A stretch of 38,005 nucleotides of DNA from Candidatus Bipolaricaulota bacterium (GTDB lineage: Bacteria > Bipolaricaulota > Bipolaricaulia > Bipolaricaulales > Bipolaricaulaceae): assembly GCA_937921255.1 (NCBI GenBank), contig CAKZSO010000010.1, positions 1 through 38,005 on the forward strand. The letters run 5' to 3'. Below, piece after piece: positions 1 to 38,005 of the stretch (positions within the stretch are counted from its first letter, which is position 1; each line of letters starts with the position of its first letter). The notes beneath the pieces are model-generated. The model made no database searches, had not been told where the DNA came from, and worked only from the letters and a program-made list of their open reading frames with translations. Both the position numbers and the translations under genes were made by a program.

Positions 1-246
1 GTCCAGATCGGGCTCATCGCCGCCCTCCTCTGGGGAAGGCCGCTGTTCGGCCTCGTGGCGGGGATCGCCCTTGCTGGGACCACGATCGGGGCTTGCCTCA
101 CTGGAGGGATACTGCCGTTCCTGTTCCGCCGCGTCGGCCTCGACCCGGCGATGATGTCCGGGCCCGTGGCGACCACGATCGGGGACCTGATCGGGATCGG
201 GCTGTTCCTGGGCCTGGCCACAGCGTTTCTCTCCTATCTCGCATGA
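1..246 (+). CDS. mgtE: MgtE-family magnesium transporter, C-terminal end (partial)
   Basis: The reading frame is already open at base 1 and ends with TGA at 244-246, so only the last 81 residues are present. They form hydrophobic helices with a short motif reading GLDPAMMSGPVATTIGD. This matches the well-conserved last membrane segments of MgtE/SLC41 divalent-cation channels, where the DPA..SGP..TT..D block lines the Mg2+ pore. The cytoplasmic N and CBS domains that gate MgtE would lie upstream, outside the window. The stop overlaps the start of the next gene (ATGA at 243-246), which implies co-translation. The family call rests on this motif and hydrophobicity only. Confidence 0.75.
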   Translation, partial: VQIGLIAALLWGRPLFGLVAGIALAGTTIGACLTGGILPFLFRRVGLDPAMMSGPVATTIGDLIGIGLFLGLATAFLSYLA

Positions 247-764
247 GGGACATCGCCTTCTTCACGGGAAGCCTCCTCGTGATCGGACTATCGCTCGCCG
301 TGGTCCCCTACCCGATGACGTGGCGGTTGGGGGCGGGAGCGCTCCTCCTCCTGGTCTGGGGGTACGGCTTGGGCCGAGCGGCCCGCGGCGCGCTTCGCCC
401 CGGGTCGCCGGTTCGGCTCCTTCCCGGTCATGCCCTGCTGCTCCTCGCCCTTGGCCTCGTCGGCGCCCAGACCGGTTTCTGGGCGTGGACGCTCGTTCCG
501 GCGTTGACCGTGGACCTTGATCTCGCCCGCCGGCGGTCGCACGCCGTTGCCGTGTACGCTATACTTTGGTTCGATCTTTTCGCCCTGCTGCACCACGTGG
601 TGGCACGGGGCCGGGACCTGACGGGGCCCGCGTTGGCCCTGTGGAGTGTGGCGGTCGCGCTCGTCGCGGTGGTATACGTGGCGAGTGGAGCGCGTCGAAT
701 TTGGAGAACGGAGAACAAAGGAGTGGTTCTAAGATGGACGATCCCCAAACGACCCAATCCCTGA
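243..764 (+). CDS. Small multi-pass membrane protein, unknown function
   Basis: This 173-residue protein has about five hydrophobic stretches (roughly residues 4-22, 32-47, 60-90, 103-125 and 132-150) separated by short arginine-rich loops, so it is very probably an inner-membrane protein. I recognise no family and see no catalytic motif. The ATG at 243 overlaps the mgtE stop by four bases (ATGA). The 3' end overlaps yajC by 31 bases and contains the yajC ribosome-binding site. It therefore sits in a transport/secretion operon mgtE - this gene - yajC - secD. A role as a transporter accessory is only a guess from position. Confidence 0.7.
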   Translation: MRDIAFFTGSLLVIGLSLAVVPYPMTWRLGAGALLLLVWGYGLGRAARGALRPGSPVRLLPGHALLLLALGLVGAQTGFWAWTLVPALTVDLDLARRRSHAVAVYAILWFDLFALLHHVVARGRDLTGPALALWSVAVALVAVVYVASGARRIWRTENKGVVLRWTIPKRPNP

Positions 765-1012
765 TCACCCTCGTGGTGATGCTCGTGGCGTTCGCCGCAA
801 TCTTCTACTTCCTTCTCATCCGGCCCCAGCGCCGCCGTCAGAAGGAGCACCGCGATCTCCTCGGCTCACTCAAGCGCGGTGATCGGGTGGTCACGATCGG
901 CGGGATCTTCGGCACGATCGAGGACATGAGCGAGGACTCGATCACCCTCACCGTGGAGGAAGGGAAGCTGCGCGTGTCCAAGGCGAGCATCATGGACAAG
1001 GTGCGGAAGTAG
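734..1012 (+). CDS. yajC: Preprotein translocase subunit YajC
   Basis: This 92-residue protein has one N-terminal membrane helix (about residues 10-28), the YajC signature FLLIRPQRRRQKEH just after it, and a small cytoplasmic beta domain containing LKRGDRVVTIGGIFGTI. In known bacteria YajC associates with SecD-SecF and the SecYEG channel. The order yajC-secD is the classic one and the gap to secD is 8 bases. The ATG at 734 is preceded by AAAGGAGTGG, a good ribosome-binding site that lies inside the upstream membrane-protein gene. Family, length and context all agree. Confidence 0.95.
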   Translation: MDDPQTTQSLITLVVMLVAFAAIFYFLLIRPQRRRQKEHRDLLGSLKRGDRVVTIGGIFGTIEDMSEDSITLTVEEGKLRVSKASIMDKVRK

Positions 1013-1020
1013 GGGGGGCG

Positions 1021-2415
1021 ATGAGACGCTCAGACTGGATTCGGTTCGGAGTTGTGATGGCAGCCCTGCTGGCCTCGGTCGGCCTCCTGTACCCGTTCCT
1101 CCCGTTCCAGGAGGTCATCAAGCTCGGCCTGGATCTCCAGGGGGGCGTGCGACTCGTCCTCGAGGCCCAGGTGCTGGACCCCGAGACGGGAAAAATGATC
1201 CCCCTTCGGGATTCCCCGATGGACGCCGCCCGGCAGCAGGACGCGGTGAACCAACTCGTGACCGTGTTCTCGGAGCGCGTGGACCAGTACGGGATGGTCA
1301 ACGCCGAGATCCGGCCGATCGGGCGGGACCGGGTTGAGGTGAAGATCCCCAAGTTCCAGAACCCCGAAGAGGCGCAGAAGCTCCTCGGGAGTACCGCCCT
1401 CCTCGAGTTCCGCAAGGTGATCGACGCCGCCCCGACCTGGTCGGACCTCGAGGCACGGCGAACCCTGATCCAGGAGATCCTCCCCAACCCCGACAAGACG
1501 GAGTGGTACCTCGTCGAGGCCGAGCCCCTCCTCACCGGTGATGTGCTTGACAACGCCGTGGTCCGCACCTCAACCGATCCCCGGCAGCCAGGGTTCCTCA
1601 TCGCCCTCACCTTCAACCGGAGCGGTGCGGAGTTGTTCGTGAGCGCCTTGGCGCGGCTTCAGGTGAACGACCGGCTGGCGGTGATCCTCGACAACACCGT
1701 CTACTCCGCCCCCCAAGTGTCGGCTTCAATCAAGCAGGCGGCCCAACAGGGCTGGCGGGCCGTGCAGGACTCGACGACGATCACCGGCCGGTTCACGTTC
1801 GACGAGGCGAAGCTCCTCGCCGCCGTCCTGCGGTCGGGTGCCCTGCCCACCCAGGTCGACGTCATCGAGCAGCAGACGATTGGGCCGACCCTCGGCGCGG
1901 AGTACGTCCGGCGCGGGATGACCGCCCTCGTCGTCAGCTTCGCCCTCGTCATGGTCTACATGCTCATCTACTACCGCTGGCTGGGGCTGGCCGCGGACGC
2001 GACCCTGATCCTGACGATGCTCCTCGTGTTCGGGGCGCTGCGGGCATTCGGGGCCACCCTGACCCTTCCCGGGATCGCGGGGATCGTCCTCACGATCGGG
2101 ATGGCCGTCGACGCGAACGTGGTCATCTTCGAGCGGATCAAGGAGGAGCGGCGGACGGGGAAGGCGCCCACGGCGTGTATCACCGCCGGGTTCGCGAAGT
2201 CGCTGTCGGCGGTGCTCGACGCGAACATCACCACGCTGATCGTGGCGCTCATCCTGTTCTTGCTCGGCTCGGGCCCGGTGGAGGGGTTCGGGATCACGCT
2301 CGGGCTGGGGATCATGGCCTCCGTGTTCTCGGCCCTGGTCCTGTCGCGGCTCCTCCTCGAGGCGACGAAGTTGGGGGAGTCGATCCCGGTGCGGCCAACG
2401 CCAGACCGTACGTGA
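1021..2415 (+). CDS. secD: Protein translocase subunit SecD
   Basis: SecD, with SecF, uses the proton or sodium gradient to pull exported proteins out of SecYEG. The 464-residue protein shows an N-terminal membrane helix, the D1 motif LGLDLQGGVRLVLEAQV, a periplasmic P1 domain, then a C-terminal five-helix RND-like block with LTIGMAVDANVVIFERIKEE (motif D5, bearing the Asp used for ion coupling) and a final helix. The start ATG at 1021 follows GGGGGG nine bases after yajC. Length is within the normal range for separate SecD. No secF follows: the next gene is holA on the other strand, and secD's last 104 bases overlap the end of holA. Confidence 0.95.
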   Translation: MRRSDWIRFGVVMAALLASVGLLYPFLPFQEVIKLGLDLQGGVRLVLEAQVLDPETGKMIPLRDSPMDAARQQDAVNQLVTVFSERVDQYGMVNAEIRPIGRDRVEVKIPKFQNPEEAQKLLGSTALLEFRKVIDAAPTWSDLEARRTLIQEILPNPDKTEWYLVEAEPLLTGDVLDNAVVRTSTDPRQPGFLIALTFNRSGAELFVSALARLQVNDRLAVILDNTVYSAPQVSASIKQAAQQGWRAVQDSTTITGRFTFDEAKLLAAVLRSGALPTQVDVIEQQTIGPTLGAEYVRRGMTALVVSFALVMVYMLIYYRWLGLAADATLILTMLLVFGALRAFGATLTLPGIAGIVLTIGMAVDANVVIFERIKEERRTGKAPTACITAGFAKSLSAVLDANITTLIVALILFLLGSGPVEGFGITLGLGIMASVFSALVLSRLLLEATKLGESIPVRPTPDRT

Positions 2416-3280
2416 AGCGGTGGAGGGCGGCCTCTGCGGAGAGCTGGCCCGTTTTGATCTGAAGGTCGAGGGATTGGAGCGAGGCGAGGCTACGGATGAG
2501 CCTTGCCTCGCCCCATTCGTGGGCCTGCGCCAGCCGCTTGCGGACGAGCCACGGCGGCCCCGCGGGAACGCGCCCCGCGCCCTGGGCGGCGAGGGCCGCA
2601 ATCAACGACCTCACGTGCCCCACGAGGCTGAAGAACAGGGCGGAGGGGTTCCCCCCCGCCTCGAGGAGCGCCCGCAGCTCCGCAAGCGCCTGCGGCAGCC
2701 TCCTCGCCCCCACCGCATCGAGGTAGGCGTACGGCGTCCCGCCCGATGCGTAGAGAAGCCTCTCGAGCTGCGCGCGCGGAAGGCCGGCGCCCGTCCACAC
2801 GGAGAGCTTCTCCACCTCCTGCGCCAGGCGCAACGTGTCCCCTCCCGCCGCCGCGACGAGGTCCTCCGCGAGCGACGCAGCTTCGGGGAGGCCCGCCTCC
2901 GCGAGGAGCTCCGCCGCGAGCGCGCGCAGTGCTCGGCCCGTGGGCGTGGGAAGCTCCATCGCCTCGTCGGCCAGGCGCACCACCGGCCCCTTCAATGTCT
3001 CGCCCAAGAGGAACAGGGCAAGGTCCGACGGCAATCCGCCTGCCAACCTCCGCGCCAACCGCTCGTCCTCGGCCAGCGCGTCGGCCCGCCGGACGACGAT
3101 CGCTCGCGGTTCACCAAACAGGTCCGCGCTCCCCAGTTCTCCGAGCAGACGATCCAAGCACGGCTCATCCCCAAACAGGATGACCCGCCGGGCGGGGCCG
3201 ATCCGACGAAGGGCACGCTCCACCGCCCGCTCGACGAGAAACGGGTCCCCCCAGTAAGCCCCGAGCCGAACCGTCCCCAC
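2312..3280 (-). CDS. holA: DNA polymerase III delta subunit (clamp loader)
   Basis: This 322-residue protein matches HolA. It has an N-terminal degenerate AAA+ domain with FGDEPCLDRLLGEL near residue 37, then ALFLLGETLKGP, the helical second domain EVEKLSVWTGAG, and the collar-domain pattern FFSLVGHVRSLIA followed by LDLQIKTGQ. Delta opens the sliding clamp inside the clamp-loader complex. The start is GTG at 3280, which has no Shine-Dalgarno sequence but a TAAGGT hexamer six bases upstream, so the mRNA may be leaderless. The last ~30 residues are proline/glycine rich and lie antisense to the end of secD. The true tail could be dispensable. Confidence 0.85.
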   Translation of the reverse strand: MGTVRLGAYWGDPFLVERAVERALRRIGPARRVILFGDEPCLDRLLGELGSADLFGEPRAIVVRRADALAEDERLARRLAGGLPSDLALFLLGETLKGPVVRLADEAMELPTPTGRALRALAAELLAEAGLPEAASLAEDLVAAAGGDTLRLAQEVEKLSVWTGAGLPRAQLERLLYASGGTPYAYLDAVGARRLPQALAELRALLEAGGNPSALFFSLVGHVRSLIAALAAQGAGRVPAGPPWLVRKRLAQAHEWGEARLIRSLASLQSLDLQIKTGQLSAEAALHRFTYGLALAAPGSTPPTSSPRGGAATGPGPRTRRP

Positions 3281-3286
3281 GGCCAG

Positions 3287-3292
3287 ACCTTA
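3287..3292 (-). promoter_or_regulatory. Putative -10 element of holA (leaderless arrangement)
   Basis: On the minus strand TAAGGT lies exactly six bases before the GTG start of holA, and no purine-rich ribosome-binding site is present. A TAnnnT hexamer at this distance is the known hallmark of leaderless mRNAs in several bacterial phyla. It is the weakest hexamer of the three similar cases in this window. Confidence 0.35.
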
Positions 3293-3318
3293 CCTCGCGA
3301 GCCGAGGACGCACCAGTG

Positions 3319-3347
3319 TTGAGGTCGCAGGCCAAGGCGGCTACCAT
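3319..3347 (+). promoter_or_regulatory. Sigma70-like promoter for tRNA-Leu (and plsX)
   Basis: TTGAGG (3319-3324) and TACCAT (3342-3347) are separated by exactly 17 bases. The tRNA 5' end is nine bases after the -10, leaving almost no leader, as is common for tRNA promoters. The plsX start lies only nine bases past the tRNA, so it is probably on the same transcript. Confidence 0.5.
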
Positions 3348-3355
3348 CCCGGCGC

Positions 3356-3439
3356 GCCGAGGTGGCGGAATTGGCAGACGCGCTGTCTTGAGGGGGCAGT
3401 GGGCTTCGGCCTGTGTGGGTTCAAATCCCACCCTCGGCA
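3356..3439 (+). tRNA. tRNA-Leu (anticodon GAG)
   Basis: A full class-II cloverleaf can be folded. The acceptor stem is GCCGAGG (3356-3362) with CCTCGGC (3432-3438), the discriminator is A3439, and there is a D-arm. The anticodon stem CTGTC/GGCAG encloses the loop TTGAGGG, giving anticodon GAG. There is a long variable arm and a T-arm containing GTTCAAATC. The long variable arm, A73 and GAG anticodon indicate leucine (CUC/CUU codons). The 3' CCA is not encoded (ACCC follows). The gene sits 9 bases upstream of plsX. Confidence 0.93.
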
Positions 3440-3448
3440 CCCGACCTA

Positions 3449-4459
3449 GTGAAGCCGCGCATTGTCGTGGATGTGATGGGGGCAGATCGACCACCCGCCG
3501 AGCTTGCAGCGGGGGCCCTCCGCGCCGCGGCCGATCTCCCGATCCGGCTCATCCTCGCCGGTCCACGGTCGGATCTCCCCGCCCACCTCCCCAACGAGGT
3601 GGAGGTCCTGGACTGTCCGCGATCCGCGGGCGAGGAGGGGACCTCGTCGATCGGCCGCGGGCTGGATGCCATCGCCCGTGGCCAGGCCGACGCCCTCCTC
3701 TCGCCCGGCAGCACGGGAACGGTGGTGCGGGCAGCGATCCTCCGCCTGGGACGACTTCCGGGCGTGCTCCGGCCCGGCCTGTGCGCGTCAGTGCCCACGC
3801 AGCGGGGGGAGGTGCTCCTCATCGACACCGGCGCCATCGCCGACCCCAAGCCCGCCCACCTCGCCCAGTTCGCAGACCTGGGCATCGCCTACGCCCGGGA
3901 GGTCCTCGGGATCCCCTCGCCGGCGGTCGGGCTCCTCAACATCGGAACGGAGCGCGGGAAGGGAGACCGGCTCACCCGGGAAGCGTACGCCCTCCTCTCC
4001 CGGCGGAACGACTTTGCCGGTAGCGTCGAACCCCATGCGATCATGACCGCGCGCCCGGTGGACGTCGTGGTCGCGGGCGGGTTCTCGGGAAACCTGGTTC
4101 TCAAGGCAGTGGAGGGGGGGGCAGAGGCCGTCCTGGAGGCGCTGAAAGGCGCGCTTGGAGGGTCGCTGCGCTCCCGCGTTGGGGGGTGGTTCGCTCGCCC
4201 CGCGCTGCGGTCTGTGGCACGCCAACTCCGCTACGAGGACCACAACGCGGCCCCGCTCCTCGGGGTTCACGGGCTGGTGGCCGTCGCCCACGGTCGCTCG
4301 GACGCCCGGGCAATCGCGGGCGGGCTTCGGCGCACGTACTCCGCCTGTCAGGCGCGAATCGTGGAGAAGATCGCCGCCCAGTTCGGTCCCGCGCCCGCCG
4401 AAGCTGGACTTGCCAACCCCCGTACCCCCAGGGTACCCTCCGCTGCCCCGCCCGAGTAG
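3449..4459 (+). CDS. plsX: Phosphate acyltransferase PlsX
   Basis: PlsX turns acyl-ACP plus phosphate into acyl-phosphate, the donor for PlsY (also in this window) in phospholipid synthesis. The 336-residue protein begins VKPRIVVDVMGADRPP, the N-terminal signature of the family, and contains LLSPGSTGTVVRAA, GLLNIGTERGKGD and VVVAGGFSGNLVLKAVEGGAEA in the expected order. The start is taken as GTG at 3449. The frame extends upstream but only through the tRNA-Leu gene. No clear ribosome-binding site is seen. The frame runs intact through a G8 tract at 4114-4121, a useful control for the broken helicase gene at the other end of the window. acpP follows after 118 bases. Confidence 0.92.
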   Translation: MKPRIVVDVMGADRPPAELAAGALRAAADLPIRLILAGPRSDLPAHLPNEVEVLDCPRSAGEEGTSSIGRGLDAIARGQADALLSPGSTGTVVRAAILRLGRLPGVLRPGLCASVPTQRGEVLLIDTGAIADPKPAHLAQFADLGIAYAREVLGIPSPAVGLLNIGTERGKGDRLTREAYALLSRRNDFAGSVEPHAIMTARPVDVVVAGGFSGNLVLKAVEGGAEAVLEALKGALGGSLRSRVGGWFARPALRSVARQLRYEDHNAAPLLGVHGLVAVAHGRSDARAIAGGLRRTYSACQARIVEKIAAQFGPAPAEAGLANPRTPRVPSAAPPE

Positions 4460-4471
4460 GCGCGGCTCTTC

Positions 4472-4500
4472 TTGGCGCGCGGGGGATTGCACCCTGTAGT
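4472..4500 (+). promoter_or_regulatory. Possible promoter for acpP
   Basis: In the plsX-acpP gap TTGGCG (4472-4477) and TGTAGT (4495-4500) are 17 bases apart. The -10 is poor (4 of 6 to consensus). A separate acpP promoter is common because ACP is needed in large amounts. Confidence 0.35.
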
Positions 4501-4577
4501 GCCCCCCATGACCGGCGCACGTGAGTCGGGGACGGGATCCTCGACGCGGGTGGGACCACAGAGGAGGTGTGGGACCT

Positions 4578-4841
4578 ATGAGCGAGATTGCCGATCGAGT
4601 GAGGGAAATCATCGCTGAGCAGCTGATGGTGGACCTCGACGAGATCACCGACGAGGCGTCGTTTGTGAACGATCTCGGTGCGGACTCCCTGGATACGGTT
4701 GAACTGATCATGGAGTTCGAGGACGAGTTCGGGATCGAGATCCCGGACGAGCAGGCTGAGGACATCGCCACCGTGGGCGAGGCGATCGCCTACATCGAGA
4801 GCCGCGTCCACGAGAAGGAAGAGGCCGGTGGCGAGGCGTAG
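4578..4841 (+). CDS. acpP: Acyl carrier protein
   Basis: This 87-residue acidic protein carries the growing acyl chain in fatty-acid synthesis on a 4'-phosphopantetheine arm. The attachment motif is [19 protein letters not shown], with the modified serine at residue 37. Helix II and III residues typical of AcpP follow ([18 protein letters not shown]). The C-terminal tail is short and glutamate-rich. The ATG at 4578 is chosen over an upstream in-frame ATG because GAGGAGGTG at 4561-4569 is a strong ribosome-binding site and [12 protein letters not shown] is the usual start. It lies between plsX and asnS and supplies the acyl-ACP that PlsX uses. Confidence 0.96.
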
Positions 4842-4865
4842 CGATCGCCATCCCGGAGGAACCCG

Positions 4866-6161
4866 ATGACGCCCGTGGAGGTTACAGAGCTCGGCTCTCA
4901 CGTCGGAAGCGAGGTCCTCATCCAGGGCTGGCTCTACAACAAGCGGTCCTCGGGCAAAGTGAGGTTCGTCCTCGTGCGGGACGGGACGGGCCTCGTTCAG
5001 GGGGTGGTGACCCCGGACGCCGACCCCACCGCGTTCGAGCTCGCGGACTCCCTGCCGCAGGAGTCGACGCTCCGGCTGACGGGAACCGTGCGCACCGAGC
5101 CACGGGCCCCGGGAGGATACGAGATCTCCGTCACCCGCATCGAGCCCCTTCACGTCCCGAAGGCGCCGTTCCCGATTGGCCTCAAAGAACACGGGACGGG
5201 GTTCCTGATGGACCACCGCCACCTGTGGATTCGGATGCGTCGGCAAACCCCGGTTTTACGCATCCGCGACGGCGTCCTGTGGGCGATCCGCTCGTTCTTC
5301 CGGGAGCGGGGGTTCGTCGCCACCGAGTCGCCGGTCCTCGTCGGAACGTCCGTCGAGGGGACAACGACCCTGTTCCCCCTGGATTACTTCGGGACACCGG
5401 CCTACCTCTCCCAGTCGGGCCAACTCTACCTCGAGGCCACGTGCGCCGCGCTCGGCAAGGTGTACTGGATCGGCCCGGTCTTCCGGGCCGAGAAATCGAA
5501 GACCCGCCGGCACCTGATCGAGTTCTGGATGGCCGAGGGGGAGCAGGCGTTCCTCGACCACGTGGGCAACCTCGCTCTCCAGGAGGACCTCGTGCGGTAC
5601 GTAGTCGAGGCGGTGGCTGCCGAGCACAGCCGCGATCTCGCGGAGCTGGAGCGCGACCCCGCGGTCCTCCTCCGCGAAGTGGGGGGACCGTTCCCTCGAA
5701 TCACCTACCACGAGGCGGTGGCCCTGGTCCAGAAGGCCGGCGTGAGCATGGCGGTGGGGGACGACTTCGGTGCTCCAGCCGAGGACGCCCTGTCCCAGCA
5801 CTTTGGCCGTCCGGTGTTCGTGGAGCGGTTCCCCGCGGTGATCAAACCGTTCTACATGAAACGCGATCCCGAGCGCCCCGACCTCGCCCTGTGCGCCGAC
5901 CTCATCGCTCCGGAGGGATACGGGGAGATCATCGGCGGGTCCCAGCGCGTGGACACGGAGGAGGAGCTCCTCCGCCAGCTCCGCGAGGCGGGTCTGCCCA
6001 TCGAGCCCTACGACTGGTACCTCGATCTCCGGCGGTGGGGCGCGGTGCCCCACGCGGGGTTCGGCCTCGGTGTCGAGCGAACGGTCCAGTGGCTGGCCGG
6101 GATTGCCCACATCCGCGAGGCGATTCCGTTTCCACGAACCCTCGACCGCCTCTACCCTTGA
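4866..6161 (+). CDS. asnS: Asparaginyl-tRNA synthetase
   Basis: This 431-residue class-II synthetase charges tRNA-Asn. An N-terminal OB-fold anticodon-binding domain (QGWLYNKRSSGKVRFVLVRDG, about residues 20-40) is followed by the catalytic core. Motif 2 reads GPVFRAEKSKTRRHLIEFWM and motif 3 reads GFGLGVERTVQWL near the C-terminus. The KSKTRRHL.EFWM stretch and the ending IREAIPFPRTLDRLYP separate AsnRS from the related AspRS. The length is typical of the compact bacterial/archaeal form. The ATG at 4866 has CGGAGGAA upstream, 24 bases after acpP. Having asnS means the cell need not rely only on transamidation for Asn-tRNA. Confidence 0.93.
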   Translation: MTPVEVTELGSHVGSEVLIQGWLYNKRSSGKVRFVLVRDGTGLVQGVVTPDADPTAFELADSLPQESTLRLTGTVRTEPRAPGGYEISVTRIEPLHVPKAPFPIGLKEHGTGFLMDHRHLWIRMRRQTPVLRIRDGVLWAIRSFFRERGFVATESPVLVGTSVEGTTTLFPLDYFGTPAYLSQSGQLYLEATCAALGKVYWIGPVFRAEKSKTRRHLIEFWMAEGEQAFLDHVGNLALQEDLVRYVVEAVAAEHSRDLAELERDPAVLLREVGGPFPRITYHEAVALVQKAGVSMAVGDDFGAPAEDALSQHFGRPVFVERFPAVIKPFYMKRDPERPDLALCADLIAPEGYGEIIGGSQRVDTEEELLRQLREAGLPIEPYDWYLDLRRWGAVPHAGFGLGVERTVQWLAGIAHIREAIPFPRTLDRLYP

Positions 6162-6184
6162 GGGGAGAGGCCGCTCTAGGTACA

Positions 6185-6237
6185 CTCGTTACCCTGCCCC
6201 CAGCGGGGAGTATTCCGGCGAGGGGAGCCATAACGAG
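6185..6237. repeat. Inverted-repeat element downstream of asnS, similar to one at 24431
   Basis: CTCGTTA (6185-6191) and TAACGAG (6231-6237) are exact inverse complements flanking a GC-rich core (CCCTGCCCC, CAGC, GGGGAG). The core resembles the sequence at 24431-24466 in the purB-ileS gap: GTTA(T)CCCTGCCCC, a four-base loop, GGGG, then a CGGCG block. Two partial matches suggest a small dispersed hairpin repeat but do not prove it. Confidence 0.35.
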
Positions 6238-6270
6238 CTGCTCCGTGGCCTACGGTTTGCACAGTAACGC

Positions 6271-6299
6271 GTGGGCGGCTGCTCTAGACAGCCGCCCAC
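6271..6299. terminator. Perfect 11-bp hairpin between asnS and hup
   Basis: GTGGGCGGCTG (6271-6281), loop CTCTAGA, CAGCCGCCCAC (6289-6299) is a perfect stem. It lies between the convergent asnS and hup genes and could end transcription from either side, although no T-tract follows directly on either strand. Confidence 0.6.
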
Positions 6300-6306
6300 C
6301 CATCCC

Positions 6307-6331
6307 CTGACGCAGAGCGTCAGCCCTTTTT
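6307..6331 (+). terminator. Intrinsic terminator of the asnS transcript
   Basis: CTGACGC (6307-6313), loop AGA, GCGTCAG (6317-6323), then CCC and TTTTT (6327-6331) is a textbook rho-independent terminator for the plus strand. Its 3' arm and T-tract are also the last codons and stop of hup on the other strand. Confidence 0.7.
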
Positions 6332-6643
6332 CACCGTAAGCTGGCCGCGCTGATCGATCGCCTTCAGCCGCTTGGCCACGAGGGTCTTGAGGTTCTTGCC
6401 GGGTTTGAACGCCGGAACCACCTTCGCAGGCACCATGATCCGCCGTTGGGTCTGCGGGTTGATGCGCTGAGATTGCTTCCGGGTCCGCACCTCAAACTTC
6501 CCGAACCCCGTGAGCAGGACCTCCTCGTTCGCCGCAATGCTCTCGGTGATGATGTCAATCGTGGCATCGAGGGACTTACGAGCATCCTTTTTCGTAAGCC
6601 CAGTCCGCTGAGCAATCCGGTCTACCAGTTCTCCCTTGTTCAT
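6320..6643 (-). CDS. hup: HU/IHF-family DNA-binding protein
   Basis: This 107-residue protein compacts and bends DNA as a dimer. It shows the family order: MNKGELVDRIAQRTGLTKKD helices, LTGFGKFEVRTRKQSQRINP, the DNA-contacting beta-arm with the INPQT proline region, and VPAFKPGKNLK. A lysine-rich tail of about 17 residues extends beyond the usual ~90-residue core. The ATG at 6643 has GGAGGGGGT upstream. It is transcribed alone from a near-consensus promoter (TTGACA-17-TATACT), which fits an abundant protein. HU and IHF subunits cannot be separated with certainty by eye. HU is more likely for a single gene without partner. Confidence 0.94.
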   Translation of the reverse strand: MNKGELVDRIAQRTGLTKKDARKSLDATIDIITESIAANEEVLLTGFGKFEVRTRKQSQRINPQTQRRIMVPAKVVPAFKPGKNLKTLVAKRLKAIDQRGQLTVKKG

Positions 6644-6675
6644 TCTAACACCCCCTCCCTGGTCAAAGATGCGCT

Positions 6676-6704
6676 AGTATAGAGCGCTTTCTCCTCACTG
6701 TCAA
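6676..6704 (-). promoter_or_regulatory. Strong sigma70 promoter of hup
   Basis: On the minus strand TTGACA (6704-6699) is a perfect -35 and TATACT (6681-6676) a near-perfect -10, with exactly 17 bases between. It is the best promoter in the window and faces away from the rpsF promoter about 40 bases further on. Confidence 0.85.
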
Positions 6705-6745
6705 GTGCGAACGTACTTCCCAACCCTCTTTCCGCGGAGAAACGG

Positions 6746-6774
6746 TTGACGAACGAGGACAGGGTGGGTAGAGT
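6746..6774 (+). promoter_or_regulatory. Sigma70 promoter of the rpsF-ssb-rpsR operon
   Basis: TTGACG (6746-6751) and TAGAGT (6769-6774) are separated by 17 bases. The rpsF start is 40 bases downstream with its own ribosome-binding site, giving a leader of about 33 bases. Confidence 0.7.
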
Positions 6775-6813
6775 TTGCGTAGACAGTCCATCTCTTCTGA
6801 AGGAGGAATCCCG

Positions 6814-7113
6814 GTGGCCGGTGAGGCGCGCGACTACGAGATGGTGTACATCCTTCGCCCCGACCTGGACGAGGAGGGGCGGCGGGCGAAGATCGCCAAG
6901 GTTCAGCAGATCATCGAGTTGGAGGCGGGGGCCGTTCAGACGACAGACGAGTGGGGAACGCGTTTGCTCGCCTACGAAATCAACCACTTCCGCGAGGGGT
7001 ACTACGTGCTGGTCACGTTCACCCTTCCGCCCGACCGCGTGCGGAAGGTCGAGGAGCGGTTGGCGATGGACGACGCTCTGCTCCGCTATCAGACGGTGCG
7101 GCTAGGCAACTAG
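6814..7113 (+). CDS. rpsF: 30S ribosomal protein S6
   Basis: This 99-residue protein has the S6 pattern: YEMVYILRPDLDEEGRR at the N-terminus, TRLLAYEINHFREGYYVLVTF in the middle (usually RRLAY.I.....G.Y....F), and a C-terminal helix ending LRYQTVRLG. S6 binds S18 on the platform of the small subunit, and rpsR lies two genes downstream. The GTG at 6814 is chosen because AAGGAGGA lies 6-13 bases upstream. The longer frame from 6775 would begin inside the leader, next to the -10 box. It heads the standard rpsF-ssb-rpsR cluster with a one-base gap to ssb. Confidence 0.94.
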   Translation: MAGEARDYEMVYILRPDLDEEGRRAKIAKVQQIIELEAGAVQTTDEWGTRLLAYEINHFREGYYVLVTFTLPPDRVRKVEERLAMDDALLRYQTVRLGN

Positions 7114-7114
7114 G

Positions 7115-7543
7115 ATGAGCGACCTCAACCGGGTGGTCCTCACCGGGCGCCTGACCGCAGACCCCGACCTCAAGTACACTCAGGGCGGGCGGGCCATGCT
7201 GCGGTTCGACGTCGCGGTGAACCGGAGGTGGGTCAACCCGGAAAGCGGCCAGGTAGAGGAAGAGGTGACGTTCCTCCCGGTTGTGGTGTGGGGGAAACAG
7301 GCCGAGACCTGCGCCGCCTACCTCCGGAAGGGGCGACAGGTAGCCGTGGATGGGCGAATCCGGGTCCGGTCGTTCACCACCCAAAACGGGGATCGCCGCC
7401 GGACGACTGAGATCGCCGCCCAGGCGGTACACTTCCTCGGCGGCCGGCCGACCGCTGGGGAGGGCCCCGCCGAACCACAGCCGACGGAGGAAGGAAGCGA
7501 CGTGCACCCCGAGGGTGCACCGGAGGAGGAGGTTCCGTTTTGA
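7115..7543 (+). CDS. ssb: Single-stranded DNA-binding protein
   Basis: This 142-residue SSB has the OB-fold in residues 1-110: LNRVVLTGRLTADPDLKYT, then FLPVVVWGKQAETCAAYLRKG and GDRRRTTEIAAQAVHFLGG. A disordered acidic tail rich in Pro/Glu/Gly ends in EEEVPF. The terminal acidic-hydrophobic tip, here VPF rather than the usual DDIPF, is the docking peptide for repair and replication partners. It sits between rpsF and rpsR as in most bacteria, and its TGA overlaps the rpsR start (TGATG). Confidence 0.95.
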   Translation: MSDLNRVVLTGRLTADPDLKYTQGGRAMLRFDVAVNRRWVNPESGQVEEEVTFLPVVVWGKQAETCAAYLRKGRQVAVDGRIRVRSFTTQNGDRRRTTEIAAQAVHFLGGRPTAGEGPAEPQPTEEGSDVHPEGAPEEEVPF

Positions 7544-7758
7544 TGATGCAACGCCAGCGCCGCGTGTGTCGGGTATGTGACCAAGGGCTGAAGCTTCGCT
7601 ACACCGACCCGGAGACGCTTCGCCAGTTCGTAAACCGCCGCGGGAAAATCCTGTCCCGAAGGGTGTCGCGCCTCTGCGCCAAGCACCAGAACTGGATGGC
7701 AACCGAGGTCGATCGCGCCCGCAAACTCGCGCTGCTCCCCTACGAGGACAAGCCGTAA
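7543..7758 (+). CDS. rpsR: 30S ribosomal protein S18 (zinc-binding form)
   Basis: This 71-residue protein is S18: FVNRRGKILSRRVSRLCAKHQ is the family signature, and S18 partners S6. Two pairs of metal ligands are kept (CRVCD near the N-terminus, CAKH near residue 45), so this is the Cys-containing zinc-binding form often lost in paralogues. Start choice is between ATG 7543 and ATG 7546. Both follow GGAGGAGG, and 7543 overlaps the ssb stop by one base. It is the last ribosomal gene of the cluster. Confidence 0.93.
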   Translation: MMQRQRRVCRVCDQGLKLRYTDPETLRQFVNRRGKILSRRVSRLCAKHQNWMATEVDRARKLALLPYEDKP

Positions 7759-7769
7759 CCGCGCCGCCC

Positions 7770-8870
7770 ATGGCCCGCACGGTCGCCTTCCTGTTCGATG
7801 GCGGAGGCGCGGACCTGGTCGGGAAGGCGCGTACAGCGGCCGCCAAAACCCTCGCCCGACGCTTACGGGACCACCCCAAGGTCGGGGAGACCGTCGTGGC
7901 CACTCCCCACCCCGAGCGGTGGGACGGCGAACTGGTCACAGTGGAGGCCGACCCCCCGGGGCCGTGGAGGTTCGGGGCACGCCTCACCGAGCTCGCGCGC
8001 GCGTACGCGGCCGATCGCCTCCTGTACTTCTCCGCCGGCAGCGGATTCCTCCTTCCGGATGACGAGCTCGACCTCCTCGTCACCGCCCATCTTCCCACCC
8101 CGTCGTACGCGGTGCTCAACAACTTCTACTCGACCGACTTCGGTCTCCTCGTCCCTCCCCCGGCGCTCGCTGACCTGACGCGGGACAACCCGATCGGGGC
8201 CCGGTTGTGGGGCGCTGGCTACGCCTGCTACGAGCTCCCCCGGTCGGCGGGGACCCAGTTCGACATCGACACCCCCGGGGAGCTCCAGGTCCTCGCCCTG
8301 CACCCACGCCTCTCACCGGAACTGCGGGAGGCCTTGGTTGCGGTTCCCACCGACCGCGCGCAGCAAGTGCTCGACGTCCTCATCGACCCAGAGAAGGAGC
8401 TCGTCCTCCTCGGGCGGGTCGGGGGACACCTCGCCCGCTGGGTAGAGAGCGAGGCTGCGTGCCGGGTTCGCATCGTGTCCGAAGAACGGGGAATGGAGTC
8501 GAGCGGACGGGCGGAGCGCGGGGCGGTGCGGTCCCTCGTCGGCGCCCTCGCCCACGGGCGGACGATCGCGGAGCTGGTGGAACTCCTAACCCAATTCGGC
8601 GATGCTGTGGTGTGGGACACGCGCGTGCTCATGGCGCACCTCGGGTTCTGGCCCGAGCCGTCGGAACGGTTCGCGTCCGACCTCCTCGACCTGGCGAGCA
8701 CCTCGCACCCCACCTTGCGGGAACTTGTCGCCGCATGTGCCGACGCGTCGATCCCGTTCTTGTTGGGCGGCCACGCCCTCGTATCGGGAGGGATGTACCT
8801 CGCCGTGGAGCTGGCGTGGGAGGACGCCGACCGGGCGGTCCGGTTCCGGCCCCTCCCCCTGCCACACTAG
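7770..8870 (+). CDS. Uncharacterised protein, possibly nucleotidyltransferase-like
   Basis: I do not recognise this 366-residue protein with confidence. Its first half looks like a MobA/CofC-type nucleotidyltransferase fold: MARTVAFLFDGGG at the start, a central strand with DRLLYFSAGSGFLLPDDEL, LTRDNPIGARLWGAG, and the closing QFDIDTPGELQVL, which resembles the D-x-D-TP-x-DL metal-binding end of that fold. The glycine-rich NTP loop expected at the N-terminus is not clear, so activity is uncertain. The second half (FGDAVVWDTRVLMAHLG, FLLGGHALVSGGMYLAVEL) matches nothing I know. It starts 12 bases after rpsR and ends 9 bases before the SHMT/GcvT fusion, so it may belong to the same transcript as both. 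Confidence 0.75.
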   Translation: MARTVAFLFDGGGADLVGKARTAAAKTLARRLRDHPKVGETVVATPHPERWDGELVTVEADPPGPWRFGARLTELARAYAADRLLYFSAGSGFLLPDDELDLLVTAHLPTPSYAVLNNFYSTDFGLLVPPPALADLTRDNPIGARLWGAGYACYELPRSAGTQFDIDTPGELQVLALHPRLSPELREALVAVPTDRAQQVLDVLIDPEKELVLLGRVGGHLARWVESEAACRVRIVSEERGMESSGRAERGAVRSLVGALAHGRTIAELVELLTQFGDAVVWDTRVLMAHLGFWPEPSERFASDLLDLASTSHPTLRELVAACADASIPFLLGGHALVSGGMYLAVELAWEDADRAVRFRPLPLPH

Positions 8871-8879
8871 GAGCCGACA

Positions 8880-11800
8880 ATGCGTGAACCCATCTGGACA
8901 ACGAGACTTGCCGAGATCGACCCCGTGCTCGAGGGGCTCGTGCGGGCAGAGGACGAGCGGCAGCGAGACAAGATTATCCTCATCCCGTCCGAGTCGTTGA
9001 CCCCTCTCGCCGTGCGCGAGGCCGTGGGCTCCGCCCTCACCTCGATCTACGCCGAGGGGTATCCCCGCGAGGAGATGCTCCGCCTCCCGGAGGATCAGCT
9101 GGCCGATACCGCAGAACAGCTTGCCTACTTCCGCCGATACAGCGATCGCCGGTTCTACAAGGGCGTCGAGATCGCCGACCTCGTGGAGGCCCTCGCCTGT
9201 CGGCGGGCCGCGGAGTGCTTCGCCACACCCGAGGTCGGGCCCGACAGTATCTACGTGAACGTCCAGGCCCTGTCGGGTGCCGCGGCGAACATGGCGATCT
9301 ACGAGGCCCTCCTCCAGCCCGGGGACACCCTGATGGCGATGGACCTCTCCCAGGGTGGGCACCTCTCCCACGGCTCCCCGTTCCACCAGTCCGGCCGGCG
9401 GTACCGGATGGTGCGCTACGGGGTGGACCCGAAAACCGAGCGCCTCGACTACGACCAGATTGCCGATCTTGCCCACAAGCACCGCCCCCGGCTCATCATC
9501 GCCGGGTACACGTCCTACCCGTGGGCCCCGGACTGGAAGGTCTGGCGGGAGATCGCGTCCAGGTGCGGGGCGTACCTCATGGCCGACATCGCCCACACCG
9601 CGGGGCTCGCCGTCGCCGGCGCCTACCCCAACCCCGTGGGGTACGCAGACGTAGTGGTGTTCACCACCCACAAAACCCTCCTTGGGCCGCGGGGGGCGAT
9701 CCTTCTCTCCTCGGACCCCGAGATCGCGAGCCGGATCGACGCCGCCGTGTTCCCTGGAGCCCAAGGTGGGCCCCACGTGAACAAGTGGGCCGGGATGGCT
9801 GCCGCGTTCGCCCTCGCGAGGACGCCCGCGTTCCGTGAGCTTCAGCACCGGATCGTGGCCAACGCCCGGGTCCTCGCTGCGGCGTTGGAGAGGCGGGAAC
9901 TCCGCCTGGCCTACGGGGGGACGGACACCCACCTCCTCGTCCTCGACCTCCGCGCGATCCGTACCCCCAGCGGAGGCGAACTGATGGGAGAGATCGCAGC
10001 GCGGATCCTCGACCTTGTGGGCCTGGTCGCGAACAAGAACACGATCCCTGGCGACCTGTCCGCGGCCGACGCGCGGGGAATCCGCTACGGGACACCGTGG
10101 GCCACCCAGCGGGGGATGGGAGAGGCGGAGATGGAGGAAATCGCCGAGGTCACCCGCCTCGTCCTAACCGCAATCCACCCGTTCTCCTACCACGGGGTGA
10201 CCGGAGCCCTCCCCCGCGGGAAGCTCCCCCTGTCCGTTCTCACGGAAGCCCAGGACCGGGTGCGGGCCCTGGCGGGCCGGTTCGGCGGATCGCGGCCGGC
10301 TCCCGCCCAGCAGCCCCCGACAAGTGGGGTCACCGCGCTGCGGGTTCGGGGAGGCCGGGCGGCCCACCTCCTCCACGAGGCGGGCACGGCCTCCGTCCTC
10401 TCCCTCGACCCCGGCCAGGCCAGGCGAACCCTGTTCCTCGACGAGAGGGGAACGCCCCTCACCGAGGCGGTCGTGGGACGGCTCCCCGACGACCGATGGG
10501 GACGAGCGGAGTTCACCCTGGTCGTCCCGAGCGACCGCGGGCCCGCTCTCGCCCGTTGGCTGACCGGACTCGCCGACGGCTACGTTCTGTTCGACCCCGA
10601 CGACCTTCAGCGCAAGGTGCAGGGGCCGGCGGTGGTGGAACCGTACGCAGGCGCTGCCTCGTTCCGCCTCGACGACGGGACAACCGTTGCCATCGGAGAA
10701 ACGATCCTCCCAGCGGCGGCGGACCTCTTCCCGACACCCCCGCAGTCCCGCGGGGCGACGGAACGATCGCTCAAACCGGTTGCGCCGCGGAAGCCGTACT
10801 TCATCGGCTGCCAACGCGTCCAACTCCCGGCGGACAAAAGGCCGTACACGCCCCAGCTCCCTGAGCTGGGCATGGCTCACACCCCCCTCGCCGATTGGCA
10901 CCGCGCAGCGGGGGCGCGGACGGCCCCGTTCGCCGGGTTCGAGATGCCTCTGTGGTACACCTCGGCCCTCGCCGAGCACCGCGTGGTGCGGGAGAAGGCG
11001 GGCCTGTTCGACCTCGGCCACATGGGGGTGTTTTCCGTGGAGGGACGCTACGCGGAGAGCTTCCTCAACCTGGTGACCACGAACTACGCGGGTTGGCTCC
11101 GCCCCAGACAGTCTCAGTACGCGTTCCTCCTCGCGCCGGACGGGACCGTGCGGGACGACTTGATGACGTACCGGGTATCCCACGATCGGTTCCTCCTCGT
11201 GGTCAACGCCGCGAACGCCCACGCGGATTGGGATTGGCTGTCGGCGGTCAACTCCGGGGAGGTCGCCCTCGACCCCGATCGGCCGTGGATCGAACCGGAC
11301 GGGCCGGCGGCGCTGCGCGATCTCCGGGGGGAGGGCGCGGAGTCCCTCGTGAACATCGCCCTGCAGGGCCCCCGCTCGCGGACGGTCCTCCTGGGTCTCC
11401 TCTCCCGCGCGGATCGGCACCGGCTGACCTCGCTCCGCCGGACGGAGTTCTGCAACCTCACCCCGAACAAGATCCCCACCCTCTGCGCCCGGACCGGGTA
11501 CACGGGGGAGCCTCTCGGGTACGAAATCCTCGTCCCGGCCGGCCGCGCTGGAGAGCTGTGGGAAGCACTCCTCACCGCGGGCCGCCCCCACGGAGTCCAG
11601 CCGATCGGGCTTGCCGCCCGAGACTCGCTCCGAACCGAGGCCGGCCTTCCCTTGTACGGCCATGAGCTTGCGGGGCCCCAAGGGATCCTGCCCCACGAGG
11701 CGGGGTTCGCCCCCTACGTCAAGCTCCACAAACCGTTCTTCGTGGGGCGGGAAGCGTACAAGCGAGCGCTTGGTTCTTGGAGCCGGGAGGTCGTCCGGTT

Positions 11801-12095
11801 CTCGATTGCTCCCGGGGCTCGGCCGGTACGGGCCGGAGCGCCGGTCCTGGACAAGGGCGGGCAGGTGTTGGGGTGGGTGACAAGTTGCGTCGCGCTCGAC
11901 AGCGGTCAGGTGGGGATGGCCCTCGTCACCGCCCGAGGTCTGTCGGAGGGGACTCCCCTCGGGTTCGTCCTTGGCGCAGAACGGGGCCTCCCAGCGAGGA
12001 TCGAACCGGGGTCGCGGTTCCCCCTCGTGGTATGGGGAGAGGTGCTCTCCCGGTTCCTGAAGCGGGACGCCCTCCCCATGGCGGGGGACGACTAG
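8880..12095 (+). CDS. Serine hydroxymethyltransferase fused to GcvT aminomethyltransferase
   Basis: This single intact 1071-residue frame encodes two folate-linked enzymes. Residues ~1-450 are SHMT (GlyA), a PLP enzyme making glycine and methylene-THF from serine: YVNVQALSGAAANMAIYEAL, IAHTAGLAVAGAYPNP, and FTTHKTLLGPRGA with the PLP lysine K265. Residues ~481-640 look like a shortened, degenerate GcvT/YgfZ-type domain (LRVRGGRAAHLLHEA, RTLFLDERGTPL, LADGYVLFDPDDLQRK). From ~665 (TPLADWHRAAGARTAPFAGF) to the end is a complete GcvT T-protein with GLFDLGHMG, the folate-site acidic pair in VRDDLMTYR (D759/D760) and RDSLRTEAGLPLYGHEL. No frameshift or stop interrupts the joins, so the fusion looks real. 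It could channel one-carbon units between glycine cleavage and serine. GcvP, GcvH and Lpd are not in this window. The stop TAG shares CTAG with the convergent protease gene. Confidence 0.93.
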   Translation: MREPIWTTRLAEIDPVLEGLVRAEDERQRDKIILIPSESLTPLAVREAVGSALTSIYAEGYPREEMLRLPEDQLADTAEQLAYFRRYSDRRFYKGVEIADLVEALACRRAAECFATPEVGPDSIYVNVQALSGAAANMAIYEALLQPGDTLMAMDLSQGGHLSHGSPFHQSGRRYRMVRYGVDPKTERLDYDQIADLAHKHRPRLIIAGYTSYPWAPDWKVWREIASRCGAYLMADIAHTAGLAVAGAYPNPVGYADVVVFTTHKTLLGPRGAILLSSDPEIASRIDAAVFPGAQGGPHVNKWAGMAAAFALARTPAFRELQHRIVANARVLAAALERRELRLAYGGTDTHLLVLDLRAIRTPSGGELMGEIAARILDLVGLVANKNTIPGDLSAADARGIRYGTPWATQRGMGEAEMEEIAEVTRLVLTAIHPFSYHGVTGALPRGKLPLSVLTEAQDRVRALAGRFGGSRPAPAQQPPTSGVTALRVRGGRAAHLLHEAGTASVLSLDPGQARRTLFLDERGTPLTEAVVGRLPDDRWGRAEFTLVVPSDRGPALARWLTGLADGYVLFDPDDLQRKVQGPAVVEPYAGAASFRLDDGTTVAIGETILPAAADLFPTPPQSRGATERSLKPVAPRKPYFIGCQRVQLPADKRPYTPQLPELGMAHTPLADWHRAAGARTAPFAGFEMPLWYTSALAEHRVVREKAGLFDLGHMGVFSVEGRYAESFLNLVTTNYAGWLRPRQSQYAFLLAPDGTVRDDLMTYRVSHDRFLLVVNAANAHADWDWLSAVNSGEVALDPDRPWIEPDGPAALRDLRGEGAESLVNIALQGPRSRTVLLGLLSRADRHRLTSLRRTEFCNLTPNKIPTLCARTGYTGEPLGYEILVPAGRAGELWEALLTAGRPHGVQPIGLAARDSLRTEAGLPLYGHELAGPQGILPHEAGFAPYVKLHKPFFVGREAYKRALGSWSREVVRFSIAPGARPVRAGAPVLDKGGQVLGWVTSCVALDSGQVGMALVTARGLSEGTPLGFVLGAERGLPARIEPGSRFPLVVWGEVLSRFLKRDALPMAGDD

Positions 12096-14515
12096 GCCCC
12101 CGAGCGCGGGTCCTCCCCCTTCTCCTCCTCAGACCGGAGGTAGGAGCGGATCTCCTCCAACCGGTCGGCGACCTTCCGGAACAGGGTCCCCTCCGGGTAG
12201 GCCCCGGCCGCATCGGCCCTCCCCGCTGGAACCCCAAACAGGACCTCCACCCCTTCCTCAACCGTCTCGCAGCTCCAGAGGTGGAACCTCCCCGCAGCCA
12301 CCGCCTGGACCACGTCCTCGGGGAGCATGAGGTCGTCGACGTTCGCGGCGGGGAGGATCACCCCCTGGCTCCCGTCCAGCCCGAGCTCCCGGCACACCAG
12401 GAAGTGACCCTCGACCTTCTCGTTGATCCCGCCGATCGCTTGGAGACGGCCCTTCTGGTCCACCGCCCCCGTCACCGCCACCCCCTGGCGGGCGGGGATC
12501 CCGGACAGGGCGGAGAGGAGGGCGTAGAGCTCCGCCGCCGACGCCGAGTCCCCCTCGACTCCTGAGTAGGACTGCTCGAGGGCGAGGCTTGCCCCGAGGG
12601 AGAGGGGTCTCCGCGCCCCGAACTGAGAGGCGAGGTAGGCCTTGAGGATCATCACCCCCTTCGTGTGGAGCTTGCCCCCGAGCTCGGCCTCGCGCTCGAT
12701 GTCCACGACCCCGCTTTTGGCCGTGAACACGTTCGCCGTGATCCGGGTGGGTTTCCCAAACGCGAAGTCCCCGAGGTCAAGCACCGCCAGCCCGTTCACC
12801 TGGCCCACGGACTCCCCGTGGACGTGGACAACGAGCTTTCCCCGGGCGATCCACTCCCGCACCCGCTCCGCGAGGAGGGAGTGCCGGTGACGCCCCTTGG
12901 CGATCGCCTGCCAGACGTGCTCCCCCTCCACGGCCGTCGCCGCCCCCGCCCGCGCCCAGAAGCTTGCCTCGGCCACGAGGGAGGCCAGGGCCCCGAACCG
13001 GCTCGTGAGCTTCCTCTGGCTCCCGGCAAGCTCCGCCGCGTGTTCGACGAGCCGGGCCACACCTGACGGGGTGAACGGAAGCACCGCCGGGTTCTCGTCC
13101 CGACACGTGCGGACAAACCGCGCCAGGGCCTGGACGGACTCCTCGGTCCACGGCATCTCCGTGTCGAAGTCGGCTCGGATCGCGAAGAACTTCCGGAAGT
13201 CCTCGTCGTAGTGGTGGAGGAGGTGGTAGAGGTAGGGAGAACCGACGAGGAGGATCTTCACCGCGAGGGGGAGCGGTTCGGGCCGGAGCCCCTCCGTGGA
13301 CGCAAACCCGAGCATCTGGGCCGGGTCCTCGATTCGAATCTCGCCAGCCTTGAGCGCGATCTTGAGCGCCTCCCAGGACAGAGGAAACCGAAGGAGGTTC
13401 GCGGCGGTGAGGACGAGGTACCCCCCGTTGGCCCGGTGCAGGGCGCCCCCGCGGATCTGGGTGAAGTCCGTGGTCACCGCGCCGAACTGAACACGGCGCT
13501 CGATCGTACCAAACAGGTTTGTGTACGTGGCGTTCCCCTCCACGACCACTGGCGCACCGGCGCTCTCGGAGCGGTCCACGACCACGTTCACCCGGTACCG
13601 GAGGAACCGGTCCCCCCCCTCCGGAAGGGGGATCGGGAGGACGGGAACCGCTTTTTTGTTCGTCGCCTGGAGTTGCTCGACGTTCTCCAGGATGTCGGCC
13701 TTCACCTCAGAGAGGAAGGTCTGGACCCGCTCCAATCCGCTGTACTTCTCCCGGAGCTGGGCGAACCGCGGCTCGACGAGGAACTCCACGACCTGTTTCG
13801 TCAGGAGGTGCTGGGCCTCCTGCCACGTCTCATCGAGCCTCGCCAAGCGCCCGAACGCATCGCGGATCAGACCTTGGAGCTCCTCCTGCCGGCGGAGGAT
13901 CTCTCCCCGCTCGCCCTCGGAGAGCAACCCGTACTCCTCCTGGGAGTACGGGTTCCCATCCCCCTTGAGGGGGATCGTGTTGATCCCCAGGGGCGTCCGC
14001 TGGATCGCGAACCCGAGCTCTCCCGCCCGCTTCTCCAGTCTCTGAAACTCCTCGTCCCGCTCGCGGGAGAACCGATCGCGCTCCTTCTTGGCGCGGGCCT
14101 TGAACTCGTCGGATTCGAGAACCCGGGGGAGCTCATGGGACAGGAACTCAATGCACCGTTCCATATCCAGCCTGAGCTCGTGGCCCCGTCCCGCCGGGAG
14201 GAGGAGGTACCGCGGGACGTGGGGAACCCGAAAGTTGTGGACGTAGCAGATGTCCGGAGGAACGGGCTTCTCCCGGGCAATCCGTTCCAGCAGACGGGAC
14301 ACGGCGGAGGTCTTCCCCAGCCCGGGGTCCCCGGAGACGTAGATGTTGTACCGGTGCTGGGGGTCGTCGAGCGAGAGGCCAAGCCACAGGGCCTCCATCG
14401 CCCGGGCCTGGGCCACGATATCCGTGAGGGGGTCCAGGTCATCGGTGGTGGCGAAGGAGAACGTCCGGGGATCGCACACCCGGCGGAGTTCGTGAGGGGA
14501 CAGCTCGCGGGTCAT
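12092..14515 (-). CDS. Lon-family (LonB/COG1067-type) AAA+ protease
   Basis: This 807-residue ATP-dependent protease is of the Lon-related type lacking the classical LAN domain. The N-terminal AAA+ module has Walker A GDPGLGKTS (K68). A long charged coiled-coil-like insertion (about residues 130-290) follows, then the arginine-finger half with RGGALHRANGGYLVLTAANLL. The C-terminal S16 protease domain has the catalytic serine in EGDSASAAELYALL (S657) and the lysine in GGINEKVEGHFLVCRELG (K700). The 43-residue Ser-Lys spacing is that of Lon. The ATG at 14515 is chosen because a longer frame would cross the divergent gene's promoter and start. It probably degrades misfolded or regulatory proteins in the cytoplasm. 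Confidence 0.92.
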   Translation of the reverse strand: MTRELSPHELRRVCDPRTFSFATTDDLDPLTDIVAQARAMEALWLGLSLDDPQHRYNIYVSGDPGLGKTSAVSRLLERIAREKPVPPDICYVHNFRVPHVPRYLLLPAGRGHELRLDMERCIEFLSHELPRVLESDEFKARAKKERDRFSRERDEEFQRLEKRAGELGFAIQRTPLGINTIPLKGDGNPYSQEEYGLLSEGERGEILRRQEELQGLIRDAFGRLARLDETWQEAQHLLTKQVVEFLVEPRFAQLREKYSGLERVQTFLSEVKADILENVEQLQATNKKAVPVLPIPLPEGGDRFLRYRVNVVVDRSESAGAPVVVEGNATYTNLFGTIERRVQFGAVTTDFTQIRGGALHRANGGYLVLTAANLLRFPLSWEALKIALKAGEIRIEDPAQMLGFASTEGLRPEPLPLAVKILLVGSPYLYHLLHHYDEDFRKFFAIRADFDTEMPWTEESVQALARFVRTCRDENPAVLPFTPSGVARLVEHAAELAGSQRKLTSRFGALASLVAEASFWARAGAATAVEGEHVWQAIAKGRHRHSLLAERVREWIARGKLVVHVHGESVGQVNGLAVLDLGDFAFGKPTRITANVFTAKSGVVDIEREAELGGKLHTKGVMILKAYLASQFGARRPLSLGASLALEQSYSGVEGDSASAAELYALLSALSGIPARQGVAVTGAVDQKGRLQAIGGINEKVEGHFLVCRELGLDGSQGVILPAANVDDLMLPEDVVQAVAAGRFHLWSCETVEEGVEVLFGVPAGRADAAGAYPEGTLFRKVADRLEEIRSYLRSEEEKGEDPRSGA

Positions 14516-14523
14516 GGGTTTGC

Positions 14524-14530
14524 TATCATA
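14524..14530. promoter_or_regulatory. Symmetric bidirectional -10 for the protease and PLD genes
   Basis: The 22-base divergent gap contains TATCATA. Read on the plus strand it gives TATCAT (14524-14529), eight bases before the PLD ATG. Read on the minus strand it gives TATGAT (14530-14525), nine bases before the protease ATG. One palindromic-like -10 could therefore fire both ways and give nearly leaderless mRNAs. Neither start has a Shine-Dalgarno sequence, and no -35 is evident. Confidence 0.5.
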
Positions 14531-14537
14531 ACCGGCG

Positions 14538-15590
14538 ATGAAGCGCGTGGCCATTCTGGTCTCTGCATTCGCCTGGGGGGTTATCGCTGTGCCCCTCGTC
14601 CCGCTCCCCACGACCCCCGAGGCTCCCCACTACTCCCGCTACGTCCTAAAGCTCATCCACTCCGCCCAGGCGGAGGTGTTGGTCGCCCTGTCGGACGTCC
14701 GGCTCTACACCGGAAACGGTGCGACAGCGGAGCTCGTGCACGCCCTCGCCGCCTCTGCGGAACGGGGGCTCCAGGTGAAGGTTCTTGCAGAGACCCGCGA
14801 GACCGGTCCGGGCCCCGACCAACGGTCAGCCCTCGCCTACCTCGAGGAGCGCGGGGTGGCCGTGCGGTGGGACAGTCCCGAGGTGACCCTCCACGCGAAG
14901 TTTCTCGTCCTCGACCGGCGGTGGGTGGTGGTCGGTTCGACCCACTGGACGATGTCCGCCCTCACTCGGAGCGTTCAGCTCGACCTCGCGATCGAGTCAG
15001 AAGAGCTCGGAAATGCGTTCGGGAGGTTCTTCGACCTCTTGTGGGAGGGGAAGCTCCAAGCGATCCCGACGCTCCCTCCCCAGCCCTGGCCTTGCCCAGC
15101 CCTCGTCCCGCTCCTCGACCTTCCCCAGGGCGGGCTTCACGCCCGGCTGGTCCCAGACATCCTCCGCGCAGCAACGGAGTCCGTCCGAGCCGTGATCTAT
15201 CGGTTCGCGTACTACCCCGCGTACGCCGACAGCCCCTCGAACCGGATCGTGGACGAGCTGTGCCACGCGGCAGCGCGCGGGATCGAGGTGCGGGTCCTCC
15301 TCGAGAGCGGCGAGGGCTTCGCCGACCTCTCCCGCGACAACCGCACCGTCGCCGCGTACCTCACGGCGTGCGGGGTCGCGGTCCGGTTCGACGACCCCGG
15401 GACCACCCTCCACGCCAAGGGGCTGATCGTAGACCGCCGCGACGTGTTGATCACGTCGGCCAACTGGTCGTATTCATCCCTGGCCCGCAACGTAGAGGCG
15501 GGGGTGGCCGTCCTCGGGGTCCCCGAGCTCGCGGAACCTCTGGCCGCGTGGTTCGACGCCCTGTGGAGCCGCGGCCGGCCCCTCCGCTAG
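14538..15590 (+). CDS. Exported phospholipase D-family protein (two HKD motifs)
   Basis: This 350-residue protein has a hydrophobic N-terminus (MKRVAILVSAFAWGVIAVPL) that looks like a signal peptide or anchor. Two PLD half-domains follow, each with an intact HxK(x)4D catalytic motif: LHAKFLVLD (H119, K121, D126) followed by VVGSTHW, and LHAKGLIVD (H292, K294, D299) followed by TSANWS. Two HKD motifs form one active site via a phosphohistidine intermediate. The superfamily includes phospholipases, cardiolipin synthases and nucleases. The lack of extra membrane helices argues against cardiolipin synthase, and export fits a secreted nuclease or phosphodiesterase, but the substrate cannot be told. 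It is divergent from the protease over 22 bases and shares its stop bases (CTAG) with the convergent PKD gene. Confidence 0.88.
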   Translation: MKRVAILVSAFAWGVIAVPLVPLPTTPEAPHYSRYVLKLIHSAQAEVLVALSDVRLYTGNGATAELVHALAASAERGLQVKVLAETRETGPGPDQRSALAYLEERGVAVRWDSPEVTLHAKFLVLDRRWVVVGSTHWTMSALTRSVQLDLAIESEELGNAFGRFFDLLWEGKLQAIPTLPPQPWPCPALVPLLDLPQGGLHARLVPDILRAATESVRAVIYRFAYYPAYADSPSNRIVDELCHAAARGIEVRVLLESGEGFADLSRDNRTVAAYLTACGVAVRFDDPGTTLHAKGLIVDRRDVLITSANWSYSSLARNVEAGVAVLGVPELAEPLAAWFDALWSRGRPLR

Positions 15591-16231
15591 AAGGTCACCA
15601 CCCCGGCCACCCGCGCCTCCACCCGTTGGCCCCCTTGGTAGCCGCTGACCGAGCCCGACAGGCGCACGGGAGCGCCGCTGGCGGGGGGGTAGAGGGCGTA
15701 GACGAACCTCAGTTCCATCCCCGGGGAGAGAGTCGTTGACCAGAGGACCTCCAGCGCCTCACCCCGACGGTAGACGGCTCCTCCGTCCTCCACCACTGCT
15801 GCCGCCCACCCCGGGGGCACGGTCTCCACAAGCGCCGGCGCGACCAGCGGCCGCTTGGCCCGCACGATCACGGTCACCTCGAGAACGCCCCCGTTCCAAC
15901 GCGCAGACCGGAACGCCCCCACCCGGGCGTCGGCGACCACGGCCGCTGTAACCCGCGAGGCCACCTTCCCGCCCTGGACGATCTCCACCGCGAGCTCCCA
16001 GTAGCCAGCCGGGACCGTCCAGCTCGCCCACGGCTGGTTCGTCGTGGCGTCCGCGCGGCCATCCCCGTTGAAGTCCCACCGGAACTGGGCACCCGCGGGA
16101 GCTCCCACGACCTGAAACGTGACCTCCGCACCCGGGTTCGGGATCGCGTCGGTTGCCACCAGCGCAATCGCTTGTGCCCAAGCGAAAAACCCCACGCACA
16201 CCACGCACACGGCAGCTCCAACCGCTCGCAT
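15587..16231 (-). CDS. Exported PKD-domain protein
   Basis: This 214-residue protein has a signal peptide (MRAVGAAVCVVCVGFFAWAQ) followed by a PKD/Ig-like domain with the diagnostic FRWDFNGDGRAD (about residues 50-61). The second half resembles the repeated module of the larger upstream gene: VPPGWAAAVVEDGGAVYRRG, then LSPGMELRFVYAL, aligning with the larger protein's P-GW-x-TP-xx-NGG and KAG-xx-xx-IIY pattern. The two genes thus look paralogous in part. The ATG at 16231 follows AAGGAGGCG. PKD domains usually mediate protein or carbohydrate contacts outside the cell, and no enzyme domain is visible. Its TAG is shared with the convergent PLD stop. Confidence 0.83.
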   Translation of the reverse strand: MRAVGAAVCVVCVGFFAWAQAIALVATDAIPNPGAEVTFQVVGAPAGAQFRWDFNGDGRADATTNQPWASWTVPAGYWELAVEIVQGGKVASRVTAAVVADARVGAFRSARWNGGVLEVTVIVRAKRPLVAPALVETVPPGWAAAVVEDGGAVYRRGEALEVLWSTTLSPGMELRFVYALYPPASGAPVRLSGSVSGYQGGQRVEARVAGVVTF

Positions 16232-16253
16232 CAACGCCTCCTTCTACCAGACA

Positions 16254-16280
16254 GGCGGGGGCCGGTGTCCGGCCCCCGCC
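16254..16280. terminator. Perfect 12-bp hairpin between the two PKD genes
   Basis: GGCGGGGGCCGG (16254-16265), loop TGT, CCGGCCCCCGCC (16269-16280) is perfectly paired. It lies in the 87-base gap between the two minus-strand PKD genes. No T-tract follows, so it may act as a weak terminator or an mRNA-stabilising 3' end that sets different levels of the two proteins. Confidence 0.55.
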
Positions 16281-16318
16281 GCCCTCATGTTGAGGAAGAA
16301 ACCAGCACCATCCGCTTG

Positions 16319-18532
16319 CTAGCGGTCGCAGATCCCGGGTGCCCGTCCGGGCAGCGCTTCGCAGATCGGGGTACCCGTGATCCACAACGCGATGATCGTC
16401 TTCATCGTCTCGTAGTCCACGATCCCCGGCGCGCACGTCCGCGGCACCTTCGTGCCCTCGAGCCAGAACGCGATCGCCCGCTGGACCTGGGGGAACGTGA
16501 TCTTGTCGGACAGCGAGAGGTCGATCGTGTCGCGAGCAACGTCCCACCGGGAGATGGCCACGATCACATTGAGGCAGTCCGAAAGATCAACCCGGTTCGC
16601 ACCCGCAACCTCGACCTCAATGCAGGGGTGCCCGCTGTCCGCTCGTCCAGCAATGAGAGCCGTGGAGAGCACCTTGCACGGATCCGGCGGGGTGGTCTCC
16701 ACCGTGACCGTGGGCGGCACCTCGACCTGGTAGATGATCGTCTTCGTCTGCCCGGCCTTGAGGACGCCCGTGAACGCCCATTGATCCACGCCCGGCTTGT
16801 AGACGAAACCGTCGTTCTGGATCGGGGTCACGCGCCAGCCAATGGGGAGGTCCTCGTCGAGACCGACACCGTACACGTCGCGGTCCGTGGTGATCTCGAC
16901 CTTAACCGTGAACTTGTTCCCGACCACATGGCCCGCTGAGTCGTAGAAGCCGATCACGACAGCCTCGCAGGGGATCGGCGTGATGATCCACCGCCGCGCC
17001 TGGAGGTTCGCCGGAGGCATCGTCGGCAACGGCTGGTCAATCCCCGTGCAGGAGATCGCGTAGGCAGCGATCAGCTTCAGCATGGAGAGGCTGATCCGCT
17101 CCCCGCACGCCTTCACCACCGGCCGATCCGTCCGCCACAGCTCCGTCGCACGCATCAGCTGCTCGGTCGTGATCGCCTCGGACAGCCGGAGGTCGATCCG
17201 GTCTTCCTCCCCCGGCAGCGAAGCCGGGACGAGGTGGGCGATGGCCTCGAGAATCGACAGGCAGTCGTTCACAAGGAAGCACGACTCGCCGGCAACCTCG
17301 AACTCGAAGTCGGGCGCCTTAGCCTGGAACGTCCCAGTGATGCAGAACTGCTGGGGAAGCCGGATCGAAGCGAGAAGTTCCACCTTGGGCACGGTGACAT
17401 CGTAGATGATGACCCGCTCCGTCCCTGCCTTGATCGGCTCGAGGAACACCCACTGGACCTGGGCGCGGTTGAAGACAGCTCCCCCGTTCTGGACGGGGGT
17501 GATCTCCCAGCCCACCGGCGGGTTCTCGTCCAACCCCGCTCCCGCAAGATCTTGGTCGGTGTGGATCCGCACCTGAACGCGGAACGTGTACCCCGGAAGG
17601 GCGGTGGTCGTCGAGATCGAGCGGACCGCGGTCACGGTCACGGGAGAGACGTACAGGGGCAGAGTGAACGTCCCTTCCATCCCCACGTTGTCCACCACCG
17701 TCAGCCGCACGGTGTAGGAGCCACCCGCCACGTAGCCGTACTGCACCACGGGTTCGGTGCTCACGAGGTCGACCGTCCCGTCCCCGTTGAAGTCCCACCT
17801 GTACTGAACGATCCGACCATCGGGATCCGTGCTTCCCGAGGCGTCGAACGTGATCTGCTGGCGCGCCCGCGGGGCGGCCGGCGTCGCCACGAACCGGGCC
17901 GTCGGGGGCTGGTTCTTCATCCCCTCAATCACGATCGTCTCCGTCGTGTTCAGCTCGAGCCGCGTCGGCAGGTTGATGTTCCCGTGCTTGAATACGATCC
18001 GCTGAACCCCGGTCATCGCACCGGGGACCACCGTGATCTTGAACTCGTCCCCGAGCGGACCGAACACGCCCCCGTCCGTGTTATTGGCAACCCACGTCCA
18101 CAGGATCTGATAGTTGCCGTTCGTCCGGATGTAGTCATCATTGAGCTCAGGAAGGAAGATCCGCAGGAAGTTGCCCTCGTCATCCTTGACCGCCCAGTCC
18201 GCACCGGCAGGGAAGTCCTTCAACGTGAGCTGCACGTTACCCCCCGTCCCCGTGTTCGCCTTGTTGGCGACGAAAAAGAGATAGAGGTTCAGCGTCGACG
18301 GCTCGCGATACAGGAACATGACGAGGTTCCCCGTCTCGGGGAAGCGGTCGTCCATGTTGCTCCGGGATTGCGTCCCGTCGTAGGCGTAGAACTCCACGGC
18401 CGTCTTCGCCCCCGCGATCGGGGTGACAGGGGCCTTCACCGCTCCCTGAGTCACCTGAAAGTAGCCCTGTGCGCTCAAGGGCACGGTGACCACCAAGGAA
18501 ATCAAGAACCATAGGCTGGTCTTCCTCAACAT
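16319..18532 (-). CDS. Large exported PKD protein with two repeated module pairs
   Basis: This 737-residue exported protein starts with a signal peptide (MLRKTSLWFLISLVVTVPLS). An N-terminal beta-rich domain (~23-200) precedes one PKD domain (~208-294, YRWDFNGDGTVD). After that comes a tandem duplication. Module A occurs at ~312-380 and ~537-611, with TDQDLAGAGLDENPPVGW and TDRDVYGVGLDEDLPIGW as the matching pieces. Module B occurs at ~417-498 and ~633-722, with DCLSILEAIAHL and DCLNVIVAISRW, then DRIDLRLSEAITTEQ and DTIDLSLSDKITFPQ. Module B is helical with paired cysteines, reminiscent of but not matching dockerin. The ATG at 18532 follows TAAGGAGG. No catalytic motif is seen. I infer a surface or extracellular structural or binding role. 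Confidence 0.85.
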   Translation of the reverse strand: MLRKTSLWFLISLVVTVPLSAQGYFQVTQGAVKAPVTPIAGAKTAVEFYAYDGTQSRSNMDDRFPETGNLVMFLYREPSTLNLYLFFVANKANTGTGGNVQLTLKDFPAGADWAVKDDEGNFLRIFLPELNDDYIRTNGNYQILWTWVANNTDGGVFGPLGDEFKITVVPGAMTGVQRIVFKHGNINLPTRLELNTTETIVIEGMKNQPPTARFVATPAAPRARQQITFDASGSTDPDGRIVQYRWDFNGDGTVDLVSTEPVVQYGYVAGGSYTVRLTVVDNVGMEGTFTLPLYVSPVTVTAVRSISTTTALPGYTFRVQVRIHTDQDLAGAGLDENPPVGWEITPVQNGGAVFNRAQVQWVFLEPIKAGTERVIIYDVTVPKVELLASIRLPQQFCITGTFQAKAPDFEFEVAGESCFLVNDCLSILEAIAHLVPASLPGEEDRIDLRLSEAITTEQLMRATELWRTDRPVVKACGERISLSMLKLIAAYAISCTGIDQPLPTMPPANLQARRWIITPIPCEAVVIGFYDSAGHVVGNKFTVKVEITTDRDVYGVGLDEDLPIGWRVTPIQNDGFVYKPGVDQWAFTGVLKAGQTKTIIYQVEVPPTVTVETTPPDPCKVLSTALIAGRADSGHPCIEVEVAGANRVDLSDCLNVIVAISRWDVARDTIDLSLSDKITFPQVQRAIAFWLEGTKVPRTCAPGIVDYETMKTIIALWITGTPICEALPGRAPGICDR

Positions 18533-18563
18533 CGTCAACCTCCTTACCCAGTGCACCGCTGCA

Positions 18564-18592
18564 AGTCTAGTGGCAAACCACGTTTGTGTCTG
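18564..18592 (-). promoter_or_regulatory. Possible promoter of the large PKD gene
   Basis: On the minus strand CAGACA (18592-18587) and TAGACT (18569-18564) lie 17 bases apart, each matching consensus at four of six positions. The ATG is about 30 bases further on with its ribosome-binding site between. Confidence 0.35.
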
Positions 18593-18683
18593 TAACTGGG
18601 ATCACCCCCTGGTCTTCTGTTCATCGTCTTCTCGGTGCGAGAGGCTACTGGGGGTCGGTTCTCGGCGTGCGGAAAGAAGCGGA

Positions 18684-18716
18684 CCCCTCGCCCCCAGTTT
18701 GTCTGGCGGCGAGGGG
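18684..18716 (-). terminator. rplM terminator hairpin
   Basis: CCCCTCGCC (18684-18692), one mismatch, CCAG, loop TTTGT, CTGG, one mismatch, GGCGAGGGG (18708-18716) forms a 13-bp interrupted stem. On the minus strand it starts 34 bases after the rplM stop and is followed by a pyrimidine-rich run (CTTCTTTCC). It separates rplM from the PKD genes. Confidence 0.6.
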
Positions 18717-18749
18717 ACCTCGGTCACCTCGCGAAGAGGCAGCGACGGG

Positions 18750-19193
18750 TTACAGGGCCAACTCCGTTGGGGTCTGGGCAGCGTGCGGATGGTCGGGGCC
18801 CGGGTAGATCTTCAGCTTGCGCAGCATGCGCCTCCCGAGCTCGTTCTTGGGGAGCATCCTCCGCACCGCAAGCCGGATCGGGACCTCCGGATGGCGCTTC
18901 TGGACCTCGCGGTACGGGGTCGCGGTGAGGTGCCCGACGTACCCCGAGTGCCGGTAGTGCATCTTCTGATCCCACTTCTTCCCTGTGAGGCGCACCCGGT
19001 CGGCGTTGACGACGATCACGTAGTCTCCCACGTCGAAGAACGGCGTATAGGTCGGCTTGTGCTTGCCTTGAAGGACCACCGCGAGCTTGGACGCCAGCCG
19101 CCCGAGAGGTTGATCGGTCGCGTCGACGACAACCCAGTCCCGACGGAAGGTCACCCCCGCGTCCTCCTTCTTGGCCATGTAGGTCTTCTGCAT
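18750..19193 (-). CDS. rplM: 50S ribosomal protein L13
   Basis: This 147-residue protein has the L13 pattern: WVVVDATDQPLGRLASKLA, FDVGDYVIVVNADRVRLTGKKWDQK, YRHSGYVGHLT, and VRRMLPKNELGRRMLRKLKIYPGPDHPH near the end. L13 is an early-assembly protein of the large subunit. The ATG at 19193 has GAGGAGG five bases upstream. Almost all bacteria follow rplM with rpsI (S9). Here a strong hairpin and unrelated secreted proteins follow, so rpsI must be elsewhere. It lies 66 bases downstream of the FAH-family gene and may be the last gene of the purB-ileS-purA transcript. Confidence 0.95.
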   Translation of the reverse strand: MQKTYMAKKEDAGVTFRRDWVVVDATDQPLGRLASKLAVVLQGKHKPTYTPFFDVGDYVIVVNADRVRLTGKKWDQKMHYRHSGYVGHLTATPYREVQKRHPEVPIRLAVRRMLPKNELGRRMLRKLKIYPGPDHPHAAQTPTELAL

Positions 19194-19259
19194 CCCTTCC
19201 TCCTCGTACTGGACGGGATCATAAGCGCCCCCGCCCCGAACATCAACCGCCGCGCTCGA

Positions 19260-20000
19260 TCACGCGATACGGACGTTGAGGGTGCCAATCCTGTCCACCG
19301 TCACCTCGACCCGATCCCCGGGGTGGAGCTCGCCCACCCCTGCCGGGGTGCCGGTCAAGACCACATCGCCCGGTTCGAGGGTCATGAACGCGCTGATGTA
19401 CGCCAGGAGCTGGGCCACGGGGAAGATCATGTCCTCGGTGCGGCCGTCCTGGCGGAGCTCCCCGTTCACGCGCGTGCGAACCGAAACGTGCTGCGGGTCG
19501 AGGTCCGTCTCCACCCACGGTCCGAGCGGCAGGAAGCCGTCGGCCGACTTGGCCCGCACCCACTGGAGATCGCTCTTCTGGCGGTCGCGGGCCGTGAGGT
19601 CGAGGGCGCACGTGTAGCCAAGCACGTGGCGAAGCGCGGTTCTCGCGGGAACCGAGCGCATCCGGGCCCCGACCACGACCGCGAGCTCCCCCTCGTAGTG
19701 GAGGGAACGGGTGAACTCCGGGTAGGGGATCGCCGCTTCCGGCGCGGCGAGGGCGTTCGGAGCCACGAGGAACAGCCCAGGCTCGGCCGGCACCTCGTCG
19801 GGGTGCCCCATCTCCCGGATGTGGTCGCGGTAGTTCCGCCCCACACCGACGATCTTCGTCGGCCGCGCCGGGGCGAGCAGGCGAACCGCATCCAGAGAGT
19901 ACGCCCGTCCCGTTCGCCTCCCGCCCGGTCCCACCGTGACCCACACCCGATCCCCCCGCACCGTCCCCCACGTTCCCCGACCGAAGCGGGCAATCTTCAT
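19260..20000 (-). CDS. Fumarylacetoacetate hydrolase-family protein
   Basis: This 246-residue protein belongs to the FAH superfamily of Mg/Mn-dependent C-C bond hydrolases, isomerases and decarboxylases. Conserved pieces are [25 protein letters not shown] with the metal-binding Glu pair, [13 protein letters not shown] with the third acidic ligand, [17 protein letters not shown] and [16 protein letters not shown]. The length fits the short bacterial members often named 2-hydroxyhepta-2,4-diene-1,7-dioate isomerase or oxaloacetate decarboxylase/acylpyruvase. Sequence alone does not tell which. Its ATG overlaps the purA stop by four bases (ATGA), so it is translationally coupled to purA. No aromatic-degradation genes are near, which favours a housekeeping oxaloacetate or acylpyruvate role. 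Confidence 0.88.
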
Positions 20001-21238
20001 CCCGCACCCCGCTCGACGATCGCCTGGGCTCCAGGCCCGGTGCCAATCAGCTCAACAGGAACGCCGACCGCGTCCTCGATCCAGCGCACCAACCCTCGGG
20101 CGGGCGCGGGAAGCGCGGCGAAGTCGTGAGCCCCCGCAATATCCTCATCCCAACCTGGAAGCCGCTCGTACACGGGTGTGGCGCGGGCAAGCTCCTCCGC
20201 TGCGGCTGGGAACTCCTCCACCAGCTGCCCTCCGATCCGGTACGCCACGGCGACGGCGACCTCGTCAAGCCCCGACAGGACATCGAGCTTCGTCAGGGCC
20301 AGGGAGGTGAACCCGTTCACGGCGTGGGCGTAGCGGAGCGCGACGAGGTCGAGCCACCCGCAGCGGCGGGGGCGCCCAGTGGTCGCCCCGTACTCGCCTC
20401 CCCGCTCGCGGAGGTGCTCCCCCACCGTGCCCCTGTCCTCGGTCGGGAACGGCCCCTCGCCGACGCGGGTCGTGTAGGCCTTCGTGACCCCGATCACCCG
20501 CGTCAGGTTCACGCGAACCCCCGTCCCCCACCCAATTCCATGGACGGTCGTCGTCGACGAGGTCACGTAGGGGTACGTCCCGAGGTCGAGGTCGAGGAGC
20601 GTCCCCTGAGCGCCCTCGAACACCACCTCCGCCCCGTCCGCGAGGGCACGGGCGATCCGGTCCCGGGCGTCGCCGATCCGATCGGAAAACCGATCGCGGA
20701 ACTGGAGGAGTTCGGCCGCGATGCGGTCGCGGTCCCCGGGGAACCCCGTGCCAGCCGCGGAACGGCTCAGGTGCTCCCGCAGCAGTCGCTCGTCGGCGAG
20801 GTCAGCCAAGCGGAGCCCGCGCCGGGCGACCCGGTCTTCGTACGCCGGGCCGATCCCGCGACGGGTGGTTCCAATCCGATCGGCGACCCCCTCCGCCTCC
20901 TCCCGCGAGCGATGGTGGGGAAGGACAAGGTGGGCCCTCTCCGAGAGGTAGAGGTTCGGCTCGGGGCGGCCCTGGACCATGAGCTCGCCGAGCTCGCGCT
21001 CCAACCCCCACGGGTCGAGGGCGACCCCGTGGCCGATCACCCCCCGGCACCCGCGGTGGAGCGCCCCCGACGGGACGAGGTGGAGCCGGGCCGTGCCCCA
21101 CACGTCTTCCACCGTGTGCCCGGCGTTCGCCCCCCCGTTGAACCGGACGCACAGCCCCGCGGCCCGGCACAGGTGGTGGACGACCTTCCCCTTCGCCTCG
21201 TCGCCCCACTGGGCGCCGACCACGGCGATCGCCGGCAC
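19997..21238 (-). CDS. purA: Adenylosuccinate synthetase
   Basis: PurA joins IMP and aspartate with GTP to give adenylosuccinate, which PurB (also here) splits to AMP. The 413-residue protein shows the GTP P-loop [57 protein letters not shown] and [15 protein letters not shown] in order. It is slightly shorter than the ~430 residues common in the family. The start at 21238 lies three bases after the ileS stop, so the two are surely cotranscribed. The stop overlaps the FAH-family gene. Confidence 0.96.
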
Positions 21239-21241
21239 GGC

Positions 21242-24200
21242 TTACCGCCCCCCCCGCTTGAGCCACACCCGGCCGGTCCGGCCGTGAACCTCGAGCTCCG
21301 CCGTGAACTCCGCGCCGGGGAGCTCCCCCTCGCGGACCGCAACCGCGAGGACCTCGTCCCCGATCCGCTCCGAGAACCGGCGGAAGACCTCCCCGAGGGA
21401 TCCCGCGTACCCGATTTCGATCCGGTCCGTGACCTGGAACCCGGCCTCCTTGCGGCCGAGCTGGAGGCGGTGGACGAGCTCCCGGAGGTCGCCCTCCGCC
21501 TTGAGCTCCTCGTCCAGCCGGAGGTCGAGGGCCACGCCCCCCTCTGGACCAACAGACACGGCGTACCCGTCGGTCGGGCGCCACTCCACCCGCACCGCCT
21601 CGGAGTCGAGCGTGACCGTCTCCCCATCGACCTTCACCTCGACCCGTCCCCGGGAGGCGAGGTCCGCCGCGGCCTGGTGCGGGTCGATCCGCCCGAGGGC
21701 CGCGGCGATCCGCGGGGCCCGCTCGCCGTAGAGGGGGCCGAGCCGCCGGAAGTCGGGGCTCAACTTCGGCACGCGGTACGGGTCCAGGGTGTCCGTCCGG
21801 GCAACCGTCCGCACGTTCACCTCGTTGCGGACGAGGTCCCACAGCTCGTCGGGGATCGCCTCGTCCCCGTCTCGGTGGAGGACGTGAAGGGCGGGGAGGG
21901 GCTGGCGAACCTTGACCTTGGCGAGGTTCCGCGCCCCGAGCCCAAGCGAGGCCACGCTCCGCACGCGGGCCATCTGCGCCTCAAGCCGAGAGTCCCGCGG
22001 CGGGGCGCCCGGCCAGTCGGCGAGGTGGACGGAGTCGGGATCCGACTCCGTGCGGAGAGACGCCCACATCGCCTCGGCGATGAACGGGGTAAACGGGGAG
22101 AGGAGAAGGGCGAGAGCCCGGAGTGCCTCGTACAGGGTCCCATAGGCGGAGAGCTTGTCCGCGGTCAGCCCCTCCCCCCAGAAGCGGTGGCGGGAGAGGC
22201 GGATGTACCAGTTGGAGAGGTCGTCCACGAGCCCCGCGAGCTCGCGCGTCGCCGCGAGCGGGTCGAACCCGTCCAAGGCAGAGGTCACCCGCTCGATCGC
22301 CGCCCCCACGCGGGAGACAAGCCAGCGGTCGAGGGCCGGTCGCCCTTCCACCGGCGGGACGACCGCCCTGGCGGTGTACCCGTCGATCCCCGCGTAGAGG
22401 GCGAAGAAGTCGTGGCAGTTCCGCACCGTGTCGAGGAACCCGAACCGCGCTTGTCGGGCCCCGCTCTCGTCGTACCGCCGCTCGCTCCACGGCGCGGACT
22501 CCGAGGCGAGGTACCACCGCACCGCGTCGGCGCCGTGCGCCTCGACGATCGGCATCGGGTCAAGCACGTTCCCTCGGGACTTGCTCATCTTCTGGCCCGC
22601 GCTGTCGAGCCCCATCCCTGTGACGAGGACGTTCCGGTACGGGGCCCGCCCGTGGAGGAGGACGCCGGTCACGAGCATCGTGTAGAACCAGCCGCGGGTT
22701 TGGTCGAGCCCCTCGCTGATGAAGTCCGCGGGGTAGTGGGCCTCGAACTGCTCGTGGTTCTCAAACGGGTAGTGCCACTGGGCGGTGTGCATCGAACCGG
22801 AGTCGAACCAGGTGTCGAGAACGTACGGAACCCGGCGCAACGCTCGCCCGCAGCGACAGCGGAGCTCGACCCGGTCCACGTACGGGCGGTGGAGCTCCAC
22901 CGTTCGGGCGAGGTCGGGGTCCACGGCGTGGTTGACGAGCTCCGCCCGTGACCCCACGACCCGCACCGCACCGCACCCGGCGCACGTCCAGACCGGCAGC
23001 GGCGTTCCCCAGTACCGGTCACGCGATAGGGCCCAGTCCCGCATCGAGGCGAGGAAGTCCCCAAACCGGCTCTCCCCAACGTGGGCGGGGTGCCAGGCCA
23101 CCGTCTCCGCCGCGGCAAGGATCTCGTCCTTGGCGCGGGTCGTGGCGATGAACCACGAGTCGAGGGCGTAGTAGAGGAGCGGGGTGTCGCACCGCCAGCA
23201 GAACGGATAGTCGTGCTCGTAGGTCTCTGCCCGCAACAGGCGCCCTCGCTTCTCGAGGTCGGCGAGGATCAACGGATCCGCATCCTTCACGAAGGCCCCG
23301 GCTGCGAGGGGGAACTCGTCGGTGAACCGTCCACCCCGGTCCACCGGTTGGAGGAAGGGGAGGCCCGCATCGTGCCCCAGGGCGTAGTCCTCCTCCCCAA
23401 ACGCGGGGGCGATGTGGACGATCCCCGTCCCCTCGTCCGTGGACACGAACGCCGCCGGCCAGGTCACATATGCGTCCGGGCTTGGGCTCAAGCGATACGG
23501 TGGCTCATACTCCACACGGTGGAGCTCCTGGGCCGGGAACATGCGCTCGATCTTCGCTTCCTCCCCCAAGACCGCCGTCACCCGCGAGCGGGCGAGGATC
23601 AGCCTCTCCCCCCTGTACCGCACCTCGGCGTACTCGATCTCAGGATTGATGGCCAAGGCCACATTCGCCGGAAGCGTCCAGGGGGTGGTCGTCCACACCA
23701 GGAAGGAGACATCCGGCTCATCCCGCAGGGGCATCCGGATGAACACAGAGGGGTCGGCAACCCGCCGGTACCCCTGCGCCACCTCGTGGGAGGAGAGGGA
23801 CGTCCCACACCGTGGGCAGTAGGGGAGGATCTTGTGGCCGGGGTAGAGGAGGCCCCGGGCGTGGATCTCCTTGAGCTCCCACCACAGGGTCTCGATGTAG
23901 TCGTCGGTGTAGGTGACGTACGGGTCGTCCAGGTCGATCCAGAACCCCAGGCGCCGGATCATCTCCTCCCAGGCCCGGATGTACTTCCGAACAGACTCCT
24001 TGCACTGAGAGACGAACGCCTCGACCCCGTAGCGCTCGATCTCGGCCTTGGTGCTGATCCCGAGGGCCTTCTCCACCTCGAGCTCCACCGGGAGGCCGTG
24101 GCAGTCCCAGCCCGCCTTGCGACCGACGTAGCGTCCCCGCATCGTGTGGTAGCGGGGAAAGAGGTCCTTCTCGAGGCGCGCCAGAAGGTGGCCGATGTGC

Positions 24201-24358
24201 GGGCGGCCGTTCGCCGTCGGCGGCCCCTCGTAGAACACGAACCGGGGGCCCCCTTTTCGCGCCTCAAGCGACCGCGCGAACGCGCGGCTCCCCTCCCAAA
24301 ACGCGAGCACCGCTCGCTCGCGGGCCGCTGGATCTGCCTCTAGTTTCGTGAACCCCAC
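21242..24358 (-). CDS. ileS: Isoleucyl-tRNA synthetase
   Basis: This 1038-residue class-I synthetase charges tRNA-Ile. It has the HIGH motif in FYEGPPTANGRPHIGH, a CP1 editing domain with VWTTTPWTLPAN, zinc-like knuckles (CPRCG, CAGCG, CRCG), TWFDSGSMH, KMSKS in GQKMSKSRGNVLDP, and a helical anticodon domain with LSNWYIRLSRHRFWG. The C-terminus lacks the Cys4 zinc finger of E. coli-type IleRS, which suggests the eukaryote-like type 2 form. The start is taken as GTG 24358 because AAGGAGGGAGG lies just before it. A TTG at 24376 is possible but sits upstream of that site. It lies between purB and purA. Confidence 0.95.
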   Translation of the reverse strand: MGFTKLEADPAARERAVLAFWEGSRAFARSLEARKGGPRFVFYEGPPTANGRPHIGHLLARLEKDLFPRYHTMRGRYVGRKAGWDCHGLPVELEVEKALGISTKAEIERYGVEAFVSQCKESVRKYIRAWEEMIRRLGFWIDLDDPYVTYTDDYIETLWWELKEIHARGLLYPGHKILPYCPRCGTSLSSHEVAQGYRRVADPSVFIRMPLRDEPDVSFLVWTTTPWTLPANVALAINPEIEYAEVRYRGERLILARSRVTAVLGEEAKIERMFPAQELHRVEYEPPYRLSPSPDAYVTWPAAFVSTDEGTGIVHIAPAFGEEDYALGHDAGLPFLQPVDRGGRFTDEFPLAAGAFVKDADPLILADLEKRGRLLRAETYEHDYPFCWRCDTPLLYYALDSWFIATTRAKDEILAAAETVAWHPAHVGESRFGDFLASMRDWALSRDRYWGTPLPVWTCAGCGAVRVVGSRAELVNHAVDPDLARTVELHRPYVDRVELRCRCGRALRRVPYVLDTWFDSGSMHTAQWHYPFENHEQFEAHYPADFISEGLDQTRGWFYTMLVTGVLLHGRAPYRNVLVTGMGLDSAGQKMSKSRGNVLDPMPIVEAHGADAVRWYLASESAPWSERRYDESGARQARFGFLDTVRNCHDFFALYAGIDGYTARAVVPPVEGRPALDRWLVSRVGAAIERVTSALDGFDPLAATRELAGLVDDLSNWYIRLSRHRFWGEGLTADKLSAYGTLYEALRALALLLSPFTPFIAEAMWASLRTESDPDSVHLADWPGAPPRDSRLEAQMARVRSVASLGLGARNLAKVKVRQPLPALHVLHRDGDEAIPDELWDLVRNEVNVRTVARTDTLDPYRVPKLSPDFRRLGPLYGERAPRIAAALGRIDPHQAAADLASRGRVEVKVDGETVTLDSEAVRVEWRPTDGYAVSVGPEGGVALDLRLDEELKAEGDLRELVHRLQLGRKEAGFQVTDRIEIGYAGSLGEVFRRFSERIGDEVLAVAVREGELPGAEFTAELEVHGRTGRVWLKRGGR

Positions 24359-24433
24359 GCCTCCCTCCTTGCCCAAAGGACGAACCCAGTGATCTCCTGT
24401 TTGCTGTTTGGTGCCGGAACGCGCTGGTGTACG

Positions 24434-24490
24434 TTATCCCTGCCCCTGGAGGGGCAGGATACGGCGGCAGATCCAGGGTTGCGCAGGCAT
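24434..24490 (-). CDS. Possible 18-residue leader peptide between purB and ileS
   Basis: Four bases of the purB stop region are followed by GAGGAG, six bases, and ATG (24490), opening a frame of 18 codons (MPAQPWICRRILPLQGQG) ending in TAA. The good ribosome-binding site is the only support. The frame covers the hairpin at 24439-24458. It has just two Ile codons, so an ileS attenuation role is speculative and it may be chance. Confidence 0.2.
   Translation of the reverse strand: MPAQPWICRRILPLQGQG
24439..24458. terminator. Perfect 8-bp hairpin in the purB-ileS gap
   Basis: CCTGCCCC (24439-24446), loop TGGA, GGGGCAGG (24451-24458), with TAT/ATA able to extend the stem across a bulge. No T-tract follows on the minus strand. 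It may be a processing or attenuation site or a dispersed repeat, as the surrounding ~36 bases resemble 6187-6220. Confidence 0.45.
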
Positions 24491-24500
24491 CGCGATCTCC

Positions 24501-25802
24501 TCACGCAGTATACCCGTCCTGTCGCACCCGGTCGAACGCCACGCCGACGTGGCGCAGGGTCGAACCGAGGTCGAACGCGGAGCGGAGCTCGTCCGGCGTG
24601 AGCCGCTCCTGGACCAGCGGATCGGCGGCAGCGACAGAAGCGAGGTCCATCCCCCGTTCCCGGGCGCGGTCAGCCAGGCGGGCGACGAGCGTGTGGGCCT
24701 CGCGCCGACCAAGCCCGGACCGGACGAGGGCGACGAGGAGCCCCTCGGAGAACGGGAGCCCCCCCGCCTCCTCGAGGTGGGCGCGCATCCGCTCGGGGAA
24801 GACCACGAGCCCGTCCACGAGGTCTCCCGCCCGGGCGAGCATGTAGTCCACCAGGGTGAAGCACTGGGGCAGGAGCACCCGCTCAACCGAGGAGTGGGAC
24901 ATGTCCCGCTCGTGCCAGAGGGCGTTGTCCTCGAGGGCGGGGCCCAGTGCGGCCCGTACAATCCGCGCCAGACCGCACAACCGCTCGGAGAGGATGGGGT
25001 TCCGTTTGTGGGGCATCGCCGACGACCCCTCCGGTCGCCCCTCGGCGACCTCCCCGACCTCGGACCGCGATAGGAGCCGGACCTCGAGGGCGACCTTCTC
25101 CACGAGCGACGCCGCAGAGGCGAGGGCGAACAGGACCTCGGCGTGCCGGTCGCGGGCGATGATCTGGGTCGCCACCAGGGAAGGCTGGAGCCCAAGCGAG
25201 GCAAGGGCCACCTCTTCCGCCTGGGGTGGAAAGTAGGCGTGAGTTCCCACCGCGCCGGAGAGCTTCCCCACCGCGACCCCGTCCCGCGCCCGGTCGAGTC
25301 GGCCGAGGACCCGCCCGAGCTCGTCCCCCCACGCGAGGACCTTCAACCCAAACGTGGTCGGGGCCGCCCCCTGGCCGTGGGTCCGGCCGAGGATCGGCGT
25401 GGTGCGGTGTCTCCCCGCCAGCTCAAGCAGCGCCCTCTGAAGCCGAACCGCTTTCACGCGGACGAGGTCGAGGGCCTGGAGAAGGGTCAGGGCGAGGGCG
25501 GTGTCCTTGACGTCGGACGACGTGAGCCCGTAGTGGAGCCAGCGGCCCTCGGGGCCGACGGTCTCCTCCACCGCCCACAGGAACGCGATGAGGTCGTGTC
25601 CGACCTCCGCTTCCCAAGCCCGGATCCGCTCCTTGTTGATCCGCACCCGCGCCGCAACTGCACCGGCGGTCCCCGGCGGGACCTTCCCCACCTCCTCCAG
25701 CGCGGCCAGGGCGGCGAGCTCAACCTTGAGCCAAGTTGCGTACTGGGCATCGAGGGTCCAGAGGTCGGCCATCGGGGCAAGCGCATACCGATCGTGCGTC
25801 AC
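24501..25802 (-). CDS. purB: Adenylosuccinate lyase
   Basis: PurB cleaves adenylosuccinate to AMP, and SAICAR to AICAR in purine synthesis. The 433-residue protein belongs to the fumarase/aspartase superfamily: HYGLTSSDVKDTALAL, RTHGQGAAPTTFGLK, and the signature GSSAMPHKRNPI with the flexible catalytic serine loop. It begins THDRYALAPMADLWT, the family's usual N-terminus (RY..P.M...W), so GTG 25802 is taken as the start. There is no Shine-Dalgarno sequence, but TATCCT lies exactly six bases upstream, suggesting a leaderless mRNA. It heads the purB-ileS-purA-FAH cluster and diverges from tkt. Confidence 0.95.
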   Translation of the reverse strand: MTHDRYALAPMADLWTLDAQYATWLKVELAALAALEEVGKVPPGTAGAVAARVRINKERIRAWEAEVGHDLIAFLWAVEETVGPEGRWLHYGLTSSDVKDTALALTLLQALDLVRVKAVRLQRALLELAGRHRTTPILGRTHGQGAAPTTFGLKVLAWGDELGRVLGRLDRARDGVAVGKLSGAVGTHAYFPPQAEEVALASLGLQPSLVATQIIARDRHAEVLFALASAASLVEKVALEVRLLSRSEVGEVAEGRPEGSSAMPHKRNPILSERLCGLARIVRAALGPALEDNALWHERDMSHSSVERVLLPQCFTLVDYMLARAGDLVDGLVVFPERMRAHLEEAGGLPFSEGLLVALVRSGLGRREAHTLVARLADRARERGMDLASVAAADPLVQERLTPDELRSAFDLGSTLRHVGVAFDRVRQDGYTA

Positions 25803-25808
25803 GGAGGG

Positions 25809-25814
25809 AGGATA
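25809..25814 (-). promoter_or_regulatory. Putative -10 of purB (leaderless)
   Basis: TATCCT on the minus strand ends six bases before the purB GTG. No ribosome-binding site lies between, so transcription would start at or next to the start codon. Confidence 0.5.
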
Positions 25815-25863
25815 GACCGTCTTCGCCCCACGTGCCAACCCCCGAGGCCGCAAGGCCAGGGGC

Positions 25864-25888
25864 TATAATCCCCGCAATCCGGAGGAGG
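25864..25888 (+). promoter_or_regulatory. -10 box and ribosome-binding site of tkt
   Basis: TATAAT (25864-25869) is a perfect -10 and GGAGGAGG (25881-25888) a strong ribosome-binding site five bases before the GTG. No -35 resembling TTGACA is found 16-18 bases upstream, so an activator or other contact may be needed. Confidence 0.55.
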
Positions 25889-25893
25889 AACGC

Positions 25894-27993
25894 GTGAATC
25901 GAACAGAAACCGAGGATCTCGCTGTGAACGCCCTGCGCGTCCTGGCCGCGGACATGGTCGAGGGGGCCCACTCCGGTCACCCTGGGCTCCCCCTCGGCGC
26001 AGCGCCGCTGGCGTACGCCCTGTGGACGCGTCACCTCGTCCACAGCCCCCGGAACCCGGGGTGGCCCAATCGTGACCGGTTCGTCCTGTCCGCCGGCCAC
26101 GGGTCAGCCCTCCTCTACGCCCTCCTCCACCTCGCCGGCTACGACCTCCCCCTGGACGAGCTCCAGCGGTTCCGCCAGTGGGGGAGCCGGACCCCGGGGC
26201 ACCCCGAGGCCGGCCTCACCCCCGGCGTGGAGGCCACCACCGGCCCGCTCGGCCAGGGGCTGGCAATGGCCGTGGGGATGGCGATCGCCGAGGCCCACCT
26301 CGCGGCGCGGTTCAACCGCCCCCGCTACCCGGTGGTGGACCATCGAACCTACGTTCTGGCAAGCGACGGGGACCTCATGGAGGGGATCTCCGCCGAGGCG
26401 TGCGCGCTCGCCGGGCACCTTCGCCTCGGGAAGCTCGTCGTCCTCTACGACCGGAACCGGATCTCCCTCGCCGGCTCGACCGAGCTTGCGTTCACCGAGG
26501 ACGTCCCCGCGCGGTTCGCCGCCCAGGGGTGGCACGTGGTGGAAGTCGAGGACGGGAACGACCTCTCCGCCATCGACCGCGCGCTGGGATCGGCGAAGGA
26601 GACGACCGATCGGCCCTCCCTCATCTCCGTCGCGACGACGATCGGCTACGGTGCGCCGACGAAGGCCGGTACGTTTCACGTCCACGGTTCCCCGCTCGGG
26701 GACGCCGAGCTCCGGGCAATGAAACACGCCCTGGGGTGGCCGAAGGAGCCGCCCTTCTTCGTCCCACCCGCGGCCCGGGCGCCGTTCCACGAGGCGGCAG
26801 CCCGGGGGGCGGAGGCCGAGCAGCGGTGGGTGGGGCTCCTGGAGCGGTACGCCGCGGACCACCCCGCGCTCGCCGGGGAGCTTGTGCGGAGGATGCGCGG
26901 AGACCTCCCTGCGGGTTGGGACCGAACCTTCCCCTCGTTCCCGTCAGGGGGGAAGCCCGTCTCGACCCGCAAGGCCGCGGAGGCCATCCTCCAACGGCTC
27001 GCCACAGGCGTTCCCGAGCTCATCGGCGGGTCGGCGGACCTCAACCCGTCCTGCCTCACCTGGCTCAAGGGCGAGGGCGACTTCGGCCCTGCCCCCGGGC
27101 CGGCGGACCGACAGGGCGAGGTGGGCGGCGGCTGGAGCTACGAGGGCCGGAACGTCCACTTCGGGGTCCGCGAGCACGCAATGGGGGCGATCGCGGTCGG
27201 GATGGCTCGTCACGGCGGGGTCCGGCCGTTCACGGGGACGTTCCTCGTCTTCTCCGACTACATGCGCCCCGCGATCCGCTTGGCGGCCCTCATGCACGCC
27301 CCGGTCGTGTTCGTGTTCACCCACGACTCGATCGCCGTGGGCGAGGACGGCCCGACCCACCAACCGGTCGAGCACTTGCTGAGCTTGCGAGGGGTTCCCA
27401 ACCTGACTGTGATCCGGCCCGCGGACGCCGCCGAGACGGCCGAGGCGTGGCGCGCCGCCCTCCTCCGCCGGGACGGGCCGACCGCCCTCGTCCTCACCCG
27501 CCAGGACGTGCCGGTTCTCGACCGAAGCCGCGTTGCCTCCCCTGCCGGGCTCCATCGAGGCGGATACGTCCTCTGGGAGAGCTCTCCCGGAACAGAACCG
27601 CGGTTGATCCTGATCGCCACGGGCTCCGAGGTCCACCTCGCCCTCGCCGCCGGGGAGGAGCTCGCGGCGGAGGGCATCCGGGTGCGGGTGGTGAACCTTC
27701 CCAGCTGGGACCTGTTCGACCGGCAGCCGCCGGCGTACCGGGACGGAGTCGTCCCTCCCACCGTGCGGGCGCGGGTGGCGGTGGAGGCCGCGCAGGGCCT
27801 GGGATGGGAGCACTACGTCGGCCTGGACGGGGAGATCGTCGGCCTCTCGTCGTTCGGGGCGAGCGCCCCGGGGCCGGTCCTCCTCCGGGAGCTCGGGTTC
27901 ACCCCCTCCGCCGTGGCCGCCGCCTGCCGGCGGGCCCTGTCCCGAGTTGCCTCTCCAAGAGAGGAGGACTACCATCCTGAGGCGGGTCCGTAG
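25894..27993 (+). CDS. tkt: Transketolase
   Basis: This thiamine-diphosphate enzyme of the non-oxidative pentose phosphate pathway moves two-carbon ketol units. The 699-residue protein is full length. The N-terminal TPP-binding domain has [51 protein letters not shown] and [14 protein letters not shown]. The middle domain has [19 protein letters not shown] and [16 protein letters not shown]. The C-terminal domain has [11 protein letters not shown]. The GTG at 25894 is supported by GGAGGAGG. The TAG stop (27991-27993) lies inside the downstream tRNA gene (its positions 8-10). No other pentose-phosphate gene is adjacent. Confidence 0.96.
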
Positions 27994-28056
27994 CTCAGGG
28001 GTAGAGCAGCCGGCTCATAACCGGATAGGTCGCAGGTTCGAACCCTGCCGGGCCCA
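27984..28056 (+). tRNA. tRNA-Met (anticodon CAT), overlapping the tkt stop
   Basis: The cloverleaf has acceptor GGGTCCG (27984-27990) with CGGGCCC (28049-28055), discriminator A28056, D-arm GCTC/GAGC, and anticodon loop CTCATAA on a CCGG/CCGG stem. The T-arm is GCAGG-TTCGAAC-CCTGC. G1-C72 pairing and the lack of three G-C pairs at the base of the anticodon loop rule out an initiator. Elongator Met is most likely, but tRNA-Ile2 (lysidine-modified CAU) cannot be excluded. CCA is not encoded. The first ten bases overlap the end of tkt, whose TAG is the conserved T8-A9-G10 of the tRNA. Confidence 0.92.
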
Positions 28057-28089
28057 AAGACGGGTCTACCCGGAGTGTGTTGAGGAGGG

Positions 28090-28608
28090 GTGGTGCGGAA
28101 GATCTTCGTGAACGTGAGGGGAATCGCGCGCGGGAACCCCGGAGAAGCGGCAATCGGGGTCGTTGTCACCGACGACAAGGGCCAGGTCGTAGAACAGCTC
28201 TCGAAACTGGTCGGGCGGGGGACAACGGACGTCGCGGAGTACAAGGCCCTCCTCGAGGGGATCCGCCTCGCCGTGGCGCTTTCCCCAGACGAGGCGGTGT
28301 TCCTCACCGACAACCAGCTCGTTGCCAACCAGGTGAACGGGTTCTACCCAGTGCGCGAGCCGCACCTCGATCTCCTCAACCACCAGGCCCTCGACCTCCT
28401 CGCGAAGCTCCCCCGCTGGCGCGTGAACCACGTCGAGCGGGAGATCAACCATCCCGCCCGCCGGATGGCGGAACAGGCGTTCCGCGAGCGGAACCGCCTC
28501 GAACGGGAGCGAACCGACCTCACGCGGGAGATCCACTACCTCCTCGAGGACCTGTCGGTCGAGGACCTGCGCCGGCTCGTCGCCCACGTCCGCTCCCTAC
28601 GACCGTAG
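28090..28608 (+). CDS. RNase H-fold protein lacking two catalytic aspartates
   Basis: This 172-residue protein aligns with the RNase HI-like (RVT_3) family: RGIARGNPGEAAIGVVV, TTDVAEYKALLEGIRLA, FLTDNQLVANQVNG and HVEREINHPARRMAEQA. The family active site is D-E-D-D. Here Glu50 and Asp74 are kept, but the first Asp (usually DGAxRGNPG) is Arg10 and the last (usually N..AD.LA) is Arg124. RNA-DNA hybrid cleavage is therefore doubtful. A ~40-residue charged helical tail (130-172) extends past the domain. The GTG at 28090 follows TGAGGAGGGG, 33 bases after the tRNA, and GTG 28093 is an alternative. It lies six bases before dtd. Confidence 0.85.
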   Translation: MVRKIFVNVRGIARGNPGEAAIGVVVTDDKGQVVEQLSKLVGRGTTDVAEYKALLEGIRLAVALSPDEAVFLTDNQLVANQVNGFYPVREPHLDLLNHQALDLLAKLPRWRVNHVEREINHPARRMAEQAFRERNRLERERTDLTREIHYLLEDLSVEDLRRLVAHVRSLRP

Positions 28609-28614
28609 ACGCGG

Positions 28615-29076
28615 ATGCGGATCGTCCTGCAGCGGGTCTCGGAGGCAAGCGTCTGTGTGGACGGCCGCGAGGTGGCAAGGATTGGCCCGGGGCTCCTCCT
28701 CCTGGTCGGGTTCGGAAGGGACGACTCCGAGGACGAACTTCGGTTCTGGGCACGGAAGATCCCCGAGCTGCGCGTGTTCCGCGACGACCGGGGCCGGATG
28801 AACCGCTCCCTGCGCGATATCGGGGGTGAAATCCTCTGCGTATCTCAGTTCACCCTCCACGGCGACGCCTCCCGCGGCCGGCGCCCAGGGTTCGAGCGGG
28901 CCGCGCCCAGCGAGGTCGCGGCGGATCTATACGCGACCTTTCTCCGCCTCCTCCGCGAGGAGGGCGTTTCGGTCCAAAGCGGCGTGTTCGGGGCGCGGAT
29001 GGAGGTCGCCCTCGTAAACGACGGGCCGGTGACCTTGATCTTGGAGCGACCGCCGGCACAATTGGGTGACACGTAA
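28615..29076 (+). CDS. dtd: D-aminoacyl-tRNA deacylase
   Basis: Dtd frees tRNAs wrongly charged with D-amino acids (and glycine on tRNA-Ala). The 153-residue protein has the family marks [17 protein letters not shown], the catalytic [17 protein letters not shown] (SQFTL motif) and the C-terminal [10 protein letters not shown] (usually NDGPVT). Length is typical. The ATG at 28615 lies six bases after the preceding stop without a clear ribosome-binding site, so translation is probably coupled. rpmF follows after 9 bases. Confidence 0.95.
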
Positions 29077-29085
29077 GGAGGATTC

Positions 29086-29274
29086 ATGGCTGCCGTTCCC
29101 AAGTCGAGAAAGTCCCACCGCGAGGTGAGGCTGCGCCGCACCCATTGGCGGGCGCAGATTGTCCCCGCCGCTGCGTGTCCGCAGTGCCACGAGTTCCGCC
29201 TCCCCCACCGCGTGTGCCCGTCCTGCGGGTACTACAACGGGATGGCCGTGGTGGAGACCGGGAAGAAGAAGTAA
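29086..29274 (+). CDS. rpmF: 50S ribosomal protein L32 (zinc-binding form)
   Basis: This 62-residue basic protein begins MAAVPKSRKSHREVRLRRTH, close to the MAVPK..TS..R..RR.H start of L32, and carries a four-cysteine zinc ribbon: CPQCHEF, then CPSCGYYNG. L32 sits near the peptide exit of the large subunit. The ATG follows TAAGGAGGA. In many bacteria rpmF precedes plsX. Here plsX is about 25 kb away, and rpmF ends a tkt-tRNA-rnh-dtd run. Confidence 0.95.
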   Translation: MAAVPKSRKSHREVRLRRTHWRAQIVPAAACPQCHEFRLPHRVCPSCGYYNGMAVVETGKKK

Positions 29275-29277
29275 CCC

Positions 29278-30549
29278 CTACGTAACGGGGCGCCCTTCCA
29301 CGAGGAGGATGGGGAGGGTCACGACCATCAGCATCGCCCCGAACAGGAACGCGGCCCGAAACCCGATGAAGTCGGCGACGAACCCTCCGGCGAGAGCCCC
29401 CATCACGTTGCCAAGGCCGGCCACCGCGTTGTAGATCCCCAGCCCCTGCCCCTGGAGCCCCGGGGGCGTGAGCCGTGACACGATCGACGTCACGGAGAGG
29501 TGGAAAAACGCCCATGTCGTCCCGGCCACCCCCCAGAGAACCGGGAGGAGCCAGCGCGCGGTCACGGGCGTGGCCAGGGCAAACCCAACGAACATCCCCG
29601 CTCGGCCGAGGAGCGCGACTGCCGCTGCCGGACGGTGACCCCACCTCCCCACCGCCTTGCGGGCCCATCCGAACGCGACCACGCTCACCCCATGGTGGGC
29701 GACGGACAAGGCGAACACGAGCGCGCTCGGCCACCCCAGCGTCTGCCGGACGAACACGGGAAACGGGGCGAACACCATCGCGAACCCAACGAACGCCAAC
29801 AGGGCTGAGTAGTAAACCAGGATGAGATCGGGACCGAACGCCGTCCGCCCCTGCATGAACCGGATGACCTGGGAGGGCCGAAGGGCCTCGTAGAGGTGGA
29901 GGGGACTGGTGCGGAACCGCTCGTAGAGGAAGTTGCCCATGTTCAGTACCACGTCGCGAAGCGAGGGCGCGGAGGCTTGGGGCTCGGGCTCGGGGATCTC
30001 GCGCAGGGCGACGACGATCGCGAGGAGGGACAGGGCCCCGACGATCAGCCCGAGCGACCGCAGTCCCCATCCTTCGCCAATCCACCGGACAACGACCGAG
30101 GTCCAGGCCGCCCCCACGGCAAGGCCGACCGTCCACCCGACCCCGCAGTAGACGTTGAACCGGGCGATCTCCTTTTCCCACTGCTCCTTGGGGAACCTCG
30201 ACAGGACGAGCAAAAACGACACCGAAGACCCCGCCATCCACGCAAAGGCGGCCCACCCGTTGACGAGGAACAGCTGGGGCAACCCCGTGAGGAGCGGGAG
30301 GATGAGGTACGCCACCGCGACCCCCAGGAAGCCGAGGGCGATGAACATCCGCCGCCGCGGCGTGGAGTCGAGGACCCGTCCCCAGACCAGGCTCCCCACC
30401 ACGTTCATCACGCTCCCGACTGCGGTGAGCGTCCCCACACCGCCGGCCGTCGCCCCCAAGAAGTAGGCGTAGAGGGGAAGGAGAGGGGAAGCCGCGCCCA
30501 TCGCGGCGTTGGCCAGCACAAACGCCCAGTACCAGCGGGGAGCCCTCAT
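29278..30549 (-). CDS. Major facilitator superfamily transporter
   Basis: This 423-residue protein has about 12 hydrophobic segments. The first helix is followed by PLLPLYAYFLGAT, and the conserved loop 2-3 motif appears as GSLVWGRVLDSTPRRRM. A long hydrophilic loop (about 185-235) separates the two halves, the usual MFS 6+6 layout. No substrate signature is visible. Its ATG overlaps the stop of the TIM-barrel gene by four bases (ATGA), so it is the last gene of upp-SDR-TIM barrel-MFS. The neighbours suggest a sugar, polyol or nucleoside-related substrate, but this is inference. Confidence 0.88.
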   Translation of the reverse strand: MRAPRWYWAFVLANAAMGAASPLLPLYAYFLGATAGGVGTLTAVGSVMNVVGSLVWGRVLDSTPRRRMFIALGFLGVAVAYLILPLLTGLPQLFLVNGWAAFAWMAGSSVSFLLVLSRFPKEQWEKEIARFNVYCGVGWTVGLAVGAAWTSVVVRWIGEGWGLRSLGLIVGALSLLAIVVALREIPEPEPQASAPSLRDVVLNMGNFLYERFRTSPLHLYEALRPSQVIRFMQGRTAFGPDLILVYYSALLAFVGFAMVFAPFPVFVRQTLGWPSALVFALSVAHHGVSVVAFGWARKAVGRWGHRPAAAVALLGRAGMFVGFALATPVTARWLLPVLWGVAGTTWAFFHLSVTSIVSRLTPPGLQGQGLGIYNAVAGLGNVMGALAGGFVADFIGFRAAFLFGAMLMVVTLPILLVEGRPVT

Positions 30550-31352
30550 GCCCTCTCCACCAAAGACACGGACTCCCTCAGCCCGTCAGGGTCGGGGATC
30601 TCGAGGACGATCGAACCGCGGTACCCGCTCCCCTCCAGCGCAGCGAGCGCGGCCCGCCACGCCACCCCACCACGGCCGAGCGGAAGGTGCTCGTCGGCCT
30701 CGCCGCGGTTGTCGTGGAGGTGGACGTGGAGGAGCCGATCGCCCAGCGCGGCCACGTACGCCCCAGGGTCCCCACCCGTGGTGTGGAGATGACCGAGGTC
30801 GAGGCACGCCCCGAGGTCCGGGAAGTGGCCCAGGAAGAGGTGGTGATCCTCCGCGGTGTAGACCATGTCCCAGCCGCGGCCGCGCTGCTTGTTCTCGAGG
30901 GCGACCTGGACCGCGCCCCGCCGGGCGCGGGCGAGGACGACCTCCAGCGCAAACCAAAGGAGGCGAAGCGCCCGATCGCGTTCCCCCTCGAGTTGAAGGT
31001 AGTCAGGATCCACGTGCCCCGGGTGGACCACCACCGCGCGCGACCCGAGGTCGGCCGCGAGGTCCACCGCCTGGATCGCCTCGCCCAGGGCCGCCGCAGC
31101 GAGGGAAGGCAGGGGAGAGGCGAGGTTCACCCCGTAGATCGGCACGTGAACCGTCGACCACAGGCCCCGCGCCTCGATCTGGGCCCGCAGGAGGCGGCGA
31201 TCCGCCGGTGTGAGGTCCTGGGGGGAGGCCCCGCGGGGATCGGCCCTCAGCTCGACCCCGCCCAACCCGAGCTCGGCCGCGAGGTCCAGCCACCGCCGGA
31301 GGTCCATCCCCGGCCAGAGAAACGTCGACAGGCCCACCCGGCGGAGGTCCAT
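30546..31352 (-). CDS. Sugar phosphate isomerase/epimerase-type TIM-barrel protein
   Basis: This 268-residue protein belongs to the xylose-isomerase-like/AP-endonuclease-2 fold. It shows LAAELGLGGVELRADPRG, VVVHPGHVD, ALENKQRG (metal Glu), ACLDLGHLHTTGG (Asp/His), LLHVHLHDNRG (His) and VLEIPDPDG (final Glu), a full set of metal ligands. Members are sugar epimerases, inosose dehydratases or endonuclease IV. The transporter and SDR neighbours favour sugar or polyol metabolism over DNA repair. The ATG at 31352 shares one base with the upstream SDR stop (TGATG). Confidence 0.85.
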   Translation of the reverse strand: MDLRRVGLSTFLWPGMDLRRWLDLAAELGLGGVELRADPRGASPQDLTPADRRLLRAQIEARGLWSTVHVPIYGVNLASPLPSLAAAALGEAIQAVDLAADLGSRAVVVHPGHVDPDYLQLEGERDRALRLLWFALEVVLARARRGAVQVALENKQRGRGWDMVYTAEDHHLFLGHFPDLGACLDLGHLHTTGGDPGAYVAALGDRLLHVHLHDNRGEADEHLPLGRGGVAWRAALAALEGSGYRGSIVLEIPDPDGLRESVSLVERA

Positions 31353-32089
31353 CAGCCCATCCGGAGACCGCCGTTTGCGGAAACCGTCTCCCCGGTGATG
31401 TAACCCGCCTCGTCCGAACACAGGAACGCGATCACCGACGCGATTTCCTCCGGATGGGCCACGCGGCCGAGGGGGATCTGAGCCCGGATCTCGTCGCCGC
31501 GCGTCGCAAGCGCCTCGCGGTTGATCTCCGTGGCCACGAAGCCCGGACAGACTGCGTTCACGGTGATCCCAAGCGGGGCCACGGCGAGGGCGAGGGACTT
31601 CGTGAACCCGAGGAGGCCGGCCTTGGCCGTCGCGTAGTGGATGCCGTGTGCCGAGCCGGAGAGGGCGCGCAGGGAAGACACGTTCACGATTCGGCCGAAA
31701 TTGGCCTCGCGCATGTAGGGGACCGCGTACCGCGAGAGGACAAACGGCGCGGTGAGGCCCACCCGAAGCATCCGCTCCCAATCCTCAAGCGAAACCTCGT
31801 CCCATGGAAGCCGCTGGACGTACCCCGCGTTGTTTACGAGGATGTGCAGTCCTCCGAGCGCCTCCGCCGCGTCGTGGATGAGGTCCCGCGCCTGGTCCAG
31901 ATCCGCCAGGTCGGCCTGAAGGATGAACGCCCGCCCCCCCAGGCGCTGCACCGCCGCGGCCACCTCCTCCGCCGCCGTCCGCTGGGTTCGGTAACTCACC
32001 GCCACATCGCAACCCCGCGCGGCAAGCTTCACCGCGGTGGCGGCGCCGATCCCGCGCGACCCCCCGGTCACGAGTGCACACCGTTTCAC
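31352..32089 (-). CDS. SDR-family oxidoreductase (FabG-like)
   Basis: This 245-residue short-chain dehydrogenase has the NAD(P) motif VTGGSRGIG, ILVNNAG, and the catalytic triad Ser139 (NVSS), Tyr152 and Lys156 in HYATAKAG. It ends GYITGETVSANGGLRMG, all in FabG-like spacing. It could be 3-oxoacyl-ACP reductase, but the genes around it (TIM-barrel epimerase, MFS, upp) are not fatty-acid genes, so a sugar or polyol dehydrogenase is as likely. The GTG at 32089 is chosen because TAGGAGGT lies just upstream, overlapping the upp stop. Confidence 0.9.
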   Translation of the reverse strand: MKRCALVTGGSRGIGAATAVKLAARGCDVAVSYRTQRTAAEEVAAAVQRLGGRAFILQADLADLDQARDLIHDAAEALGGLHILVNNAGYVQRLPWDEVSLEDWERMLRVGLTAPFVLSRYAVPYMREANFGRIVNVSSLRALSGSAHGIHYATAKAGLLGFTKSLALAVAPLGITVNAVCPGFVATEINREALATRGDEIRAQIPLGRVAHPEEIASVIAFLCSDEAGYITGETVSANGGLRMG

Positions 32090-32097
32090 CGGACCTC

Positions 32098-32721
32098 CTA
32101 GGTGCCGAACAGCCGGTCCCCGGCATCCCCGAGGCCGGGGCGGATGTAGCCGTGGCCGTCGAGCTCCCGGTCGAGAGCCGCCGCGTACACCGGGACGTCG
32201 GGGTGGGCCGACCGGAGAACGCGCAGCCCCTCCGGAGATGCGACAAGGCACAGGAAGCGGACGTCCTGCGCCCCGCGCCCCTTGACGACCTCCACCGCGT
32301 GGGCAGCCGAGCCCCCTGTAGCCAGCATCGGGTCCACAACGATGACCAGGGCGTCCCCGAGGTTCGCGGGGAGCTTGGCGTAGTACTCCACGGGCTTCAG
32401 GGTCTTCGGGTCCCGGTAGATCCCGATGTGTCCAATCCGGGCGCTGGGGATGAGAGACAGAACGCCATCGAGCATCACGATCCCCGCCCGCAGGATGGGG
32501 ACGAGCACCACCGGGCGCGCGAGGTCGACCCCCGCCGCGCGCTCGAGCGGAGTCTCCACCTCCACCTCTCGCAGCGGGAAGTCCCGCGTGATCTCGTACA
32601 CCATGAGCGCGGTGACCTCCTCGAGGATCTGCCGGAACTGAAGGCGGTCCGTCCGCTTGTCGCGCAAGCGCGTGAGCTTGGCCCGGATGAGCGGGTGCTC
32701 CACGAGGACAAAGGTTCCCAT
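32098..32721 (-). CDS. upp: Uracil phosphoribosyltransferase
   Basis: Upp salvages uracil by joining it to PRPP to give UMP. The 207-residue protein has the family marks HPLIRAKLTRLRDKRT, VPILRAGIVMLDGVLSLIP, and the PRPP loop VVDPMLATGGSA. The C-terminal uracil pocket region reads DRELDGHGYIRPGLGDAGDR. Length is standard. It is the first gene of a four-gene minus-strand operon. No Shine-Dalgarno sequence precedes the ATG. TAACCT ten bases upstream might be a -10, giving a very short leader. Confidence 0.96.
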   Translation of the reverse strand: MGTFVLVEHPLIRAKLTRLRDKRTDRLQFRQILEEVTALMVYEITRDFPLREVEVETPLERAAGVDLARPVVLVPILRAGIVMLDGVLSLIPSARIGHIGIYRDPKTLKPVEYYAKLPANLGDALVIVVDPMLATGGSAAHAVEVVKGRGAQDVRFLCLVASPEGLRVLRSAHPDVPVYAAALDRELDGHGYIRPGLGDAGDRLFGT

Positions 32722-32760
32722 CTTGGGCCCTAGGTTAGCTTCCGGTCGCGCCCGCGCAAC

Positions 32761-33645
32761 CTAGATGAGAGAGAAGTAGTCGTGGCTTTCCCCGAGGACT
32801 CCGTCCAAGTGGACAAGCCACAGCTTGAGCGTCTTGTAAAGGGAAGCCACGAGCCATCTCCGCACGTCATCGCGCGGCCCGATCATCCCGTAGACCCGCT
32901 CCCCGAAGCCCTGTTCGGGAGGAAGGTCTTGCAGCCACTGGGAGAGGACCTCCCCGACCTTCCGCAGGGTGTCGACCCGGCCTGGGTCGAGCTTCGGGGC
33001 CACGCGGAGGGAGGACCCGCACACCAGGACCGACGGTGGTTCGCCGTTCCCGATGCCGCTGGCGATCCGGTGCACGTTCCAGAGGAGCGCGTACGAGCAC
33101 GGATGCTGGGCGAGGACCGCGAGCGGAGCCTCCTCCCCGTCGACCAGACGCCGGGCCAGAGGTGACCGGGCTCGCTCCGCCCACCGCTCGAGCGACGCAT
33201 CGAGGAGGGCCGGTCCGTGGCCGATCCCCAGCACGATCTCCCCCATCGCCTGGGCGGCCTCGATCCGGTCGGGTGTGCGTTCGCCCAGCTCGCGGGCGAG
33301 GGGCCCGGCCCCGTTCCCTGATCCCGCCCACTGGAGGAGTGCCTCCCCCACCTGATCGAGCCTTCGCTGCACGGACAGGGGGATGTCGCCACACTCCCCG
33401 AACCGGGGGCCCGCCCGCCCGGCCCCGATCATGCCCAGCACCTGCTCCAACCCCTCCAAAAAGCGGTGGGCACACGGTTCGAACCCCCAGCGGGGCATCC
33501 GGTCCCGAACGAGGATCGCCCACCGGGGGAGGGCCATCTCGTCGATCAGGCTGTTGAGGTAGAGGACCTCCTCGTCGAAGGCCTCCCGGCCGTCGATCCC
33601 GGGTGCCTCCCACCACTCGGCGATGCGTCTGTCTGAGACCCTCAT
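32761..33645 (-). CDS. Uncharacterised protein
   Basis: I do not recognise this 294-residue protein. It is soluble-looking, rich in Arg, Glu and Leu, and mostly helical. It has no membrane segment, signal peptide, P-loop or metal cluster. Notable stretches are IAEWWEAPGIDGREAFDEEV at the start, HPCSYALLWNVHRIASGIGNG in the middle and LYKTLKLWLVHLDGVL at the end. The ATG at 33645 is preceded by GGAGGAGGGG and is preferred to an upstream in-frame start that would sit in the leader. It lies between upp and plsY with gaps of 39 and 129 bases, on the same strand as both, so it may be a single-gene unit. Confidence 0.75.
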   Translation of the reverse strand: MRVSDRRIAEWWEAPGIDGREAFDEEVLYLNSLIDEMALPRWAILVRDRMPRWGFEPCAHRFLEGLEQVLGMIGAGRAGPRFGECGDIPLSVQRRLDQVGEALLQWAGSGNGAGPLARELGERTPDRIEAAQAMGEIVLGIGHGPALLDASLERWAERARSPLARRLVDGEEAPLAVLAQHPCSYALLWNVHRIASGIGNGEPPSVLVCGSSLRVAPKLDPGRVDTLRKVGEVLSQWLQDLPPEQGFGERVYGMIGPRDDVRRWLVASLYKTLKLWLVHLDGVLGESHDYFSLI

Positions 33646-33774
33646 CGTCCCCTCCTCCCTCGAAGGCGCCCGACGCGGTCTCCCGCGAACACGGGCACGG
33701 GGGTGCCCCGAGCCCAGCATTCTACCTCCCGCCCGAGGACAGAGGGCACCGTTTCGGGCCTGGAGAGGAACGAC

Positions 33775-34416
33775 CTAGCCTTGGTTCCGCTCCCAGAACC
33801 GCCGAAACCGGTTCTCCGTGCCTTCACGAAGGCGGCGGAGGTTCGCCCGATGGGTGCAAAAGACGATGGGAACGAGTGCCACCGTCATCGCCCCCACCGC
33901 GGGGTGAAGCTCCACCCCCGCGAATCGGGACAGCAGGAACGCGGCCACCGGAAGGGTGAGGGCTGCCCCAAGCGAACCCACGGAGACGATTCCCGTCAAG
34001 GCCGTGAGAAGGGCGAACACCGCGGCGGCGATCGCCACGGCAAACGGAGCGAGCGCCAGGGAGACCCCGGCCGCAGCGGCCACCCCCTTTCCCCCCCGCA
34101 GCCGGAGGTAGGGCGAAAACACGTGTCCCAACACCGCGGCCAAGCCCGCGCACAGCCCGAGGTAGACGGGTGGACCCTCGAGAACGGGAAGCCGCGGGAG
34201 CAACCCGGCCGCGACGTACCCCTTGGCCACGTCGAGCGCCATTACCGCAATTCCCACCTTCCATCCCAAGACGCGCAGGGCGTTCGTCCCCCCCACGTTC
34301 CCCGAACCGAGCCGGCGGAGGTCCACCCCGCGCAGACGCCCAGCGAGGTACGCCACAGGCAGACCTCCGAGCGCATAGCCAAACACCGCAATCAGGGGAT
34401 AGGAGAGGACACCCAC
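33775..34416 (-). CDS. plsY: Glycerol-3-phosphate acyltransferase PlsY
   Basis: PlsY transfers the acyl group from acyl-phosphate, made by PlsX at 3449-4459, to glycerol-3-phosphate in the inner membrane. The 213-residue protein has several membrane helices and the three family motifs: GSGNVGGTNALRVLGWK, GHVFSPYLRLRGGKGVA and a C-terminal THRANLRRLREGTENRF (usually RH..N..RL..G.E). The start is taken as GTG 34416. There is no ribosome-binding site, but TATCAT lies exactly six bases upstream, pointing to a leaderless mRNA. It diverges from the DUF4384 gene. Confidence 0.94.
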   Translation of the reverse strand: MGVLSYPLIAVFGYALGGLPVAYLAGRLRGVDLRRLGSGNVGGTNALRVLGWKVGIAVMALDVAKGYVAAGLLPRLPVLEGPPVYLGLCAGLAAVLGHVFSPYLRLRGGKGVAAAAGVSLALAPFAVAIAAAVFALLTALTGIVSVGSLGAALTLPVAAFLLSRFAGVELHPAVGAMTVALVPIVFCTHRANLRRLREGTENRFRRFWERNQG

Positions 34417-34422
34417 GCCCCA

Positions 34423-34428
34423 ATGATA
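34423..34428 (-). promoter_or_regulatory. Putative -10 of plsY (leaderless)
   Basis: TATCAT on the minus strand is a five-of-six match to TATAAT. It ends six bases before the GTG, with no purine-rich ribosome-binding site. Confidence 0.55.
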
Positions 34429-34502
34429 GCTGCCCACCGCCACAGCTCCTACCTCGGAACCCGCACCCGGGAGGTGGTGTACATAGGGGCGAGGTGATCG
34501 AG

Positions 34503-35255
34503 ATGAAGAGAGCGCTGTCCGCAGTACTGGTGGTGGCGGGCTGCGTCGCCGGGTTTGCCCAGTCCGGTGTGTCCCCCCTGGGGCTGATCCCGTCTCCTGT
34601 TCCAGGGTTGTCAGCCTCGATCTGGACCGAGAAGAGCCAGTACGTGGTCGGAGAGACGGCCCGGGTCCACTTCTACATCTCTCAGGCCGCCTACGTCTAC
34701 ATCTTCGACATCGAGCCGACGGGGATGATCCGGCTGGTCTTCCCGAACGCCTACTCTCCGAACCCCTACCGGCCGGCGGGGACCCACGTCCTCCCCGACC
34801 AGCCCACCTACCAGTTCCGGGTCGCCCCGCCCACGGGAACGGAGACGCTCCAGCTTGTGGCCTCCACCCGACCGCTTACTGTCCCGATGGGGACCTACTC
34901 CGATCCCTACCCCCTCCTCGGGCCCGACCCCGACTCGGGCCGGGCGCGGGCGCTTGGGCTCATCCCCGAGCCGGGTTGCGGCTGCTACGTGACGGCCTGG
35001 ACGACGTTCCAAATCGTGAGCCCGCCCACGGGAGCCGGGTACTGGCCGTGCCCGCCATGCTGGGGGTTCACGCCGTGCCCGCCGTGCGGGGGCATGGGGT
35101 ACATAGCCCCGGGGATGGGATGGTTCTGGAGCCCGTCCGGCGGCTGGCATTTCTTCGTCGGCCAGTGCCCAAGCGGCCCTGGGTACTGTTGGTACATCGG
35201 GCCCGACGGGCAGTGGAAGTTCAAAGTTCAGATTTGCTTTGGGAACTGCCCCTAG
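34503..35255 (+). CDS. Exported DUF4384-type protein with Cys/Gly/Pro-rich tail
   Basis: This 250-residue protein has a clear signal peptide (MKRALSAVLVVAGCVAGFAQ). A DUF4384-like beta domain follows (about 35-125: YVVGETARVHFYISQAAYVY, IFDIEPTGMIRLVFPNA, then LQLVASTRPL). The last ~70 residues are rich in Cys, Gly, Pro and Trp, with a repeated CPPC element (PCPPCWGFTPCPPCGG). Odd-spaced cysteines suggest disulfides outside the cytoplasm. DUF4384 domains occur on secreted or membrane proteins, often with protease or kinase partners, and have no assigned activity. GAGGTGATC lies before the ATG. Its 3' end overlaps the broken helicase gene by 35 bases. Confidence 0.85.
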   Translation: MKRALSAVLVVAGCVAGFAQSGVSPLGLIPSPVPGLSASIWTEKSQYVVGETARVHFYISQAAYVYIFDIEPTGMIRLVFPNAYSPNPYRPAGTHVLPDQPTYQFRVAPPTGTETLQLVASTRPLTVPMGTYSDPYPLLGPDPDSGRARALGLIPEPGCGCYVTAWTTFQIVSPPTGAGYWPCPPCWGFTPCPPCGGMGYIAPGMGWFWSPSGGWHFFVGQCPSGPGYCWYIGPDGQWKFKVQICFGNCP

Positions 35256-37384
35256 CGAGGGCCAGCCTCCCCAGGGGGAGGGGCTTCCCCGGCCCCTCCC
35301 CCCCTCCCTCCCGCCCCGCAAGCCAGGCGCAGAGTAGCCCGTGGGCAGCGGTTTTCTCCACTGGCTGGTTCCCGCTCCCGCAGCGGGGCGAGAGCACGCA
35401 CCGCAGGCAGCCGTTCGGGGACGGGCAGGACGCGAGAAGATCCGCGGTCCGCGCGACCCACTCCTCCACGCGGGCATGGAGGAGGGACGCAATCCCGATC
35501 CTCCCAGGGCAGGCGTCGTAGATGAGCACCGTTGGATGTCCTGTAGCCGGGTGAAAAGGCGAGGAGGCGCCGCCCACGCCCCCCTGTCTCACACCGAGCC
35601 ACGGGGGGAACGACGGGAACCAGAGCATGTTCGGCCGCGTGGAGCGGACCGGGGGAAACCCAGTCCAAAGTTCCCCGTCCAAAGTCCAGAAGTCGAGCTC
35701 CGAGTTGCGCCGTTCGCCTCTCCCCGTCCCACGTGAGCCACACCCCCTCGGACTCGAACTCGAGGGGGGGAGGTCGAGGGGCGGCACCTGGAACGGCTCT
35801 CCCGGGTGGAGGAACACCGCCCCATGGAACGCCTCGCGCCGGGCGCGGTGCTCATCCCACGTTTCGACGGGCACCCCCGAGACGAGGATCTGGACCTGCC
35901 GGGCGGTGAGGGCGTTGAGGGATACTGCGTCGGCCGGACGCACCTGACCCGCGTAGGACGAACCGCGGGGCGTTGCGGCGAGGAGGCCGGCCCGCTCCAG
36001 GGTCCAAGCGTCGTCTTCCACCACCCCAAGCCGTGACAGCTCATCCCCCCGCAGGGGGACCTCCGCCGCCGCACAGGGGAGGTGGCGGACGGGGAGCTCC
36101 CGATGAGGGGAGTTCAAGGTCGGCGTTTCGACGTCCCCCTCCGCAAGCTCCCCGAGTCGGTCGAGGAAGTACCGATCGAGGGGGGTCGAGCGGGAGGTAG
36201 ACACCAAGGGCATCCCGTCCCAAGCGACCGGCTCGGCCGACCTGCTGGCGGACCGAGGTCACCGATCCGGGGTACCCGACGAGGACCACCGCGTCGAGCC
36301 CGCCCACGTCCACGCCCAGCTCAAGGGCGCACGTTGAGGCGACCAACCGGAGCGCCCCGTCGCGCAGCCACTGCTCCAGCTTCCGCCGCTCCTCTGGTCG
36401 GTAGCCGGCCCGGTACGACGCGACGATCGGACAGCCCGAACCCTCCGCATCGGACTGCGGACCTCTGACAGGCAATCCCTCTTTCACAGCCTGGGCGAGG
36501 GCCTCCGCCATCCGCCGCGACGGGAGGAAGGCGAGCGTCTGCCGTCCCTCCCCCACGAGGAACGCGCACAGATCCACCGCCTGTCGAAGCGGGGACCTCT
36601 CGGGATCTCGGCCGGGATCCCACGCCCACCACGTCCGGGCGCCCTGCGGCGAGCCGTCCCGGCCCACCACCGTCACCGATTGACCTAGGAGCCGTTCCCC
36701 GAGCAGTTGCCGAGCACCCGTGGTAGCCGAGGCCACCGCGTACGTGGGCTCCACACCGTAGCGGGCAAGCACCCGTCCCAACCTGCGCAGGAGGAGGGCC
36801 CCACCGGACCCGAACACGCCCCGATACCGGTGCCCATCGTCCACCACCACGTACCGAACGCCTTTCAAAAATAGCGCCCAGTGGTGGTGCCCCTTGAGGT
36901 ACTGGCGGAGGGCGCAGGGGGGGTGTGAGGAGCATGCGTCCCTTGGCCCGCAGCCGGGGCCGGCGGTGGGTGGGGGTGTCCCCGTCGTAGATCCCCACCA
37001 TCCCCTCCAGCCTCAACCCTCCGGCCACGTTGGTCCACTTCGCGAGCTGGTCCTAAGCGAGGGCCTTCATGGGATAGAGGAGGAGTGCTGTCGCCCCCCG
37101 GTCCTGGGCCAAGGCCGGCCCGATGGGCAGGGCCAGCGCGAGCGTCTTTCCCGACGAGGAGCCGGTGAAGAGGACCGCGCTCCGTCCCGCGAGGAGACGC
37201 TCCATCGCCGCGACCTGATAGTTGTAGAGTCGGATCCCCTCGCGCGCCAGCCACTCCAGCGCACCCGGAGGGAGGCCCAGCGGGGGCGCCAGGTCGAGCG
37301 GGAACAGCGAGCGAGGGGATCACCTGCCCGCGGTACCACGGTTCAGAGGCGAGGCGGGCAAGGAGGTCAGCCAGACCCCGTCAC
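35221..37384 (-). pseudogene. mrfA: Broken MrfA/YprA-like DExH helicase with DUF1998
   Basis: Stitched across frames, this encodes a MrfA (YprA)-type superfamily-2 helicase. Pieces are LYNYQVAAMERLL, Walker A FTGSSSGKT, LLLYPMKALA, the DExH box as VVVDDGHRYRG (Glu to Asp), ASATTG, QQVGRAGR, and the C-terminal DUF1998 zinc region GCLRCVLSPRCGSGN. The frame is destroyed. A TAG at about 37052 replaces the Gln of the usual KALAQDQL. Single-base shifts sit at a G4 near 37376, somewhere near 37300, and at G7 36917-36923, G6 36180-36185, G7 35764-35770 and C6 35579-35584. The adjusted start would be GTG 37384, just after mrfB. Neighbouring genes keep equally long tracts intact (plsX G8), so decay is more likely than sequencing error. 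Confidence 0.85.
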
Positions 37385-37408
37385 CTTCCGGAGAAGGAGG
37401 GAGAGGAT

Positions 37409-38005
37409 TCAGGCCAGGGTGACCACGTCGTCGCGGTTGTGGGCGATCACGGGGACGAGGGGCTCGACCGAGCCGGTGCGGAGGTGAGTACTGTAACGGG
37501 CGGGAACGTACTCCCCGGGTACGTCGAGCTCCCGCGCCACCCCGCGCACAGCCTGCTCCACCTCCGCAAGCGAGCAGTCCAGGAGCTCGGCTCCCCACCG
37601 GCGGCGGGCGAAGTCGAGGAGGTCGAGGTGCCGCGGCTCTGGAAGGGCCTCCATGTCGTGGTACGCGCACCGTCGCTGGAGGTGGTTCCAGTCGTAGGCC
37701 TTCCCGCTGTACGGCACCACGATCGGCCGCGTGGGAAGCTCCCCGCGGAGGGCAGCGGGCGCCGCCGGTTCCTCCCCGAGTACGCGGGCGAAGTACTGGT
37801 GGACCCCAAGACCCCGCTCGGTGAGGCGCCCCACCCCAAGGAGGAACGCCGGGAGCGAGGAGAGCCCGCAGGCGTCGTTCTCCACGATCGCCACAAGCTC
37901 CTCGTCCTCGGCCCGCTCGACCCCGAGGAAGTCCAGGGCAACCAAGGTCACCCGGTAGCCGATCGCCAGCCGGGGCAGGGGTGGCCGTGGAACCGGACGA
38001 CCTCC
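37409..38005 (-). CDS. mrfB: MrfB/YprB-like DEDD exonuclease (5'-partial)
   Basis: The frame is open to the window edge, and 198 codons with no start are seen. The visible part matches the YprB/MrfB RNase H-like exonuclease: CGLSSLPAFLLGVGRL, VVPYSGKAYDWNHLQRR, RHLDLLDFARRRWG, DVPGEYVPARYSTHL and VIAHNRDDVVTLA. In Bacillus MrfA and MrfB act together to repair mitomycin-type DNA damage, and the order mrfB-mrfA here agrees. The usual first acidic motif D-x-E (FLDIETTGL) appears as E-N-D, a swap that keeps charge but may affect metal binding. The later Asp positions are kept. With its partner broken, this gene may also be under weak selection. Confidence 0.8.
   Translation of the reverse strand, partial: GGRPVPRPPLPRLAIGYRVTLVALDFLGVERAEDEELVAIVENDACGLSSLPAFLLGVGRLTERGLGVHQYFARVLGEEPAAPAALRGELPTRPIVVPYSGKAYDWNHLQRRCAYHDMEALPEPRHLDLLDFARRRWGAELLDCSLAEVEQAVRGVARELDVPGEYVPARYSTHLRTGSVEPLVPVIAHNRDDVVTLA

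Follow-up and report, generated by a model that had tools for sequence, protein, structure and literature searches.

A serine hydroxymethyltransferase-GcvT fusion with a retained GcvT-derived middle unit in Candidatus Bipolaricaulota and other bacteria

We studied a window of 38,005 nucleotides, the whole stretch of DNA analysed here, from a MAG of Candidatus Bipolaricaulota (Acetothermia) that totals 1.29 Mb, is split over 66 contigs and has a completeness of 86%. One of its open frames joins a serine hydroxymethyltransferase (SHMT) to the glycine cleavage T-protein GcvT through a third, shortened GcvT-like unit. The locus raises the question of whether this joint is genuine, where the middle unit came from, and what it may do between two enzymes that share a folate intermediate.

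Architecture of the fusion frame

The frame at 8880..12095 of the positive strand begins with ATG and encodes 1071 aa without interruption; both Pfam domains were matched, in agreement with the fusion claimed in the preliminary description. Its layout comprises SHMT (residues 1-466), the shortened GcvT unit (~485-643) and a complete GcvT (664-1071). The features of the frame and of the gene preceding it are the following:

7770..8870, positive strand: gene for a 366-aa protein, family unassigned, 9 bp upstream of the fusion frame and conserved in that place
8880..10277, positive strand: SHMT domain, residues 1-466; Pfam SHMT E 3.8e-114; 43% identity to 1kkj, TM 0.95 by target length
9069..9146, positive strand: insertion in SHMT, residues 64-89, including R85-R86; present in 27/27 fusion SHMTs versus 0/22 standalone SHMTs
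10332..10655, positive strand: core of the middle unit, residues 485-592; Pfam GCV_T E 2.8e-7; AlphaFold/Foldseek match to T-proteins
10791..10808, positive strand: K-P-Y-F-I-G element of the middle unit, residues 638-643; K638 in 41/41 and F641 in 40/41
10869..12092, positive strand: complete GcvT (T-protein) domain, residues 664-1071, with D760; Pfam GCV_T E 2.6e-78; alignment with 1woo

AlphaFold modelled the full chain with a pLDDT of 88 and a pTM of 0.84. No solved SHMT-GcvT fusion was seen in the PDB, where the full-length model matched SHMTs only, among the matches listed.

The SHMT domain scored 381.8 with Pfam SHMT (PF00464; cut-off 27, E 3.8e-114) and 407.6 with the family model NF000586 (curated cut-off 335), and residues Y57, E59, Y93, H161, D236, H239, K265 and R402 were noted in it. 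K265, previously proposed as the PLP lysine, does align with the PLP lysine in TTHKTL and, together with E59, Y93, H239 and R402 (equivalents of the TTHKT lysine and of the E57/Y65/H203/R363 set), was invariant in 41 homologues. The unusual insertion suspected around residues 60-100 proved to be real: it spans residues 64-89 (~26 aa), has no counterpart in standard SHMTs, and contains the pair R85-R86, invariant in 41/41 fusions. Because it is flanked by E59 and Y93, which align with catalytic positions of known SHMTs, the insertion should be located at the mouth of the active site.

At the other end of the protein, Pfam GCV_T (PF01571) matched residues 670-943 (263.2 versus 25.6, E 2.6e-78), and both the folate-binding and the C-terminal barrel domains are complete within 664-1071, aligning with 1woo over residues 1-340. 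The catalytic aspartate D760 corresponds to D96 of Thermotoga maritima (1woo) and was invariant in 41/41, so that the complete GcvT described earlier at ~665-1071 has its full set of domains and an intact catalytic residue. The score of 212.9 bits obtained with TIGR00528 falls below the equivalog cut-off of 235.85, so the fused GcvT belongs to a divergent subfamily and is not a confirmed equivalog. All the catalytic positions checked in SHMT and GcvT were invariant in 41 diverse fusions.

Distribution, origin and genomic context of the fusion

The nearest relatives are Candidatus Bipolaricaulota/Acetothermia MAGs, and 56 of 60 relatives matched. Within the genus and family of the window, relatives generally had the full-length fusion, contigs ending inside the gene aside; separate SHMT and GcvT genes prevailed in families f3, f6, f7 and f8 of the same class. 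Close relatives carry the fusion, contrary to the refuting condition of the preliminary description that all of them would have the two enzymes as separate genes. Two single-contig genomes (G004 and G009) had the fusion as their only SHMT or GcvT match. Beyond this phylum, the fusion was present in ~47 of 251 sampled Chloroflexota genomes (a tabulated, approximate count of frames above 1000 aa matching both enzymes) and in MAGs of Myxococcota, Bdellovibrionota and Planctomycetota. It is not peculiar to the genome of the window.

In an IQ-TREE analysis, a 100/100 branch split 27 fusion SHMTs from 22 standalone SHMTs, members of the same class being included among the latter, and this single clade indicates that the fusion arose once. 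Fused and standalone GcvTs were also separated (91/75 and 100/99) in a GcvT tree that cannot root the middle units against standalone GcvTs and in which long branches were flagged. The arrangement is old, common to several bacterial phyla and under selection. Two database labels looked wrong and resemble binning errors: a fusion titled 'Neomarinimicrobiota' (L017) grouped with Bipolaricaulota in the SHMT tree, and another titled 'Thermotoga' (L003) was 97% identical to an Acetothermia fusion.

The genes gcvH, gcvPA and gcvPB lie together on another contig (C13) of the window's genome (G000), with no gcvT beside them. The fusion probably supplies both the SHMT and the T-protein functions, because it is the sole SHMT/GcvT match in G004 and G009, while gcvH and gcvP are present and, in G000, have no gcvT next to them. 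A link with a reductive glycine lifestyle, suggested earlier, found no support: formate-THF ligase is encoded in the window's genome and was equally frequent in relatives with fused and with separate genes, so it does not discriminate between them, and for described Acetothermia the prediction was a breakdown of glycine and serine that yields formate (PMC6092417). In that degradative direction methylene-THF is made at both active sites and not passed on; its hand-over is sensible mainly in the direction from glycine to serine.

The gene for the 366-aa protein was located directly upstream in essentially all the Bipolaricaulota fusion loci whose flank was covered, and in the Chloroflexota locus L060. 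Pfam gave no match for the protein, in which the motifs NNFYSTDF, DIDTP and GGHxLVSGG are strongly conserved and whose N-terminal half, by eye, recalls a MobA/CofC-like nucleotidyltransferase. It was discarded as an exclusive partner of the fusion, since many Chloroflexota without the fusion have the gene and it adjoins a standalone SHMT in two genomes (G284 and G292); it is a candidate SHMT-linked protein. On the other side, a LonB/LonC-like AAA protease gene (12092-14611, negative strand) is convergent with the fusion and overlaps its stop codon by 4 bases.

Origin and state of the middle unit

The elements LDERG and DGYVLFD reported for the middle unit were confirmed at residues 520-524 and 566-572, respectively. 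A poorly conserved stretch (593-636) divides the unit into a ~108-aa core (485-592) and the motif K638-G643. A Pfam scan of the whole protein reported no separate best stretch for residues 440-660; when residues 466-664 were scanned alone, GCV_T was matched with an E of 2.8e-7 at profile positions 48-127 of 255. The same family was also matched by each of the 41 homologous middle regions (best E 3.7e-31), and a profile of these regions found solved T-proteins in the PDB, with Bacillus subtilis GcvT as the best (6e-11). AlphaFold modelled the middle unit alone with a pLDDT of 84.8, mostly above 90 in the core, and in Foldseek the best matches of this model were T-proteins, IBA57 and related folate proteins (E 4e-6). 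Structure prediction, proposed beforehand as a check, therefore gave a GcvT subdomain fold. The core signature is D566-G567-Y568, F571-D572, D575, K579 and G582-P583, part of a pattern, W-L..L.DGY..FD..D...K..GP, strongly conserved across middle units. Alignment via long middle units identified K-P-Y-F-I-G (638-643) as the counterpart of KPFFVG (951-956) in the complete GcvT.

The site of the T-protein catalytic aspartate is occupied by Glu in 23/41 middle units, including that of the window, and by Asp in 5/41. Neither a complete folate-binding domain (only profile positions 48-127 of 255 are represented) nor the catalytic Asp was found in the frame's middle unit, which probably has no T-protein activity because this position is mostly Glu. 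This agrees with the earlier opinion that the unit is too short to be active, the folate-binding second half being missing and the aspartate replaced.

The stretch preceding the QGP element measured 45-51 residues in middle units and fused GcvTs versus 28-30 in 14/14 standalone GcvTs. This shared insertion of ~19 residues points to the middle unit being a duplicate from the fusion's own GcvT lineage. Of the earlier assignment as GcvT/YgfZ-like, the GcvT part was borne out by the Pfam match, the fold and the insertion; derivation from YgfZ is disfavoured by the insertion in common with the fused GcvT, which points to internal duplication.

Longer middle units were present in Myxococcota, Bdellovibrionota, Planctomycetota and one Chloroflexota fusion (L143), the gap between SHMT and GcvT reaching up to 365 residues. 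The unit of L143 matches GCV_T almost from end to end (E 3.9e-48, positions 2-237 of 255); it stops at K-P-Y-F-I-G, lacks the C-terminal barrel and perhaps still binds folate. The units of Bipolaricaulota and of most Chloroflexota have lost the N-terminal part together with ~100 residues from the centre and are reduced to the ~108-residue core plus the motif K-P-[YF]-F-[IV]-G. Two side observations concern particular loci. L143 (G093:C35; frame 2132-5887, residues 491-843) retains a DD pair and RNGYT. The fusion of L060 is in two overlapping frames (5599-7581 and 7529-9202), probably because a frameshift or a sequencing mistake interrupts the middle unit.

A match to the middle unit was found between both enzymes in 91/91 fusion ORFs, a set that includes some of the same genes from two sources. 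Nei-Gojobori dN/dS values in six close pairs were 0.16-0.28 for the middle core, 0.05-0.17 for SHMT and 0.11-0.24 for GcvT, and they rose to 0.96 in some pairs in the stretch after the core, the second half of the unit. Never lost and with such ratios, the core is under purifying selection and is not junk. When it was proposed as a relic of duplication, the origin by duplication was right, as the shared insertion suggests, and 'relic' was too weak a term for a unit retained in this manner. The middle unit evolves faster than both flanking enzymes; this, and its loose second half, would also be compatible with partial decay.

Possible role and comparison with known systems

The analysis established the architecture, the common origin, the intact catalytic residues, and a middle unit that arose by duplication and is retained under selection. 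We consider it reasonably probable that the protein has both enzyme activities and that its pseudo-GcvT unit has been retained as a spacer or for docking. The C-terminal GcvT would take the aminomethyl group from lipoyl-GcvH, yielding ammonia and methylene-THF, and the N-terminal SHMT would interconvert methylene-THF plus glycine with serine plus THF. The middle unit, a second copy from the same GcvT lineage, would have lost catalysis and most of the folate-binding domain. Its remaining role would be structural, holding GcvT in a set place against the SHMT dimer as a spacer or docking module, and the insertion next to the SHMT active site may offer a surface for contact. Both activities, the spacer or docking role, the insertion contact and any folate hand-over are what we infer.

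A different role would be that of a middle unit that still binds folate, paired by the SHMT dimer into an MnmE-like site and acting as a relay or store of methylene-THF between GcvT and SHMT, i.e., in channelling. The N-terminal domain of MnmE is dimeric, with 5-formyl-THF in the dimer interface (PMC2749940), and this folate-binding domain works as a dimer; a fold search with the middle unit also recovered MnmE, though weakly (9hip, E 0.02), and the conserved W-L..L.DGY signature would fit such a site. We regard this relay as unlikely, since our frame lacks the second, folate-binding half of the GcvT domain, most members no longer have the catalytic Asp, and MnmE matches poorly in comparison with T-proteins; the fuller proposal, an internally duplicated, core-only pseudo-GcvT relaying folate within the molecule together with the insertion at the SHMT active-site mouth, seems to us similarly improbable.

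The fusion could instead merely ensure equal amounts and co-localisation of the two enzymes, the middle unit being a slowly decaying relic that serves as an inert linker. The repeated shrinkage of the unit (the SHMT-GcvT gap goes from 365 to 172 residues), the loss of catalytic residues and the barely conserved stretch 593-636 are consistent with this; it is made quite unlikely by the absence of loss in all 91 ORFs (0/91), by near-invariant residues, and by a core with dN/dS of 0.16-0.28 that folds confidently in AlphaFold. The middle unit could also dock GcvH or P-protein and so bring the glycine cleavage complex together at the fusion. T-protein naturally contacts GcvH, the middle unit copies part of T-protein, and separate gcvH, gcvPA and gcvPB genes are in the genome; we consider this docking quite unlikely as well. 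As for an assembly or binning artefact joining two genes, conceivable in MAG data distributed in 66 contigs, its probability is negligible: the same frame recurs in dozens of independent genomes, including the single-contig G004 and G009, and this explanation was rejected.

Folate channelling between SHMT and the glycine cleavage system has been argued mostly from the kinetics of separate enzymes. Here SHMT and T-protein are covalently joined in nature through a conserved pseudo-enzyme spacer, whose deletion or replacement would put channelling directly to the test. The graded series from the near-complete GcvT of L143 to the ~110-residue core documents the change of an enzyme domain into a part without catalysis, and engineered reductive glycine pathways could use the fusion as a catalyst that is already joined. 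The component families are not new, and the fusion can readily be seen in public genomes; we found no description of the fusion, the pseudo-GcvT unit or the SHMT insertion in the open-access literature, subscription papers being outside the scope of the search.

The fusion SHMT shares its fold, PLP lysine and catalytic residues with standard SHMT (GlyA; PF00464), with 43% identity to the Bacillus stearothermophilus enzyme in the structure alignment. It differs in the 26-residue insertion after YAEGYP and in the C-terminal extension into the fusion, and fusion SHMTs form a clade apart from every standalone SHMT sampled. Similarly, the fused GcvT has the full domain set and catalytic Asp of GcvT (PF01571, TIGR00528) and aligns with 1woo and 1yx2, whereas the standalone GcvTs sampled have neither the SHMT partner nor the ~19-residue insertion before QGP. 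The middle unit has the N-terminal GcvT subdomain in common with the non-catalytic, GcvT-like YgfZ/IBA57 proteins and, like them, probably lacks T activity, but it is much shorter and seems to derive from the fusion's GcvT lineage instead. The N-terminal THF-binding domain of MnmE is likewise a short folate-binding module in a larger protein; its likeness to the middle unit is a weak fold match with no sequence match seen, and folate binding by the latter is hypothetical. Dimethylglycine oxidase, sarcosine oxidase alpha and TMAO demethylase, all recovered in our GcvT search, also combine a GcvT folate domain in one protein with an enzyme producing one-carbon units; in these the partner is an oxidase or demethylase, whereas here it is SHMT, accompanied by two GcvT-type units.
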